64,000 bases of DNA from Fusibacter sp. 3D3 (GTDB lineage: Bacteria; Bacillota; Clostridia; Peptostreptococcales; Acidaminobacteraceae): positions 143,057-207,056 of the forward strand of contig NZ_BDHH01000008.1 in the NCBI RefSeq assembly GCF_001748365.1, read 5' to 3'. The position numbers and the translations under genes are program-made. Shown here one piece after another: positions 1 through 64,000 of the stretch. Position 1 is the first letter of the stretch. The number at the start of each line of letters is the position of its first letter. The notes under the pieces are model-generated. The model did no database searches. It was not told the DNA's origin and worked only from the letters and a program-made list of their open reading frames with translations.

Positions 1-737
1 CAGCGGATGAAGCCAGTAATTTAGAAGTTGTAAATGCTTTGATTGCCTGTCTTAAGAAAAGAGAGAAAGCATGGCTATGTACAATTATTAATCAAAATGG
101 GGACAGGCAGCAATGTTTAGTTGAAGCGAAAGGGTGCGTTACTGGTGAACTCAAAGGAGAGGGTGAATTTTATAAGCGGATGATTTCAAATCCTGCAAAG
201 GTCATACTGCATTCTGAACGCTTTGAGTGTAAAAGAGTTGTGATTGAGCCTATACAGAGTGGTGGTTATTTGTACGTCTTTGGCGCAGGACATGTCTCTC
301 AAAAATTGGTCGGAGTCGCTGAAAAAGTAGGCTTTGATTCGATTGTCATAGATGATCGTCCAGAATTTTTAAACGCTGAACGCTTTCCAAATGTAACTCT
401 TATTTTAGTGTCTTCTCTAGAAGAGCCTCTACCTAAGCTGCCATATGACAGAGACAGCTATATGGTCATTGTCACAAGAGGACATATGCATGACAAGACC
501 ATTCTGGATCAAGTGCTCCATGTGCCTTCTGCATATATAGGCATGATTGGCAGTCGCCATAAGAGAGACTTGATTTACAAAGATCTCATTGAGCAAAAGG
601 GATATAGATCAGAAGCTTTTTCAAATGTCCATTGCCCAATTGGTTTAGAAATCTTCGCGGAATCACCAGAAGAAATTGCGGTTAGCATTGTGGCAGAGCT
701 CATAAAAGTAAGAGCCCAAAATACAAATGAAAGTTGA
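1..737 (+). CDS. XdhC family molybdenum hydroxylase maturation protein (5' end outside window)
   Basis: The reading frame is open from the window edge (first full codon at base 3), so the N-terminus is missing; a TTG at 39 is only an internal codon. About 244 residues are visible. The C-terminal half is an XdhC Rossmann domain, opening with the glycine-rich stretch YVFGAGHVSQKL and followed by the acidic strand end VIDDRPEF. The motif VTRGHMHD and the late GMIGSRHKR are typical of XdhC C-terminal domains. XdhC proteins bind molybdenum cofactor, help sulfurate it and insert it into xanthine dehydrogenase-type hydroxylases. The stop overlaps the start of the next gene by 11 bases, so the two are translationally coupled. 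The partner gene, a MobA-like transferase, fits the selenium-dependent molybdenum hydroxylase gene sets. Family assignment is firm; the hydroxylase served is not visible here. Confidence 0.88.
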   Translation, partial: ADEASNLEVVNALIACLKKREKAWLCTIINQNGDRQQCLVEAKGCVTGELKGEGEFYKRMISNPAKVILHSERFECKRVVIEPIQSGGYLYVFGAGHVSQKLVGVAEKVGFDSIVIDDRPEFLNAERFPNVTLILVSSLEEPLPKLPYDRDSYMVIVTRGHMHDKTILDQVLHVPSAYIGMIGSRHKRDLIYKDLIEQKGYRSEAFSNVHCPIGLEIFAESPEEIAVSIVAELIKVRAQNTNES

Positions 738-1899
738 AAAAATCACAGCACTTATACTTGCAGCTGGGCAATCTTCAAGAATGGGTGCACTAAAACCAAA
801 GCTTGAAATCGAAAATAAAGCGGCTATTTTGTGGGTGGTTGAAGCTTTTCGAAAATCTGGAATAGAAGATATCAGAGTGGTCGTAGGTTATCACTCAAAA
901 GAAGTAAGACAAGTCTTATCTGAAAAAAATATCAAAATCATTGAAAATAAAGCACCTGAAAGAGGCATGTTTTCTTCTGTTAAGGTGGGGATTGAGTCAT
1001 TAGAAAGTGATGTGGAAGGCATTCTGTTGATACCAGCGGATATCCCTATGATCAGAAGTCAAACCATAGAAAAAATTCTAGAAGCGCATACGGCGTATCC
1101 AGATAAAATTATTTTTCCAAGTTTTTTAGGTCAAAGAGGTCATCCGCCTTTTATCAACAGAGACTGTTTTAAGACGATTCTTGAAGCAGATGAAAATGCG
1201 AATTTAAGACAAGTCCTAGAATTGTTTAAGACGCGTTGGTTAGATCTACCTTGCGCAGATAACGGCATCTTGATGGATATGGATACATATGCCGATTATG
1301 AGCATATGGTGGCTTATGCGGCCACACGATTAACCCCAAATTTAGAGGAGTGTCAAGCACTACTGGATTTATTTCAGGTACCTGAAAAAGTGAGAAAGCA
1401 TTGCTTGGCAGTTTCCGAGTTGGCATGTAAAATTGCAAGGTGTTTAAACAACAAAGAAGGTCAGATTGTATCAGAACAGATTATAAAAATGGCAGGACTA
1501 CTACATGATGTGGGAAAAGGACAGCCGAATCATGCGCTTCTAGGGGCGAAAATGATTTCAAATGAAGGCTTTTACGGACTTGAAGAGATTATCTCTTGTC
1601 ATATGGATATTGAACTGCCACTCCATAATTTCAAAATTACTGAGAAAGAATTGCTCTATCTATCGGACAAGTTGACAGAAGAAGATCAGTATATAGCCTT
1701 GGAAACGAGATTTGAAAATACGCGAAAAAAATATCCCAAAGTTGATGAAAACAAGCTATTTCGCAGGTTTTATAATGCCAAGCGCATCAAAGACAAAATT
1801 GAAAGTATATTAATATTAGATGATTTATACGACTTTTTTAATGAAAAAAGTATGGTTAGGGTGTCAAATCCAAAAGTTGAGCAACCCTCTACTCTATGA
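727..1899 (+). CDS. MobA/MocA-like NTP transferase fused to HD domain (DVU_1551-like)
   Basis: The 390-residue protein has two parts. Residues 5-200 form a MobA-like nucleotidyltransferase: the signature LILAAGQSSRMG begins near residue 9, and the metal-site segment LLIPADIPM follows near 98. Residues 215-335 form an HD phosphohydrolase-like domain, with an early His in KHCLAVSELA and the HD pair in LLHDVGKG near residues 260-261. MocA-type enzymes add CMP or GMP to molybdopterin; the HD half could hydrolyse a nucleotide or phosphoester in the same pathway, which is inference. I recall this fusion being annotated as a DVU_1551-type NTP transferase. The last dozen codons and the stop lie inside a 120-nt inverted repeat, so the native C-terminus may have been altered. 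The gene overlaps xdhC and precedes the radical SAM gene by 94 bases. Confidence 0.85.
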   Translation: MKVEKITALILAAGQSSRMGALKPKLEIENKAAILWVVEAFRKSGIEDIRVVVGYHSKEVRQVLSEKNIKIIENKAPERGMFSSVKVGIESLESDVEGILLIPADIPMIRSQTIEKILEAHTAYPDKIIFPSFLGQRGHPPFINRDCFKTILEADENANLRQVLELFKTRWLDLPCADNGILMDMDTYADYEHMVAYAATRLTPNLEECQALLDLFQVPEKVRKHCLAVSELACKIARCLNNKEGQIVSEQIIKMAGLLHDVGKGQPNHALLGAKMISNEGFYGLEEIISCHMDIELPLHNFKITEKELLYLSDKLTEEDQYIALETRFENTRKKYPKVDENKLFRRFYNAKRIKDKIESILILDDLYDFFNEKSMVRVSNPKVEQPSTL

Positions 1900-1973
1900 T
1901 GTCGTTTACGGGAAGTACGCAATACAGCATAGGGTAGAGGGTTAATGCGAAACTGACTTTTGAGACCCTAACC
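1854..1973. repeat. 120-nt imperfect inverted repeat overlapping a gene end
   Basis: The left arm (1854-1898, beginning GGTTAGGGTGTCAAA) and right arm (1928-1973, ending TTTGAGACCCTAACC) are near-perfect reverse complements at both ends of the arms. The inner 16 bp (AACCCTCTACTCTATG against CATAGGGTAGAGGGTT) pair with one G-U, and the outer 15 bp pair with one mismatch. About 29 nt separate the arms. The left arm encodes the C-terminal residues and stop codon of the NTP transferase. No U-run follows, so it is not a classical terminator. It could be a small MITE-like insertion or an RNA structure modulating readthrough to the radical SAM gene. Confidence 0.75.
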
Positions 1974-1993
1974 CAATATGGAGGCTATCAATA

Positions 1994-3349
1994 ATGAATG
2001 CAGTAAAAGTCTATTCTAGAACCGAAAGCGTTTGCCCAGTTTGTCTAAGCAGAGTGGACGCTGAAATTATCAGAGAGGGTGACTGCAGTTATCTTGTAAA
2101 ATCGTGTCCCGAACATGGTGCCTTTTCAACGCTTATTTGGGAGGGCAGCCCTGAAATTGAAAGCTGGTGTGGTGAGCGGAATTCTTTTGATAAAGTTTTA
2201 CAACCCAGCGAGGGTGAGGGATGTCCCTATGAGTGCGGCATATGTCCAGAACATCAACAACACTCTTGTTGTGTACTACTAGAAGTCACCCAGCGCTGTA
2301 ATTTGAAATGCCCAGTCTGCTTCGCAGAGGCAGGGAGTGCGCATAGTGTTGACCCTGTTATGTCACAAATTCAGGCGTGGTATGAAATGTTACTTTCAAA
2401 AGGCGGGCCCTTCAACATTCAACTCTCCGGTGGAGAACCAACGATGAGAGATGATTTGCCTGAAATTATAAGTCTGGGTAAAAAGATGGGATTTGTTTTT
2501 TTTCAGGTCAATACAAACGGCATACGATTGGCAGAAGATTCTAGTTATTGCGAAAGATTAGCTAAAGCAGGTCTCAATTGCGTCTTTTTACAATTTGATG
2601 GTTTAAAGGATTCTATATATAAAGCGCTCAGAGGCCGAGCACTTTTAGAACAGAAAATAAGAGCCATAGAAAATTGTAAACAGGCAGGGATTGGCGTTGT
2701 TTTAGTGCCCACAGTGGTGAAGGGCATCAATGATTTAGAGCTTGGCGAGATTATTGACTTTGCAGCGCATAATATGCCGATCGTACGAGGGGTTCACTTC
2801 CAACCGATTAGTCATTTTGGCAGATATCCAGAATCTTTTTCAGATGAGCGGATGACGATACCGGAACTTTTAAGGGGGATCGAGAAACAAACGAATGGTG
2901 GGATTAAAGCATCTGCATTTATACCGCCCTCAAGTGAACATCCACTTTGTTCTTTTAATGGCAAATTTACACTTCAGAAAGAGGGGCACTTTAAAAGTAT
3001 CTCTGAATTTGGTAAATCCAAATCCTGTTGCTGTAGTGTGGAAACACCTGCGGAAAGTGCCATGAAATATGTGGCTAGGCAGTGGTCGGCACCAAAGTTA
3101 AATACACTTGAAGTGGTTCAGCCTGAACAAACCATTTCGTTAATACCAGATTTGACAAGTTTAGATGATTTTTTAGAGCAGGCCAAAATGACCTTAGCCA
3201 TTTCTGGAATGGCATTTCAAGATGCGTGGACACTTGATTTAAAACGCCTTAAAAGTTGCCATATTCACGTGGTAAGTCAAAAGGGTGACTTGATTCCATT
3301 TTGTGCTTATAACCTCACAAGTAAGGATGGTAAGAGCCTTTATAGATGA
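1994..3349 (+). CDS. Radical SAM protein, MJ0619/TrsS-like
   Basis: This 451-residue protein carries a CxxxCxxC radical SAM cluster motif in QRCNLKCPVCFAEAG (Cys near 102, 106 and 109). It is preceded by a Cys-rich segment CPYECGICPEHQ near residues 77-87. The SAM-binding glycine motif LSGGEPTMRDD follows. The C-terminus has the characteristic block AFQDAW...DLKRL...CHIHVV and ends PFCAYNLTSKDGKSLYR. In MJ0619-like enzymes this block accompanies methylation of a pterin ring. In bacteria, relatives beside Mo-hydroxylase accessory genes are, as I recall, named TrsS and are sometimes selenoproteins. Here no in-frame TGA is read; a CCC triplet (SKSCCCSVE) sits in the C-terminal third. The start is supported by a GGAGG placed 10 nt upstream. 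Pterin or molybdopterin modification is a hypothesis from family and context. Confidence 0.82.
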   Translation: MNAVKVYSRTESVCPVCLSRVDAEIIREGDCSYLVKSCPEHGAFSTLIWEGSPEIESWCGERNSFDKVLQPSEGEGCPYECGICPEHQQHSCCVLLEVTQRCNLKCPVCFAEAGSAHSVDPVMSQIQAWYEMLLSKGGPFNIQLSGGEPTMRDDLPEIISLGKKMGFVFFQVNTNGIRLAEDSSYCERLAKAGLNCVFLQFDGLKDSIYKALRGRALLEQKIRAIENCKQAGIGVVLVPTVVKGINDLELGEIIDFAAHNMPIVRGVHFQPISHFGRYPESFSDERMTIPELLRGIEKQTNGGIKASAFIPPSSEHPLCSFNGKFTLQKEGHFKSISEFGKSKSCCCSVETPAESAMKYVARQWSAPKLNTLEVVQPEQTISLIPDLTSLDDFLEQAKMTLAISGMAFQDAWTLDLKRLKSCHIHVVSQKGDLIPFCAYNLTSKDGKSLYR

Positions 3350-3379
3350 TCAGAATATGTAAAGTTGGGAGGGCGTGTG

Positions 3380-4702
3380 GTGTTTGAAAGTACAGTAAAA
3401 TCTGTTTTAGATTTATGGGTGGCAGAAGAAATGGGCTCAAATCTTCACGAATTTTCGGATGCTATTTCGAAAAATCAAAAAGAATTACGATCGCAAATAT
3501 TGTCTTTTGCAACCTCTAAAAGTGTTTTTTATAGAACACATATGGGGATATCGCTAGAGATCACACCAGAGATAGTGCAAAGAGACTGGCAATCTGTGCC
3601 CTTTACAACAGCTGAGGACATAAAATTGAGAGGTTTAGAAATGCTTTGTTGTTCTCAAGATGACATCAAACGCGTGGTGACCTTAGAGACCTCTGGAACA
3701 ACAGGGACCCCCAAACGGCTCTATTTTACTGAGCATGATCAAAAGCGAACTATTGATTATTTTAGAGTAGGCATGGATACTTTTACGAATGTAGGCGATA
3801 AAGTCCTTATATTATTGCCTTGTGAAAGAGAGGGGAGCATCGGTAAACTTTTAGGTAATGCGCTTAAATTAGGGGGTAAAACGCCTATATTACAGGGTGT
3901 GGTTAAAGATTTGCAAGAGACTTTCAAGGTGATTGAAGAGCTTGAGCCAGATGTGATCGTGGGGATTCCATTTCAAGTCCTTGCGCTTGTGAAATATGGT
4001 GTATTTATGAATAAAGGCATCATAACGGTTAAAAAAATGCTTTTGAGTACGGACTTTGTTTCTCAAACAGCCGTAAAATTTATAGAGCAATATTGGCATT
4101 GTGAAGTCTTTAGATATTATGGCATGACTGAATCAGGATTTGGCGGGGGCATAGAATGTAGGTGTCATGAGGGCTATCATTTATATGAATCTGATTTTTA
4201 TATAGAAATAATGGATCCTATTTCGGGTAACTGCTTGCCAGTGGGTGAGACTGGTGAAGTCGTGATAACGACTTTAAAAAGAGAAGGGATGCCTCTAATA
4301 CGCTATAGGACGGGTGATCAATCTCGTATGATCTCAGAGCCCTGTGGCTGTGGCTCTGTATTAAAACGGTTAGATGTGATTAAAACACGTCTGAATGGGC
4401 GCATTCAGCTCTATGGGGGCGACTATCTTACTAAAGGGGAAGTAGATGATGTTCTACTCGATATAAAATCGCTAGTAGACTACAAAATACAATTTAAAAG
4501 AAATAAGGTACAAGACACGCTTTGTTTACAGCTTTATTATTTGTCAGACGCCGTTGATGAGCAATTCATTATAGAGCGTTTAAAAGGCATTGAGACCATA
4601 AAAAGGGCATTAAAACAAAATAAATTAAGTATTGGTGTGGATTCAATAATCGTAAAAACAGACTACTGTCCTCACCCAGCAAAAAGAAAAATAGAGGAGT
4701 GA
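3380..4702 (+). CDS. AMP-dependent ligase, phenylacetate-CoA ligase-like (DVU_1553-like)
   Basis: The protein is about 440 residues and belongs to the ANL adenylating superfamily. The P-loop is SGTTGTPKR, the A5-type motif is YGMTESGFGGG, and the hinge/A8 region is RYRTGDQSR. A C-terminal domain follows, with a Cys-containing CGCGSVLKRL insert as in PaaK-like ligases. Such enzymes activate a carboxylate as an acyl-AMP and usually pass it to CoA. The substrate is unknown; the operon suggests it acts in Mo-hydroxylase maturation and not in aromatic catabolism. I prefer the GTG at 3380, about 7 nt after GGGAGGG, over the TTG at 3365, which overlaps that ribosome binding site. The next gene begins 4 nt downstream, so tight operon membership is clear. 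Confidence 0.8.
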   Translation: MFESTVKSVLDLWVAEEMGSNLHEFSDAISKNQKELRSQILSFATSKSVFYRTHMGISLEITPEIVQRDWQSVPFTTAEDIKLRGLEMLCCSQDDIKRVVTLETSGTTGTPKRLYFTEHDQKRTIDYFRVGMDTFTNVGDKVLILLPCEREGSIGKLLGNALKLGGKTPILQGVVKDLQETFKVIEELEPDVIVGIPFQVLALVKYGVFMNKGIITVKKMLLSTDFVSQTAVKFIEQYWHCEVFRYYGMTESGFGGGIECRCHEGYHLYESDFYIEIMDPISGNCLPVGETGEVVITTLKREGMPLIRYRTGDQSRMISEPCGCGSVLKRLDVIKTRLNGRIQLYGGDYLTKGEVDDVLLDIKSLVDYKIQFKRNKVQDTLCLQLYYLSDAVDEQFIIERLKGIETIKRALKQNKLSIGVDSIIVKTDYCPHPAKRKIEE

Positions 4703-4706
4703 AGAC

Positions 4707-5324
4707 ATGTCAAAGAAGACCCTATATTTGATTCGTCACTGTAGACCTACGCTTGTAGACGGACAACGTCGCTTTATTGGACAAACGGATTTACCTCTAA
4801 GTGAAGATGGGGTTATTCAGGCAAAAGCACTTGGTCAGTTTTTCAAGGATAAAGATATCGAGGCAATTTATTGTAGTGATCTCATGAGATCCTATGATAC
4901 CGCCAAAGAAATAGGCCTTCAAAATGAACTTCATGTACAGGTAATCACTGCATTTAAAGAAATCAATTTAGGCCAGTGGGAAGGCGAGACATTTGCTGAA
5001 ATTGCAAGATGTTATCCAGAAGCGTTTCAGGCAAGGGGGCAAGATATTGGTTATTTTAGACCTCCAGAAGGCGAGAGCTTCATTGATTTAAGTAAAAGGG
5101 TTTTACCAATCTTTGAAAAAATCATAAGGCAGGACAATAAATCGGTTGTCATTGTTGGTCATGCAGGGGTTAATAGGATGATCCTTTGCAATCTCCTAAA
5201 TATTCAGATGAAAAATATGTTCAAAATCAGTCAAAATTATGGTGGCATTAACATCATACAAGGTAAAATAAGTGATTTGAGACTGAAAACGCTGAATATG
5301 CTATTAGAGGAAATTAGAGAATGA
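4707..5324 (+). CDS. Histidine phosphatase family protein (alpha-ribazole phosphatase-like)
   Basis: The 205-residue protein has the phosphohistidine motif LIRHCRPT near residue 9, where the usual RHGE/T has become RHCR. It also has the conserved SDLMRSYDTA, INLGQWEG and the second catalytic His in VIVGHAGVNRMIL. The family includes phosphoglycerate mutases, CobC alpha-ribazole phosphatases and broad phosphatases. Length and the GQWEG motif are nearest the CobC-like group. A cobamide role is possible, but the neighbours argue for a nucleotide or cofactor intermediate in Mo-hydroxylase maturation. The Cys in place of Gly after the catalytic His is unusual. RBS GAGGAGTGAAG precedes the ATG. Confidence 0.8.
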   Translation: MSKKTLYLIRHCRPTLVDGQRRFIGQTDLPLSEDGVIQAKALGQFFKDKDIEAIYCSDLMRSYDTAKEIGLQNELHVQVITAFKEINLGQWEGETFAEIARCYPEAFQARGQDIGYFRPPEGESFIDLSKRVLPIFEKIIRQDNKSVVIVGHAGVNRMILCNLLNIQMKNMFKISQNYGGINIIQGKISDLRLKTLNMLLEEIRE

Positions 5325-5342
5325 AATTATGGAGGTGTAGCA

Positions 5343-5540
5343 ATGGAAAATAATACAAATAAGTGTCAAAGATGTGGCAATGAGATTCTCAATCAAGTGC
5401 TTTACAAGTGTGTTCGATGTTTTACGGCGTATTGTATTTCATGCGAGGATTCAAATGAAGGTCGCTGTTGTCCAAAGTGTGGTATGGGTGCAAGGATGAT
5501 CTTAGATCAGACACCCTCTAAAAAAGAGGAGGAAGCTTAA
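5343..5540 (+). CDS. Small zinc-ribbon / treble-clef protein
   Basis: This 65-residue protein has nine cysteines arranged mainly as CxxC pairs: CQRCG, CVRC, CISC and CPKCG. That could coordinate two metal ions in a double zinc-ribbon or B-box-like fold. There is no signal peptide or membrane segment. It is the penultimate gene of the molybdenum-hydroxylase accessory operon, has its own GGAGG ribosome binding site, and its stop overlaps the next start by one base. Function is not recognised. Redox, metal delivery or protein interaction are all compatible with the sequence. Confidence 0.7.
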   Translation: MENNTNKCQRCGNEILNQVLYKCVRCFTAYCISCEDSNEGRCCPKCGMGARMILDQTPSKKEEEA

Positions 5541-5848
5541 TGGAAAAGCAAATAGAGCAAGAACTTTTACCAGAAAAGATTGAAGCAGAAGTGGTGACAA
5601 TTGAAGTCACCGATGTCAAGACTGGCAAAGTCTATAAGAGAGAGGTGCCGCTATTTTATAAAGAAAATGACAATGGAATCATTTTGTGTGGCGAAGATTC
5701 AAGAGGGCAAAAAAGTGAAATCGTATTTCTTTCGGATGTTGCAATCGAAAAAATGATGAATTTTATGGGGAAGGGACCAGATTACTCGCATCATGATCAT
5801 TCAGAACATGATCATTCAGAACAGGATCATCCTGAGTATGTGTTATAA
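5540..5848 (+). CDS. Small protein with histidine-rich C-terminal tail
   Basis: The protein is 102 residues. Residues 17-75 form a predicted beta-rich domain (strands such as EVVTIEVTDV and KREVPLFYK). The tail near residues 80-98 is a tandem His/Asp/Glu/Ser repeat (SHHDHSEHDHSEQDH) of the type seen in nickel, zinc or other metal storage or delivery proteins. The start overlaps the stop of the zinc-ribbon gene, so the two products are probably made in equal amounts. I do not recognise the globular domain. A metallochaperone or metal-buffer role is inference from the tail and operon only. A terminator follows within 60-100 nt, so this is the last gene of the operon. Confidence 0.68.
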   Translation: MEKQIEQELLPEKIEAEVVTIEVTDVKTGKVYKREVPLFYKENDNGIILCGEDSRGQKSEIVFLSDVAIEKMMNFMGKGPDYSHHDHSEHDHSEQDHPEYVL

Positions 5849-5907
5849 AGTTTTCGATCAAATGTCAGACGCGTATTTATGACAATATATTAAATTATAG
5901 ACCCTGA

Positions 5908-5948
5908 AAACGACTGGATATGAAAGATTGATATTGAGTCGTTTTTTT
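5908..5948 (+). terminator. Rho-independent terminator of the Mo-hydroxylase accessory operon
   Basis: AAACGACT at 5908-5915 pairs with AGTCGTTT at 5937-5944, followed by a T-run. It lies 60 nt after the last gene of the operon. Confidence 0.75.
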
Positions 5949-6080
5949 ATTGAAATGATTAAAATGAAAGCTTTAGGATTTAACAGTAGTGCTGAAGTGA
6001 ACAAGGTGATATAATAAATATTACGTAAAGTTAACAATTAGATGGTGGTGTAAAAAAAATAAGCAACACAGGAGCGTTTT

Positions 6081-7214
6081 ATGTTGAAAATTTTACAAGG
6101 CTTTAGTTCGAAAAAGACAACGATCGAAGCGATAAAGGAAAATTATGAGCAAATTAAGCAATCCAATGTAAAATATGTCATGTTTTTTGCTTCAAATCAA
6201 TATGACTTTGATGAAATTGCGAGCGTTTTTAAGGCTTACTTTCCAGAACATGATGTAGTGGGCTGTACCACGGCAGGTGAAATTTCTAATCAGTGTTTAA
6301 CCGAGCATTCCTTAGTCAGTTTATCGATTGCATCAGATGATTTTCATGTGGCTTCTATTATGCTTGAAAATATTTCAGAATATCCAATTCTATATCATGA
6401 TCGGATCAACGAAGCCTTAAAATTATTAAAAGTGGATCCAAAGACGGTAGCCAAGCAAAAAAATCTATTTGGCATTACACTTATGGATGGCTTATCAGCA
6501 GGGGAAGAAAAAGCATTATCGGTCATCAATGGCGTTTTAGGAGATAATAATTTACCGCTCATAGGCGCATCAGCAGGGGATGGCTTAGACTTTAAAGAGA
6601 CAAAAATAGCTTTAAATGGTGTTGTGTATAGTAATGCGGCACTGATCTCATTTATTAAAACAGGGCATCCATTTTTCATTTACAAAGAAAACATATTCAA
6701 GCCCATGGGCAAACAAATGGTGGTTACAAAAGCAGACGTTGCTAAGAGAACCGTCTATGAGTTTGACAATAAACCAGCAGCCAAGTGTTATGCGGAGAAG
6801 TTGAACATAAGAGCAGATCAACTCAGTCAGTATTTTGCAAAAAATCCGCTAGGGCGAAGACTTGATGAAAAAATATGGATTACATCGCCTTTTAACATCA
6901 ATCCGGATCAATCCATCGAATTTTATTGTAGAGTGCTCACCAATTCAGTTCTCGAAATATTGGAACCCAATAATCCTTTAGAGGTTATCCAAGAAACCAA
7001 AAGAGTCATCAAGGAAAATGTACGCAACATTAAAGGCCTGCTCGTTTTTAATTGCATCCTCAGGCGTCTTCAATTTGATAAAGAAAATATAGGCAAACAA
7101 ATCATTGGACCACTTTGCGAACTTGGACCTGTGACAGGTTTTTCGAGTTATGGGGAACAATTAGACAGTACACATCTCAACCAAACAATGGTGGTATTAA
7201 CTTTAGGGGAGTGA
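6081..7214 (+). CDS. FIST domain signal-transduction protein
   Basis: The 377-residue protein matches the FIST family: an N-terminal domain with the conserved [10 protein letters not shown] near residue 60 and a glycine-rich [12 protein letters not shown] near residue 155. The C-terminal FIST_C region (about 230-370) ends in the [10 protein letters not shown] motif. FIST domains are thought to sense small ligands, possibly amino acids, upstream of chemotaxis transducers, kinases or cyclases. The protein is soluble, with no membrane segment. A TATAAT-type -10 lies at about 6012, and an AGGAG site precedes the ATG. A chemotaxis transducer gene starts 4 nt downstream, so ligand binding here is probably read out by that partner. 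The ligand cannot be read from the sequence. Confidence 0.88.
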
Positions 7215-7218
7215 GTTT

Positions 7219-8208
7219 ATGGGGAAATGGTTTAAAAAAAATCAGTACAGTGAATCTGTTGGTGCAAGCAATGAGGTCAAAGATTCAAGTAAGATTTTAG
7301 TGGACAGAGCAACTTTTATGAAAGTGCACAGCACACTTATTTTCGTCAATCAATTGCTAAATCAGCGCGTAGAGCAAGTGTTGAGCAATGAGGGGGACAT
7401 TACGAAGCAATTTGATGACATGCTTCATTCCATTGTGGGCAATAATGACAGTGTGGAGAAGATGGGGCAGAATATGATTCACTTGAAAAGTAATTTTGAA
7501 ATTGAAAAAGATCAAATGCGTCAAGTTATTGACGGCATTAACCTCACAACCCAGGAAACTTCAAAAGGGGATCAAGATATTAATGCGTTGTCTGAACAGG
7601 TGGATGTCATTATTAAAATATTCGGAGAATTTAATGAAGCGTTTGGAGAACTCAAGGTTTACTATACTAAAATTCAAGAATTTACAAATAGTATCAAAAA
7701 CATTTCAAGCCAAACCAACCTATTGGCCTTAAATGCCTCTATTGAAGCAGCAAGGGCAGGCGAACAGGGCAAGGGCTTTGCGGTTGTTGCAGGCGAAGTC
7801 CGAAAACTATCGGAAGAAACAGAAAAGGCATCCTCTGAAATTGAGTCGAATATCATGCGCATTCAAAATGCCATGAATACATTGGGTGCAAAAAACGATT
7901 TGGCGAAAAAAGAAGTTCTTACAGGCAAAGCACTGACTCAAAAAACCAAAAAAGTACTTGATGAAATTTTAGGTTTGCAAGAAAACTTGTCAAGAAACGT
8001 AAACGAAGTCAATGTGACGGTGAGCCACAATACACTTAGCATTGAAAATATCACAAAAGAAGTGATGGCAATCAGCGATTATATAAGAGCTGATGAGATC
8101 ACGATGAAGAAACTGATGAACGAAACAGAGGAAAAAACTTATATCTTTGGGGATATTATTTCATACATTGAGCAGTCCAAAGCACTTTTAGAAAAAATGG
8201 ATTTATAG
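7219..8208 (+). CDS. Soluble methyl-accepting chemotaxis-type transducer
   Basis: This 329-residue protein contains the cytoplasmic signalling hairpin of MCPs, with the CheA/CheW-contact tip [20 protein letters not shown] near residues 170-190. It lacks transmembrane segments and a periplasmic sensor. The N-terminal 150 residues are helical with no recognised ligand domain. The upstream FIST gene, 4 nt away, is the likely sensory partner, giving a two-protein cytoplasmic receptor. The start has a GGGGAGTGAG ribosome binding site overlapping the FIST stop. The gene converges on the MATE gene with only 9 nt between the stops, and no separate terminator is visible. Confidence 0.88.
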
Positions 8209-8217
8209 TCTTTTCTT

Positions 8218-9579
8218 TTACATCACGATCCTCTTAGCCCACTTCTTAGAAATTACACGCGGCGTCCCCAAGATTACCTTGGTGACTTCTTCAAGTGAAA
8301 CCATAGCAACGACGATATAGACGGGATGCTTTAGAACAAACCCGCCAATAAAGGCGAGTGGCACGCCTATCAGCCAAACACAACCGACTTCTAGCAGCAT
8401 AGAGAAAATCGTATCGCCTCCACTTCTAAAGGTACCAATAATGATGATCGTACTATAGAATTTAAACGGCATAAAGAGTGCCATAACGCGCATGGTGTTA
8501 ATGGTGATTTGGCTCACTTCAGGTGTTAACTTAAAAAAAGTTTGAATCATAATAGGTGCAAGCAGTACGATTAGAAAACCAATAAGAACACCAAATAGGG
8601 CAGCAAGGGCTAAAAATTTATGGTTGTATTCAATGGCATCCTCTATTTTGTTGGCACCTAAGAGATTGCCGAGCATCACAGCTGAAGCGTTGCCAAGACC
8701 AAAGCTTGCCACCATAAAAAGACTGTTAATAATATTGGAGATTTGTACAGAAGCCATGGCATCTGTGCCGATATGCGCATAGACATAGGCATAAGTGGTC
8801 ATGCCTAGTGCCCAAAAAGTTTCGTTTAAAATCACAGGAAAAGCTGTTTTGAAAACCTGCTTAACAGTGGTCAATTTGACGTTGAAGAAGTCCTTTATTT
8901 TCACAGCGAGTACGGGAGAACTTGAGTAAATGCTGTATAATATAATGCTGAGTTCCACAACTCTGGCAATTAACGTTGCAGTCGCCGCACCTTCAATACC
9001 ATATGCTTTAAACCCGAAATGCCCGAAGATGAGCGCATAGTTTAATACGGTGTTGAGGATTAATGAGATGGCACTTGCATACATGGGTAATCTTGCTCTG
9101 CCAATGCTCCTTGAAGAAAAACCATATGCAAAACTCAGTGCGGTTAAAATATAGCTTAGGCTTACAATTTTAAGGTATTTTGAACCGAGGGTAATAACCG
9201 CAGGATCATTTGAGAATAAATCTAAGATGCCCGTTGATTTGAAAAAAGACAGCCCAAAAAAAACACTTGAAACCAATGTCCCAAATGTGATGCCGATCAC
9301 CATTACGTTCTTGATTTTATCAAGTTCTTGATTGCCCCAGTATTGTGCAATATAGATACTGACACCACTATAGGTACCAAATAAGATGAGCGTCATTAAG
9401 AAAAAAACTTGATTGGCAAGACCGACTGCCGCGATATTGGAAGCCCCTAATTGTCCGATCATCACATTATCCACTAGATTGAGCGAAGCGGAGATCATCT
9501 GTTGTAAAACAATTGGAATTGCAATACCAAAGAGCATTTTATAAAAGGTGATATTCTTATTATAGCCGAGTGAAATCAT
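8218..9579 (-). CDS. MATE family efflux transporter
   Basis: The 453-residue integral membrane protein has about 12 hydrophobic helices in two MatE halves. The N-terminal half begins GIAIPIVLQQMISASLNLVD and contains MIGQLGASNIAAVGLANQ, a typical MATE motif. MATE proteins export drugs, toxins or metabolites in exchange for Na+ or H+; the substrate is not predictable. It is transcribed opposite to its neighbours, sharing the 9580-9740 intergenic region with the divergent response-regulator gene. An AGGAGG site precedes its ATG, and a minus-strand TTGTATAAT at about 9612-9620 is a plausible -10 region. Confidence 0.92.
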   Translation of the reverse strand: MISLGYNKNITFYKMLFGIAIPIVLQQMISASLNLVDNVMIGQLGASNIAAVGLANQVFFLMTLILFGTYSGVSIYIAQYWGNQELDKIKNVMVIGITFGTLVSSVFFGLSFFKSTGILDLFSNDPAVITLGSKYLKIVSLSYILTALSFAYGFSSRSIGRARLPMYASAISLILNTVLNYALIFGHFGFKAYGIEGAATATLIARVVELSIILYSIYSSSPVLAVKIKDFFNVKLTTVKQVFKTAFPVILNETFWALGMTTYAYVYAHIGTDAMASVQISNIINSLFMVASFGLGNASAVMLGNLLGANKIEDAIEYNHKFLALAALFGVLIGFLIVLLAPIMIQTFFKLTPEVSQITINTMRVMALFMPFKFYSTIIIIGTFRSGGDTIFSMLLEVGCVWLIGVPLAFIGGFVLKHPVYIVVAMVSLEEVTKVILGTPRVISKKWAKRIVM

Positions 9580-9675
9580 ACTGCCTCCTGAATTTTCGTA
9601 ACCCTAAAGATATTATACAATTTGTTCGACAGAAGATAAAGCATAATAAATTTCCTTGTGTTTATTTTAAGTTCT

Positions 9676-9698
9676 ATTATACAATGGTGTTGTATAAT
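9676..9698. promoter_or_regulatory. Palindrome with divergent -10 elements between MATE and phoP-like genes
   Basis: ATTATACAA (9676-9684) and TTGTATAAT (9690-9698) form a perfect 9-bp dyad with a 5-nt spacer. Each arm contains a TATAAT on one strand. A third ATTATACAA copy lies at about 9612-9620. The dyad may be the response-regulator promoter, an operator, or both. Confidence 0.5.
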
Positions 9699-9740
9699 GA
9701 ATTCATGTAGGAGTGGAAAATATTATATAGAGGTGATTGG

Positions 9741-10439
9741 ATGAAAAAGAATAAGATTTTGATAGTAGATGATGAAATTCATATTTTAGAACTGTTAAGG
9801 TATAATTTAGAAGGCAATGGCTATGAGGTTGTCCAAGCGGAATCGGGCGAAGAAGCAATGACAATCATAGAAAGTCAAACCCTTGAAGGCGTTGTTTTAG
9901 ATTTGATGTTACCGGGAATGGATGGGATAGAAGTGCTTCGTAAAATAAGACAATCCGAACATTCCAGATTACCTGTGATCATGCTAACAGCTAAAAACGA
10001 GGAAATTGATGCTGTTATTGGACTTGAAATGGGTGCGGACGATTACATCGGAAAACCTTTCAGAACGCGAGAACTTATTTCAAGGGTAAAAGCAGTGCTC
10101 AGGAGAGCTGAACTCAGAGAGCTCCCTACGAGTTCGAATATATTGATCAATAAAGAAGGGCTTTCGATCAATACGGAAACACATCAGATTTTTAAAGACA
10201 GTGTTGAACTCATCTTGACGCTTAAAGAATTTGAACTGCTCGAAAAATTAATGAAATCACCAGGCCGTGTATATACGAGAGAAGAACTGCTTGAATCCAT
10301 ATGGGGTTATGATTATGTAGGGGAAACCAGAACAGTGGATGTTCATATCAGACAACTGCGCAAAAAGGTTGAAGAAGATGATAAAAATCCGGAACTCATT
10401 ATAACCGTAAGGGGTATCGGGTACAAATTCAAACCTTAA
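9741..10439 (+). CDS. phoP: OmpR/PhoB-family response regulator, probable phosphate regulator
   Basis: The 232-residue protein has a receiver domain (residues 4-115) with the acidic pocket VDDE, phosphoacceptor Asp54 in VLDLMLPGMDG, and the Lys of the ADDYIGKPF motif. A winged-helix DNA-binding domain (about 135-230) contains LLESIWGYDYVGETRTVDVH and ends in the standard RGIGYKF. The gene is followed after 44 nt by a histidine kinase of PhoR architecture. Both sit immediately upstream of a Pho-box-bearing pstS. That context supports a PhoP/PhoB role in phosphate-starvation response; the sequence alone would only give an OmpR-family regulator. Confidence 0.85.
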   Translation: MKKNKILIVDDEIHILELLRYNLEGNGYEVVQAESGEEAMTIIESQTLEGVVLDLMLPGMDGIEVLRKIRQSEHSRLPVIMLTAKNEEIDAVIGLEMGADDYIGKPFRTRELISRVKAVLRRAELRELPTSSNILINKEGLSINTETHQIFKDSVELILTLKEFELLEKLMKSPGRVYTREELLESIWGYDYVGETRTVDVHIRQLRKKVEEDDKNPELIITVRGIGYKFKP

Positions 10440-10483
10440 TGACACTGAGCAATCTTTACCCTCGTGAATATAAGGAGTATTAA

Positions 10484-12250
10484 ATGAGAAAAAAGATTTT
10501 GGGAACTTTTATTATCATCATCACAGTGTTGACGCTGTCTTTTGTGATGATTACAAACAATTCTCTGATAAGTGCAATGCTTATCCAACATGAAACCAAT
10601 CTGACGAATGAAGTCAGATTGACAGAAAACTTATTAAAAGTATCTTATCATGAGGCGTTCGACTTTCAAGGCTTTTGTGAAGAAATCAAACAAAGCATCA
10701 ATGCCAGAGTGACGATTATAAACAGTGAAGGTGTGGTTCTGGCAGATTCAGATGAAGTTCCTGAATTGATGAACAATCATTTGAACCGAGCAGAAATTAT
10801 TGAAACCAATAAAACGGGTCAACCCGAAACCGCAAAGCGGTTTAGCAATACGCTTAATACGGATTCTCTATATGTCGCAAAGAAAACCACAATCGAAGGG
10901 GTGAATTACTTCATACGAATCTCCGAGCCTCTTGTTGATATTGATGCCATTACGAAAGCGATCAGAAGTTATTCTATGTTGGTCATTATTTTTACCGCAT
11001 TGATGGCTATTTTGATCTCTTTCATAATTACGAGAAGGATCACAAAGTCTCTCTATCAATTGACAGAAATGTCAAATTTGATATCAAATGGAGAATATGG
11101 CAAAAAAATTTACAATCAGTCCAAGGACCAAATTGGGCTTTTGACGGATTCTTTTAATCTGATGAGTAAAAATCTTGAAAGATCCATCAACGAGATCACC
11201 AGTAGAAATAGCGAACTGGAATCCATACTCAACAGTATGATCAACGGGATTATAGCCATAGACAAGAATAGAAATATCTTAATGATCAATAAAATCAGCT
11301 TTGAAATTTTAAATTTACCAGAAGATTATGTTGTGGAAAATGAATCCATGTACAAGATCATCCGAAATGATGAAATTGCAGAGATGGTTGAAATTTCAAT
11401 AAATCAAGGCGTATCTCAGATAAAAGAGATACAATATGTGCATCTGGACAAGATTCTCAGAATTTATATCAATCCGATCAGAACTGCGAACGATGAAAAT
11501 ATCGGCAGTATCGTGGTGATCCAAGATGTGACACAAATTCGGAAACTTGAGCAAATGAGAAGTGATTTTGTATCCAATGTCTCACATGAGCTTAAAACAC
11601 CACTTACTTCGATTAAGGGATTTGTGGACACGCTTAAACAAGGCGCAATAAATGATCATGATACTGCGATGCGGTTTTTAGATATCATAGAAATTGAATC
11701 GGATAGGTTGCATCGATTGATTACAGATATTTTACTACTCTCTGAAATTGAAAGCATGGATCGGGACAGTGAATATTTAGAAGCCAATCTTAAAGCGGTT
11801 TTGGAAGAAGTCTTTGAAATGCTTAAGTCAAAAGCAGATGAAAAAAACATCGCTTTAAAATTTAGTGTTGAAAGGGACTATATCATTTCTGCAAACAGAG
11901 ATCGCATCAAGCAAATGTTTATCAATCTCATTGACAATGCTGTAAAGTATACGGAGAAAGGCCAAGTACAAGTCACAATTGTAGAGAAGAATCCCTGGAT
12001 TCAAATCTTGGTCAAGGATACTGGAATCGGTTTTTCGGAAGTGCATAAGGAGCGATTGTTCGAACGTTTTTATAGAGTGGATAAAGGCAGAAGTCGCTCA
12101 CAAGGCGGGACTGGTCTCGGTCTTTCCATTGTGAAGCACATCGTCCTACTATATAAGGGCAAGATTTCTGTGGAAAGTACCCCCGGACAGGGCACCACTT
12201 TTGAAATTCTACTGCCAAACAAAAGCATCATGGAAAAACTGAATAAATAA
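10484..12250 (+). CDS. phoR: PhoR-like sensor histidine kinase
   Basis: This 588-residue membrane kinase has a first transmembrane helix at about residues 7-28 and an extracytoplasmic region to about 160. A second helix at about 163-185 and a HAMP linker to about 240 follow. A PAS domain spans about 245-345. The dimerisation domain carries the phospho-accepting His near 368 (NVSHELKTPLTSIKG). The HATPase domain has the N box LIDNAVKYTEKG and the G boxes DTGIGFSE and GGTGLGLSIVKH. This TM-HAMP-PAS-HisKA-HATPase order is the PhoR/ResE type. It autophosphorylates and controls the adjacent regulator. Phosphate as the signal is inferred from the pst neighbours. A strong terminator 70 nt downstream ends the operon. 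Confidence 0.87.
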   Translation: MRKKILGTFIIIITVLTLSFVMITNNSLISAMLIQHETNLTNEVRLTENLLKVSYHEAFDFQGFCEEIKQSINARVTIINSEGVVLADSDEVPELMNNHLNRAEIIETNKTGQPETAKRFSNTLNTDSLYVAKKTTIEGVNYFIRISEPLVDIDAITKAIRSYSMLVIIFTALMAILISFIITRRITKSLYQLTEMSNLISNGEYGKKIYNQSKDQIGLLTDSFNLMSKNLERSINEITSRNSELESILNSMINGIIAIDKNRNILMINKISFEILNLPEDYVVENESMYKIIRNDEIAEMVEISINQGVSQIKEIQYVHLDKILRIYINPIRTANDENIGSIVVIQDVTQIRKLEQMRSDFVSNVSHELKTPLTSIKGFVDTLKQGAINDHDTAMRFLDIIEIESDRLHRLITDILLLSEIESMDRDSEYLEANLKAVLEEVFEMLKSKADEKNIALKFSVERDYIISANRDRIKQMFINLIDNAVKYTEKGQVQVTIVEKNPWIQILVKDTGIGFSEVHKERLFERFYRVDKGRSRSQGGTGLGLSIVKHIVLLYKGKISVESTPGQGTTFEILLPNKSIMEKLNK

Positions 12251-12322
12251 AGTGAAGCTTAAAGCAAAGCTGAGTCTAGAAAAGAGCCTAGCTTTGCGAA
12301 AAGGATAGAACGGAAAAAAAGG

Positions 12323-12372
12323 GAGCTGTCTCAAATGATTGAAAAATCATTTGAGACAGCTCTTTCTGTTTT
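12323..12372 (+). terminator. Strong rho-independent terminator after phoPR
   Basis: A perfect 18-bp stem (12323-12340 with 12345-12362) closes on a GAAA tetraloop and is followed by TTTCTGTTTT. It separates the regulator operon from pstS. Confidence 0.9.
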
Positions 12373-12451
12373 AAATCTCCGTTCTTGCACCCTGGTTTTG
12401 CTACTTATTAGGGCGTGTGCTCGGGTAAATCGGATTTAATACCAAAGCCAC

Positions 12452-12479
12452 TTTACATCCATTTTACATTAGATTTATT
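12452..12479 (+). promoter_or_regulatory. Pho box upstream of pstS
   Basis: Three direct repeats recur with exact 11-bp spacing: TTTACA at 12452, TTTACA at 12463 and TTTATT at 12474. This periodicity fits PhoP/PhoB binding (Bacillus PhoP repeats resemble TTAACA). The boxes end 85 nt before the pstS start and after the phoPR terminator, so they probably activate the pst transcript. Confidence 0.7.
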
Positions 12480-12564
12480 TGTTTATAACAAAGGGGTGTT
12501 AAAGTGTATTTGAGGTTGATCATTAAACAACAAAATAAACAATCTATTTGGAGGAAGTATTATA

Positions 12565-13614
12565 ATGAAGAATTTAAAGGTTTTAGGCGTATTAATGCTT
12601 GTATTTACGTTAATGTTCACAATGACAGCTTGTGGTTCAAAAACAGAACCAACACCAGCAGCAGCAGCACCAACACCAGCACCAGCTGCAGCAGCACCAG
12701 CACCAGCTGCACCAGCACCAGCTGAAGAAGTGAGCAAACTTGAAGGACAAGTTATTGTTGATGGTTCTGGCACAGTTTATCCTTTGATGGCAAATATTGC
12801 AGAAGAGTATATGGTAAATGTTCAACCAGATGTCAGCGTACAAGTGGGTCGTGCAGGTTCAAGCGCAGGATTTAAGAAATTCATTCCAGGAGAAATAGAT
12901 TTTTCGGATGCATCAAGGGCTATTAAAGATGCAGAAATTGAAGGCTTAAAAGAAAAAGGTTATGAGTACGGCAAAGACGTATTTGAATTTAAATTGGCAT
13001 ATGATGGCTTAACCATGGTCATCAACAAAGACAACACATGGGCAACGGAAATGACCAAAGATGAAATTGTCAATATGTATTTAGCGGGCAAATTCAAAGA
13101 AGACGATAAAGTATTATGGTCGGATATCAGAGCTGAATGGCCAGCAGAAGAAATCAAATTTTATGGACCGAATGAAAACCACGGTACTTATGAGTTTTTC
13201 TTCGAAAAAATCTTAGATGAGCAACCAATGGTAACGACTGCAAATTTACAGCAAGAGTATTCAACTCTAGTAGACTTGGTATCTAAAGATAAAAATGCAA
13301 TTGCGTTTTTCGGTTATGGTTATTATGACAGCAATAAAGATAAGTTAACAGCAGTAAAAGTAGATTTTGGTAATGGTCCTGTGGAACCGACACTGGATAC
13401 AATTGGTGAAGAATTAGCTTATGCTGGTTTTACAAGACCTGTATTCACATATCTCAATGTGAAGTACGCTTTAGAAAAACCACAAGTTCTTGATTATGCT
13501 AAATATGTTGTATCGCCAGAAGGCGCAGCAAGATTAGCAGGTGAAAACGGTTTTGCACCAATGCCAGCAAGTGTTTATGAAGGCTACGCAAAACAACTTG
13601 AAGCACTTAAATAA
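12565..13614 (+). CDS. pstS: PstS phosphate-binding lipoprotein
   Basis: The 349-residue precursor starts with a lipoprotein signal peptide ending in the lipobox MTAC|G (Cys near 23). A low-complexity Ala/Pro spacer (residues about 30-55) follows, then a PBP-like domain. The phosphate-site signatures IVDGSGTVYPL, GSSAGFKKF and FSDASRAIKDAE match PstS. It captures inorganic phosphate outside the membrane for the PstCAB ABC importer encoded next. The Pho box upstream and the regulator genes before it support induction by phosphate limitation. An AGGAAG site precedes the ATG. The repetitive spacer is an anchor extension not found in all PstS proteins. Confidence 0.93.
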   Translation: MKNLKVLGVLMLVFTLMFTMTACGSKTEPTPAAAAPTPAPAAAAPAPAAPAPAEEVSKLEGQVIVDGSGTVYPLMANIAEEYMVNVQPDVSVQVGRAGSSAGFKKFIPGEIDFSDASRAIKDAEIEGLKEKGYEYGKDVFEFKLAYDGLTMVINKDNTWATEMTKDEIVNMYLAGKFKEDDKVLWSDIRAEWPAEEIKFYGPNENHGTYEFFFEKILDEQPMVTTANLQQEYSTLVDLVSKDKNAIAFFGYGYYDSNKDKLTAVKVDFGNGPVEPTLDTIGEELAYAGFTRPVFTYLNVKYALEKPQVLDYAKYVVSPEGAARLAGENGFAPMPASVYEGYAKQLEALK

Positions 13615-13632
13615 ATAAAAGAGTAGGTCATA

Positions 13633-13664
13633 TTAAGATGAGGGGGATATACTCCTCATCTTAA
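13633..13664 (+). other. Intercistronic stem-loop between pstS and pstC
   Basis: TTAAGATGAGG (13633-13643) pairs perfectly with CCTCATCTTAA (13654-13664) around a 10-nt loop. No U-run follows. A likely role is mRNA processing or 3' protection giving more PstS than permease. Confidence 0.65.
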
Positions 13665-13689
13665 AATAGGTTATGGAGGAGTGAGCCAC

Positions 13690-14613
13690 TTGGAACAAAA
13701 AACGAATGTCAGGGCCATCATTAAGAACAATTTTGCAAAGAAAAAGCGGACAACAGATAAGGCAATGCCTATTTTCTTTTTAGTATGTGCATCAGTGTCC
13801 GTAATAACAACCATTGGCATTGTTTTGACGCTTTTTACAGATGCTTATAAATTTTTTCAAAAGGTACCGTTTTCTGACTTTTTCAGTACAAATCTTGCGC
13901 CGCTTAGTCCAGAACCGCATTTTGGCATTTTGCCATTGATCAACGGGACTTTGCTAACATCACTTATTGCAATGGCAGTAGCGGTGCCACTAGGGCTTAC
14001 AGCCGCTATGTATCTCAGTGAATTTGCTTCTGATAAAGTGAGGCGCGTATTAAAACCGATGATGGAGCTTTTAGCAGGTGTCCCCACAATTGTATATGGC
14101 TTTTTCGCCTACTCATTTGTGACGCCATTACTCATGAAAATCATTCCAACACTTGAAGCTAAAAATGCGCTTAGTCCTGGCATTGTCATGGGCATTATGA
14201 TATTACCACTTGTGACATCGCTGTCGGAAGATGCGATGAAATCAGTTCCAGAGGCCATGAGAGAAGGCGCTTATGGCCTTGGATCCACTAAACTGGAAGT
14301 GACTTTAAAGGTCGTTATTCCTGCCGCAATTTCGGGGATTATGGCTTCGTTTGTACTTGCAATATCCAGAGCGATTGGTGAAACCATGATTGTGACCATT
14401 GCAAGCGGTAGTTCTAAGAATTTCACCTTTGATATCACACAATCCATGCAAACTATGACAGGTTATATTGTAGAGTTTACAAGTGGTGATGCGGGGAGTG
14501 GGACTACAGGCTATTATAGCTTGTATGCAGTAGGGTTGATGCTTTTCTTGTTTACTTTGGTTCTAAATCTGATCGCACAATATATCTCTAAAAAGTTTAG
14601 GGAGGAATACTAA
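13690..14613 (+). CDS. pstC: PstC phosphate ABC transporter permease
   Basis: The protein of about 307 residues has six hydrophobic helices and the ABC-permease EAA-type loop EAMREGAYGLGSTKLEVTLK. It matches PstC, whose family has an extended N-terminal helix before the permease domain (here PIFFLVCASVSVITTIGIV). I choose the TTG at 13690 because it lies 10 nt after GGAGG. The GTG at 13681 directly abuts that site and is poorly placed. The stop TAA shares one base with the pstA start, so translation is coupled. It forms the membrane channel with PstA. Confidence 0.9.
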   Translation: MEQKTNVRAIIKNNFAKKKRTTDKAMPIFFLVCASVSVITTIGIVLTLFTDAYKFFQKVPFSDFFSTNLAPLSPEPHFGILPLINGTLLTSLIAMAVAVPLGLTAAMYLSEFASDKVRRVLKPMMELLAGVPTIVYGFFAYSFVTPLLMKIIPTLEAKNALSPGIVMGIMILPLVTSLSEDAMKSVPEAMREGAYGLGSTKLEVTLKVVIPAAISGIMASFVLAISRAIGETMIVTIASGSSKNFTFDITQSMQTMTGYIVEFTSGDAGSGTTGYYSLYAVGLMLFLFTLVLNLIAQYISKKFREEY

Positions 14614-15536
14614 TGATGAATTACGAAATTGAATTAACCTCAAAAGAAGCGGATAAAGCGTATAAGATAGATATCAACAAAAAGAGAATTGATCACCGAA
14701 TTTTACTCAATAATATTGCAAAAAAGGCTTTTTTCTCGTCTATGATCTTTGCTTTAATCGTACTGGGCTTGTTGCTCTATAGAATTGGTGTACAGAGTAT
14801 CGGTTGGATTGATTTGCAGTTTTTAACAGGTAAACTTTCCATTTCTCCAGAAAAAGCAGGTATTTTTGGTGCGATTATTGGCACTGTTGGGTTGATTTGT
14901 GTGGTCATTCCAGTGACCCTTGTGATCGGAGTCTCCACAGCTATTTATCTTGAAGAATATGCCACACAAGGTAAGATTTCAGGTTTTATCAAGGTCAATT
15001 TATCCAATCTTGCAAGTGTGCCTTCCGTTATATTTGGATTACTAGGCCTATCATTGTTTGGGAGATTCTTCAATCTGGGTTCAAGCATACTCGCTGGAGG
15101 ACTCACTTTATCCCTTTTAGTTTTGCCAATCGTGGTGGTATCTAGTCAAGAAGCCATTAAAGCGGTCCCAGGCTTTTTAAGAGAAGCGTCGAATGGTATG
15201 GGTGCTGATAAGTGGACGACGATCAAAAAGGTCGTTTTACCAGTGGCACTTCCAGGTATTTTAACAGGTGCAATTCTGGCGATTTCAAGGGCAATTGGCG
15301 AGACAGCACCGCTTGTAGTGCTAGGTATTCCAACGCTTATTATGAGAGTGCCAAAATCGTTTATGGACGATTTTACGACGTTGCCTATTCAAATATATTA
15401 TTGGACCCTAGACACCGTTTTAACACCAGAATATGCAAATCTTGCAGCGGCAACAATTGTTGTTTTATTAGTCACTTTATTTCTCATGAACTCAGTTGCT
15501 ATTTTTATTAGAAACAAATATCAGCGTGGATTTTAA
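14613..15536 (+). CDS. pstA: PstA phosphate ABC transporter permease
   Basis: The 307-residue inner-membrane protein has about six helices. The permease coupling loop is [20 protein letters not shown], followed by the conserved [16 protein letters not shown] of PstA. It pairs with PstC to form the phosphate channel energised by PstB. The N-terminal 35 residues are charged and cytoplasmic, somewhat longer than in many PstA proteins. The start ATG is duplicated (14613 and 14616), with GGAGGAATAC just upstream inside the pstC end. Confidence 0.92.
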
Positions 15537-15561
15537 CGTAGATTTTATGGAGGATACTAAA

Positions 15562-16341
15562 TTGTCAAAACAAATCATAACATCGGAAGAGTATGTGTAT
15601 GATGTACAGGGCTTAAACCTTTGGTATGGGAGCGATCAAGCGCTGAATGACATCAACATGAAGATTAACAAGAACGAAGTAACAGCTATTATTGGGCCTT
15701 CTGGTTGTGGCAAATCCACTTTTATCAAAACTTTAAATCGAATGATTGAAAACATACCCATCGTAAAAACATCTGGAGAAATCCTATATCACGGCAAGAA
15801 TATCTTTGACAAATCCGTAAGAGTGGAAGAACTTAGAACTACTGTAGGGATGGTTTTCCAGAAGCCGAATCCCTTTCCAAAGTCTATCTTTGAAAACGTC
15901 GTTTATGGGCCTAAAATTCATGGCATCAAGGATAAACAAGTGCTCATGGAAATTTGTGAAACGAGTCTTAAAAGTGCCGCACTTTGGACTGAAGTTAAGG
16001 ATCGGCTTCACGATAATGCATATGGTCTTTCTGGCGGTCAGCAACAGAGATTGTGTATTGCAAGATGCCTTGCAGTTCAACCCGATGTCATCCTCATGGA
16101 TGAGCCCACATCGGCACTTGATCCAATCGCAACTGCAAAGATTGAAGAACTTATCAACCGCCTTAAATCAGAGTATACCATCGCCATTGTTACGCACTCC
16201 ATGCAACAAGCAGGGCGTATTTCAGATAAAACAGCTTTTTTCCTAATGGGAGAATTAATTGAATACGATGGTACCGAAATTATCTTTTCAAATCCTAGAG
16301 ATAAGCGTACAGAAGATTACATCACAGGCAGATTTGGTTGA
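15562..16341 (+). CDS. pstB: PstB phosphate ABC transporter ATPase
   Basis: The 259-residue ATPase has Walker [11 protein letters not shown]-loop [11 protein letters not shown] (the KPNPFP extension is diagnostic of PstB), signature LSGGQQQRL and Walker [13 protein letters not shown]. It hydrolyses ATP to drive PstCA. The frame is open from 15496, but the TTG at 15562 has GGAGG exactly 8 nt upstream and gives the usual PstB length of about 250-260 residues. The gene after it is a chemotaxis receptor, placed where phoU would normally follow. Confidence 0.94.
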
Positions 16342-16390
16342 TCAGTTGTGAATATCAATTATTTAAAAAAATATTGATAGGAGAAATCGC

Positions 16391-18553
16391 ATGTTCGTGG
16401 AGATGAAGCCTCACAAGATTAAACTGAGCACAAAGCATAGAAGCATAACATCAATCTTTGAAAAAGGTAAAGGGGCTAATTTTACACATCTAAAAATACA
16501 GACTAAATTGCTCATTATGGTTCTACTCACAAGTTTAGTGCCTTTAGGAGTACTGGGCATGATTAGCGTCGATAAAGCCAGTTCGGAAATCAAGTCTGAA
16601 ATTTATAAGCAAAATCAACTTTTCACCAATTTATCGCAAGAGCGTATTCAAGCTTATTTTTCAAGTCGAGAAGGGGATTCTAGACTTCTTGCAGAATCCA
16701 AAATTGTACGTGACGGGATAGAGCAATTAAATACTTTTAATGTCACACCAGATGAAAAGGGAATCATTGAAAATGATTTTGAGCATATCTTGCAAACGGC
16801 ACTTGAGCAATATGCTTATACAGATATCTTTCTAACCAATCAATATAATGAAGTGGTTTATTCCATCAATTATGAAAAATTGGATATGGCGCCTTTAGTT
16901 GTGGCAGGTGATTACTGTGAAAAAGCCTTAGCGGGCGTTCAAAATTGGTCTCATATTTTTAGAAACACTTTTATTGATGATAACATCATGGTTTTATCGA
17001 CTCCCATCTACAATTATAATAACCGCTCTTCAGAAGCTATCGGGACTCTTAACATCGTACTCAATCAAGGTGCCATAAACGAGATTGTAAAAAGTGGTGT
17101 TGAAAAAATGGGCTTATCCTCAGATGCCTATTTAGTGGATGAAACAGGACTTTTACTCTCGGATGCGATTCAGGATGGACAAAAATCACTAGAAAATTCA
17201 ATTGAAACGCAAGGCGTAGCTGTATTAAAAACGGCCATCAACGATAAAAATTTGAATTTTAATGAAACTTTGAATTACAAAAACATGGCAGGTAAAATCG
17301 TTATTGGGACTTTGTCTGTGACCCAGATTGGCGATTGGATGGTCGGTTTTGTCACAGAAGTTCCAGAGGAAGAGGCTCTAAGTAAAATCGCAAATGTCAG
17401 AACGCATTTGTTCCGAGTATCTGCTGTGATTATTTTATTTTGTATACTACTTGCCATAATGATTGCCAATACGATAAGAAAGCCGATTTATCAAATCATC
17501 GACTTAACGCACAAAATTGCTGAGTATGATTTGAGCATGGACCTTGATGCTGAAAAGATGGACTATAAAGATGAAATGAGCGACCTAAAAAGGGCTATTA
17601 CAAAGATTGTTTCGAACTTTAAAGAGATCATAAAAGAGGTAGATCATTCTTCTAAACAAGTATCAGGTGCAGCTAAAAATTTAAATGATAATGCTTCGAT
17701 TTCACTGGGGGTAACAGAAGAAGTGACCATTGCTGTACAAGAAATCGCTTTAGGCTCTGGTGTTCAAGCGAAGCATGCGCTTCAAAGTTTTGCGAAGACA
17801 GAAGAACTGAGTGAGATTTTAAAACAGGATCAAAGAGAAGTAAAAGACATTTCTAATGCTATTATTGACGTAGATGCCTTAGCAGATCAAGGTCTAGAAA
17901 TTATAAAGCAGTTGACCTTGATCAACGCGTCTTCAACTAAAGCCAATAAAGAAGTGCATAGAAGTATTATCAAATCCGCTGAGGATTCTAAAAAAATTGA
18001 AAAAGCGAGTACGATGATCCGGTCTATCGCTGACCAGACAAACCTATTGGCACTCAATGCTTCAATTGAAGCAGCCAGAGCTGGGCAACACGGAAGAGGA
18101 TTTTCAGTGGTGGCCGATGAAATCAGGCTTTTAGCAGAACAATCCAAAGCGTCTACAGGTATCATCAATACGATTATCGATGACCTCACAAAGGATAATC
18201 AGAACATAATGACCACGGTTGAAGCGTTAATTTCCATTTCAGAAGCTCAAATAGGTAGTGTTGAGGTCACAAGAAAAAAATATAATGAAATTGCAAAGGC
18301 TATTAAAAATATTGAGAAAAAACTCGGTTTGCTTGAAAATTCAAGGATAAATATTGAAAATGCACGATTTGAGGTCGAAGAGATGATCCAATCCCTGTCT
18401 GCAGTAAGTGAAGAAAATTCTGCCAGTACTGAGGAAGTTGTGGCATCGGTGGAAGAGCAAAGTCAAGTTATAAGCGATATTTTTAATGCCTGTGAAAGAC
18501 TGAGTGCACTTGCTGAAAAGATGGATGGCACGATTCAAATTTTCAAATTATAG
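16391..18553 (+). CDS. Membrane methyl-accepting chemotaxis protein with dCache-like sensor
   Basis: The 720-residue receptor has a transmembrane helix near residues 38-60 and an extracytoplasmic sensor of about 280 residues, compatible with a double Cache domain. A second helix lies near 338-360, a HAMP follows to about 415, and the long signalling hairpin has tip [20 protein letters not shown]. It has its own GGAG site 49 nt after pstB. Its place between pstB and phoU suggests co-expression with the phosphate importer. The ligand could therefore be phosphate or a phosphorylated compound, which is inference only. Sequence supports the MCP family firmly. Confidence 0.9.
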
Positions 18554-18579
18554 AAAAGCAAATCACAAGGAGAATATAA

Positions 18580-19233
18580 ATGAGAGTCATGTTAGATAAT
18601 GAACTTAAGTCCATTCATGTGGATATCATAAAAATGGGCACATTAATTGAAAAAACAATTGATGAAACAATTAATGCACTGGTGGACCACGATGTTGAAT
18701 TGGCACAGAGAATCGTTGAAGGCGATGATCGCTTTGACCGGATGGAACTTGAGATCGAAAGCAAATGTATCAATGTCATCGCAAGGCGTCAACCCGTTGC
18801 CACAGATTTGAGAAAGTTAATGTCAATCTTAAAGATCGTTACGGATCTTGAGCGCATTGCGGATCACTGTCAAGATATTTCAAAGTTAACGCTGGATCTC
18901 GCTGGAAAGACTTACGTGAAACCTTTAATTGATCTTCCCAATATGGCAAAGCAAGTGAAAAACATGGTCAAGATGACGATTGATTGTTACATTGATGAAG
19001 ATGTTGAAAAAGGGAAGCTTATTTGTGCAGATGATGATATCGTAGATGATTATTACGATATGATCTTTGCTGATCTTGAAAATATCATGAAAGAAAATCC
19101 AAAAGAAGTCAGACAATGTATGGACTTCATGATGATTGCTAAATACTTTGAAAGAATGGCAGACCATGCAACCAATATTGCAGAATGGGTTATCTATGGC
19201 GTTGAAGGCAAACATTTTGATATCAATGAGTGA
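18580..19233 (+). CDS. phoU: PhoU phosphate signalling protein
   Basis: The 217-residue all-helical protein has two PhoU repeats, each with the conserved acidic metal-binding pattern (DLRKLMSILKIVTDLERIADH near residue 75-97, and MIAKYFERMADHATNIAEW near 185-203). PhoU couples Pst activity to the PhoR-type kinase and represses the Pho regulon when phosphate is sufficient. It closes the cluster; a terminator follows. It is separated from pstB by the chemoreceptor gene, an unusual order. Confidence 0.94.
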   Translation: MRVMLDNELKSIHVDIIKMGTLIEKTIDETINALVDHDVELAQRIVEGDDRFDRMELEIESKCINVIARRQPVATDLRKLMSILKIVTDLERIADHCQDISKLTLDLAGKTYVKPLIDLPNMAKQVKNMVKMTIDCYIDEDVEKGKLICADDDIVDDYYDMIFADLENIMKENPKEVRQCMDFMMIAKYFERMADHATNIAEWVIYGVEGKHFDINE

Positions 19234-19281
19234 TCAGACACAGAGATTCGTGGCGTTGACATTGAGATGAAATTCAATAAT

Positions 19282-19332
19282 AAGACGATTGCCAAAGTGA
19301 TTTTTAATCATGAGGCAGATCGTCTTTTTTTT
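19282..19332 (+). terminator. Terminator after phoU
   Basis: AAGACGATTGCC (19282-19293) pairs with the GGCAGATCGTCTT segment near 19314-19326, with one bulged base, followed by T8. It ends the pst-phoU transcript. Confidence 0.8.
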
Positions 19333-19423
19333 GAAATTGTTCTTGAAACATGTGATATAATAATCTCATCCCTATAGTGAATTGGACCTACTTTATTTAA
19401 TCAGATGCAGAAGGTGATTTTAT

Positions 19424-20446
19424 TTGACAAAAAACAATATTTCTATAAAAAAATATCTTCTTTTGATGATCGTCTTTATTTTGATTTCAATCGGATCCGT
19501 TCTTGGCATTAGCAAATTTTTAAAACATGAGATCAATCTTCAAGAGGTCCCTTATTATTGGTATCTTATTTTAGGATCAATGACGGCAATTTATATACTG
19601 TTAGATGGCTATCGGTTCTACGTGATTCTAAAAACGTTTAAAATCAATTTACCCTATAGATTCGTTGTAAAACAAGCGATTATTGGCACTTTTGTCAGCA
19701 ATGTGACGCCTTTCCTAGCAGGAGGCAGTATCGCTCAAATTTACTTCCTTAAAGAGCGCGGTATTCCGATTTCAGAGGCGGCAGCAGCCACTTCTATCAG
19801 AGCAATCCTAGCCTCTACTTTTTTCTTCGTTTCACTTCCTATAGTGGTCTATTTTAATCCAGAATTGTTGAGCACGTTGAATATTCAATCGATTAAGTGG
19901 TTGCCCTTGGTTTCTCTTTTTTATGTGCTTTGGACGGCGTTTATTGTGTTGGTGGGGAAATACAGAAAAAAGAGTATGATTTTTATTGAAAAATGCGTTC
20001 GCAAGTTACCGTTAAAAGAAATCAATAAAACGAAACTGCTTATAGGCCTAGACGATTTTCTTAAGCATTTAGACTTGTTTCTACGTGGAGACAAGAATCA
20101 TTTGCTCTTGAGCTTTTTGGTAACCGTTTTACATTTCATATTTGTGTTTACTTTTTCTGTGGTCATATTGAGGCTTTATGGTTATAAGATTTCGCCTCTA
20201 ACAGTGATTACGGGTCAGATGCTCTCGAATTTTGTCATGTACTTCGGGTTTACACCTGGTGCCTCTGGATTTGCTGAGGGCGGATTCGCCTATTTTTTCT
20301 CACAAATTGTAAGTGAAACGGACCTTGTCAATATCGTATTTCTGTGGCGAGGCTCAACCGTGTATTTGGCCACAATAATCGGGATGGTTTTCTTTGCAAA
20401 AGAAAGTTTAGCGATTCGAAAGAAACATCATCAATCACATGAATGA
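19424..20446 (+). CDS. YbhN/UPF0104-type integral membrane protein (LPG synthase TM-like)
   Basis: The 340-residue protein has about eight hydrophobic helices and the family blocks VSNVTPFLAGGSIAQIYFL and FTPGASGFAEGGFAYFF. These define the lysylphosphatidylglycerol synthetase transmembrane (flippase-like) family. The aminoacyl-transferase domain of full MprF is absent, so it is not a complete LPG synthase. Stand-alone members are thought to act in lipid translocation; no specific role is established here. It starts with TTG, supported by AGAAGGTGA 8-9 nt upstream. It overlaps the frame of the following aminotransferase region by a few bases (ATGA), suggesting a two-gene unit. Confidence 0.8.
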   Translation: MTKNNISIKKYLLLMIVFILISIGSVLGISKFLKHEINLQEVPYYWYLILGSMTAIYILLDGYRFYVILKTFKINLPYRFVVKQAIIGTFVSNVTPFLAGGSIAQIYFLKERGIPISEAAAATSIRAILASTFFFVSLPIVVYFNPELLSTLNIQSIKWLPLVSLFYVLWTAFIVLVGKYRKKSMIFIEKCVRKLPLKEINKTKLLIGLDDFLKHLDLFLRGDKNHLLLSFLVTVLHFIFVFTFSVVILRLYGYKISPLTVITGQMLSNFVMYFGFTPGASGFAEGGFAYFFSQIVSETDLVNIVFLWRGSTVYLATIIGMVFFAKESLAIRKKHHQSHE

Positions 20447-20457
20447 AAGGATATCAC

Positions 20458-21606
20458 ATGAAAACAATTTACCTAGACAATGGTGCCACCACGTTTCCAA
20501 AACCTAAAGCAGTTCAAACGGCAACACTTAAATATTTTGAGTGCGTCACTGGAAATGCAGGCAGAAGCACTTCGTCTCCACGTGGTGTGGATAGGCTGGT
20601 ATATGATCTCAGAGAGCGTTTAGCGCAGTTTTTTAATTTTAAACATACCGATCATGTGATCTTTACCAAAAACATCACTGAAGCGCTCAACACTGTACTT
20701 TGCGGCTACTTGAGGGAAGGCGATCATGTGCTGATTTCTAATTATGAACATAATGCAATGCTCAGACCTCTAGTCGCCCTTACAAAGTCTAAAAATATAG
20801 AATTTGATTTTATCCCCTTTGATCTCTATGGCGAGATGGATCTTGAAGCGACTCAAGCACTTCTAAGACCCAATACACGATTAATTGCCAGTTTACAGGC
20901 TTCCAACATAACGGGGCAGATATTAAACATCGAAAAATTAGGAAGAATGGCCAAGCAAAATAACATTAAATTTTTGATTGACAGTGCTCAAACCGCAGGT
21001 TTCTTAAAGATTGATATGGAGGCATTACATATAGATTGCCTCACCTTTACAGGACACAAATCGCTTATGGGACCAACGGGCACAGGTGGCTTTTTAATCT
21101 CACCTGCTATGGCGCTAGAAACGCATACGCTCCTCTACGGTGGCACAGGAAGCTTATCCGAATCCTATGAACAACCAAAGATCATGCCTGATCGATTTGA
21201 GTCGGGGACTTTAAATTTAATGGGACTCATGGGGCTTGAAGCGAGCCTCAAGTGGCTTGAGGCAAAAGGCTATGAATCTATTCAGAGCCATGAGAGAAGC
21301 TTAATTCAAAGACTTGAGGTGGGTTTAAGTGCTATAAAAGGGGTGACATGCCACAATGAAGTGCCTTTTACACAGAGAACAGGCGTCTTGGCACTTTCAT
21401 TTAGTCATAAGGATGCTTCGTGGATGGCACATGCGCTTAATCAAGACTATGGCATTATTACACGCGTGGGGCTACAATGTGCACCCGTAGCACATAAGAC
21501 GATAGGGACTTACCCATCGGGTGTTCTTAGAATAAGTGTATCCCCCTTTAATACCACAAATGAAATCGATCAATTGATTCTAGCAATAGAAACATTGCTG
21601 AAATAG
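20458..21606 (+). CDS. Cysteine desulfurase family protein, EF2568-type class V aminotransferase
   Basis: The protein is about 382 residues, PLP-dependent fold type I. It opens TIYLDNGATTFPKPKAV and carries FTKNITEALN, NYEHNAMLRPL and the PLP lysine region LTFTGHKSLMGPTGTGG. These blocks match the EF2568 (TIGR01977) subfamily, which is associated by genome context with selenium-dependent molybdenum hydroxylases. It probably abstracts sulfur or selenium from cysteine or selenocysteine; which one is not shown. The start at 20458 has AAAGG 8 nt upstream and is preferred to the ATG at 20443. XdhC and its partners lie 15 kb upstream, so the two loci may cooperate. Confidence 0.83.
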   Translation: MKTIYLDNGATTFPKPKAVQTATLKYFECVTGNAGRSTSSPRGVDRLVYDLRERLAQFFNFKHTDHVIFTKNITEALNTVLCGYLREGDHVLISNYEHNAMLRPLVALTKSKNIEFDFIPFDLYGEMDLEATQALLRPNTRLIASLQASNITGQILNIEKLGRMAKQNNIKFLIDSAQTAGFLKIDMEALHIDCLTFTGHKSLMGPTGTGGFLISPAMALETHTLLYGGTGSLSESYEQPKIMPDRFESGTLNLMGLMGLEASLKWLEAKGYESIQSHERSLIQRLEVGLSAIKGVTCHNEVPFTQRTGVLALSFSHKDASWMAHALNQDYGIITRVGLQCAPVAHKTIGTYPSGVLRISVSPFNTTNEIDQLILAIETLLK

Positions 21607-21624
21607 AAATTCAAGGAGGTATTT

Positions 21625-23430
21625 ATGGCTCATCTACCTAGGGCAATATCAATTGATTTACAAGAAGCATATGATATCATCAATCAGACCAATTTGGTTA
21701 TTTTTAAATGGACCTTATCAGAAGCAATTCCCACTGACTTTGTGTCCGAAAATATTTCGATATTCGGATATGAACCAGAGGATTTTTACACGGGTGCACT
21801 TAAAGACTACTGGGCTTTTGTCTATGAAGCAGATCGTGAAAAAACCAAAAAGATGCTCTATGACGTACGTGAGCAGAATTTGAATCATTTCAAGAATCAG
21901 TATAGAGTGGTTTGTAGAAATGGAGAGATCAGGTGGGTTGAAGAATGGGTGATTCATGAGAGAGATGCCACCGGTAAATTGATTCATGAAAAAGGCATCA
22001 TAAGGGATATTAATGATTCTGTGCGTATTTCAGAAAAACTTAAAGAAAGTGAAGCCAAATACAAAGAACTCTTTGATAATGCATCTGCCATTATTTTTAC
22101 CTTTAATAGGAAAGGTGAGATTACCAATTACAATAAAACCTTTATTGAGACGCTTAAAATCAGCAACAGTTTTGAAAATTGTGTCATAGAAGACTTTTTA
22201 GCGCTCTATTACAGAACACATTCTTTGTTTTCTCAGTGTGTTGAAAAAATAGGGACACGTTTTGAACTGGAAATTACAGACCTTAAGGGTCATAAAAAAT
22301 TTATTGAACTCAATTATAGGTTGGTCTATCAAGATGGTGAACCCTTTGAAATACATGCTGTGGGGCAGGATATCACAGAACGCAAGCTCGCAACTGAAAA
22401 AATCAATTTTTTGACATCACATGATACCTTGACAGGACTTTATAACAGAGCGTATTTTGATCAAACGATCATCGCTTACAGAGATGATGAAGATAAAAAT
22501 GTGTCCATCATTATTGGCGATGTCAATGGGCTCAAGATGGTAAACGATGCTTTTGGACATAAACTCGGAGATGAACTTTTAATTCAAGTTGCGGCAATTC
22601 TCAAAAGTGTTTTTTATGATCCCAAGGATGTGATTGCAAGGCTCAGCGGGGATGAATTTGCCATTATAACGGAGCGTAAAAATGTCGGCACTTTAATGGA
22701 TCGTATCCATGCGAAATGCAATGCGGTGGTCAATTTTCCATTTAAAATAGACATATCCCTTGGCTTCTCAAGTCGAAAAAAATCGAATATAGGGATTGAA
22801 GGTATTTTTAGAGAGGCAGATCATCAAATGTATAAAAACAAACTCAAAACATCTAAGCACATTAAATCCATGTTGATTCAGACCTTACAACAAAAATTAT
22901 CTGAAGAGTCACTTGAAACGGTTGAACATGCAGAACGCATCAAAATACTCAGTGAGAAAGTAGGCGCTCATCTCAATTTGAGTGAAACGGTTATGGAAGA
23001 ACTTGATTTAACAGCGATCATGCATGATATAGGCATGATATCCATTCCAAAAGAGATTCTGAATAAGCGTGGCAAACTCAATCAAAAAGAAATGAAAGAA
23101 GTGATGAAGCATGCTGAGATTGGTTATCATCTTCTAGTGGCAACGCCTAATCTGGCAGGGATTGGAGATTATGTTTTAGCACATCATGAAAACTATGATG
23201 GCACGGGTTATCCACAAGGTCTAAGCGGCGGTGATATTCCCCTGATATCGAGAATTATTACTGTTGTTGACTCTTATGAGGCCATGACGCATGTTCGCAG
23301 CTATAGAGAGGCAAAAACAAGTGAACAAGCAATTGATGAAATTTTGAGCTTGTCTGGAACACGATATGATCCAAATATTGTGCATGCATTTTTAAAAGTA
23401 ATGGAAAATTGGACAGGTTTTTACGTATAA
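21625..23430 (+). CDS. PAS-PAS-GGDEF-HD-GYP signalling protein
   Basis: The 601-residue cytoplasmic protein has a PAS/PAC unit at about residues 20-135 and a second at about 145-260. A GGDEF domain spans about 265-415 (SHDTLTGLYNRAYFD, active-site RLSGDEFAII). An HD-GYP phosphodiesterase domain spans about 425-590 (MHDIGMISIPKEIL, HHENYDGTGYPQGL). It could both make and degrade cyclic di-GMP in response to a PAS ligand. The active-site motif is SGDEF, one residue from the consensus, so cyclase activity is uncertain; the HD-GYP residues look intact. RBS AAGGAGG lies upstream. A PilZ receptor is encoded 1.9 kb downstream. Confidence 0.9.
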   Translation: MAHLPRAISIDLQEAYDIINQTNLVIFKWTLSEAIPTDFVSENISIFGYEPEDFYTGALKDYWAFVYEADREKTKKMLYDVREQNLNHFKNQYRVVCRNGEIRWVEEWVIHERDATGKLIHEKGIIRDINDSVRISEKLKESEAKYKELFDNASAIIFTFNRKGEITNYNKTFIETLKISNSFENCVIEDFLALYYRTHSLFSQCVEKIGTRFELEITDLKGHKKFIELNYRLVYQDGEPFEIHAVGQDITERKLATEKINFLTSHDTLTGLYNRAYFDQTIIAYRDDEDKNVSIIIGDVNGLKMVNDAFGHKLGDELLIQVAAILKSVFYDPKDVIARLSGDEFAIITERKNVGTLMDRIHAKCNAVVNFPFKIDISLGFSSRKKSNIGIEGIFREADHQMYKNKLKTSKHIKSMLIQTLQQKLSEESLETVEHAERIKILSEKVGAHLNLSETVMEELDLTAIMHDIGMISIPKEILNKRGKLNQKEMKEVMKHAEIGYHLLVATPNLAGIGDYVLAHHENYDGTGYPQGLSGGDIPLISRIITVVDSYEAMTHVRSYREAKTSEQAIDEILSLSGTRYDPNIVHAFLKVMENWTGFYV

Positions 23431-23511
23431 ATCAAATTTCTGCTGAAATCAGCTGTCATTTTTCTGGTTTTTAAGTATAATAGAGCTATGATTATTTTTG
23501 GGAGGCAACTT

Positions 23512-25173
23512 ATGAAAGACGAAACCATAATGGCGTCAAATTTTATTCACAATATAATTGATGCAGATTTAGAAAACGGAAATGTTAAAAAGATCCATAC
23601 GCGCTTTCCGCCTGAACCCAATGGTTATTTACATGTGGGTCATGCAAAGGCAATTTTAATAAACTATTTAACGGCAAAAAAATACGGGGGTGAATTCAAT
23701 TTGCGATTTGATGACACGAACCCTGTAAAAGAAGACGTGGAATATGTAAATTCAATCATGGAAGATATCAAATGGCTTGGATGTGAATGGGATCATCTTT
23801 TTTATGCCTCAGATTATTTTGGCAAAATGTATGATTATGCTATGGAACTTGTGGAAAAAGGACTGGCTTTCGTAGATGATCAGACCGCAGAAGAAATTAG
23901 TGACACCAGAGGTTCGTTGACAGAACCTGGTAAGGAGAGCCCTTATCGAAATCGCAGCATTGAAGAAAATGTAAGTCTTTTTGAAAAAATGAAAAAGGGG
24001 GACTTTCCTGATAGTGCGCGTGTTTTAAGAGCTAAGATCGACATGAGCAGTCCGAACATCAACATGAGAGATCCTGTCATTTATCGTATTGCAAGAGCTA
24101 CACATCACAACACAGGCGATGCATGGTGCATTTATCCGATGTATGACTTTGCACATCCTATTGAAGATGCAATTGAGGGCATTTCACACTCTTTGTGTTC
24201 ACTCGAATTTGAAAATCATAGACCGTTATACGACTGGGTTCTTATGAACCTTGAAGATTATAAAGTGGTAAGGCCAAGACAAATCGAATTTGCCAAGCTT
24301 TTTATTAAAGATTCTGTTCTGGGCAAACGCTACTTAAAGAAATTAGTGGACGATGGTAAGGTTGAGGGTTGGGATGATCCGAGACTTGAAACGATATCTG
24401 GCATGAGACGAAGAGGGTACACCCCTGAATCGCTTCGAGATTTTACGGAAAGAATTGGTGTGGCAAAGAGCAACAGCACTGTGGATAGAGCACTTCTTGA
24501 GTATTGCGTCAGAGAAGACTTAAAATTAAAAGCCAAACGTAAAATGGCAGTTCTTGATCCTCTTAAAGTGACCATTACCAATTATCCAGAAGGACAAGTC
24601 GAATGGCTTGAAGATGACGATAATATGGATAATGAAGCCATGGGGATTAGAAAGGTTCCTTTTTCAAAACACCTTTATGTAGAACGAGAAGATTTCATGG
24701 AAGAACCACCCAAAAAATACCACCGTCTCTATGTTGGCAACGAAGTTAGATTCAGAAAGGCCTATTTCATTACTTGTAACGAAATGGTTAAAGATGCAGA
24801 TGGGCATGTGATTGAATTACTTTGTACGTATGATCCAGAGACCAAAAGTGGTAGTGGCTTCGAAGAAAGAAAAGTCAAAGGGACCATTCATTGGGTTTGT
24901 GCTGAACATGCTGTGAACGCAACTGTAAGATTGTATGAGAATTTAGTGATCAGAGCAGATGAAAATGATGAAAATAGTGAACTCGTTTTAAATCCAGACT
25001 CTCTCACTATTCTTGAAAATTGTAAGCTTGAACCTAGTTTTAGTGAGACTCAAAGAGGCGAACATATCCAATTCCTTAGAAATGGCTACTTCGTTGCAGA
25101 TTCTAAACTGAGTACAGCTGAACATCTTGTTTTCAACAGAGTTGTTTCTCTAAAAAGTTCATATAAACTCTAA
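23512..25173 (+). CDS. glnS: Glutaminyl-tRNA synthetase
   Basis: The 553-residue class I synthetase has the HIGH-type motif [14 protein letters not shown], the GlnRS/GluRS motif [27 protein letters not shown], and the KMSKS-region equivalent VLGKRYLKK. The C-terminal anticodon-binding beta barrels include [11 protein letters not shown]. It charges tRNA-Gln directly with glutamine. I choose ATG 23512, which follows GGGAGG by 7 nt. The longer frame from 23488 would place the ribosome binding site inside the gene. A TATAAT -10 lies at about 23476. Many Firmicutes instead use GatCAB transamidation, so a direct GlnRS is notable, though found in several Clostridia. Confidence 0.95.
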
Positions 25174-25177
25174 TGCA

Positions 25178-25209
25178 AAAACAGTTCCCTTTGTGGGACT
25201 GTTTTTTTT
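25178..25209 (+). terminator. Terminator after glnS
   Basis: AACAGTTCCC pairs with GGGACTGTT (one bulged T) around TTTGT, followed by a T8 tract. Confidence 0.85.
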
Positions 25210-25284
25210 ATAGGATAGAAGGTATAATAAAAGTAGGTATAAAGTATCGACAAATGTTCTCGTCAAGACAAGGGAGTGAAGATA

Positions 25285-25635
25285 ATGGATAGACGCCACG
25301 AGCGACGACTTAGCAATTTTGGGATAATAGAATCTTTTAATTTTCATACCAATAATAGACTTGTGGAAATTAATAGCCCTGTTGAAATTTCACTAAAGGA
25401 TATTTCATTAGGGGGACTTGGAATTAAATCGAATTGCTTTTTCGAAAATGATACCACCTTGAGTATAGACATTCAATTTAATGAAGAGAACCATGTGGTT
25501 ATCGGGAAAGTGGTATGGTGCCGAATAAGTGGGAACTTCTATGATTGTGGTCTGAAATTAATTTATATGCCAGAGCTACTCATCAACTTTTTAATGACAA
25601 TAGATGAAGACGAAGATATCAAGTATATCAATTAA
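25285..25635 (+). CDS. PilZ domain cyclic-di-GMP receptor
   Basis: The protein is about 116 residues and is a stand-alone PilZ domain. It has the N-terminal arginine motif RRHERR (residues 3-8) and the second motif DISLGGLGI, which together form the c-di-GMP binding site. The predicted output is a conformational change affecting motility or surface structures; no partner domain is fused. ATG 25285 has GGGAGTGA about 7 nt upstream and is preferred to GTG 25276. A TATAAT -10 sits at about 25225. It probably reads the c-di-GMP pool set by proteins such as the GGDEF/HD-GYP protein upstream. Confidence 0.85.
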   Translation: MDRRHERRLSNFGIIESFNFHTNNRLVEINSPVEISLKDISLGGLGIKSNCFFENDTTLSIDIQFNEENHVVIGKVVWCRISGNFYDCGLKLIYMPELLINFLMTIDEDEDIKYIN

Positions 25636-25713
25636 CCCAAAACAAGCCTATCAATTACTAAAATTTAACTTGCAATGATGTGAAAATCATGTAAAAATAA
25701 TCATACTACGGTG

Positions 25714-25805
25714 ACAGAGTAAGTAAAATGCGTTAAGTGTTAAGGAATGGGAAGTTGTCCTTAAACGAAAGAATTTTTTCTGCGATATTTTACTGCATCC
25801 GCTGT
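25714..25805 (+). promoter_or_regulatory. THF (tetrahydrofolate) riboswitch aptamer
   Basis: The conserved core is present in order: GCGTTAAGTGT (25730-25740), GGAATGGGA, AACGAA, GCGAT, and the 3' block TGCATCCGCT. The helices are visible: P1 ACAG/CTGT (25714-25717 with 25802-25805), P2 AGTAAAAT/ATTTTACT (25722-25729 with 25787-25794), and P3 TTAAGGA/TCCTTAA (25740-25746 with 25758-25764). THF riboswitches bind reduced folates and control folate transport and synthesis. The next gene is a folate ECF S component, which confirms the assignment. Confidence 0.9.
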
Positions 25806-25814
25806 TGCATTATG

Positions 25815-25859
25815 ATCTCCTTTAAGTAATGTAATAGTAGGATTACTATGAAAGGGGAT
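25815..25859 (+). promoter_or_regulatory. SD-sequestering hairpin, riboswitch expression platform
   Basis: ATCTCCTTT (25815-25823) can pair with AAAGGGGAT (25851-25859), the ribosome binding site of the folate transporter, with one G-U pair. AGTAAT/ATTACT form an inner stem. This hides the Shine-Dalgarno sequence, so control is likely translational. Ligand-bound aptamer would favour this hairpin. Confidence 0.65.
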
Positions 25860-25865
25860 AAAAAA

Positions 25866-26642
25866 ATGATGCAAGTCAGAAAAAAGCGCTTGATGTCTAC
25901 ATCAAGCCTAGTTAAGGCTGCCTTATTGGCGGCAATCAGTATTGTTTTAACAAGAGTATTTTCACTTATGGTGCCACTTGGCGGTTTGCCAGCACTTCGT
26001 GTGGGTTTCGGAAGCGTTCCAATTATGCTATCTGGGATGTTATTTGGACCTTTAATGGGGGGTATCACAGGCTTTATTTCAGATCTACTCGGCTACATGA
26101 TGAATCCGCAAGGCGCCTATTTTCCAGGGTTTACGTTAAGTTCTGCACTTTTTGGAATTATCCCGGGGCTACTTTTTAAAACTTTGAAGATTCAAAAACA
26201 AAGGTTTAATTACAACTTTGTGAATGTCATAATGATTATGGGTTTTGCAGTGGGTATGATTTGGGTGATGTTTAGTAGTGAAGTGATCGGTATAACGGGA
26301 GGGCGTTTGGTTTTTAACGATACTTCTGCGATCTATTTGATTGTCAGCGTTATTGCGGTGGCTTTATTATTTGGCATTATGCCCTTTGGTATCTCTAAGT
26401 ATATGAAGGGCAAAACAGAAAGAATAGGTCTTGATAAATTGACTTTTACAGTGACACTTACGTATGTGTTGATCTCTCTCCTAATGAACACCTATTGGCT
26501 TTCGATTATGTTTGGCAAGGGTTTTATGATCTTTCTTCCTGGAAGAATCGTTGCAGCGATTCCGACGATACCGATTTATACGTTTATCTTATATACGCTA
26601 TCTCGATTTATGGATATAACAGAGCATACTACGAGATCCTAA
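25866..26642 (+). CDS. folT: Folate ECF transporter S component FolT
   Basis: The protein of about 258 residues has six or so hydrophobic helices and the FolT signature LPALRVGFGSVPIMLSG, then GFISDLLGYMMNPQGAYFPG. It is the substrate-binding subunit that joins a shared ECF A/A'/T energising module, which is encoded elsewhere. The upstream THF riboswitch independently points to folate as substrate. The start at 25866 lies 8 nt after AAAGGGG; an ATG at 25848 sits inside the regulatory hairpin and is unlikely. The C-terminal extension of about 70 residues contains two more predicted helices. Confidence 0.92.
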   Translation: MMQVRKKRLMSTSSLVKAALLAAISIVLTRVFSLMVPLGGLPALRVGFGSVPIMLSGMLFGPLMGGITGFISDLLGYMMNPQGAYFPGFTLSSALFGIIPGLLFKTLKIQKQRFNYNFVNVIMIMGFAVGMIWVMFSSEVIGITGGRLVFNDTSAIYLIVSVIAVALLFGIMPFGISKYMKGKTERIGLDKLTFTVTLTYVLISLLMNTYWLSIMFGKGFMIFLPGRIVAAIPTIPIYTFILYTLSRFMDITEHTTRS

Positions 26643-26663
26643 ACATGCAATCATGAAGATATT

Positions 26664-26690
26664 AAGCCACACAAAAGTGTGGCTTTTTTT
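26664..26690 (+). terminator. Terminator after folT
   Basis: AAGCCACAC pairs with GTGTGGCTT around AAAA, followed by T7. Confidence 0.9.
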
Positions 26691-26769
26691 ATGAATATTT
26701 GACGCCAACTGTGATATAATATTTTTGACGGAAACAGGGACGAAAGTCATAGATAAGGTTGGTATAAAA

Positions 26770-27405
26770 TTGACTAAAAAACAAACTATGGAAATCATTG
26801 AACAACTCTTAGCGCTTTATCCAGATGCGCGACCAGAACTAGATTTTACATCACCTTACGAGCTTTTAATTGCGGTTATTCTCTCGGCACAGTGTACAGA
26901 TATACGCGTCAACTTGGTGACTCAAGTTCTGTTTGAAAAAGCAAATACGCCAGCGCTCATGTGTCAACTTGGAATCGAAGAAATTGAGCGTATCATCAAG
27001 CCTTGTGGCTTATATAAAAATAAATCCAAAAATATACTTTTGACCTCTGAAATCATCTCCAGAGATTATGAGGGGCATGTACCAGAGACTATAGCGCTTT
27101 TAATGACGTTGCCAGGTGTCGGCAGGAAAACGGCCAATGTCGTGGTGAGTAATGCGTTTGGTATTCCAGCGATTGCAGTAGATACGCATGTTTATAGAGT
27201 GTCGAATCGGATTGGGATTGTGTCGGCTAAAACCGTGGAGGATACCGAAATTCAGTTGATGAAAAAAATAGATCGAGCACTTTGGACCAAAGCACATCAT
27301 TTGCTTATATTTCATGGCAGACGGGTCTGCAAAGCCAGAAAGCCACTTTGTGAAGAATGCCCGTTAACGTCCTGTTGTGTTTACTATAAAAGGAGAGTCC
27401 TATGA
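26770..27405 (+). CDS. nth: Endonuclease III
   Basis: The protein of about 211 residues has the helix-hairpin-helix LPGVGRKTANVV with its catalytic Lys, the catalytic Asp in AVDTHVYRV, and the C-terminal [4Fe-4S] ligands CX6CX2CX5C in CKARKPLCEECPLTSCC. It removes oxidised pyrimidines from DNA and nicks the AP site. The frame is open from a TTG at 26725, but a TATAAT at about 26714 puts transcription start near that codon. TTG 26770, preceded by AAGGTTGGT, is therefore the likelier start. The stop overlaps the next start (ATGA). Confidence 0.93.
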   Translation: MTKKQTMEIIEQLLALYPDARPELDFTSPYELLIAVILSAQCTDIRVNLVTQVLFEKANTPALMCQLGIEEIERIIKPCGLYKNKSKNILLTSEIISRDYEGHVPETIALLMTLPGVGRKTANVVVSNAFGIPAIAVDTHVYRVSNRIGIVSAKTVEDTEIQLMKKIDRALWTKAHHLLIFHGRRVCKARKPLCEECPLTSCCVYYKRRVL

Positions 27406-29489
27406 TAAACCCAGTAAAACTCAATGAAGTGCCTAAAAATCTACTCTATGCACTGGATATTGGTACACGTAGCGTGGTAGGAACCATTGCCAAAAAAGAA
27501 GGCAATGATTATGTCGTTGTGGATTATGAAATCATGGCGCATCCTGATAGGGCCATGTTTGATGGACAGATTCACGATATCGCTAAGGTGACTGAAGTTG
27601 TGAGGCATGTGACCGATCAGTTAGAACAGAGAAATGGATTTAAGCTCGAACGTGCTGCTATAGCCGCAGCGGGTAGAGCGCTTAAGACTGAACGTGCCAG
27701 TGTAGAAAGAGAACTGGATTTTACGAAAGAAATCAAAAAAACACTTACGGACAGCATCGAGATGGAAGCCATTCAGCAAGCACAAAAGATATTGGTGAAT
27801 GAGCATCAAGTTCAATCTAATTATTATTGTGTGGGCTATAGCGTCATTAATTACTATCTGGATCAAAGTCTGATTCTAAATCCAATCGGACATCGTGGGG
27901 CCAACATTAGAGTGGAAATTATTGCCACGTTTTTGCCACATATTGTCGTAGACAGTCTTTATTCAGTGATTCACAAAGCGGGTCTTGAAGTGATGAATTT
28001 GACACTTGAACCGATTGCAGCTATAAATGTTGCAATTCCAACGAATTTGAGACTTTTAAACCTTGCACTTGTAGATGTTGGTGCGGGGACATCGGATATC
28101 GCCATTTCAAAAGAGGGTACAGTGACTTCTTATGGGATGGTATCGCTCGCAGGAGATGAAATCACAGAAAAACTTGCTCAGACTTATCTGCTGGATTTCA
28201 ACAAAGCAGAGGCCTTAAAAATAAGATTGGCTACAAATGACCGAAACGCTTTTACAGATGTACTGGGCATGTCACATGAAAAGAATACGGATGAGATTAT
28301 GGCGCATTTGAATGAGACCGTTGACCATATCACGAAAGAGATTGCAGAGAACATCATTCAGCTCAACAAAAAGCCTCCAAGTGCCGTCTTCTGTATCGGC
28401 GGGGGTTCTCAGATACCGGGGTTTACAGAATCCCTATCTCAAGCGCTCGGATTGCCAAAAGAGCGTGTTGTGATTAAAACTTGTGATGCACTTGAAAAAG
28501 TGAAATTTGAAAAAGAACCTCTTATTGGGCCTGAATTTATAACGCCTATAGGGATTGGTATTACAGCTTTTGAGGAGAGGGAGCACGATTTTATTCAAGT
28601 GAATGTGAACGACAGTGCCCTTAGACTCTTTAATTCTAAACAACTTCAAGTTTCAGATGCGCTTATTCTCGCTGGCTTTAATGCCAGAAGTCTTATTGCT
28701 GAACGTGGACCTTCGCTTACAGTAAGTGTTGACGGCATGCCTAAGGTGATTAAAGGCGAATACGGCGAACCCGCTCAGATTTATATCAACGGGGTTTTAT
28801 CCAGTCTGGATTCTAAAATTAATCATAAGGATCAAATTAACGTCATTCCTGTGGCAAAAGGGACTGTGCGCGTTGTGACGTTAGAGGAAGTCATCAATTT
28901 TGATATGAGCATCACTTTAAACGGTGAATCCATAAAAATCGTGGATGCCGTAAGTGTCAATGGCAGTTATAGAACTGGAGAGTACGTATTATGTGAAGGA
29001 GATGTCATTGAAACCACTGGCATCGATACGATAAAGGCGCTAGCAAAGCAAACTGAACTCGACATCAGAAGGGTGGCTTTTTTTAAAGGAGATCAAAATC
29101 TTAGTCTTGAGTACAGCTTACAAAGTGGCGATCAAATTGATTTTAAAATAGTCGAGCAGTTTGACTACGAAATTGAAGCGGACATTGTAGAGTCTTCAGA
29201 TGGCTTTGAACATGCATTTGTTGAAGGCCAAGAAGTCCTTACACAAGCGGATCTCATTTTAGAGCGAAAGAGCGTGTCAGCAGCGGGACCAATCCAAGTG
29301 ACTGTCAATGGTGAGTTGGTTTGGATTCCACAAAAAAATAAAGAAACGGTTTTTGTTGATATATTCGATCATATTGACTTTGACATTACGCGTGCCAAGG
29401 GCATTCTTGTCCTCAAACTGAATGGGGAACGCGCACGCTACACGGATATTTTAAAGCACGGCGATATGATAGATATCAACTGGCGTTAA
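27402..29489 (+). CDS. FtsA-like actin-fold ATPase with long C-terminal extension
   Basis: Residues about 10-390 form an FtsA/PilM-type actin fold. Phosphate 1 is ALDIGTRSVVGTI, phosphate 2 is LVDVGAGTSDIAI, and the adenosine motif is VFCIGGGSQIPG. An FtsA 1C-like insertion lies around residues 80-170. The remaining 300 residues are not in FtsA. They contain several beta-rich segments of the form LNGE...DGD/GDxIxI, the last being LNGERARYTDILKHGDMID, which suggests repeated beta-grasp folds. No amphipathic C-terminal FtsA anchor is evident. A cell-envelope or morphogenesis scaffold is a reasonable guess; function is not established. It overlaps nth and the DUF2225 gene by a few bases, so all are one operon. 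Confidence 0.75.
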   Translation: MINPVKLNEVPKNLLYALDIGTRSVVGTIAKKEGNDYVVVDYEIMAHPDRAMFDGQIHDIAKVTEVVRHVTDQLEQRNGFKLERAAIAAAGRALKTERASVERELDFTKEIKKTLTDSIEMEAIQQAQKILVNEHQVQSNYYCVGYSVINYYLDQSLILNPIGHRGANIRVEIIATFLPHIVVDSLYSVIHKAGLEVMNLTLEPIAAINVAIPTNLRLLNLALVDVGAGTSDIAISKEGTVTSYGMVSLAGDEITEKLAQTYLLDFNKAEALKIRLATNDRNAFTDVLGMSHEKNTDEIMAHLNETVDHITKEIAENIIQLNKKPPSAVFCIGGGSQIPGFTESLSQALGLPKERVVIKTCDALEKVKFEKEPLIGPEFITPIGIGITAFEEREHDFIQVNVNDSALRLFNSKQLQVSDALILAGFNARSLIAERGPSLTVSVDGMPKVIKGEYGEPAQIYINGVLSSLDSKINHKDQINVIPVAKGTVRVVTLEEVINFDMSITLNGESIKIVDAVSVNGSYRTGEYVLCEGDVIETTGIDTIKALAKQTELDIRRVAFFKGDQNLSLEYSLQSGDQIDFKIVEQFDYEIEADIVESSDGFEHAFVEGQEVLTQADLILERKSVSAAGPIQVTVNGELVWIPQKNKETVFVDIFDHIDFDITRAKGILVLKLNGERARYTDILKHGDMIDINWR

Positions 29490-30214
29490 TGAAGAAAGGA
29501 TTTTGTGCATTGAGTGATTTATTTGACAGGCAATATACTTGTAACATATGCGGAAATGCATTTGTCTCAAAGCAGGTTAAGACATCTGCATTGAGAATTA
29601 AATTGAGAGAACGTGACTTTCATACGTATTACAGCAGTGAGAGTCCCATTTACTATGGCGTGATCTGTTGTCCTAATTGCGGTTATTCTAAATTTGAGAA
29701 GGACTTCAAGGCACAAATATCAGGCACAGATATGGGATTGGTAAAACAATTGATCTCTTCTAATTGGCGGTATCAAAATTATTGTGATCAGCGTGACACC
29801 AACACGGCGATTCGAGTACACTTGATTGCGCTGGCTAATTATAAAGTGTTAAAGGCAAGTGCCTACACCTTGGGTAAGCTCTATTTGAGATTAGCTTGGT
29901 TTTATAGAGAACTGGAAAGTAATGCGGAAGAGCTTAAGTATTTAAAATGGGCACTTGAGGCGTTTGTTCAAGGATATGAAACTGAAAAAAGAGATGAAAA
30001 CGACGAAAAAGAACTTGAAATCATCTATCTTTTAGGAGAGCTCAATAGGCGTATGGGCAATTATCAAGAAGCAATAAAGTGGTTTAGCAATACGGTTAAT
30101 CATGAATTTGCTTATAAAAACAGGATGATTAAAAGCTATGCGAAGGATCAATGGACACTCTGTACAGAGGCTTATAAGATAGAAAAAATGAAGAATAACA
30201 GTCAGGGAGCATAA
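29489..30214 (+). CDS. DUF2225 family protein
   Basis: The 241-residue protein has an N-terminal zinc-binding part with two CxxC pairs, YTCNICGNAF and CCPNCGYSKF. These flank RLRERDFH-like basic residues, the DUF2225 pattern. Residues 110-230 are helical with TPR-like periodicity (NYQEAIKWFSNTV). DUF2225 proteins are common in Clostridia and Bacilli; their role is unknown. The ATG overlaps the stop of the FtsA-like gene (TAATGA), indicating translational coupling and perhaps a physical link. Confidence 0.82.
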   Translation: MKKGFCALSDLFDRQYTCNICGNAFVSKQVKTSALRIKLRERDFHTYYSSESPIYYGVICCPNCGYSKFEKDFKAQISGTDMGLVKQLISSNWRYQNYCDQRDTNTAIRVHLIALANYKVLKASAYTLGKLYLRLAWFYRELESNAEELKYLKWALEAFVQGYETEKRDENDEKELEIIYLLGELNRRMGNYQEAIKWFSNTVNHEFAYKNRMIKSYAKDQWTLCTEAYKIEKMKNNSQGA

Positions 30215-30217
30215 TGT

Positions 30218-30814
30218 ATGAACATTTATCTAATTAGACACGGTGAGACTTATGCCAACGAAAACAGTCAATTTGCTGGTTTTTGGGATGTTGAGCTCAA
30301 TGAAAAGGGTAAAATACAAGCTGAGGTCGTGGCTGAAAAACTCAAAGATATCCCATTTGAGAAAATCTTTGTGTCAGATCTTCAAAGAGCTCAAAATACC
30401 TGCGCAGCCATCGCTAGAAACCGTAATGTGACGCCTATTGTCACAGAAAATCTCAGGGAGATGAACTTTGGGAACTGGGAAGGGTTAAAATTTAATGATA
30501 TTAAAGAACGCAATCCAGATCTTTTAAAGCAATGGTTTGATGACTATAAACATTTTAAAGTACCCGGCGGTGAAAGCACAGCGGAGATGTACCAAAGAAC
30601 AACGCACTTCTTTAAGTCAGTCCTAAGTGATTACAATTGTGACGACCCTATAAACTTGCTCTTTGTCGCACATGGCGGTGTTATTCAAGCTCTGCTCAGC
30701 TATCTGTGCTATGATGCGCTAGAAGGTTACTGGCGATTCCATATCGAGAATTGTGGTGTGAACCAAATTCAATACGTTATGGGCATGCCTGTGATCTATG
30801 CCATAAATAAATAG
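30218..30814 (+). CDS. Histidine phosphatase family protein
   Basis: The 198-residue protein has the canonical IYLIRHGETYANE motif near residue 3, SDLQRAQNTC, the acidic EMNFGNWEG, and the second catalytic His in LFVAHGGVIQALL. It is a phosphoglycerate-mutase-fold phosphatase of the CobC/GpmB-like group. It is the second such gene in the window and, unlike the one at 4707, keeps the standard RHGE. The substrate is unclear. A GGGAGC site precedes the ATG, and the gene ends the nth operon. Confidence 0.87.
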   Translation: MNIYLIRHGETYANENSQFAGFWDVELNEKGKIQAEVVAEKLKDIPFEKIFVSDLQRAQNTCAAIARNRNVTPIVTENLREMNFGNWEGLKFNDIKERNPDLLKQWFDDYKHFKVPGGESTAEMYQRTTHFFKSVLSDYNCDDPINLLFVAHGGVIQALLSYLCYDALEGYWRFHIENCGVNQIQYVMGMPVIYAINK

Positions 30815-31057
30815 AGATTTTACTGACTGTAAAATTGTTTGCGTATCAGAGGCGTGTATTGGGTATTATCGTGTTAGTAGTAAGTTTTTTGTAGATTTAC
30901 TTTGATCTGTTTTCAATATATTGGGCCCCAATTCATATATTGAGAATTTGGTTTGTATATGTGCTATAAAAATCATAAAAAGTGAATTATTTATAAAGAA
31001 GTATGGTATATTATATATATTAAAAGAGTATGGGGACTCTAGATTGGAGGCGGTAGT

Positions 31058-31522
31058 GTGAACGTAGAATATATTAATGCATTTGTCAAAGCATCGACAG
31101 AAGTTTTGAATAATTTTGTCACTGAGAAATTTTCTGTGGGAAAACCGACAATAAGGACAAATCCTTTTCCGACGAAAGAGATTGTTATTATGCTCGGAAT
31201 AACTGGAGAAATTAAAGGACAAGCTGTATTTAGTCTTTCAGAGGAAATGGCTAAGACGATTGCTTCAGGAATGATGATGGGCATGCCTGTACCTGAGATT
31301 GATGAAATGGCGAAAAGTGCGCTCTCTGAACTTGGCAATATGATCATGGGGAACTCTGCAACATTATTGTTTAACCAAGGTGTTCAGATCGATATCACGC
31401 CACCAACGTTGGTAAGAGGCAATTCGATTGAAATTTCAGCTGCTGGCATGGAGACAATTCTTGTACCCCTCGTCTCTTCTGTTGGAGAAGTGGAATTTGA
31501 TATTGGCATAAAAAAGGGCTAG
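31058..31522 (+). CDS. cheX: CheX-like chemotaxis phosphatase
   Basis: The 154-residue protein matches CheX. It has a substrate segment with the catalytic pair E-x-x-N in SALSELGNMIMGNSA and the glycine-rich GEIKGQAVFSLSEEMA. CheX dephosphorylates CheY-P, resetting the motor. It starts with GTG after GGAGGCGGTA. The 243-nt upstream gap holds a CAATATAT/ATATATTG inverted repeat at about 30914-30944 and an A/T-rich TATATT promoter region near 31010-31020. It fits the many MCP-type transducers in this window. Confidence 0.87.
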   Translation: MNVEYINAFVKASTEVLNNFVTEKFSVGKPTIRTNPFPTKEIVIMLGITGEIKGQAVFSLSEEMAKTIASGMMMGMPVPEIDEMAKSALSELGNMIMGNSATLLFNQGVQIDITPPTLVRGNSIEISAAGMETILVPLVSSVGEVEFDIGIKKG

Positions 31523-31539
31523 GAGAAATTATAGAAATT

Positions 31540-32010
31540 ATGGCGATCAATATTGTATTATATCAACCCGAAATCCCACCTAATACAGGCAATATCGCTA
31601 GAACATGTGCTATTACTGGTGCGAAATTACATTTGATTAAGCCGCTTGGCTTTTCTATCGATGATAAGCATGTAAAACGTGCGGGTCTTGACTATTGGGA
31701 ATTTTTGGACTTAGAAGTGCACGAAGACGACCATGCTTTCTTTGAAAAGTATGGTCATGAAAAGCTTTATTTCGCAACGACTAAGGCAAATTGTTATTAT
31801 GATGAATTCAAGTTTGAAGACAACTGTTTCATCGTCTTCGGAAAGGAGACGGCAGGGCTACCGGCTTATATTCATGAACGCTATAGTGATACGCGGTTTA
31901 AAATACCCATGAGGCAACATGAACATTTGAGAAGTCTGAATCTGTCGAATTCAGTGGCGATTATTTTATATGAAGCTTTGAGACAAAATGCTTTTTTTGA
32001 TCTCAAATAA
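31540..32010 (+). CDS. trmL: tRNA (cytidine(34)-2'-O)-methyltransferase
   Basis: The 156-residue SPOUT methyltransferase opens INIVLYQPEIPPNTGNIAR and carries motif 2 (FIVFGKETAGLP) and motif 3 (RSLNLSNSVAIILYEALRQ), forming the trefoil-knot SAM site. TrmL methylates the wobble 2'-O of tRNA-Leu species. The length and sequence match TrmL closely. It sits 17 nt after cheX, perhaps in one transcript. A large RNA hairpin and terminator follow. Confidence 0.93.
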   Translation: MAINIVLYQPEIPPNTGNIARTCAITGAKLHLIKPLGFSIDDKHVKRAGLDYWEFLDLEVHEDDHAFFEKYGHEKLYFATTKANCYYDEFKFEDNCFIVFGKETAGLPAYIHERYSDTRFKIPMRQHEHLRSLNLSNSVAIILYEALRQNAFFDLK

Positions 32011-32021
32011 TTGAGCAGGAG

Positions 32022-32078
32022 GCCAAATTTCTGAGGATCATATCACCTATTGGGCTAATAGGTGTTCAGGAATTTGGC
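32022..32078 (+). other. Extended structured RNA hairpin upstream of terminator
   Basis: GCCAAATTTCTGA (32022-32034) pairs with TCAGGAATTTGGC (32066-32078) with one G-U pair. An inner stem CACCTATT/AATAGGTG (32044-32051 with 32057-32064) is separated by an asymmetric internal loop. No U-run follows directly, and a separate terminator comes 10 nt later. It may be a 3' element of trmL or a leader of the Na/Pi symporter gene. Confidence 0.65.
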
Positions 32079-32087
32079 TCATAAAAT

Positions 32088-32131
32088 CACTACAAAATGG
32101 TTGGGAAATCATAAATCGTAGTGTTTTTTTT
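32088..32131 (+). terminator. Rho-independent terminator or attenuator before the Na/Pi symporter
   Basis: CACTAC (32088-32093) pairs with GTAGTG (32118-32123), with an inner ATGGTT/AATCAT stem, followed by T8. It lies 32 nt before the symporter start, so it could be an attenuator. Confidence 0.8.
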
Positions 32132-32162
32132 ATGAATACAATGAGATTGAAGGGAGATTTGT

Positions 32163-33815
32163 ATGGATGCGATATCTTCAAAGGAAATTATGGAGATCCT
32201 ATTTCCTTTGCTGGGTGGACTAGGGCTTTTCCTTTATGGAATGACCATAATGAGTGAGGGGTTAGAGAAGTCAGCTGGTAATAAGCTTGAAAAAATTATA
32301 GAGAAGATTTCTGGTAATATTGTAGTGGGTGTTTTTGCTGGGGCTTTAGTCACTGTGATTGTTCAGAGTTCTTCTGCGACGACGGTGATGGTAGTTGGCT
32401 TTGTCAATGCAGGCATTATGAATCTCACACAGGCGATTGGCTTGATTATGGGCGCGAATATAGGGACGACGATCACAGCACAGTTAGTTTCTATAGAGTT
32501 GACCGCTTTAGCACCCATTGCGATTGCCATAGGTACAGGTGTTAAGCTTTTTTCTAAAAATAATAAATCCATTGTACTTGGCGAAATTGTGCTCGGCTTT
32601 GGTATTTTATTCTTGGGTATGGACCTCATGAAAGAGGCGATGGCACCTCTTAAAACATATCAAGGGTTTAATGATATGATTGTTAGCTTTGGGACTGGTG
32701 GCCTATGGGGAACCATCAAGGGCTTCTTTGCGGGATTCTTGATTACTGCCATCGTTCAGAGTTCAAGTGCAACTACGGGGATTCTTGTGGCACTAGCAGG
32801 GACGGGGGTATTACCGATTGAAGCGGCTTTTCCAGTTTTGCTTGGAACCAACGTAGGGACGTGCGTAACCGCTTTAATTTCATCAATAAGCGCTAATAGA
32901 ACAGCCAAGAGAGCCGCAGTGATGCATCTGCTCTTTAATGTGGTCGGCACGATAATTTTTATCATTTTCTTTAGCCATATTACAGTGTCTCTTGTGAAAT
33001 CGATCAGTACGGATGCTGCAAGACAACTTGCCAATGCACATACCTTTTTTAATATAATGAATACATTGCTATTGCTACCTTTTGCAGGCTTAATTGTCAA
33101 AGCCGTCGAAAAGCTTATTCCAGAGAGTCAGGAAGAGCGGGATTTCGTGGTGATGGGCGTCAAATATCTGGATGACCGTATTTTGGAAACCCCTTCAATT
33201 GCACTTGGTCAAGTGATCAAGGAAGTGCTTCACATGGGAAACCTTGCGATGCTTTCATTTGACAGTGCCGCTGAAGCCGTTCAAGCCAATAGTCAAAAGT
33301 TAGTCGATAAGACTTTTAGGATAGAAAAAACAATCAATGCGCTTGAAAGAGAGATCAGCAATTATTTAGTGAAATTATCCAATACTGCAATAGGAGATGA
33401 TGACCGTAAGCTTTTAGATGGTTTATTCAGTACGGTTAATGATATCGAACGCGTAGGAGACCATGCAGATAATCTTGCAGAACTTGCCCTTTTTAAAATT
33501 GAGAATAATATTGAGTTTTCTGATAAAGCAGTTTTGGAACTCGAAGAAATGGTGTGTAAAGTGCGAAGTGGTTTTGAACTTTCGCTCAGTGCCATGAAGG
33601 ATACGGATTTTAAAGAAGCACAGGAAGTTATTGAACTTGAAGGTGAAATTGACCTCATGGAGAAAACGCTTCGAAAAACACATATTAGACGCTTAAACGA
33701 AGGCAGATGCGAGACCAATGCGGGGATTATATTTCTCGATATAATCTCTAACTTAGAACGTATTTCAGATCATTCATCCAACATCGCATTGGCGGTAATG
33801 GATATTAGAAATTAA
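32163..33815 (+). CDS. Na/Pi cotransporter family protein with PhoU-like C-terminus
   Basis: The 550-residue protein has two Na_Pi_cotrans repeats, each with the hallmark QSSSATT (near residues 68 and 200). About eight hydrophobic helices run to residue 320, then a PhoU-like helical domain (about 350-545, with DIERVGDHADNLAEL and NLERISDHSSNIAL). It imports phosphate with sodium, and the PhoU domain may regulate it. Such NptA-like proteins are a second, lower-affinity phosphate route beside Pst. RBS AAGGGAG is upstream of the ATG. No Pho box is seen; the upstream attenuator-like hairpins could control it. Confidence 0.92.
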   Translation: MDAISSKEIMEILFPLLGGLGLFLYGMTIMSEGLEKSAGNKLEKIIEKISGNIVVGVFAGALVTVIVQSSSATTVMVVGFVNAGIMNLTQAIGLIMGANIGTTITAQLVSIELTALAPIAIAIGTGVKLFSKNNKSIVLGEIVLGFGILFLGMDLMKEAMAPLKTYQGFNDMIVSFGTGGLWGTIKGFFAGFLITAIVQSSSATTGILVALAGTGVLPIEAAFPVLLGTNVGTCVTALISSISANRTAKRAAVMHLLFNVVGTIIFIIFFSHITVSLVKSISTDAARQLANAHTFFNIMNTLLLLPFAGLIVKAVEKLIPESQEERDFVVMGVKYLDDRILETPSIALGQVIKEVLHMGNLAMLSFDSAAEAVQANSQKLVDKTFRIEKTINALEREISNYLVKLSNTAIGDDDRKLLDGLFSTVNDIERVGDHADNLAELALFKIENNIEFSDKAVLELEEMVCKVRSGFELSLSAMKDTDFKEAQEVIELEGEIDLMEKTLRKTHIRRLNEGRCETNAGIIFLDIISNLERISDHSSNIALAVMDIRN

Positions 33816-33833
33816 CTTAATCGTTATAAATTA

Positions 33834-33871
33834 AAAAAAGCATGCCAAATTGCTTGCCATGCTTTTTTCTT
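33834..33871 (+). terminator. Terminator after the Na/Pi symporter gene
   Basis: AAAAAGCATG pairs with CATGCTTTTT around a CCAAATTGCTTGC loop, followed by T-rich sequence. Confidence 0.85.
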
Positions 33872-33919
33872 TTGGTGTATAGTAAAAGAGGAGATTTGTT
33901 CTCTTGAGGAGGAAATAAA

Positions 33920-34861
33920 ATGGTATATGATGTAATCATCATTGGTGCGGGTCCAGCAGGTCTATCATCTGGACTTTATGCAGCAAGAGCTAAAATGAAG
34001 ACCTTGATCATTGAAAAAGATAAAAACGGAGGTCAAATCACAGGGACTGATGACGTTGCAAACTATCCAGGTTCAATTAAAGACGTGACTGGGCCTGCGC
34101 TAGTGGCTAGGATGGTAGAGCAATGTGACGCATTCGGTGCTGAAAGATTAAAGGCAACAGTTGAAAAATTAGAACTCCAAAATGATATTAAAAAAGTGCA
34201 TACAGATAAAGGATTATATGAAGCAAAATCAGTGATTTTGGCAATGGGTGCTGTACCTAGAAAACTGGGCGTTCCTAACGAAATTGCACTTACGGGAAAA
34301 GGCGTATCTTATTGTGCAACTTGTGATGCCGATTTTTTCACAGGTCTTGAAGTGTACGTCATCGGCGGTGGCGATACTGCACTCGAAGAAGGGCTATTCA
34401 TCACGAAATTTGCAAGAAAAGTGACGGTTATTCATAGAAGAGACACTTTTAGAGCTGCAAAATCCATCGTAGAGAAAGCTATGAAGAATCCCAAAATGGA
34501 TTTTATCTATGACTCAGGGATTAAAGAAATTTTAGGAGATGGTCTCGTCCAAGGCTTTGTACTTGAAAACTTTAAAACAGGTGAAGTCAAGACGATTATG
34601 GCAGACGAAAATGATGGCATTCTAGGCCTATTTATTTTTGCGGGATATCTGCCAGAGACACATCTTGTTAATAACCTAGTACACCTCGATGCTATGGGTT
34701 ATATTCAGACAGATGAAAATATGAGGACGAATATACCGGGCGTTTTTGCCGCAGGAGATATACGCGTTAAGTCTTTAAGACAAGTTGTAACGGCTACTGC
34801 AGATGGTGCTATCGCAGCAGTTCAAGCCGAAAAATATGTAGATGAACACTTTGGTGAGTAG
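33920..34861 (+). CDS. trxB: Thioredoxin reductase
   Basis: The 313-residue flavoprotein has the FAD motif IIGAGPAGLSSGLYAARA, active-site CATC in SYCATCDADFF, NADPH motif VIGGGDTALEEGLF and the FAD-binding GVFAAGDIR near the C-terminus. It transfers electrons from NADPH to thioredoxin. The thioredoxin gene follows 11 nt downstream with its own GGAGG. The pair is a unit after its own upstream TATAGT-type -10 region. Confidence 0.94.
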   Translation: MVYDVIIIGAGPAGLSSGLYAARAKMKTLIIEKDKNGGQITGTDDVANYPGSIKDVTGPALVARMVEQCDAFGAERLKATVEKLELQNDIKKVHTDKGLYEAKSVILAMGAVPRKLGVPNEIALTGKGVSYCATCDADFFTGLEVYVIGGGDTALEEGLFITKFARKVTVIHRRDTFRAAKSIVEKAMKNPKMDFIYDSGIKEILGDGLVQGFVLENFKTGEVKTIMADENDGILGLFIFAGYLPETHLVNNLVHLDAMGYIQTDENMRTNIPGVFAAGDIRVKSLRQVVTATADGAIAAVQAEKYVDEHFGE

Positions 34862-34872
34862 GAGGCAAAAAA

Positions 34873-35190
34873 ATGATAGAACTTAGTAAAGAAAATTTTC
34901 AAGAGGAAGTCATCAGTAAAAATGGTCTTGTAATCGTAGATTTTTTCGGTGATGGCTGTGAACCTTGCAAGGCATTGATGCCAGAATTTGAAGCGATTGC
35001 GAGCGAATTCAACGGAAAAGCACACTTTGGAAAACTGAATACAACTGCTGAGAGAAAATTAGCAATCAGCCAGCGCGTACTTGGAATTCCAACAGTTGTT
35101 TTTTATAAAGATGGCCAAAGAATTGCTGAATGCACAAAAGAGGCTGCCAACCGTCAAGTGATTGTAGAAAATATCTTAAAACACTTGTAG
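34873..35190 (+). CDS. trxA: Thioredoxin with atypical GCEPC active site
   Basis: The 105-residue thioredoxin fold has VDFFGDGCEPCKALMPEF where canonical thioredoxins have WCGPC. The tryptophan is replaced by glycine and the CGPC by CEPC. The cis-proline region GIPTVVFYKDG is intact. Such GCxPC thioredoxins are known from glycine-reductase clostridia, where they pair with a dedicated reductase such as the one encoded just upstream. No glycine reductase gene is in the window, so that role is inference. Confidence 0.9.
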   Translation: MIELSKENFQEEVISKNGLVIVDFFGDGCEPCKALMPEFEAIASEFNGKAHFGKLNTTAERKLAISQRVLGIPTVVFYKDGQRIAECTKEAANRQVIVENILKHL

Positions 35191-35534
35191 AATACCCAAT
35201 AAATCATAATGAACACTTTATTTTATAAGTTTATTAAAAACATACAAAGTAATTGTGAAATAATTCAAACAATGATCACTTTTATAGAATTAGTTTATTA
35301 AAATAATATAATGATTATTGAATGGTAAATTGGATATAATGATTAGGTAAGGTTTAAGGATTATGTTAATTCAGCATAATTACATACCTAATAATCGAAT
35401 CTAAGGGGGATTAGTGTCGTAAAAATTCTTAATTTTTTTCTAAAAAAATTGAATAAAAAGAGGAGTTTTTCACTTTGTGTAGAATTAGTATAATTCGGGC
35501 AAAATTCTATATTGATAAGAGGAGGATTTATTAA
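35191..35534 (+). promoter_or_regulatory. Long AT-rich leader with foldable region upstream of bmp
   Basis: There is no gene in these 344 nt. A TATAAT is at about 35335-35340. Beyond it, GATTAGGTA can pair with TACCTAATAATC, and ATTATG/CATAAT forms an inner hairpin. AATTCTTAATTTTTTT near 35427-35442 resembles a weak terminator. A second TATAAT is at about 35488. It could be a regulated leader; no known riboswitch motif was recognised. Confidence 0.4.
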
Positions 35535-36626
35535 ATGAGTAAAAGAGCTATTGCATTAATAATGGTCGTTATGCTTGTGGGTATGATGTTAGCAGGATGT
35601 GCATCTAAACCGGCGGCAACAGAACCAGCTGCAGAACCAGCAGCAGAAGCAACACCAGCTGCAGAACCAGCAGCAGAACCAGCTGCAGAAGCACCAAAAA
35701 GCGATATGGTAATGGGTATGATCACAGATACAGGTGGACTTGGCGATCAATCGTTCAACGACTCTGCTTGGTTAGGTCTTGAAAATGCTGAGAAAGAATT
35801 TGGTATTACAAGACAAGTTCTTGAATCTCAAAGTGCAGATGACTATTCACCAAACTTAGTTTCATTTGCTGAAGAGCAAACAGACCTTATCTTTGGTGTG
35901 GGTTTCCTATTTGATGAATCCATGAAAGCAGCAGCAGATAAGTTTCCAGAACAAAAATTTGCGATTGTGGATTCACAAGGTTTAGGCAAATCAAATGTTG
36001 CAGAAATCGTTTTTGCTGAGAACGAAGGTTCTTTCTTAGTGGGCGTTATTGCTGGTCTTAAAACTGAAACCAATAAAGTTGGTTTTATCGGCGGTATGAA
36101 ATTCCCATTAATCGAAAAATTCGAGTACGGTTTTAGAGCTGGTGTTAAGGCTGTAAATCCGGATTGCGAAGTTATCGTGAACTATGCAGATTCATTTGAA
36201 GATGCTGCAAAAGGTAAAGAAATTGCTTTAGTTCAACATCAAGCGGGTGCAGATATTATTTTCCATGCTGCTGGCGGTGTTGGCGCTGGTTTAATCGAAG
36301 CGGCTAAAGAAGAAGGTTTCTGGGCAATTGGCGTTGACCAAGATCAATCTCATATGGCACCTGAAAGTGTATTGTGTTCTATGATCAAACGCGTTGACGT
36401 TGGCGTTTATTCAGTTGCTAAGTCTGTTGTAGATGGTAGTTTCCAAGGTGGTACATTAGTATTTGATGCTAAAAGTGGCGGCGTTGGTTACAGTGATAAA
36501 GCGGGTAACTTGACAGATGATTTAAAAGCAGCAGCTGATAAATATCTTGAAGCTATTAAAGCGGGCACATTTGTAGCGCCTTCAACAGAAGCTGAATTTA
36601 ATGCTTTTGAGGCACCAACATTATAG
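35535..36626 (+). CDS. BMP-family ABC transporter substrate-binding lipoprotein (probable nucleoside)
   Basis: The 363-residue precursor has a lipoprotein signal with lipobox LAGC|A near residue 22, an Ala/Pro/Glu-rich linker to about residue 55, then a BMP (PnrA/TmpC-like) domain. Conserved features include DTGGLGDQSFNDSAW at the start of the mature protein and GVDQDQSHMAPES near the ligand pocket. This family delivers purine nucleosides such as guanosine to an ABC importer; the next three genes encode it. The linker repeats (EPAAEA units) resemble that in PstS here. RBS GGAGGA lies 8-9 nt upstream. Confidence 0.9.
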   Translation: MSKRAIALIMVVMLVGMMLAGCASKPAATEPAAEPAAEATPAAEPAAEPAAEAPKSDMVMGMITDTGGLGDQSFNDSAWLGLENAEKEFGITRQVLESQSADDYSPNLVSFAEEQTDLIFGVGFLFDESMKAAADKFPEQKFAIVDSQGLGKSNVAEIVFAENEGSFLVGVIAGLKTETNKVGFIGGMKFPLIEKFEYGFRAGVKAVNPDCEVIVNYADSFEDAAKGKEIALVQHQAGADIIFHAAGGVGAGLIEAAKEEGFWAIGVDQDQSHMAPESVLCSMIKRVDVGVYSVAKSVVDGSFQGGTLVFDAKSGGVGYSDKAGNLTDDLKAAADKYLEAIKAGTFVAPSTEAEFNAFEAPTL

Positions 36627-36643
36627 TGGATGATTAAAGGATT

Positions 36644-36679
36644 AAGAGTCAGGTGTCCCCGACATCTGACTCTTTCTTA
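36644..36679 (+). terminator. Terminator or attenuator between bmp and its ATPase gene
   Basis: A 14-bp stem, AAGAGTCAGGTGTC (36644-36657) with GACATCTGACTCTT (36661-36674, one G-U), closes on CCC and is followed by TCTTAA. It probably lets the binding protein be made in excess of the permease. Confidence 0.75.
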
Positions 36680-36691
36680 ATATAACCCTTG

Positions 36692-36733
36692 GGGAGATGA
36701 ATCCCCACGTCTTAAAGTGGGGGTTCATCTCCC
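36692..36733 (+). repeat. Long perfect-ended hairpin, IS200/IS605-end-like
   Basis: GGGAGATGAA (36692-36701) and CCCCAC (36703-36708) pair with GTGGGG and GTTCATCTCCC (to 36733), about 17 bp in all, around GTCTTAAA. The ATCCCCACGTCTT...GTGGGG pattern resembles right-end hairpins of IS200/IS605 elements. No transposase is nearby. Confidence 0.4.
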
Positions 36734-36829
36734 TAATTCAGAGGGCGTGCAAACGGCCACTGAATACAATCTGATAGGATTGTGCAAGGGTTACGAAGGT
36801 AGCGAAGCGGACTGAGTATACGCTTTGAT
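36734..36829 (+). repeat. Leader repeat copy A (paired with copy B at 60121-60216)
   Basis: This 96-nt block recurs on the other strand at 60121-60216 with the same architecture. Both copies have an ATTCAG/CTGAAT stem (36736-36741 with 36760-36765) and a CAATCTG-TAGGATT segment. Tandem CGAAGGT(T/A)(G/A) units follow, then GACTGAGT and GCTTTGAT. It ends 35 nt before the ATPase gene start. Copy B ends 30 nt before an unrelated gene, in the same orientation relative to its gene. Confidence 0.75.
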
Positions 36830-36864
36830 CTTGCTTTTATGAACATCATTGGAGGGAATTTAAG

Positions 36865-38388
36865 ATGGCAAAAGTTGTCGAAATGAAAAACATAACAAAG
36901 GTCTTTCCTGGTGTGGTTGCAAACGACAGTGTGAATTTTGAACTCGAAAAGGGAGAAATCCATGTATTATTAGGTGAAAATGGTGCGGGTAAAACCACTT
37001 TGATGAATATTCTTTATGGCTTGTATGAGCAGACATCAGGTGAAATTTTTGTCAATGGACAACTCGCAAACATCAAAGACCCTAACATCGCAATCAAGCT
37101 TGGAATTGGGATGGTCCATCAGCATTTTATGTTGGTCGAGCCATTCACAGTTACTGAAAATATCATTTTGGGTGCAGAAACTTCTAAAGGACCTCATAAT
37201 ATCCAATTGGATATGGAAACTGCCTCAAAAAAAGTTAAAGAAATATCGGAATTATATGGATTAGCTGTTGATCCAAATGCCAAAATTGAAGACATTACCG
37301 TAGGCATGCAGCAGAGAGTAGAAATCTTGAAAACCCTTTATAGAGGGGCTGAAATTTTAATTTTAGATGAACCAACAGCAGTTTTAACACCACAGGAAAT
37401 CGAAGAACTTGGCATGATATTGCAAAAATTAGTAGGTCAAGGCAAATCGATCATCCTGATTACGCACAAACTCAAAGAGGTTATGTCGATGAGTGATCGT
37501 GTTACAGTCGTGCGCAGAGGCAAAGTAATTGAAACCCTTAAAAAAGAAAATACGAACATTGATGAACTTGCAGAACTTATGGTTGGCCGTAAAGTAAACT
37601 TAAAAGTGGATAAAGCAGATCATAAATCAGGCAAGACTGTTTTAGAAGTTCATGGCATAGAAGCAATGAATAATAGAGGCTCAAAAGCCCTTAAAGAAAT
37701 ATCTTTTGAAGTCAAAGCGGGTGAAATATTTGCGATTGCAGGTGTTGATGGTAATGGGCAAACCGAACTTGTTGAAGTGCTCACAGGCTTAAGAAAATCC
37801 ATTAAAGGCACCTTTGCGGTCAATGGCAAGGACCTTCAAAAGATGTCTAGTAAGAAAATTATTGATAGTGGCATGGCGCATATACCAGAGGACCGACACA
37901 AAAGAGGTCTAGTGCTTGAACATTCTCTTGCGGAGAATGGCTGTCTAGGCAATCATAAAGATGAACCTTTCAGTAAACATGGCATACTCAATTACGACTA
38001 TATTCATGAATACTGTAGGAACCTCATCACCGAATACGATGTTAGGACACCAAACGAGAGGGTTTCGGCAAAGGCGCTTTCGGGTGGTAATCAGCAGAAA
38101 TTCATTGTGGCTAGAGAACTGAATAGACATCCAGAACTCATTATTGCATCACAACCTACTAGAGGGGTTGACGTGGGTGCTATTGAATTCATTCACAAGA
38201 AATTAGTGGAACAACGCGATATGGGTAAAGCCGTTTTATTGGTATCTCTTGAACTCGATGAAGTCTTGGCACTTGCGGATCGCATCGGTGTTATCTATGA
38301 TGGTCAAATCGTCGGGATTGTAAGTGGTGCTACCGCTGATGAAAAAGAACTGGGTATTATGATGGCTGGTGGTAAGGTTAATAAATAG
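36865..38388 (+). CDS. Nucleoside ABC transporter ATPase (tandem, BMP/NupO-type)
   Basis: The 507-residue protein has two ATPase halves. The first has Walker A GENGAGKTTLMNIL, signature VGMQQRVEILKTL and Walker B ILILDEPTAVL. The second has VDGNGQTELVEVLTG and LSGGNQQKFIVAREL, with the degenerate second-site Walker typical of this type (YufO/NupO, RbsA-like). It energises the two permeases encoded next and works with the BMP lipoprotein upstream. GGAGGG lies 8-9 nt before the ATG. The terminator-like stem and leader repeat upstream separate its expression from the binding protein gene. Confidence 0.92.
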   Translation: MAKVVEMKNITKVFPGVVANDSVNFELEKGEIHVLLGENGAGKTTLMNILYGLYEQTSGEIFVNGQLANIKDPNIAIKLGIGMVHQHFMLVEPFTVTENIILGAETSKGPHNIQLDMETASKKVKEISELYGLAVDPNAKIEDITVGMQQRVEILKTLYRGAEILILDEPTAVLTPQEIEELGMILQKLVGQGKSIILITHKLKEVMSMSDRVTVVRRGKVIETLKKENTNIDELAELMVGRKVNLKVDKADHKSGKTVLEVHGIEAMNNRGSKALKEISFEVKAGEIFAIAGVDGNGQTELVEVLTGLRKSIKGTFAVNGKDLQKMSSKKIIDSGMAHIPEDRHKRGLVLEHSLAENGCLGNHKDEPFSKHGILNYDYIHEYCRNLITEYDVRTPNERVSAKALSGGNQQKFIVARELNRHPELIIASQPTRGVDVGAIEFIHKKLVEQRDMGKAVLLVSLELDEVLALADRIGVIYDGQIVGIVSGATADEKELGIMMAGGKVNK

Positions 38389-38433
38389 ATTGAGTCTGAT
38401 TATGGTGGTCGGACTCGAATTAGGGGTGACAAA

Positions 38434-39549
38434 ATGCAAAACAAGGAGAAAAATTTTTTACAAGTAATTATAGATAACGTTAAATTCCCGCTGCTTGCAA
38501 TTTTAGTTTCATTTATCATTGGGGCTCTGTTTATCGCATGGACGGGACATAGTCCATTGGTTGCTTATTACGAACTGTTTTCAGGAAGTCTTGGCAATTT
38601 TGGCCGTTTTGGAGAGAGCTTACTCAAGACGACGCCTTTGATCTTTACTGGGGTAGCCTTTGCATTTGCTTATAGATGTGGTCTCTTCAATATTGGCATT
38701 GAAGGTCAATACATCATGGGTGCTATTTTTACAGTGGGCGCTGGATGGATTTTTAGAGACTTACCAGGTGGCATATTGGTTGTTTTATTGTTGCTTGCAG
38801 GTACTTTGGGAGGTGCAATTTGGGCATTTATCCCTGGTATTCTAAAGGCTAAAAGAGGCGTACATGAAGTTATTGTCGCAATTATGTTGAATTATACTGC
38901 ACTTTATCTTTCAAATTATATCGTTCGAACTATTTTGAATCCATCCGTACTACTGGGCACTGAAAAAAAAGCGAGTACAATTATGCTCCCAGAACAGGGT
39001 CGGTTACTTCTACTTTCTAAAATTGTGCCAGCATTTGGCTATTCTTCTGTAAACATTGGATTTTTCATAGCGGTGATCACTGCAATTGTAATTTGGTTTG
39101 TGCTCTTCAAAACAACATTAGGTTATGAAGTGCGTTCGGTTGGGCATAATCCATATGCTTCCGAATACGGCGGCATCAGCATTGCCAAAAACATCACGCT
39201 TGCAATGGTTATTTCAGGTGCGATCGCGGGTCTTGCAGGTGCAGTAACGGTTGCAGGTCTTAGCTATAAAGTGGATCAAGCGGCGGGTATGCCTGGATAT
39301 GGATTCAGTGGTATTGCAGTTGCGCTTGTAGGTCAAAATCATCCAATAGGCATTTTAGCGAGTGCACTTTTATTTGGTGTGCTTGCAAACGGGGAACGCA
39401 AAATGCAAATGGCAGGGATCCCAAAAGAAGTTGTTGGGATTATCCAAGCGATTATTATACTCTTTATTGCAGCTGAACAAGTGGTCAAGTATCTGCCAGA
39501 CATCAAAAAGAAGTTTTCAAAAAATAAAACTCAGGAGGTGCAAAAATAA
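38434..39549 (+). CDS. Nucleoside ABC transporter permease 1
   Basis: The 371-residue protein belongs to the BPD_transp_2 family, with about ten hydrophobic helices. Motifs include CGLFNIGIEGQYIMGAI and, near the C-terminus, GFSGIAVALVGQNHPIGI. It forms half of the translocation channel. The stop overlaps the next ATG by one base. The gene follows the ATPase by 45 nt; a weak GAGTC/GACTC stem lies between. Confidence 0.9.
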   Translation: MQNKEKNFLQVIIDNVKFPLLAILVSFIIGALFIAWTGHSPLVAYYELFSGSLGNFGRFGESLLKTTPLIFTGVAFAFAYRCGLFNIGIEGQYIMGAIFTVGAGWIFRDLPGGILVVLLLLAGTLGGAIWAFIPGILKAKRGVHEVIVAIMLNYTALYLSNYIVRTILNPSVLLGTEKKASTIMLPEQGRLLLLSKIVPAFGYSSVNIGFFIAVITAIVIWFVLFKTTLGYEVRSVGHNPYASEYGGISIAKNITLAMVISGAIAGLAGAVTVAGLSYKVDQAAGMPGYGFSGIAVALVGQNHPIGILASALLFGVLANGERKMQMAGIPKEVVGIIQAIIILFIAAEQVVKYLPDIKKKFSKNKTQEVQK

Positions 39550-40478
39550 TGGTTATATTTATTGCTTTACTTGCATCTGCGTTGAGACTTGCAACGCCTC
39601 TAATCTTTTCGGCTCTTGGTGGTGTATTCACTGAGCGGTCTGGCATTACGAACATCGCCCTTGAAGGGATGATGATCATGGGCGCGTTCTTTGCCATTTT
39701 AGTGACTGAGTTTACGAACATGCCCTGGATTGGTGTACTTGCGGCAATGGCTGCTGGTATTATGACTTCGATGATTTTGGCTGTAATTGCCATACATTTA
39801 AAAGGCAATCAAGTGGTGGTCGGTACGGCGATTAACTTGTTTGCAGTCAGTATTACAGCGTTTTTATTAGAACTTGTTTGGAAGCGTTCGGGACAGACGG
39901 ATTCTGTGAAAAAAGCGTTGACAACGAATCCTTTTCATTTTTTAGAGAATATTCCTGTTATAGGCAAGTTGTTCGGTGGGATGACGCCGTTTGTCTATCT
40001 GGCATTTGTAGCAGTGGCGGTTTCTTATTATGTGCTTTATAAAACGCCGCTTGGACTGAGAATCAGAGCTGTTGGGGAACATCCGAAAGCTGCCGATACA
40101 GTGGGCATCAATGTTTATAGAATCCGATATATCTGTGTGGGCATTTCTGGCATGATGGCTGGCTTATCAGGCGCTTCTCTGTCTCTGGGTACCATTAGCT
40201 TATTTAGGGAAGGTATGACCTCTGGTAAAGGCTTTATCGCCCTTGCAGCTATGATCTTTGGTAAATGGCATCCTGTGGGCGCGATGCTTGCAAGTTTATT
40301 CTTTGGATTCTGTGAAGCACTTCAAATTCAAGCATCTACACTTGGTTTTGACTTTATACCATCAGAATTTCTGCAGATGTTGCCTTATCTAGCGACGATC
40401 ATTGTACTATCAGGCTTTATTGGCAGAGCAACTGCGCCAAAAGCGGTTGGTACAGCTTACGAGAAAGGTCACAGATAA
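39549..40478 (+). CDS. Nucleoside ABC transporter permease 2
   Basis: The 309-residue permease of the same BPD_transp_2 family carries GVFTERSGITNIALEGMMI near the N-terminus and GKGFIALAAMIFGKWHPVGA near the C-terminus. It pairs with the preceding permease. RBS GGAGGTG lies inside the end of the previous gene. A terminator follows 20 nt after the stop. Confidence 0.91.
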   Translation: MVIFIALLASALRLATPLIFSALGGVFTERSGITNIALEGMMIMGAFFAILVTEFTNMPWIGVLAAMAAGIMTSMILAVIAIHLKGNQVVVGTAINLFAVSITAFLLELVWKRSGQTDSVKKALTTNPFHFLENIPVIGKLFGGMTPFVYLAFVAVAVSYYVLYKTPLGLRIRAVGEHPKAADTVGINVYRIRYICVGISGMMAGLSGASLSLGTISLFREGMTSGKGFIALAAMIFGKWHPVGAMLASLFFGFCEALQIQASTLGFDFIPSEFLQMLPYLATIIVLSGFIGRATAPKAVGTAYEKGHR

Positions 40479-40496
40479 ATTTTAATGGAATTTAAG

Positions 40497-40552
40497 TGTT
40501 CTAAATCACACCAGTACTTTAGAGTCTAGGTGGGGTTTAGAACATTTTTTTT
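40497..40552 (+). terminator. Terminator after nucleoside transporter operon
   Basis: TGTTCTAAA pairs with TTTAGAACA around an inner CACC/GGTG stem, followed by T8. Confidence 0.85.
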
Positions 40553-40594
40553 GTCAATACTTATTGAGTAAGCATTAAACTTGTTCATTTTGTG

Positions 40595-40623
40595 TTCAAA
40601 AGTGGCAGCAAATTTGCTATAAT
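40595..40623 (+). promoter_or_regulatory. Overlapping sigma-54 (-24/-12) and SigA promoters of rpoN
   Basis: TGGCAGC-N4-TTGCT at 40603-40618 matches the sigma-54 consensus TGGCACG-N4-TTGCW, with the GG and GC pairs separated by exactly 10 nt. A SigA-like promoter, TTCAAA (40595-40600), 17 nt, TATAAT (40618-40623), overlaps it. Both are about 85 nt upstream of rpoN. Confidence 0.6.
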
Positions 40624-40707
40624 AGAGAAGTGTTTTAAAGTGAAGCGTAGAACTTGCGAAAATTGACAATTTTTCCAATGAAATAACAAAGAATGGGTGA
40701 AATTAAG

Positions 40708-42147
40708 ATGAAGATGAATTTTAATTTAAATTTAGTTCAAACACAAAAATTAATTATGACACCAGAGCTGAAACAAGCAATTGAAATTCTACAATATAAT
40801 GCACAAGAACTAAATGAATTCATTGAGGAGGAACTCCTTAACAACCCAATATTAGAGAAATTATCCAACGCAGCAACGGATCAAGACGAAATGCAACCCA
40901 TCAAAGCCGAAAATGATATAGAAGTAGATACGGATTTTGAATACGATCTTGATAAAGGCATCAAAAAAGAAATAGACTGGGAAGAAATGGTCAATTATTT
41001 TGAAGATGCTAGACCGATGGGCAATGTCAGCTATGATTTTGATCAAGAGTTTAGTTATGACAATTTTGTAGCGGATGAAGAGACCTTAAAGGATTATCTT
41101 CTAATGCAATTGCAATTTGCGAAATTAGAAAAGCGTTTCTATGTTATATGTGATTTTTTAATTGAAAGCATCAATGATAATGGTTATCTAGAAATAAATA
41201 TGGAAGAGACAGCAGCGTTTTTCGAATTATCCATGGAAGAATTAGAAACTTTAATTCGATTAATTCAATCTTTTGACCCACCTGGTGTTGGGGCAAGAGA
41301 TTTAAAAGAATGCTTGTTAATACAGATGTATCAGCAAGGCTTTGAAGATAGCATTGAAGCGCTATTGGTCAAAGATTTTATAGAAGATTTAGGGCAGAAA
41401 AGATTTGCTCAAATTGCTAAAAAAGTCAATGAAACGGTTGAACGCGTTCAGCTTGCATATGATTACATCAAATCGCTTGAGCCCAAACCGGGTCGATTAT
41501 TTGCCTCCATGAGAGATGTGAGATACATCGTGCCAGATGTGTATGTGGAAAAAGTGAAAGGCGAATATGTAATCGCAGTTAATGAGGCTGCAAATCCACG
41601 GCTGCAAATTAACGGCTTTTATAAAACGATGCTTAAAAATGTCGATAGAGATGAACTCACCAGTGATTATCTCAATAAAAACTTACAAGCTGCACTTCGA
41701 ATCATAAAAAGCATAGAGCAAAGACGCAATACCATTTATAAAGTCTGCAAGGCGATTATTGAATATCAATATGAATTCTTTGAAAAGGGATTACTCTATT
41801 TGAAACCTTTAAATCTAAAAGATATTGCAGAAGAGGTGGAAGTACATGAATCCACAGTGAGTAGAGCGGTCAGTGGCAAATACATCCAATGTCCAAACGG
41901 TCTCTTTGAGATTAAATACTTTTTTCAAAGTGGTGTTAAAGGTGCAGGCGGCGAAGGTGTCTCTTCTGAAAGTGTAAAAATTGTTATAAAAGAAATGATT
42001 GATGGCGAAAATGTGAAGAAGCCGTTAAGTGACCAGTTTTTAACAGATGAGCTCAATCGAAAAGGGATTGATATATCGAGAAGAACTGTGGCAAAATATC
42101 GAGATGAACTGAATATTCCGCCGTCTTCAAAGCGGAAAAGATTTTAA
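40708..42147 (+). CDS. rpoN: RNA polymerase sigma-54 factor
   Basis: The protein is about 479 residues. The N-terminal region I is Gln/Leu-rich (LVQTQKLIMTPELKQAIEIL); an acidic region II spans about 50-110. The core-binding domain and HTH (EVEVHESTVSRAVSGKYIQC) follow. The C-terminal RpoN box is RRTVAKYRDELNIPPSSKRK. It directs polymerase to -24/-12 promoters and needs an ATP-dependent activator, none of which is in this window. I use ATG 40708, 7 nt after GGGTGA; the ATG at 40693 overlaps that site. A sigma-54-type promoter lies just upstream. Confidence 0.93.
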   Translation: MKMNFNLNLVQTQKLIMTPELKQAIEILQYNAQELNEFIEEELLNNPILEKLSNAATDQDEMQPIKAENDIEVDTDFEYDLDKGIKKEIDWEEMVNYFEDARPMGNVSYDFDQEFSYDNFVADEETLKDYLLMQLQFAKLEKRFYVICDFLIESINDNGYLEINMEETAAFFELSMEELETLIRLIQSFDPPGVGARDLKECLLIQMYQQGFEDSIEALLVKDFIEDLGQKRFAQIAKKVNETVERVQLAYDYIKSLEPKPGRLFASMRDVRYIVPDVYVEKVKGEYVIAVNEAANPRLQINGFYKTMLKNVDRDELTSDYLNKNLQAALRIIKSIEQRRNTIYKVCKAIIEYQYEFFEKGLLYLKPLNLKDIAEEVEVHESTVSRAVSGKYIQCPNGLFEIKYFFQSGVKGAGGEGVSSESVKIVIKEMIDGENVKKPLSDQFLTDELNRKGIDISRRTVAKYRDELNIPPSSKRKRF

Positions 42148-42154
42148 CCCAACT

Positions 42155-42194
42155 AGGCCCTAGACGTTATAATGACATACTAGGGCCTGTTAAT
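42155..42194 (+). terminator. Hairpin after rpoN, probable terminator
   Basis: AGGCCCTAG (42155-42163) pairs with CTAGGGCCT (42180-42188), followed by GTTAATTG. The stem is strong but the U-tract is poor. Confidence 0.55.
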
Positions 42195-42214
42195 TGATTA
42201 ACGGAAACACCTAT

Positions 42215-42254
42215 TGGGACGCAAAAAGACCATCGGGGATGGAAAAAGTCCACT
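42215..42254 (+). promoter_or_regulatory. CggR operator-like site 1
   Basis: TGGGAC-N6-AGAC-N4-GGGGAT-N6-AGTC at 42215-42250 follows the exact spacing of the Bacillus CggR operator (CGGGAC-N6-TGTC-N4-CGGGAC-N6-TGTC). It lies about 20 bp upstream of the TTGTTT/TATAAT promoter. Confidence 0.65.
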
Positions 42255-42270
42255 TTTTTTCAAAAACCCC

Positions 42271-42298
42271 TTGTTTTTTGTTTTTAGGATGATATAAT
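42271..42298 (+). promoter_or_regulatory. Probable SigA promoter of the cggR-gap operon
   Basis: TTGTTT (42271-42276), 16 nt, TATAAT (42293-42298). This gives a leader of about 100 nt before cggR. Confidence 0.55.
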
Positions 42299-42381
42299 TA
42301 ACATGTAAGTCGGGTATAAAAAACAATTTTAAAGCGAAAAGCGGAAGCCAATTTACAAACGCATATTTTTTTTATGATGAC

Positions 42382-42421
42382 TGGGACGCAAAAAAATTAA
42401 AGAGGATGAATAACATCCCAA
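42382..42421 (+). promoter_or_regulatory. CggR operator-like site 2, over the cggR start
   Basis: TGGGACGCAAAAA at 42382-42394 repeats the first 13 bases of site 1 exactly, and GAGGAT lies 20 bp further on (42402), in the same register as GGGGAT in site 1. It covers the ribosome binding site and start codon, 167 bp downstream of site 1. Confidence 0.5.
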
Positions 42422-43491
42422 TGGTTGGTGATGAAATGGGTCAAACACAAAATTCAGATAGAGAAAAGTTAATATTTGTTCTAAAATATGCTTTTCCAGA
42501 GATGGATGAACTTCTTCCCCTTAGATTTAATCTTTTAAACACGGTGAAGTTTAATCAACCCATCGGCAGAAGAATTTTATCTTCTACAATGGGCTATACG
42601 GAACGTGTCGTCAGAAGAGAATGCGACATCTTAAAAGACAATCATCTCATAGATTATTATCCCGATGGCATGAGGATAACCAAAAAAGGTGAAGACGTGC
42701 TATCTGCATTAACGGATATATTCTATCAAGTCAATGGTATTAATGAGCTTGAGGTTGAAATTTCAGAGAAGTTGAAGATTAAAAAAGTGATTGTCGGTTC
42801 CGTTGGGCTTCATGATGATCATGTATCGCTCAATGAAATCGGTTATGAAGCAGCAAGATATCTAAGCACTTTAATTAATCCTAAAAGTATTATTGGATTA
42901 ACAGGAGGTTCTTCGATAGAAAAAGCAATTAATGGGTATAAAGCGGAATGGACGCAATTTGACCATAACGATATCATGGTTGTCCCTGCTCGGGGTGGTC
43001 TTGGCAACAAAAATGAATACCAAGCCAACACACTTGCAGAGATACTATCCAATAAACTTGGTGCAAAGTATCAGATGCTTTACACACAAGATAACTTGTC
43101 AAAGGCCACAATTGAAGAATTAAAAAATGAACCGAATATTAGACGCATCTTAGAATATATCGACAAGCTTGATGTTTTGCTCTTCGGTATTGGACGTGCA
43201 GATGTTATGGCGACACGCAGAGTACTAGATGCTGATGAAATTGAAGGCATCATTGAAAAAGGTGCTGTAGCAGAGTCATTTGGATATTACTTCAATAAAG
43301 ATGGTGAAATAGTCCACGAAATCAGTACCATTGGTATTGATTTAGATAAATTTAAAGCGCTCAAGAATGTAATAGCAGTTGCTGGAGGCATAGATAAGGC
43401 TGAATCTATAATCGCCATCAGCAAGCTCAATCCAAACTTAGTTCTTGTCACAGATGAACAGACAGCTAAGAAAATCAACGAACTTTTATAA
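42406..43491 (+). CDS. cggR: Central glycolytic genes regulator CggR (SorC family)
   Basis: The 361-residue protein has an N-terminal winged HTH region (QPIGRRILSSTMGYTERVVRRE) of the CggR type, and a SorC sugar-binding domain (about 90-350) with IIGLTGGSSIEKAI and VVPARGGLGN. In Bacillus, CggR represses gapA-pgk-tpiA-pgm-eno, and fructose-1,6-bisphosphate relieves this. The same gene order follows here. The start is not certain: AGAGG directly abuts the ATG at 42406, and in-frame ATGs exist at 42421 and 42436. Operator-like sites overlap the 5' end. Confidence 0.92.
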   Translation: MNNIPMVGDEMGQTQNSDREKLIFVLKYAFPEMDELLPLRFNLLNTVKFNQPIGRRILSSTMGYTERVVRRECDILKDNHLIDYYPDGMRITKKGEDVLSALTDIFYQVNGINELEVEISEKLKIKKVIVGSVGLHDDHVSLNEIGYEAARYLSTLINPKSIIGLTGGSSIEKAINGYKAEWTQFDHNDIMVVPARGGLGNKNEYQANTLAEILSNKLGAKYQMLYTQDNLSKATIEELKNEPNIRRILEYIDKLDVLLFGIGRADVMATRRVLDADEIEGIIEKGAVAESFGYYFNKDGEIVHEISTIGIDLDKFKALKNVIAVAGGIDKAESIIAISKLNPNLVLVTDEQTAKKINELL

Positions 43492-43511
43492 TTTTAAGGA
43501 GGACATGTTAA

Positions 43512-44570
<1,059 letters not shown>

Positions 44571-44596
44571 GAATTGATTTCGGACTATGTCTGACT

Positions 44597-44623
44597 GTGA
44601 ACCCTGACTTAGTCAGGGTTCAC
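44597..44623 (+). other. Intercistronic stem-loop between gap and pgk
   Basis: GTGAACCCTGAC (44597-44608) pairs perfectly with GTCAGGGTTCAC (44612-44623) around TTA. No U-run follows. It may stabilise or process the gap message. Confidence 0.7.
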
Positions 44624-44649
44624 TTCATGTATATATTGGAGGTTTGTAG

Positions 44650-45840
44650 ATGTATAATAAGAAAACAATTGAAGATGTAAATGTAACTGGAAAAAAAGTA
44701 TTGGTGAGATGTGATTTCAATGTACCGATTCAAGAAGGTAAAATCACAGATGAAAACAGAATTTTAGGTGCTATGCCAACAATTGAATACTTAATAAAAA
44801 ACGGTGCTAAAGTCATTCTTTGTTCACACCTTGGAAAACCAAAAGAATTTGAAGCGAAATTTAGTTTGAAACCAGTTGCGGATAGATTATCAGAATTATT
44901 AGGTCAAACTGTTGTCTTTCATTCAGAAGCAGAAGTTGTTGGCGAAAAATCAAGAGCAGCAGCATTGGCACTTACAAATGGTCAAGTGATGCTTTTAGAA
45001 AATACGCGTTTTCGAAAAGAAGAAACAAAAAATGGTGAAGCATTTTCAAAGGATTTGGCTTCAATAGCGGATCTATTTGTAAATGATGCATTTGGTACTG
45101 CTCATAGAGCGCATTCATCAACAGTTGGCGTAACTGAATTTGTTGATGAAGCTGTTTGCGGATACTTGATCCAAAAAGAACTTAAATTCTTAGGGGAAGC
45201 AGTTGATAACCCTGAAAGACCATTTTGTGCAATTCTTGGTGGTGCTAAAGTTTCTGATAAGATCAAAGTGATTGAAAATTTACTCACAAAAGTAGACACA
45301 CTTGTAATCGGTGGTGGTATGGCATACACATTTTTAAAAGCACAAGGCTTTGAAGTGGGTAAATCATTAATCGAAGAAGACAAGGTAGAATATGCTAAAA
45401 AAATGCTTGATGATGCTAAAGCTAAAGGCGTAGAGTTATTGTTGCCAGTAGATCACATTGTAGCAGCTGAGTTTAATAAGGATTCAGCACCAATCGTAAC
45501 AGCGGATGAAAATATTTCAGCGGATTATATGGGTCTTGATATTGGGCCTAAAACTGCTAAAAACTATGCAGAGGTAGTGGCAAAAGCAAAGACAATAATT
45601 TGGAATGGTCCTATGGGCGTATTTGAATTTGAAAACTTTGCAAAAGGCACAATTGCAGTTGCAAAAGCACTAGCGGATTCTGATGCAACGACTGTTATCG
45701 GCGGTGGAGATAGTGCTGCAGCGGTTAACATCTTAGGTTTTGGCGATCAAATGACACACATCTCAACGGGTGGCGGTGCATCGCTTGAATTCTTAGAAGG
45801 ACTTGTATTACCTGGCATTGATGCACTTAACGAAAAATAG
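44650..45840 (+). CDS. pgk: Phosphoglycerate kinase
   Basis: The 396-residue enzyme has the N-terminal substrate motif [23 protein letters not shown], and [11 protein letters not shown]. The C-terminal nucleotide motif GGGDSAAAV lies near residue 355. The length is normal. It makes ATP from 1,3-bisphosphoglycerate. GGAGG lies 7 nt before the ATG. It is co-transcribed between gap and tpiA. Confidence 0.96.
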
Positions 45841-45850
45841 GAGGCAAAGC

Positions 45851-46597
45851 ATGAGAAAACCAATTATCGCAGGCAACTGGAAAATGCATAAATCCATTAA
45901 AGAGGGCATTGCTTTTGTAGAGACGATCAAATCGGAAGTGGCAAATACAGATGTAGAAGTATTATTGTGTGCACCTTATACGTTACTTCAAAGTATGGTA
46001 GAAACTGCAAAAGGGACTAATGTTAAGATCGGTGCTCAAAACATGCACTTTGAAGATAAAGGCGCATTCACTGGAGAAATCACTGCTGATATGTTACTTG
46101 AAATAGGCGTATCACACGTCATTATCGGCCACTCTGAAAGAAGACAATATTACGGAGAAACAGATCAAACCGTTAACCTTAAAACTAAAAAAGCACTTGC
46201 TAAAGGTTTAGTACCTATCGTTTGTTGTGGTGAAACGCTAGAGCAAAGAGAAGCAGGCGACACAAAAACGGTGTGTAAAACTCAAATTGTAAACGCATTT
46301 GAAGGGATTGATGCTAAAGATGTCCCTACAGTCGTTGTTGCTTATGAGCCAATTTGGGCAATTGGAACTGGCAAAACTGCGAGTAGCCAAGATGCAAATG
46401 ATGTGATTGCTTATATTAGAGAAGTCCTTAAAGACTTATATACAGATGTGGTATCTGAAGAAGTTAGAATTCAATACGGTGGCAGTGTTAAACCTTCCAA
46501 TGTAGAAGAAATTATGAATGAATCGGATATCGACGGCGCACTTGTTGGCGGCGCTAGCCTTTTAGAGGCTGATTTCGTTCAGCTTGTGAATTTCTAA
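45851..46597 (+). CDS. tpiA: Triosephosphate isomerase
   Basis: The 248-residue TIM barrel has the N-terminal AGNWKMHKS (catalytic Lys), catalytic His in IIGHSERRQYYGE, catalytic Glu in VAYEPIWAIGTGKTAS, and the phosphate-binding IQYGGSVKPSN. I use ATG 45851, directly after GGAGGCAAAGC, because the longer frame from 45803 would run into pgk. It sits 10 nt after pgk and 10 nt before gpmI. Confidence 0.96.
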   Translation: MRKPIIAGNWKMHKSIKEGIAFVETIKSEVANTDVEVLLCAPYTLLQSMVETAKGTNVKIGAQNMHFEDKGAFTGEITADMLLEIGVSHVIIGHSERRQYYGETDQTVNLKTKKALAKGLVPIVCCGETLEQREAGDTKTVCKTQIVNAFEGIDAKDVPTVVVAYEPIWAIGTGKTASSQDANDVIAYIREVLKDLYTDVVSEEVRIQYGGSVKPSNVEEIMNESDIDGALVGGASLLEADFVQLVNF

Positions 46598-46607
46598 GGA
46601 GTAAATT

Positions 46608-48137
46608 ATGAAAAAACCTACCGCACTCATTATAATGGATGGTTGGGGACAAAGCGACGTGATAACTGGAAATGCAGTTGCACTTGCAAGTACGCCTAAC
46701 TACGATCATTATCTTGAAAAATATCCTCATACATTAATCGGCGCTAGCGGGTTAGAGGTTGGCTTACCAGAGGGACAAATGGGTAACTCGGAAGTAGGAC
46801 ATCTCAACATCGGTGCAGGTCGTGTGATTTATCAGGAGCTTACAAGAATAACCAAATCCATCAAGGATGGTGATTTCTTTGAAAATGAAGCTTTATTACT
46901 TGCCATGAGAAATGCAAAAGCAAATGGCACAAAGCTCCATGCTTGGGGACTCTTATCAGATGGTGGCGTACACAGTCATATTGAACATTTAAAAGCACTG
47001 ATTACGCTCGCAAAAAATCAAGGTCTTGACAACATATATATACATGCTTTTATGGATGGTAGAGATACTTCCCCTACAAGCGGTATCAATTATATCAAAG
47101 CACTGGAAACTTTTATGGCTGAAATCGGGTTCGGTGTGATTGCATCTGTTTCAGGCCGTTATTATTCTATGGATCGAGATCAAAGATGGGAACGTATCGA
47201 AAGATCTTACGATATGCTTGTAAGAGGCAAAGGTGCAAGCGTGGAATCTGCAGCGACTCTTATGAAATCCTCTTATGAAGCGGGCATAACAGATGAATTC
47301 ATCATGCCTACGATGATTACTAAAGCGGGAAATCCCGTTGCAACTGTTTGTGAAAATGATTCTGTGATCTTTTTCAACTTTAGACCCGATAGAGCAAGAG
47401 AAATCACAAGAACAATTGTGGATGAAGCTTTTAATGGCTTTGAAAGAGATTACTTTAAAACCACATACGTGTGTTTGACACAGTACGACAAGGTTATGCC
47501 AAACGTAACAGTGGCTTACAAACCACAAACGATTGACAATACACTTGGGCAGTATATGGCGGCTCTTGGTAAAAAGCAACTGAGAATTGCTGAAACAGAG
47601 AAATACGCTCATGTAACATTTTTCTTTAACGGTGGCGTTGAGGCGGCAAACGCAGGCGAAGATAGAGCACTCGTAGCTTCTCCAAAAGTGGCAACTTACG
47701 ATCTTAAGCCTGAAATGTCTGCTTATGAAGTCACCGATAAACTTTTAGAAGAGCTTGATAGAGATTATTATGATCTCATCATTTTAAATTTTGCAAATGC
47801 GGATATGGTAGGGCATACTGGGATTATTCCAGCAGCTATAAAAGCAGTGGAAACTGTGGATGAGTGCCTAGGTAAAATTGTGCGTAAACTTGAAACCCTC
47901 GGGGGGAATTTCATCATCACTGCGGATCATGGTAATGCTGAAGAAATGCTCACGGATACAGGTGAACCAATGACTGCACATTCCATAAATCAGGTGCCTT
48001 GCATTGTGGGAGGGATCGGAAATCCTAAACTAGCTGATGATGGAAGACTTTGCGACCTTGCGCCAACCATGCTTGAGATGATGGGCCTTGAAAAACCAAT
48101 AGAGATGACTGGAACCTCAATTGTCTTGAAAAATTAA
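46608..48137 (+). CDS. gpmI: 2,3-bisphosphoglycerate-independent phosphoglycerate mutase
   Basis: The 509-residue alkaline-phosphatase-fold enzyme has the catalytic Ser in QMGNSEVGHLNIGAGR, HAFMDGRDTSP, FRPDRAREI, and the metal-binding ADHGNAEEM near the C-terminus. It interconverts 3- and 2-phosphoglycerate using two Mn2+ ions. It is unrelated to the histidine phosphatases elsewhere in the window. RBS AAGGAG precedes the ATG. Confidence 0.96.
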   Translation: MKKPTALIIMDGWGQSDVITGNAVALASTPNYDHYLEKYPHTLIGASGLEVGLPEGQMGNSEVGHLNIGAGRVIYQELTRITKSIKDGDFFENEALLLAMRNAKANGTKLHAWGLLSDGGVHSHIEHLKALITLAKNQGLDNIYIHAFMDGRDTSPTSGINYIKALETFMAEIGFGVIASVSGRYYSMDRDQRWERIERSYDMLVRGKGASVESAATLMKSSYEAGITDEFIMPTMITKAGNPVATVCENDSVIFFNFRPDRAREITRTIVDEAFNGFERDYFKTTYVCLTQYDKVMPNVTVAYKPQTIDNTLGQYMAALGKKQLRIAETEKYAHVTFFFNGGVEAANAGEDRALVASPKVATYDLKPEMSAYEVTDKLLEELDRDYYDLIILNFANADMVGHTGIIPAAIKAVETVDECLGKIVRKLETLGGNFIITADHGNAEEMLTDTGEPMTAHSINQVPCIVGGIGNPKLADDGRLCDLAPTMLEMMGLEKPIEMTGTSIVLKN

Positions 48138-48159
48138 GTTTCAAGAATTTAGATATAAA

Positions 48160-48207
48160 AAGCTTATAGCTGTGGGTAAACTCATAGTTTATCCACAGCT
48201 GTAGCTT
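48160..48207 (+). other. Intercistronic stem-loop between gpmI and eno
   Basis: AGCTGTGGGTAAAC (48168-48181) pairs with GTTTATCCACAGCT (48187-48200), with one G-U, and AAGCT/AGCTT extend the base. No U-run follows. It resembles a processing or partial-termination structure. Confidence 0.7.
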
Positions 48208-48248
48208 CTAAAAGGAAAGTTACCAACACATGAAAATGTGACACATAA

Positions 48249-49565
<1,317 letters not shown>

Positions 49566-49730
49566 TTAGAGCGTTTATTCAAAACGGATGTTGACACTCT
49601 AACCATAATTTATACTTTAAGGTAAGAAAAATACTTGTCTATGTTTGCTTTAAATTAACTTGAGTTAGCATCTCAAGTTAAAGTTAAATGATATTAGCAA
49701 ATTTTGGTTACGAAACTAGGGTAAATGTTC

Positions 49731-49772
49731 AAAGGCTTGATGAATAGCAACATCAAGCCTTTGTGCTTTTTT
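49731..49772 (+). terminator. Terminator of the glycolytic operon
   Basis: AAAGGCTTGATG (49731-49742) pairs perfectly with CATCAAGCCTTT (49751-49762), followed by GTGCTTTTTT. Two weaker hairpins (GTTAGAG/CTCTAAC and AACTTGAG/CTCAAGTT) lie between eno and this site in the same gap. Confidence 0.88.
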
Positions 49773-49856
49773 GATAAAAACGAAACAATTAATTGTATTT
49801 TAGGACATACTGTGTTAAAATACCTATGTTAAGCAAGTATAAACGGAGGTGTTAAA

Positions 49857-50090
49857 ATGTTATCGACAATCGTAACAGTATTCTTAATACTGGCATCATT
49901 AGTATTAATTGCGAGTATATTATTACAATCAGGTAAGTCAGCGGGATTATCAGGCTCAATTGGTGGCGGCGCTGAGCAAATCTGGGGTAAAAATAAGGCA
50001 AGAGACTACGATGATAAGTTTGACAAAGTGACCAAAGTATCAGCAGTAGTGTTTATTGTATCAGCATTACTATTAGCATATATGCAATAA
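49857..50090 (+). CDS. secG: Preprotein translocase subunit SecG
   Basis: The 77-residue protein has two hydrophobic helices (about 5-25 and 57-76) flanking the conserved ASILLQSGKSAGLSGSIGGG loop. It supports SecYE-dependent protein export. A TAAAAT -10 region precedes it at about 49815, and GGAGGTG lies upstream of the ATG. In many Firmicutes, rnr follows secG directly; here other genes intervene. Confidence 0.92.
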   Translation: MLSTIVTVFLILASLVLIASILLQSGKSAGLSGSIGGGAEQIWGKNKARDYDDKFDKVTKVSAVVFIVSALLLAYMQ

Positions 50091-50121
50091 TTAGCTTAAG
50101 CTAATTATTGTATATTTTTTT
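50086..50121 (+). terminator. Terminator after secG
   Basis: AATAATTAGC (50086-50095) pairs with GCTAATTATT (50100-50109) around TTAA, followed by a T7 run. The stem begins at the last codons of secG. Confidence 0.85.
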
Positions 50122-50384
50122 ATTAGTATCATTAGTTTTCGTCCAGCTTAGAGTCAGGAATGTTCAGCCTGCTCTAGGCGGTTAGATGAGAACGTGTCCA
50201 GCAAAACAAAGTTTTGGTGGACAATGATTATCGAAATTTGTTTTTAAGTGACAAGATTCTTTTTAACGGCATACGTTATGAGGGTCAGTGAAAAAAGAAA
50301 TTGTGACTTACATGTTATGAGAAGAAAAGTTTAAACTAGTGTGTTTGTTTTCATTAAATCTTTATTTGTGGGGAGGAATTTTAA
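50122..50384 (+). promoter_or_regulatory. Leader region of the membrane pyrophosphatase gene
   Basis: There is no gene in these 263 nt. A hairpin GTCCAGCAAAAC/GTTTTGGTGGAC (50195-50222, one mismatch) and a second, TAGAGTCAGG/CCTGCTCTA (about 50149-50175), suggest a structured leader. No known riboswitch motif or tRNA was found. Confidence 0.4.
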
Positions 50385-52367
50385 ATGGACTACGCATTAT
50401 ATTCAGCGGGTGTAGGCATTATCGCGCTCGTGTTCGCATTCTTCTTGGTTATAAGAAAGATCAATACAGTAACGGTCACACATGATCGAATGAATGAGAT
50501 TGCATCTTATATTCACGAAGGATCAATGGCTTTCTTAAGAAGAGAGTACAAGGTTCTGGTTATTTTTGCAGGTATTTTAGCAGTGATTATTGCGGTTGGA
50601 TTAAACAGTTATCAAACTGCAATTGCCTTTTTATGTGGGGCATTTTTTTCTGCTTTAGCAGGATTTTTCGGTATGCAAGTTGCAACAAAAGCTAATGTGA
50701 GGACAGCTTTTGCTGCAAAAGAAAGTGGTATGAATAAAGCATTGTCAGTTGCTTTTTCTGGTGGTGCTGTAATGGGCATGTCCGTTGTGGGGCTTGGTCT
50801 ATTTGGCGTCAGCATGTTGTATTTTATTTTTAGAGATCCACAGATCGTTACTGGTTTTGGTCTTGGTGCTTCTTCGATTGCACTCTTTGCACGTGTTGGT
50901 GGTGGTATTTACACCAAAGCAGCAGATGTGGGTGCTGACCTTGTTGGTAAAGTTGAAGCGGGCATTCCTGAGGATGATCCGAGAAATCCAGCTGTAATCG
51001 CTGATAACGTAGGCGATAATGTGGGTGACGTTGCGGGTATGGGCGCTGACTTATTTGAGTCGTATGTAGGCTCTATTATTGCATCGATCACACTTGGCCT
51101 TGCCGTTTATGGTATGGAAGGCGCATATTTCCCATTGATTTTATCAGCATGTGGTATAATAGCCTCTATTATTGGCACGTTCTTTGTTAAAGGCACAGAG
51201 GGTTCAGATCCACACAGTGCTCTTAAAAAGTCAACGTATGCGAGTGGTCTCTTGGTGTTGGTAGCTGCTTATTTCTTAAGCAATCATTTCTTCGGTAATC
51301 TTTCTGCATTTTATGCAATTACAGCTGGACTTGTATGTGGTACTTTAATTGGTGTTGTCACCGAAATATATACTTCTGGAGACCACAAATATGTACAAAA
51401 AATAGCAGAACAGTCTTTAACAGGCCCAGCGACTACTATTATTTCTGGTCTTGCAGTGGGCATGTTCTCAACAATGTGGCCAATTCTTTTCATTTCAGCA
51501 GCGACGCTTTTAGCTTTTAAATTTATGGGACTTTATGGTATTGCACTTGCGGCAGTAGGTATGCTTTCAACAGCAGGCATTACTGTGGCAGTTGATGCTT
51601 ACGGTCCTATAGCAGATAATGCGGGTGGTATTGCAGAAATGAGTGAGTTGCCAAAAGAAGTTCGAAAAATCACAGACAAATTAGATGCAGTTGGCAATAC
51701 AACAGCAGCAATCGGTAAGGGTTTTGCAATCGGCTCTGCAGCATTGACAGCACTTTCGTTGTTTGCGTCTTACTCTCAAGCGATTCATCTTGAAACGATC
51801 AATATCTTAAATCCTAAAGTTGTGGTCGGTTTATTTATTGGCGGTATGCTGCCGTTCTTATTCTCAGCAATGACGATGGAATCAGTCGGTAAGGCCGCTT
51901 TCCAAATGATCGAAGAAGTACGTAGACAATTTAAAGATATTCCTGGTATCATGGAAGGTACTGCTAAACCAGATTATGCACGTTGTGTGGACATTAGTAC
52001 AGGTGCAGCACTTAAAGAAATGATGATTCCTGGTATTATGGCAGTACTTGCACCGATTGTTGTGGGTCTTATTTTAGGACCAGAAGCACTTGGTGGTATG
52101 CTCGCGGGCGCTTTAGTTACAGGTGTGCTCATGGCAATCTTCATGGCAAATGCAGGTGGCGCATGGGATAATGCTAAAAAGTACGTTGAAGAAGGTCATT
52201 ATGGCGGTAAGGGTTCAGAAGCACATAAAGCTTCTGTTGTTGGCGATACAGTAGGGGATCCGTTTAAGGATACTTCTGGTCCATCAATCAACATCCTAAT
52301 CAAGCTTATGACGATCGTTTCACTTGTATTTGCACCATTATTTGCATCTATGGGTTCATTATTATAG
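50385..52367 (+). CDS. hppA: Membrane-bound ion-translocating pyrophosphatase, K+-dependent type
   Basis: The 660-residue protein has about 16 hydrophobic helices. The catalytic segment is [38 protein letters not shown], and a second acidic site lies near the C-terminus in [16 protein letters not shown]. It couples pyrophosphate hydrolysis to H+ or Na+ export. The motif [10 protein letters not shown] has Ala in the position where K+-independent enzymes have Lys, so it should be the K+-dependent class, many of which pump Na+. The ion itself cannot be read from these motifs with certainty. RBS GGGGAGG is upstream. Confidence 0.95.
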
Positions 52368-52462
52368 ATAGACTTTGAATTCAAATTTGAATCATAGCAT
52401 TTAAAACAGAACATCTTAAAAATTAGTTTAAACCAAAATTCGATAACAATCATAACGCTTTC

Positions 52463-52491
52463 AAAAGAGCCCTTATAATGGGCTCTTTTTT
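52463..52491 (+). terminator. Terminator after hppA
   Basis: AAAGAGCCC pairs with GGGCTCTTT around TTATAAT, followed by TT. Confidence 0.85.
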
Positions 52492-52544
52492 AGGTTTTAC
52501 AGTAAAACACATGAAAATGGAAATAGATTAGATTCACTCAAAAA

Positions 52545-52802
52545 GTGTATGATAATGAATTAGTGACTTTTCTACTCATACATCATATTTTTAAAAAGAG
52601 CCATGATCTTAATAAAGTCTCTAGACCTGTGGTGATTCGAATTTCACTCATTGAAGGCTTGAATGCCTGCCGATATAGAAAATACAAAGCGCTTGGTATG
52701 GCAACACCTTCTGAGTTCTTTTCAGTGCCAGAGGATGCATTGCTAAAAGTTTTAGAAGCGGTAATTTCTTTTGAAGGGGTTAGCATCGTAAGTTATAAAT
52801 AA
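52545..52802 (+). CDS. Small hypothetical protein
   Basis: This 85-residue ORF has protein-like composition (charged helices, VSRPVVIRISLIEGLNACRY, PSEFFSVPEDALLKVLEAV). It starts with GTG without a clear ribosome binding site, so it may be weakly expressed or a fragment. It lies alone between the hppA terminator and the surface-protein promoter. No family was recognised and no start can be fixed. Confidence 0.42.
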   Translation: MYDNELVTFLLIHHIFKKSHDLNKVSRPVVIRISLIEGLNACRYRKYKALGMATPSEFFSVPEDALLKVLEAVISFEGVSIVSYK

Positions 52803-52843
52803 AATTTCACAAAACCATCACAATCCAATCACATACGTATCAC

Positions 52844-52877
52844 TTTACTTGAATATACTCATATTCATAAAAGTAAA
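52844..52877 (+). promoter_or_regulatory. Dyad in the leader of the surface protein gene
   Basis: TTTACTT (52844-52850) pairs with AAGTAAA (52871-52877), enclosing GAATAT/ATATTC (52851-52856 with 52861-52866). It ends 7 nt before the ribosome binding site. It could be an operator or a leader hairpin. Confidence 0.45.
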
Positions 52878-52896
52878 TTAAAGTGAGGTAGTGACT

Positions 52897-54768
52897 ATGA
52901 AAAAAAGTGTGGTTATTGGTTTAGTGGTTCTTATGGTCTTTTCAAGTTCTGTTGTCAGTGCGTATACGGGCATGTCGACGAAAACTTATGCCGTAGAAAA
53001 GACTTTGTCGACTTCAAGTTCAAGTGAAGCCATTTCAGTTGGAATTGATATCGTCGTAGATGGTGTTACACTGGATTTATCAGAAGCAGGTGCCGAAATT
53101 AGAGAGGGTAGAGTCTACGTCCCTTTAAAATTTATTTGTGATGCGCTTGATCTGGATGTGACTTGGGATGGAGAGACTGAAACAGTCACTGTGGGTAAAG
53201 CATTTAGCCATATCGTTGGCAAAAGTTATGTGACGCTTATAGATGGCACGACTAAGGATGTTCAATCCAATTCTTTCATAAAAGACGGCAGAACAATGGT
53301 ATCGGTGAGATTGTTCGCTGAGGCGATTGGCGCAGAGGTGGCTTGGGACAGTAGCACGAGAACGGTTACGATTGATACGGATGATACAACTTCTACAAGT
53401 ACCAAAACTGCAACAATACCAACGGGTGAACCGCCGACAGGAGAAAAACCAACAGGTGAACCACCGACAGGAGAAAAACCAACGGGTGAACCTCCAACAG
53501 GAGAACCGCCTACTGGTGAAAAGCCAAGCGGTACACCTCCAAATGCTCAGGCGACGACCACCACATCGGTGTCGTCATTGATTACAAGTGTATATGAACT
53601 TGCAACAGGGAGCAAGACTTTGAGTTCCCAAACATACAGCGCAACAGATGAAGATGAATCTGCAGTATGGGTGAATTCAGGTGCGACATTAACCTTATCG
53701 GATTCAACGCTCACCAAGACAGGAGATTCATCAAACGAAGAAACAAGCAATTTTTATGGTTTAAACAGCGCTGTGCTCGTGATGGACGGCAGTGCATTGA
53801 CGCTTTCAGATTCTAAGATTACAACAAATGCAAAGGGTGCAAATGCGGTGGTTTCCACAGGAACGAATTCTAAAGCAACGGTCAGTAACTTGAATATCTC
53901 CACGACAGAAAATTCCTCTAGAGGCTTACATGCCACTAATGGCGGCACCATCATAGCGTCTAATGTCACCATTAAAACTTTAGGCGATCACTGTGCGGCT
54001 ATTGCCACAGATAGGGGGTCTGGAACGGTTACAGTGACAACGGGCACTTTCAATACGGCTGGTGATGGCTCTCCAGGGCTTTATTCAACTGGAAAAATCA
54101 AAGGCACGGACATCACAAGTGTAGCCACTGGATCAGAAGCTGCGGTTATTGAGGGAAGAAATAGCCTTGAGCTTATTAATTCTAATATAACTGGGACAAA
54201 AAAATGGGGCGTCATGATTTACCAGAGTTTTTCTGGAGATGCTGAAGTCGGAAAAGGTGTATTTACAATGACCAATGGATCTATTACTTCAAAGGAAGGT
54301 CCAATGTTCTACAGCACCAATACACAAGGCGAAATCAATTTGACAAATGTAACGCTCAATAATACGACATCAAAGTTAATGACGCTTGGCGCAGGCGACT
54401 GGGGCACAGCGGGTAGTAATGGTTCTTCGATGATCTTTAATGCAAGCAATCAAATTTTAAAAGGTGCGATCACGGTGGATTCAATTAGTAGCTTAACTCT
54501 AAACTTAACGGACGATTCGGTGTTCGCAGGGAGTATAGATGTATCAAACACTGCAAAATATATTGAATTGAATTTGGACTTAGACAGTTCAATCTCCTTA
54601 ACGGCAACAAGCTATGTGGATGTGTTAACGGATAAAGATACAACACTTTCCAATATCATCAGCAATGGCTATACACTCTACTATAATGCTAGTGAAGATG
54701 ATAATGCATGGCTTAAAAGCAAGACGATTTCACTATCTGGTGGGGGTTATTTAAAACCTCTGAATTAA
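52897..54768 (+). CDS. Exported protein: copper amine oxidase N-like domain, PTGEPP repeats, beta-helix
   Basis: The protein is about 623 residues and starts with a signal peptide (KKSVVIGLVVLMVFSSSVVS). Residues 45-160 form a CAN (copper amine oxidase N-terminal) domain in two halves: YVPLKFICDALDL...VTW and MVSVRLFAEAIGAEVAWDS...VTI. A Pro/Gly/Glu repeat (PTGEPPTGEKP units) spans about 175-215. The remainder is a Ser/Thr/Asn-rich series of short strands such as LTLSDSKITT, typical of right-handed beta-helices. It is probably anchored to or exposed on the cell surface, for polysaccharide binding or adhesion; this is inference. ATG 52897 has GAGGT 8 nt upstream. No sortase motif was seen. Confidence 0.82.
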   Translation: MKKSVVIGLVVLMVFSSSVVSAYTGMSTKTYAVEKTLSTSSSSEAISVGIDIVVDGVTLDLSEAGAEIREGRVYVPLKFICDALDLDVTWDGETETVTVGKAFSHIVGKSYVTLIDGTTKDVQSNSFIKDGRTMVSVRLFAEAIGAEVAWDSSTRTVTIDTDDTTSTSTKTATIPTGEPPTGEKPTGEPPTGEKPTGEPPTGEPPTGEKPSGTPPNAQATTTTSVSSLITSVYELATGSKTLSSQTYSATDEDESAVWVNSGATLTLSDSTLTKTGDSSNEETSNFYGLNSAVLVMDGSALTLSDSKITTNAKGANAVVSTGTNSKATVSNLNISTTENSSRGLHATNGGTIIASNVTIKTLGDHCAAIATDRGSGTVTVTTGTFNTAGDGSPGLYSTGKIKGTDITSVATGSEAAVIEGRNSLELINSNITGTKKWGVMIYQSFSGDAEVGKGVFTMTNGSITSKEGPMFYSTNTQGEINLTNVTLNNTTSKLMTLGAGDWGTAGSNGSSMIFNASNQILKGAITVDSISSLTLNLTDDSVFAGSIDVSNTAKYIELNLDLDSSISLTATSYVDVLTDKDTTLSNIISNGYTLYYNASEDDNAWLKSKTISLSGGGYLKPLN

Positions 54769-54826
54769 AGGCAGAGGCTTGATCAAATTATGAATTCTGA
54801 CACTCTATATTGATATTTAACTCATG

Positions 54827-54866
54827 AAAAGAGCTGGTCCATTCCATTGAGAATGCCAGCTCTTTT
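54827..54866 (+). terminator. Terminator after the surface protein gene
   Basis: AAAAGAGCTGG pairs with CCAGCTCTTTT around an 18-nt loop, followed by CTATTGTTT. Confidence 0.8.
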
Positions 54867-54974
54867 CTATTGTTTCCACAAATTTTACGCAAGGCACCTA
54901 TAAATTATCAGGTTAATACGTTATAATTAATTGTGATCGAGGCTATAATAATGCGTCGTTAAAGGAGGCAACAA

Positions 54975-57089
54975 ATGAATAAAGATATTCTATTACAATT
55001 CTTTAAGGCAAATAGTGAAAAAGCCTTTGTAGAAATGGATTTAGTGGAGCAAATGAATATTCCCAAAGAAGATATACCGCTCATGTTTACTTACCTTGAG
55101 GAAATGGTAGTGGATGCAAAACTCATTAAAACTAAAAAAGGCAAATTTGCTTTGCCTGAATTTTTTCAAATATATGTAGGCAAAATTCAGATGACTGCAA
55201 AAGGCTTTGGATTCGCCATTATTGAGAGTGTTGAGATGAAAGATGTCTTTGTACCTTCAAGTGCCCTATTTGGTGCGATGAATGGCGATAAAGTCATGCT
55301 CAAACTCACTAAAATGGGTGGCCCCGATAAGAAGAGCGAAGGTGAAGTGATCAAGATCGTTGAACGCTCTAATACAGTGATCGTGGGCACGTATGAAGAA
55401 AGCAAGAATTTTGGTTTCGTGGTGCCAGATGATCAGAGGATCAGAAGCGATATCTTCATCTCACGCAACAATGCGCTTGGCGCTAAACAAGGCGATAAAG
55501 TCGTCGTTGAAATATCCAAATGGCCAGAAGATCGACGCAATCCAGAAGGTAAAATCACTGAGATTTTAGGTCAAGTGGGCGAGCCTGGTGTGGATATTTT
55601 ATCCATCATCCGAACTTATAAACTGCCAGAAGTTTTTAACACGAAAGTGCTTCAAGAGGCAGAGAACATCCCCATTGAAGTGGAAGAAAATGAAATCAAA
55701 AAGCGAGAGGATTTCAGGGACTATAAGGTTGTCACGATTGATGGTAAAGATGCCAAGGATTTAGATGATGCGGTTCATGTGATTAAGCTGCCTAATGGCA
55801 ACTATGAGCTCGGCGTGCATATTGCTGACGTGACTTATTATGTAAAAGAACACTCTAAAATCGATAAAGAGGCACTCAGACGTGCAACGAGTGTTTACCT
55901 GCTCAATCGTGTGATCCCGATGCTGCCTGAGAGACTTTCCAATGGCATCTGTAGTTTGAATCCGCAACTCAATCGTTTGACCATGTCTTGTGTCATGGAG
56001 ATCGATTCAAACGGGGACATCGTCAATCACAAGATTTGTGAATCGGTGATCAAAACAGTGGAACGCATGAATTATGATGATGTATCGGATATTGTAGAGG
56101 GCAAAATTTCTCACGAACTCAAAGAGAAATACGGCGATCTCTTCGGTGAATTTGAAACCATGAAAGAACTTTCTCTCATTTTGAAAAAGAGGCGCAATAG
56201 ACGTGGCGCAATAGATTTTGATTTTGCAGAATCTAAAATTCAGCTTGATGGTGAAGGCAAACCGATATTTGTAGGCAAATTAGAGCGCCGAATTGGACAT
56301 AAAATTATAGAAGAATTCATGCTTGCGGCTAATGAAACGGTTGCAGAGCATATGTTCTGGCTTGAACTGCCCTTTGTATATCGTATTCATGAAATCCCAA
56401 ATGAAGAAAAAATTGAAGCACTTAATAAATTCTTGCATAACTTTGGCAAAAAAGTTAAGGGGAGTGCAGAAGATTTACATCCAAAGGCAATTCAGCAGAT
56501 GTTAACCGAAGTGAAAGGCAGTCCTGAGGAACATGTGATCAGTAAATTGACGCTTAGATCTTTAAAACAGGCGCGATACTCGCCTAATAATGATGGCCAT
56601 TTTGGTCTTGCAGCGAAGTACTATTGTCACTTCACATCGCCGATTAGACGCTACCCAGATTTACAGATCCACCGGATTATAAGAGATCTGCTACAGGGAA
56701 GGCTAAATGGTGATCGCATCAAAGCTCTAAGAGCAATCGTGGATGAGGTATCCTTACAGAGTTCCGAGAAAGAGCGTACTGCTGAACTGGCTGAGCGCGA
56801 TGTAGATGATATGAAAAAAGCGGAATACATGATGGATCATATCGGTGAGCATTTTACAGGGCTTATTTCAACGATCACTTCTTTTGGGATGTTTATTGAA
56901 CTGGAGAATACCATTGAGGGTTTAGTGAGAATGGAAAACTTGGATGATGATTATTATGTATACGATGAAGAGCATATGCAACTGATCGGTGAACGGACTA
57001 AGAATGTCTATAAACTGGGACAAACCGTTGAAGTTGAAGTCATCAAGGCAGATGCAACGCTCAGACAAGTTGATTTCGATTTGGTGTAA
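54975..57089 (+). CDS. rnr: Ribonuclease R
   Basis: The 704-residue exoribonuclease has an N-terminal HTH/cold-shock region and two CSD folds (IQMTAKGFGFAI). An RNB catalytic domain carries the Asp cluster in TIDGKDAKDLDDAVHV and GVHIADVTYYV, then HFTSPIRRYPDLQIHR. A C-terminal S1 domain includes GLISTITSFGMFIELEN. It degrades structured RNA 3' to 5'. No lysine-rich tail follows the S1 domain, so the C-terminus is shorter than in E. coli. RBS AAGGAGG lies 7-8 nt upstream, and TATAAT is at about 54943. No smpB or tmRNA gene follows. Confidence 0.95.
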   Translation: MNKDILLQFFKANSEKAFVEMDLVEQMNIPKEDIPLMFTYLEEMVVDAKLIKTKKGKFALPEFFQIYVGKIQMTAKGFGFAIIESVEMKDVFVPSSALFGAMNGDKVMLKLTKMGGPDKKSEGEVIKIVERSNTVIVGTYEESKNFGFVVPDDQRIRSDIFISRNNALGAKQGDKVVVEISKWPEDRRNPEGKITEILGQVGEPGVDILSIIRTYKLPEVFNTKVLQEAENIPIEVEENEIKKREDFRDYKVVTIDGKDAKDLDDAVHVIKLPNGNYELGVHIADVTYYVKEHSKIDKEALRRATSVYLLNRVIPMLPERLSNGICSLNPQLNRLTMSCVMEIDSNGDIVNHKICESVIKTVERMNYDDVSDIVEGKISHELKEKYGDLFGEFETMKELSLILKKRRNRRGAIDFDFAESKIQLDGEGKPIFVGKLERRIGHKIIEEFMLAANETVAEHMFWLELPFVYRIHEIPNEEKIEALNKFLHNFGKKVKGSAEDLHPKAIQQMLTEVKGSPEEHVISKLTLRSLKQARYSPNNDGHFGLAAKYYCHFTSPIRRYPDLQIHRIIRDLLQGRLNGDRIKALRAIVDEVSLQSSEKERTAELAERDVDDMKKAEYMMDHIGEHFTGLISTITSFGMFIELENTIEGLVRMENLDDDYYVYDEEHMQLIGERTKNVYKLGQTVEVEVIKADATLRQVDFDLV

Positions 57090-57136
57090 GTGCCAACTTA
57101 ATTGATGTTGTAACCGTTAGGTTACTTGAATGAGAA

Positions 57137-57160
57137 GTCCCCCTCTTCTTAGGGTGGGAC
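57137..57160 (+). repeat. Hairpin resembling an IS200/IS605 end remnant
   Basis: GTCCCCCT pairs with AGGGTGGGAC (with one bulge) around CTTCTT, followed by GTATGTCAC. The pattern recalls right-end hairpins of IS200/IS605-type elements; a simple terminator is the alternative, but no U-run follows. Confidence 0.3.
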
Positions 57161-57187
57161 GTATGTCACAAGAAAAGGATAGAGAAA

Positions 57188-58009
57188 GTGATGACGCATA
57201 AGAAGTTAATTGTAAGTGATATAGATGGGACGCTTTTGAGAAGTGATAAGACCATTTCTGAAAAGACTCAAAATAAAATATTCGACTTAATCCATCAAGG
57301 GCATCTGTTTGCCATAGCCACAGGTCGGATGCACAGTGCAGGTCGCATTATAACAAAGGACCTTGATTATGATGGCTTCCTGATCTCCTGTAACGGTGCT
57401 GTGGTAAAGCATCTTAAAACAGGTGAAGTGATTCAAGCGATTGAGATACCGAAACCACTGGCAAGAGAAGTCGTGAGAATTTGTCAAAAGCATGATGCTT
57501 ATTTTCATCTTTACGAGAGTGATGTGATCCACGCAGAAAAAAATATGAATCTAGCACAAAAATATGCTGAGGGCATGAAAAAGTTGCCAGAAACCTTTCA
57601 TTTTAAGGTGGCATTTCATCCCGATTTGATGCCACTTGTGGACAATATTACGATTTATAAGATTGGCCTTTGGAGTGAGAACCCAGAGGTGTTTGAAGCG
57701 GTAATGTCCGAAATCAAGGAGATTGAGGGTCTTGAAACTTGTAAGTCCCTTGAAACTTCATTTGACGTGATGGCGAAAGGCGTCAGCAAAGCCACTGGCA
57801 TAGAGGCCATACGCAGTTACTATGGCATTCCGATTGAAGATGTCCTTGCATTTGGCGACAATGAAAACGATATGGATATGATCCAGTACGCCGGTGTGGG
57901 CGTTGCCATGAGCAACGCAACTGAAGCCTTAAAAGCGGTGGCAAATTACATCGCTATGAGTAATGATGAAGATGGGTTATTGCATGCACTGGAGGATTTG
58001 ATTGGCTAA
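57188..58009 (+). CDS. Cof-type HAD hydrolase
   Basis: The 273-residue HAD phosphatase has motif I VSDIDGTLLRSDKT, motif II FLISCNGAV, and motif III/IV KGVSKATGIEA...VLAFGDNENDMDMI. It has the C2 cap of the Cof subfamily, whose members hydrolyse sugar phosphates or FMN-like phosphates; the substrate is unknown. GTG 57188 has AAGGA 8 nt upstream; ATG 57191 is an equally plausible start. Confidence 0.9.
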   Translation: MMTHKKLIVSDIDGTLLRSDKTISEKTQNKIFDLIHQGHLFAIATGRMHSAGRIITKDLDYDGFLISCNGAVVKHLKTGEVIQAIEIPKPLAREVVRICQKHDAYFHLYESDVIHAEKNMNLAQKYAEGMKKLPETFHFKVAFHPDLMPLVDNITIYKIGLWSENPEVFEAVMSEIKEIEGLETCKSLETSFDVMAKGVSKATGIEAIRSYYGIPIEDVLAFGDNENDMDMIQYAGVGVAMSNATEALKAVANYIAMSNDEDGLLHALEDLIG

Positions 58010-58185
58010 GTTTCGAGCAAGGTTTGAATGAGATTCGGATAAGGTTTGAACATAAATTTTTGACAAATTTAAATAATCAATTAACCTTATGGTAATGTGC
58101 TTTTAATACCTCTGATGTAATATGAAGTAGAAGTTAGCAATCGTGTAAAGAGTGTTTAAGCTCTACATATTATTAGAGGTGAATT

Positions 58186-58413
58186 ATGAAAAAGACGATC
58201 GAAAATTTAGTTGTATTATCAGAACGTGCAGAGCCCGTTCGCGTTGAAACAGATGCGCTGTTAACAGCCGTTAGAACCGTGATGTGCAAGGAAAATTCAG
58301 ATGACAAATTGAGTCAAATTCCTGAAAAATGGCAAGCTCAATATCGACAACAAGTGAATGATAAGATAAGACTGATCCAAAGCAAAAGGAGAGGCAATCC
58401 TGAAATTGCATGA
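58186..58413 (+). CDS. Small conserved-looking hypothetical protein
   Basis: This 75-residue protein has a GAGGTGA ribosome binding site placed 4-5 nt before the ATG. It is predicted to be helical and charged (LTAVRTVMCKENSDDKLSQI, WQAQYRQQVNDKIRLIQS). It lacks a signal peptide or metal motif. A terminator follows closely, so it is expressed as a single gene. No family was recognised. Confidence 0.6.
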   Translation: MKKTIENLVVLSERAEPVRVETDALLTAVRTVMCKENSDDKLSQIPEKWQAQYRQQVNDKIRLIQSKRRGNPEIA

Positions 58414-58442
58414 ATCTATTAAACCCTAAATATTAAATCATT

Positions 58443-58493
58443 AAAGCCCTGTGAGACTATTCGAAATTTGAGTAGGGTCACAGGGCTTTTTTT
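58443..58493 (+). terminator. Terminator after the small protein gene
   Basis: AAGCCCTGTGA pairs with TCACAGGGCTT, followed by T7. The minus-strand gene ending at 58513 points into it, so it may work in both directions, though the U-run on that side is only 3. Confidence 0.85.
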
Positions 58494-58512
58494 GTGTGGA
58501 GTGATGATTTAT

Positions 58513-60090
58513 TTACTTATAGTAATGATAAAGATCGCGAATAAGTGAAAACTCATTTGGGTGACTGTCGTAAAGCTCTTGTAAGAGTGCTGTGTCGCCT
58601 CCATTTGCTCTTATTCTAAAAAGTTCGTCAAAAGCTTGAGATTCAAATTTAAGACTTAAATCAGCAAATGAACTGAGAAAACTATTTTTCTTTATACGAG
58701 AGAGTGCTTTATCCATGTAGAAGCCTTTAGCATGATTTTGCTGTGATGATGGTTTGCTAAAGTCAACGCGATTTCTCAGCCACTCCGCATGTGCTTCTGC
58801 TTCTAATTGGCGCATTTCTTCTTCGTATTCTTTTTGAACGACGGCAAGCTCAGTTGCTTTTGCTTTAACGCGACTATCATATTTGGCTTTTTCAAGTGAT
58901 TCTAAATAAATTTGGTATAGTTCCCAAGACGAATAGCCATTTGCACGGGCTATTTTTTGACGGTCTGCTTTGATTCTGGTAATAGTATCAAAAATATTTT
59001 GATTGATGATTTCACCAGCTTTTAAATAAACATTACATTGTTCTTCGAATAGATTTAGGTCAATTTTTGCTTTAGAGAGGGCAGCATCCATTTCAGCTTG
59101 CATTCTACTCGGTGTTCCTACTATCGCATATACTAAGTAACCTTCGGTTACTTCATAAACATTTCTAAAACTTGCTATGACTTCATATGCCAAAGGCGTT
59201 AGAATATCATTTTCATCTATTTGGATCGAACTAAAATCACTTGTGTCCCTTATATTAAAATCAACGTATAATTGGCGATCCATGTTTTTTGTGGCACGGT
59301 AGAGCGTTGAGTCTGTTCCGCCTTTGGAGTAGAGGTCTACACATTTGGTAACGGTCTCAAATACATCTTTATAACGCTTTAAATTTTCTTTGTGAGCAAG
59401 TGCGACTTCTTGAAGCATTCTGTTTAAGTTTTGATCAATTTCAATGCCATATTCACGCATTAAGCTGATTTCATAAGCTTGATTATAAAATTCACTATAA
59501 TATTGACTGTGATTTTCGTATTCTGATTCTGAACCAGATGTGCCATTTTCTAAATCAATTGCAGAAGATGCAAGGCCTGCGCTCCCTAAATCAAGGATTC
59601 CAGCAAGTGTATAAAGTTCATCAACAGCTTTTTTAAGAGGTTTGTAGGCACTGTACTTGTAAGTTTGGACAGCAGATATTATGCTTATTTTGTTACCAAA
59701 TTCGATTAACTCGGATTGATAAAATTGTAAAAAACTCATATCTAAGACGTTGTTATTATTTACTTCGTTTTCTGCAATTTTTAATTTTGTGTGTAAGCTA
59801 TTGAGTTCATCTAGGTAAATCGGTAATAAATAATCATGCTTTTCTTGCGGTGTCATGATGTTCCATTTTGCTTCAAAGGCATCTTTTTCTTCTTGACTTA
59901 CTTGCGATTCAGCAATTTTTAATTGGTTCAAGATTTCTTCTTCAGAAACAGTAACTTTTTTTTCAATTGCACGTTTCTCTGCAACAAGGGTTGGTAAGTG
60001 TTGCGCCCCAATTGCATATGTAGAGGTTGTTGCCATTAGGCATGTGATAAAGCCCATAATGATAATTTTTGAAAATCGATTCAGTTTCAT
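58513..60090 (-). CDS. Exported helical protein of unknown function
   Basis: The 525-residue precursor has an N-terminal signal peptide (FSKIIIMGFITCLMATTSTYA, cleaved after Ala near residue 26). The rest is mostly helical, with predicted coiled-coil around residues 400-450 (KAKATELAVVQKEYEEEMRQ). There is no lipobox, second membrane helix or catalytic motif that I recognise. The start is supported by AGGAGACC 6-8 nt upstream. The 5' leader carries copy B of the repeated leader element, and a minus-strand TATAAT lies at about 60233-60238. It is transcribed opposite to the CRISPR genes. No function can be assigned. Confidence 0.75.
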   Translation of the reverse strand: MKLNRFSKIIIMGFITCLMATTSTYAIGAQHLPTLVAEKRAIEKKVTVSEEEILNQLKIAESQVSQEEKDAFEAKWNIMTPQEKHDYLLPIYLDELNSLHTKLKIAENEVNNNNVLDMSFLQFYQSELIEFGNKISIISAVQTYKYSAYKPLKKAVDELYTLAGILDLGSAGLASSAIDLENGTSGSESEYENHSQYYSEFYNQAYEISLMREYGIEIDQNLNRMLQEVALAHKENLKRYKDVFETVTKCVDLYSKGGTDSTLYRATKNMDRQLYVDFNIRDTSDFSSIQIDENDILTPLAYEVIASFRNVYEVTEGYLVYAIVGTPSRMQAEMDAALSKAKIDLNLFEEQCNVYLKAGEIINQNIFDTITRIKADRQKIARANGYSSWELYQIYLESLEKAKYDSRVKAKATELAVVQKEYEEEMRQLEAEAHAEWLRNRVDFSKPSSQQNHAKGFYMDKALSRIKKNSFLSSFADLSLKFESQAFDELFRIRANGGDTALLQELYDSHPNEFSLIRDLYHYYK

Positions 60091-60120
60091 AGTTGGTCTC
60101 CTTGTAGAATTATAATATTT

Positions 60121-60216
60121 ATCAAAGCATACACTCAGTCAGCTTCGCTACCTTCGCAACCTTCGCAACCTTCGTAATCCTACCAGATTGCATTCAGCGG
60201 GAGTTTCTGAATTAGG
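60121..60216 (-). repeat. Leader repeat copy B (paired with copy A at 36734-36829)
   Basis: Read on the minus strand, this 96-nt block begins CCTAATTCAG and has the ATTCAG/CTGAAT stem around a shorter 9-nt loop. The CAATCTGGTAGGATT segment is followed by four tandem CGAAGGTTG-like units (one more than copy A), then GACTGAGT and GCTTTGAT. It ends 30 nt before the exported-protein start. Confidence 0.75.
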
Positions 60217-60320
60217 AATATGAAGTGATATTGTTATTATAGCATGTTTGATGCTTGATAAGCTAACAGGAATCTCCTGAAATATTTGAATTTAGACTAT
60301 AATTTACTCGATTTTTACAG

Positions 60321-60524
60321 ATGGGAAATAAAGGAAATACTGTTTTATTAAAACCGCAAAATCTAATTCTCCTCGTGAAAGAAGTAATTTTAGATTTACA
60401 GTGTCAACTGATTAGACATGATTTGTATAATGAGAGCATAACTTTATCAAGATTTATTGTAGAAACGAATTTTCAGCTAAAAACTATCAAATCACTACTT
60501 GCAATACATAATTTGGAAAGTTAA
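60321..60524 (+). CDS. Small ORF before the CRISPR regulator
   Basis: The 67-residue ORF starts about 18 nt after a TATAAT (60298-60303), so the leader would be only about 12 nt, with no ribosome binding site. The product is hydrophobic-to-helical (LKPQNLILLVKEVILDL, NFQLKTIKSLLAIHNL). It resembles no family I recognise. It may be a leaderless small protein or the decayed start of a regulator; the WYL gene follows after 53 nt. Confidence 0.4.
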   Translation: MGNKGNTVLLKPQNLILLVKEVILDLQCQLIRHDLYNESITLSRFIVETNFQLKTIKSLLAIHNLES

Positions 60525-60577
60525 AATAAGATAGGACGTTAGTCGCATTTGTTCATCAGGACATTGGTAGGAAGGGG

Positions 60578-61540
60578 GTGAAAATTATATCTAAAGCAAG
60601 TCGTGTGGGTAAAATTATTGAATATTTAAAACAAAGAGATCTTGTTCCAAGAAATGAATTGTCACAGTATCTGGGCGTTCATCCTAAAACGATTTCAGGT
60701 TATATTTCTGAGATCAATGAAGAAGGGCTATATTACATTGATGTGTACACAGGACCTCATGGCGGTTATAGGCTGAATAAAAGGAATTTATCTAAACAAT
60801 TGCTTATTGATCGTGAAGAATATGAAAGCCTAAGAGTCTGCAGGGAAATGATTAAAACAAGATTCAAAGAGATTTATCCGGAATTTGAAACACTGTTTTT
60901 AAAAATCACTCAAAATCATCAAGAGGAGAGTCCTTTAAATTTCATATTAAAAGCACATCAAGATAACCATGAACCAAAAGAAGAGCGAAAAAAACAGATT
61001 AAATTAAATGATGCCATTAGAAATCAAAAAAAAATTGAACTTGAATCTTACAAGCGCATAAACAATGTCCAAAAGCATTCTGAAAAACGCATTATTCATC
61101 CGTACGGGATTATCTATTACAAGTCAGCACCTTACTTGGTGGGATACTGTGAACTTCGAAATGCACTCAGAATTTTTAAATTGACTCGAATTCAAAAATT
61201 TCGAGTTCTAGAGGCATTCTTTGAAAAAAGTCATGATTATACCAATGATGAACTGCTTGAGTATTGTATTGGCATTCACAGAGGAAAGAATTATGAGGTG
61301 AAATTGAAAGTCGCATTTCCATTTGATGAAATTATTAGCGAAAAACAATGGACAAAGGATCAGAGTATTAAAAGAATCGATGATAACCATATCGAATTTA
61401 CTGGAACGCTGGAAGGTGAAGAGGAAATTATCGGGTGGTTGCTCTCTATGAAAGAATTTGTGGATGTGTTAGAACCCGAATATATCAAGAATAAGTACAG
61501 AGAAAAAATTGAAAAAATATATCAAAAACATTTTAATTAG
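60578..61540 (+). CDS. WYL domain transcriptional regulator
   Basis: The protein is about 320 residues. An N-terminal HTH (RVGKIIEYLKQRDLVPRNEL...HPKTISGYISE) precedes a WYL domain (about 165-230, HPYGIIYYKSAPYLVGYCE with R-rich ligand residues). A C-terminal WCX-like segment follows. WYL proteins bind nucleotides or nucleic acids and regulate defence systems; some repress CRISPR-Cas operons. Cas genes begin 82 nt downstream, so it is a strong candidate for the cas regulator. The start is uncertain: the GTG at 60578 abuts AAGGGGG, which would better serve a start a few nt downstream where no standard codon exists; the GTG at 60606 is an alternative. Confidence 0.85.
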   Translation: MKIISKASRVGKIIEYLKQRDLVPRNELSQYLGVHPKTISGYISEINEEGLYYIDVYTGPHGGYRLNKRNLSKQLLIDREEYESLRVCREMIKTRFKEIYPEFETLFLKITQNHQEESPLNFILKAHQDNHEPKEERKKQIKLNDAIRNQKKIELESYKRINNVQKHSEKRIIHPYGIIYYKSAPYLVGYCELRNALRIFKLTRIQKFRVLEAFFEKSHDYTNDELLEYCIGIHRGKNYEVKLKVAFPFDEIISEKQWTKDQSIKRIDDNHIEFTGTLEGEEEIIGWLLSMKEFVDVLEPEYIKNKYREKIEKIYQKHFN

Positions 61541-61566
61541 AGCCATTTTTTGTTACTTATTCGGAT

Positions 61567-61599
61567 TATAATGAGCTTAAATCAGATGAAATGATTTAA
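61567..61599 (+). promoter_or_regulatory. cas promoter with overlapping dyad, candidate WYL operator
   Basis: TATAAT at 61567-61572 is followed by a perfect 8-bp inverted repeat, TTAAATCA (61577-61584) and TGATTTAA (61592-61599), with a 7-nt spacer. The dyad would cover the transcription start near 61579. The -35 region is poor, consistent with a regulated promoter. Confidence 0.55.
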
Positions 61600-61622
61600 T
61601 CCAATAGAGAGGAGGGCAGTTA

Positions 61623-62306
61623 ATGTATTATTATGAAATTACCAATACGGTCTATCTACAGAAAGATATCCCTGCACGAGAAGTTCATGAGAAAATAGCT
61701 AAATTGATTAATCATGCTATGGAAAAAAGACCTTTTTTAGAGAATCTTCATGGCAAAAAACATGTTAAATTGTATTGTTTTGATTACCTATTTCCAAGAG
61801 AAAACGACAAAATCTACCTTAAAGGAAGAGTCTATGTCTTTAAGATGCGTACGCCAGTTAAGGAAATTGCAGAAAATTTTTCAATAGCCTTAGCCGTAAC
61901 TCAAACAGATGAAATGAAGATGTTAGGGGCAAACTTAATTCAAAAGCGGTTTAAGTTTAGTGAACCACTTTACACGGCAACGCCTGTTATCTGTACACTG
62001 GGTAAAAAATACTGGACGAGAGAAGAGGGGGTTGAAGCCTTAGAATCTAAAATCGAAAAAAATTTAGTCACAAAGTATGAGGCATTACAGGGTAAGATGC
62101 CAGAAAGAAGCGATGCTTTTATCCAATATCTTGAAATTAAAAACAAGAAAAATATCATCATACCTTATAAACAAGGTAAGCTCATTGGTCACAAACTGCT
62201 ACTTGCGTTTAATACAGATGCCCTTTCGTTAGACATGGCCTATCTGGCGTATACGACTGGTATCTTAGAAAAATCATCATCAATTGGTGCCGGATTTTGC
62301 ATATAG
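61623..62306 (+). CDS. cas6: CRISPR-associated endoribonuclease Cas6
   Basis: The 227-residue protein has the double-ferredoxin-like Cas6 build. Its C-terminal glycine-rich region reads LLAFNTDALSLDMAYLAYT and then TGILEKSSSIGAGFCI, matching the family G-loop near the end. An N-terminal His (LINHAMEKRPF) is a possible catalytic residue. It cuts pre-crRNA within repeats and stays bound to the handle. RBS GAGGAGGG precedes the ATG. It is the first cas gene after the WYL regulator, and a large cas8-like gene follows 15 nt later, as in type I-B loci. Confidence 0.88.
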   Translation: MYYYEITNTVYLQKDIPAREVHEKIAKLINHAMEKRPFLENLHGKKHVKLYCFDYLFPRENDKIYLKGRVYVFKMRTPVKEIAENFSIALAVTQTDEMKMLGANLIQKRFKFSEPLYTATPVICTLGKKYWTREEGVEALESKIEKNLVTKYEALQGKMPERSDAFIQYLEIKNKKNIIIPYKQGKLIGHKLLLAFNTDALSLDMAYLAYTTGILEKSSSIGAGFCI

Positions 62307-62320
62307 AGGGGGGTGAGTAA

Positions 62321-64000
62321 ATGATAGAAACACTACTTGAAGATTTTAAAATTGCATATGAAAAGCAAGGCGATGATCTCATAACGGCAAACTACACTTT
62401 AGACCAAGGGCTCTATATCAGAGTGCGTTCAAATGGAGAGCTGGAATCTTTTATCTTTAAAAAAGAGCGAGAGATCAGCCAAGATTACGATTGGTTTGCT
62501 AAGAGGGATTTAATTTCAAGGTATATTAATTCTAACAAATGTGTACCAAGTGATTTATATGATTCAGCTAAAAAGAAGAAGGTTAATAGTAAGCGCATTA
62601 GCAGCAATAATTATCTGACATGGTTTATTAAAAAACAGAGTTTCTTTGGTCCAGATAAAATGCTTAATAGAAGTCAAATACAGGAACTTACTCAAAATTA
62701 TTATGACTATTTAATCTCAGATAGTTTAAATGAGGAAGCTGTTTTAGAAATATTAAATCTACCTTTTGACGACGCTATTTATAAGTTTTGTAAGGGCTTT
62801 ATGACGGCAGAATTTCATAAAATCTATGAGATTATAGAATCCGAGAAAGAGGCATATGAAAATTATATAAAGATCTTCTTTGATTTTGATTATGAGATTT
62901 ACTTGAGGGAGAGCAATCGATATTTATATCATAAGATTTTTAATACGGATAAGTATAATCTGAAAACTGAAAGGGGCATTGTAGGGTTGTCGAATCTTAA
63001 TATGGGCTTAAACTCAAAAAAACCATATTTAGAGCATAAGACGATGAATATAACGGTACCCTATCGCGTGACCTTAGAAGCTGCTCTTTTGGGCTATAAA
63101 TACAGTCAGTATTTAAAGACACAAGGCTATGGCATCAGATATCAAGCACATCACGAAAAATTTGAGATGCCGCTTCTAAATGAATTTGCTCAAAAACAAT
63201 ATGGTGCAAATTACTTGGAGCTCAATCAAAATAATGGAGAGATTGAAATCAGAGATTTTGATGTTATACCAGCTTATGGGGCAAAAATGAATTTTAGGGT
63301 TGTGAATCATTTAGAATATAAAAATATGACAGAGGATGGCATTTTAAAACTAAAGGATTACAGCGACTATGGCAGAGGAACAGTTGACGGCACAACGAGG
63401 GCTATTGATGAACTCTACTTTTCTAAGAACTTGATGTACAATTTTAAAAAAGAGGCAAAAGATTTATCACCAAATCAATATATTACAAAAAATCTCCTCA
63501 ATTACTTACTGCAGTCAAGAGATATGATTTTTGACTTTTATAAAAAGGGGATCAAAGAAAATTTAGTTGAATTTAATCAAAAGATTGGATTTGAGCTCAT
63601 AGTAGAAGCATTATGTCATCGCGGCATAAAGTCAGGAAGAGATGCTTTTAACTTGTTTTATTCAATTAGAGATTATGAGATGGGAGGCGCCTTAATGGGA
63701 CAGATCAAACAGTTAAAGCAACGTATTATTGAGAAGGTAGAAGACAAGACTGTTGAGGATTTTGAAACGATAGAAGAGTACTCATTTGCAGCTGGACAGG
63801 TTGCATATTATTTATTTTCAAAATCGGAAGCGCAAAAAAAATCACATGATATGGTGGAACCGTTTATGAACCGCAATTCCATTTCACAGGTTAATGAAGA
63901 ATTAACCTATTGGTTTAAACGATATGCTCATGCGATTAATATGTGGGACAAGCGCTTCAATAAGATGTATGCGATGCTTCTGGGCTTTCAAAGCGATCAA
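62321..64000 (+). CDS. cas8b: Type I-B Cas8b (Csh1-like), 3' end outside window
   Basis: An uninterrupted frame of 560 codons runs from ATG 62321 to the window edge. GGGGGGTGAG is placed 4-8 nt upstream. The protein has the motif LNSKKPYLEHKT followed by NITVPYRVTLEAALLGY, a combination I associate with Cas8b/Csh1-type large subunits. No HD or helicase motif is present. Cas8 recognises the PAM and nucleates Cascade. The remaining type I-B genes (cas7, cas5, cas3, cas4, cas1, cas2) and any CRISPR array would lie beyond 64000. Subtype I-B is inferred from the Cas6-Cas8b order and not from arrays. Confidence 0.75.
   Translation, partial: MIETLLEDFKIAYEKQGDDLITANYTLDQGLYIRVRSNGELESFIFKKEREISQDYDWFAKRDLISRYINSNKCVPSDLYDSAKKKKVNSKRISSNNYLTWFIKKQSFFGPDKMLNRSQIQELTQNYYDYLISDSLNEEAVLEILNLPFDDAIYKFCKGFMTAEFHKIYEIIESEKEAYENYIKIFFDFDYEIYLRESNRYLYHKIFNTDKYNLKTERGIVGLSNLNMGLNSKKPYLEHKTMNITVPYRVTLEAALLGYKYSQYLKTQGYGIRYQAHHEKFEMPLLNEFAQKQYGANYLELNQNNGEIEIRDFDVIPAYGAKMNFRVVNHLEYKNMTEDGILKLKDYSDYGRGTVDGTTRAIDELYFSKNLMYNFKKEAKDLSPNQYITKNLLNYLLQSRDMIFDFYKKGIKENLVEFNQKIGFELIVEALCHRGIKSGRDAFNLFYSIRDYEMGGALMGQIKQLKQRIIEKVEDKTVEDFETIEEYSFAAGQVAYYLFSKSEAQKKSHDMVEPFMNRNSISQVNEELTYWFKRYAHAINMWDKRFNKMYAMLLGFQSDQ

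Follow-up and report, generated by a model that had tools for sequence, protein, structure and literature searches.

The window analysed here, a stretch of 64,000 nt from Fusibacter sp. 3D3, contains two copies of a folded repeat on opposite strands, each followed by a gene in the same orientation, and one site at which the repeat is absent and its F. ferrireducens ortholog is occupied. The features are as follows.

32120..32160 (+): empty site TACAA/TGAGA with the break at ~32141, orthologous to a filled F. ferrireducens site (L241)
35535-36626: gene for a PnrA/Bmp-type binding protein (Pfam), preceding the downstream gene of copy 1
36681..36685 (+): TATAA, 5' of the insertion point of copy 1
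36686..36829 (+): copy 1, full-length mobile repeat of 144 nt, starting with CCC directly after TATAA
36691..36733 (+): hairpin P1 of copy 1 (GGGGAGATGAA..TTCATCTCCC), from sequence and the covariation helix, outside the interval described earlier
36736..36765 (+): hairpin P2 of copy 1 (ATTCAG..CTGAAT), from fold and covariation, the stem described earlier
36767..36782 (+): hairpin P3 of copy 1 (CAATC..GATTG), from fold and covariation helix
36790..36819 (+): conserved hairpin R of copy 1 (GTTACGAAGGTAGCGAAGCGGACTGAGTAT), from alignments and covariance model
36820..36829 (+): 3' tail of copy 1 (ACGCTTTGAT), the end of the unit, with no consensus beyond
36865..38388 (+): gene after copy 1, ABC transporter ATPase (Pfam)
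58513..60090 (-): gene after copy 2, 525 aa, no family in a Pfam search at E 0.001
60121..60251 (-): copy 2, decayed, with a degraded 5' part, a shortened P2 and extra CGAAGGTTG units before R
60131..60160 (-): hairpin R of copy 2, from alignment and covariance model

An earlier note on this DNA had described a 96-nt leader element with a conserved ATTCAG/CTGAAT stem, present in two copies at a fixed distance before two genes. Alignment and a covariance model confirmed two homologous copies on opposite strands, alignable over the features named in that note, and a start codon indeed follows after 35 nt in copy 1 (36829 to 36865) and after 30 nt in copy 2 (60121 to 60090). The model, whose alignment excludes both window copies and includes L089, the ortholog of copy 1 in F. 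ferrireducens, scored copy 1 at 132.9 bits (36681-36819, +, E 1.5e-33) and copy 2 at 47.8 bits (60131-60251, -, E 5e-11), and a scan of the window at E <= 5 returned only these two places. None of 200 shuffles reached the fold stability of copy 1 (z -3.1). Copy 2, in which the first hairpin is not recognisable, folded no better than its shuffles (z -0.9, 27 of 200 as good), and its extra CGAAGGTTG block occurs in one of 36 aligned copies, which is copy 2 itself. In copy 1 the GGGTTA that opens hairpin R also closes the junction by pairing with an upstream TAACCC. R of copy 1 further contains AAGGTAGCGAA (window 36796-36806), which we take to be a highly conserved stretch of 23S rRNA; this may be chance.

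Both copies are thus real, but the element is neither 96 nt long nor limited to two places. The full unit (CCCTTGAGG...CGCTTTGAT) comprises about 143 nt and starts 48 nt upstream of the start given before, and its 3' 20-mer GACTGAGTATACGCTTTGAT has 141 matches (<=3 mismatches) in the Fusibacter sp. 3D3 genome (5.1 Mb in 57 contigs), compared to 0 for the reversed control. The left 18-mer has 116 matches (control 2), and the R core matches 174 times in this genome, 39 times in F. ferrireducens and 0 times in the third Fusibacter genome. We gathered 115 distinct right ends rather than all 141 (<=4 mismatches, a few of them probably chance matches) by a procedure that favours exact right ends, and 71 of these copies align from the first three positions and are termed full-length. 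TATAA stands directly 5' of the unit in 61 of the 71, with an A at -2 in all of them, while the gathered copies have no consensus 3' of the right end and the unit sequence has no terminal inverted repeats. Fourteen consensus matches scored in this genome (of 178 candidates) were 99-100% identical over 146-148 nt, a near-identity that we read as a sign of a recent burst. Tandem copies are joined as TTTGAT-CCCTTG, some copies carry internal deletions, and others are 3'-end remnants of the last 20-50 nt.

Comparison of the copies showed a conserved fold that consists of a four-way junction, made up of the closing helix P0 (TAACCC with GGGTTA) and the hairpins P1-P3, plus the 3' hairpin R. Among 36 diverse copies, 91.5% of the cells in four helices are paired and 18 of 47 pairs are changed on both sides; shifting the partner by one column lowered pairing to 51-54%. 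No shuffle out of 500 scored as high on any of five measures, and a second test, in which 18 of 37 pairs had changed on both sides, was likewise equalled by 0 of 500 shuffles; these controls leave the common ancestry of the copies in place. Unguided RNAalifold on 29 copies, including the most diverged, recovered the closing helix, P2, P3 and R with 30 pairs, 15 of them compensatory, and missed P1, whose length is too variable for this alignment. With the structure given, P1 was paired in 52.7% of the cells and P0, P2, P3 and R in 95.9-100%. Five chosen copies folded with z -5.5 to -12.4. Since the stems covary strongly, the earlier note was right about them, even if ATTCAG/CTGAAT is merely one of several covarying helices.

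Hairpin R is nearly invariant (mostly TAC GA AG GTA GC GNA GC GGA CT GA GTA), with one of seven pairs changed on both sides, and because most R pairs never vary, covariation says little for R itself. Its inner part, GCGAAGC, is an unusually stable DNA hairpin. Wobble counts were considered as a test of the folding strand (RNA or either DNA strand) and discarded, as they were not robust between two alignments. In alignment A2, G-T cells outnumbered A-C cells by 84 to 35, or by 62 to 35 when a single pair dominated by G-T was left out (p 0.008, from sequences that are not independent); in alignment A3 the counts were 48 and 32, with 25 of the 48 in one pair, leaving 23 against 32. At sites common to both species, R is identical at 24-28 of 28 positions (184 of 196 overall). 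In the stem pairs of these sites, aligned by a fit to the model, 11 changes are compensated, 7 are one-sided and still paired, 21 pairs are broken in one species and 2 are broken in both and different, and 36 cells have gaps. Because many stem pairs are broken there, the fold is best explained by selection that would act during mobility, with at most partial upkeep after insertion.

At the empty site of the window, the orthologous F. ferrireducens locus holds a copy with two R units between TACAA and TGAGA, and comparison with the empty allele reveals no target duplication. A second site is filled in F. ferrireducens (L076) and lacks the element in Fusibacter sp. 3D3 (L150), in an alignment that is not clean. 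Of three further 3D3 copies with an upstream flank matched in F. ferrireducens, one has TATAA at the edge (L084). One copy lies inside a tnpB of IS605 (L023), where the intact gene (L032) reads TATAA-CTTTTG, and another adjoins a tnpA fragment (L014/L051). At L128 (G000:C17), two right-end remnants point in opposite directions ~470 nt apart; one of them has taken the place of the final codons of a gene, which now ends at a stop codon within the remnant, and the F. ferrireducens ortholog (L196) ends differently. Taken together, the dispersed near-identical copies, the 5' TATAA, the clean empty site and the copies in IS605 genes suggest that a mobile repeat, which the earlier note had named as the other option, is the better one, although the target duplications that the note had predicted for it are absent. 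The repeat inserts on the 3' side of a fixed motif and leaves the target unduplicated, as is characteristic of the IS200/IS605 type. A classical DDE-type MITE was ruled out, as there are neither terminal inverted repeats nor target duplications.

The repeat has a narrow distribution. BLAST against 61 genomes including its own gave 41 matches in F. ferrireducens (G002), 15 short ones in a genome of another genus of the family (G015), which correspond to a short common hairpin core, and none in the other 58. The covariance model, applied to 41 genomes of the family including its own, found strong matches in Fusibacter sp. 3D3 (G000; at least 80, the number scored) and F. ferrireducens (43), weak ones in G029 (one) and G015 (three), and none in the third Fusibacter genome (G001) with the stricter filters used. 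A looser pattern matched only F. ferrireducens in a collection of named genomes from which Fusibacter sp. 3D3 was possibly left out. The 148-nt unit had no match in plasmids and phages at E 0.01, and an exact 28-mer of it was present neither in viral contigs nor in named genomes. Judged by these searches, F. ferrireducens is the only other genome with strong matches. The G015 repeat (L059, L062, L065, L068, L080) resembles the Fusibacter repeat in a long hairpin with CCCCCACTT followed by a ATTCAGTGGGAG hairpin, but it is directly preceded by TTTAT in the copies examined, ends with CATTTAT and lacks R, only the hairpin core being similar; it is possibly a sister mobile family. Two tandem copies of it occur in L080.

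We propose that the repeat most likely represents a new family of mobile folded repeats of Fusibacter, and probably a non-autonomous (MITE-like) element that moves as a folded single strand. Given its many copies and their insertion after TATAA, the position before two genes in the window would reflect an insertion preference and not a common control. IS200/IS605 elements move as single-stranded DNA in a strand-specific manner, and their cleavage sites pair with guides located 5' of palindromes (excerpts of PMC8266576). Transposition of this kind is suggested because the strict 5' target, the free 3' side, the lack of duplication, the hairpins and possibly the strand bias match. A Y1/HUH (IS200/IS605-type) transposase would act in trans on the top strand, with R as the right-end hairpin, and the GGGTTA at the foot of R would be the guide that pairs across the left cut TAA|CCC and sets the TATAA target. 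After insertion, R and a spacer would multiply in tandem, and any influence on the genes nearby would be a side effect of a very stable structure in the transcript.

Fusibacter sp. 3D3 has 26 matches to Y1 transposases and F. ferrireducens has one full-length match plus three partial or distant ones; none of the loci of the 26 matches revealed an autonomous element that has both ends of the repeat. In the tnpA-tnpB IS605 group the target is TTTAA and the right end GTCAC, and in a scan of the transposase loci its ends had only a 22-nt hairpin stretch in common with the repeat; the ends of the IS200 group and of a 171-aa group differ as well, so that none of these three groups in this genome shares its ends with the repeat. 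A fragment of the tnpA-tnpB IS605 group, or of its guide-RNA end, was ruled out because the ends differ. GGGTTA pairs with TAACCC, as a guide would, and no copy showed a matched change of guide and target. The copies that comprise only the last 20-50 nt count against the proposed mechanism, since a two-ended HUH element alone does not explain them. Twelve IS605 left ends of this genome (L031-L038, L040, L041, L049, L050) all lie after TTTAA; these loci carry tnpA, most of them with tnpB, and ten have the right end GTATGTCAC.

Placement relative to genes was evaluated with simple ORF calls (at least 80 aa, greedy), so that the counts are approximate. Of 102 single copies in Fusibacter sp. 3D3, 95 were classified as lying between genes and 5 as lying inside ORFs, and 2 had a neighbour called on one side only. 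By comparison, 708 of 1135 other TATAA sites in the same stretches fall inside ORFs. In co-directional gaps, 55 single copies are on the strand of the genes and 11 on the opposite strand, compared to 153 and 116 for the other TATAA sites (Fisher p 6e-5), and in F. ferrireducens the ratio is 14 to 0 (p 5e-4 against the TATAA sites of Fusibacter sp. 3D3). An earlier classification of 66 full-length copies had given U+D+ 36, U+D- 6, U-D+ 12 and U-D- 12. Divergent and convergent gaps are used alike (15 and 14 copies, 64 and 67 other TATAA sites, p 0.84). At 68 of 104 sites the flanks have a positive GC skew when read on the strand of the element (p 0.002), as strand-biased insertion would produce, though selection could do so too. 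The orientation bias fits either single-strand insertion on a replication-linked strand or selection.

In older copies R is repeated together with a spacer, in units of mostly 64-69 nt, some of 45-49, 73-75 or 122-130 nt. R comprises about 30 nt and the spacer 34-39 nt in most arrays, and the period is nearly constant. Spacers are mostly identical within an array, and ten that were compared included one related pair (L090/L096). Several arrays hold the P3 hairpin in the spacer (e.g. L231, L234, L244), and other spacers show only stretches that resemble a hairpin (z between 0.05 and -1.8). Among the 16 F. ferrireducens loci included in the comparison, 7 have the element at the same site among the 3D3 loci examined, with longer flank matches 78-94% identical, and these elements are therefore old. 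Quite different spacers can occupy the same orthologous site in the two species (L182 against L067/L090; L190 against L085/L091). Among 15 clusters of Fusibacter sp. 3D3 with at least two R cores, 12 lie on the strand of both neighbours, one is co-oriented with the downstream gene only, one with neither and one was called inside an ORF; at least 4 of the 15 are tandem whole copies and not R arrays.

Such arrays bring up the alternative that the mobile repeat has been exapted, with the four-way junction and the R arrays of older copies affecting the stability, processing or translation of neighbouring mRNAs. Of 17 copies in F. ferrireducens, 14 are flanked by genes that all read in the direction of the element, and for 16 the downstream gene has this direction. 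Among 20 loci with at least two R units, 19 have an ORF of 60 aa or more on the element strand within 300 nt, in a count made on that strand only and with no control; the sequence of the 20th (L095) ends 45 nt after the array. The elements common to both species and their well-kept R point in the same direction, but at these very sites broken pairs outnumber compensated ones and the fold is not strictly kept. The equal use of divergent and convergent gaps also argues against exaptation, as do the L095 site (as L073), which was called convergent, and the genes after array loci, which are diverse and show no common theme when their translations are compared. By resemblance we presume that they encode a TetR-like regulator, a WecG/TagA-like glycosyltransferase, M20-like hydrolases, a ferredoxin, PurE, an ABC ATPase, NrdR, a LysR-like regulator, dehydrogenases and pyruvate kinase. 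On this balance we regard exaptation as rather unlikely, although R arrays between co-directional genes may have a secondary regulatory role. Likewise doubtful is a more far-reaching idea, according to which a mobile one-strand element, with a four-way junction that carries its own guide (GGGTTA for TAA|CCC) and a nearly invariant R, would be mobilised in trans, and its arrays would grow and renew their spacers between co-directional genes, forming a new class of mobile and expandable RNA elements used by the host.

That the repeat is a dedicated cis-regulatory leader RNA (riboswitch-like) common to the two genes of the window, as initially thought, has become very improbable. It would account for the covarying stems and for the 30-35 nt spacing of both window copies, and the search for many copies with covarying stems that the earlier note had suggested did reveal covariation and a non-random orientation. 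However, no preference for 5' leaders emerged, the supposedly fixed distance to the gene ranges from overlap to >700 nt, and the repeat has more than 100 copies. Since this distance varies and the downstream genes are diverse, a dedicated leader switch is unlikely; no regulon is apparent, copies lie inside transposase genes and strong matches occur in only two species. The repeat does not stand consistently before genes of one pathway, as a riboswitch would be expected to. Rfam had no match at gathering score at either window copy. At a lax threshold, the best match on other loci was BTnc231 with 44.3 bits compared to a gathering score of 80.4 (E 1e-6 on L231), and a known Rfam family was rejected, such matches below gathering score being judged chance hairpin likeness. 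Across the whole window a single Rfam family reaches its gathering score, a THF riboswitch aptamer at 25713-25806 (+; 84.7 bits).

A SINE-like retro-insertion from RNA would explain why nine copies picked by eye consist of the last 23-51 nt only, with an intact or near-intact end, and why 3'-truncated copies are just three or four among 20 left-end stretches without a listed right end; the joined flanks of 5 of the 9 short copies run on in F. ferrireducens. It has little to commend it nevertheless, since TATAA is strict at the 5' junction and nothing is fixed on the 3' side, gathering anchored on the 3' end favours short copies, forms with internal deletions grade into them, and the genome has just two reverse transcriptase matches, one of them beside a CRISPR-like repeat tract. 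At L191 (G000:C14:121217-121831), a reverse transcriptase match lies in an 836-aa open frame near CRISPR-like direct repeats with a spacer of ~35 nt. A CRISPR-like origin of the arrays, by off-target spacer integration at R, can practically be dismissed, for despite the length of R, the regular spacers and period, and spacers mostly unrelated between arrays, the spacers within an array are mostly the same and not different ones of foreign origin, several hold a copy of P3, and ten of them had a best match to phages of E 4.

As a mobile folded repeat, the Fusibacter element can be compared with known systems. From excerpts of PMC8266576, it resembles IS200/IS605-derived non-autonomous elements and TnpA-REP/REP systems in the fixed 5' target motif, the lack of a visible target duplication, the end hairpins, a strand bias that may stem from insertion and a possible guide at the hairpin foot, but differs in having a closed four-way junction instead of two simple end hairpins, in its expandable R arrays and in that no end-matched transposase was found. 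Like BOX of Streptococcus pneumoniae, as portrayed in parts of PMC3049150, it is a small dispersed, intergenic and modular repeat that would be folded if transcribed, and between its fixed end modules an internal module may be missing or present in varying numbers; unlike BOX, R is short and constant and the spacer differs between arrays. The likeness drawn here is one of working. A literature search on Fusibacter repeat elements found nothing, and a term search in the available text of a MITE review (PMC10969869) gave no mention of IS605, IS200, PATE or Fusibacter. The repeat is at most a candidate member of BOX or of the single-strand transposed non-autonomous elements, and no autonomous partner with corresponding ends was found. 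BOX, REP and similar small folded repeats are common, but what they target and which enzyme mobilises them is often unclear. The Fusibacter repeat offers a defined target, a clean empty site in a two-species comparison, a fold supported by covariation and tandem modules that differ at orthologous sites, which makes it a convenient system in which to study how folded repeats pick their sites and whether hosts come to use them. In one array (L233), R is followed in two of three units by AGGAG and then ATG TAT CTG TAG, and in the third by ATG TAT ATT TAG, a possible tiny ORF.
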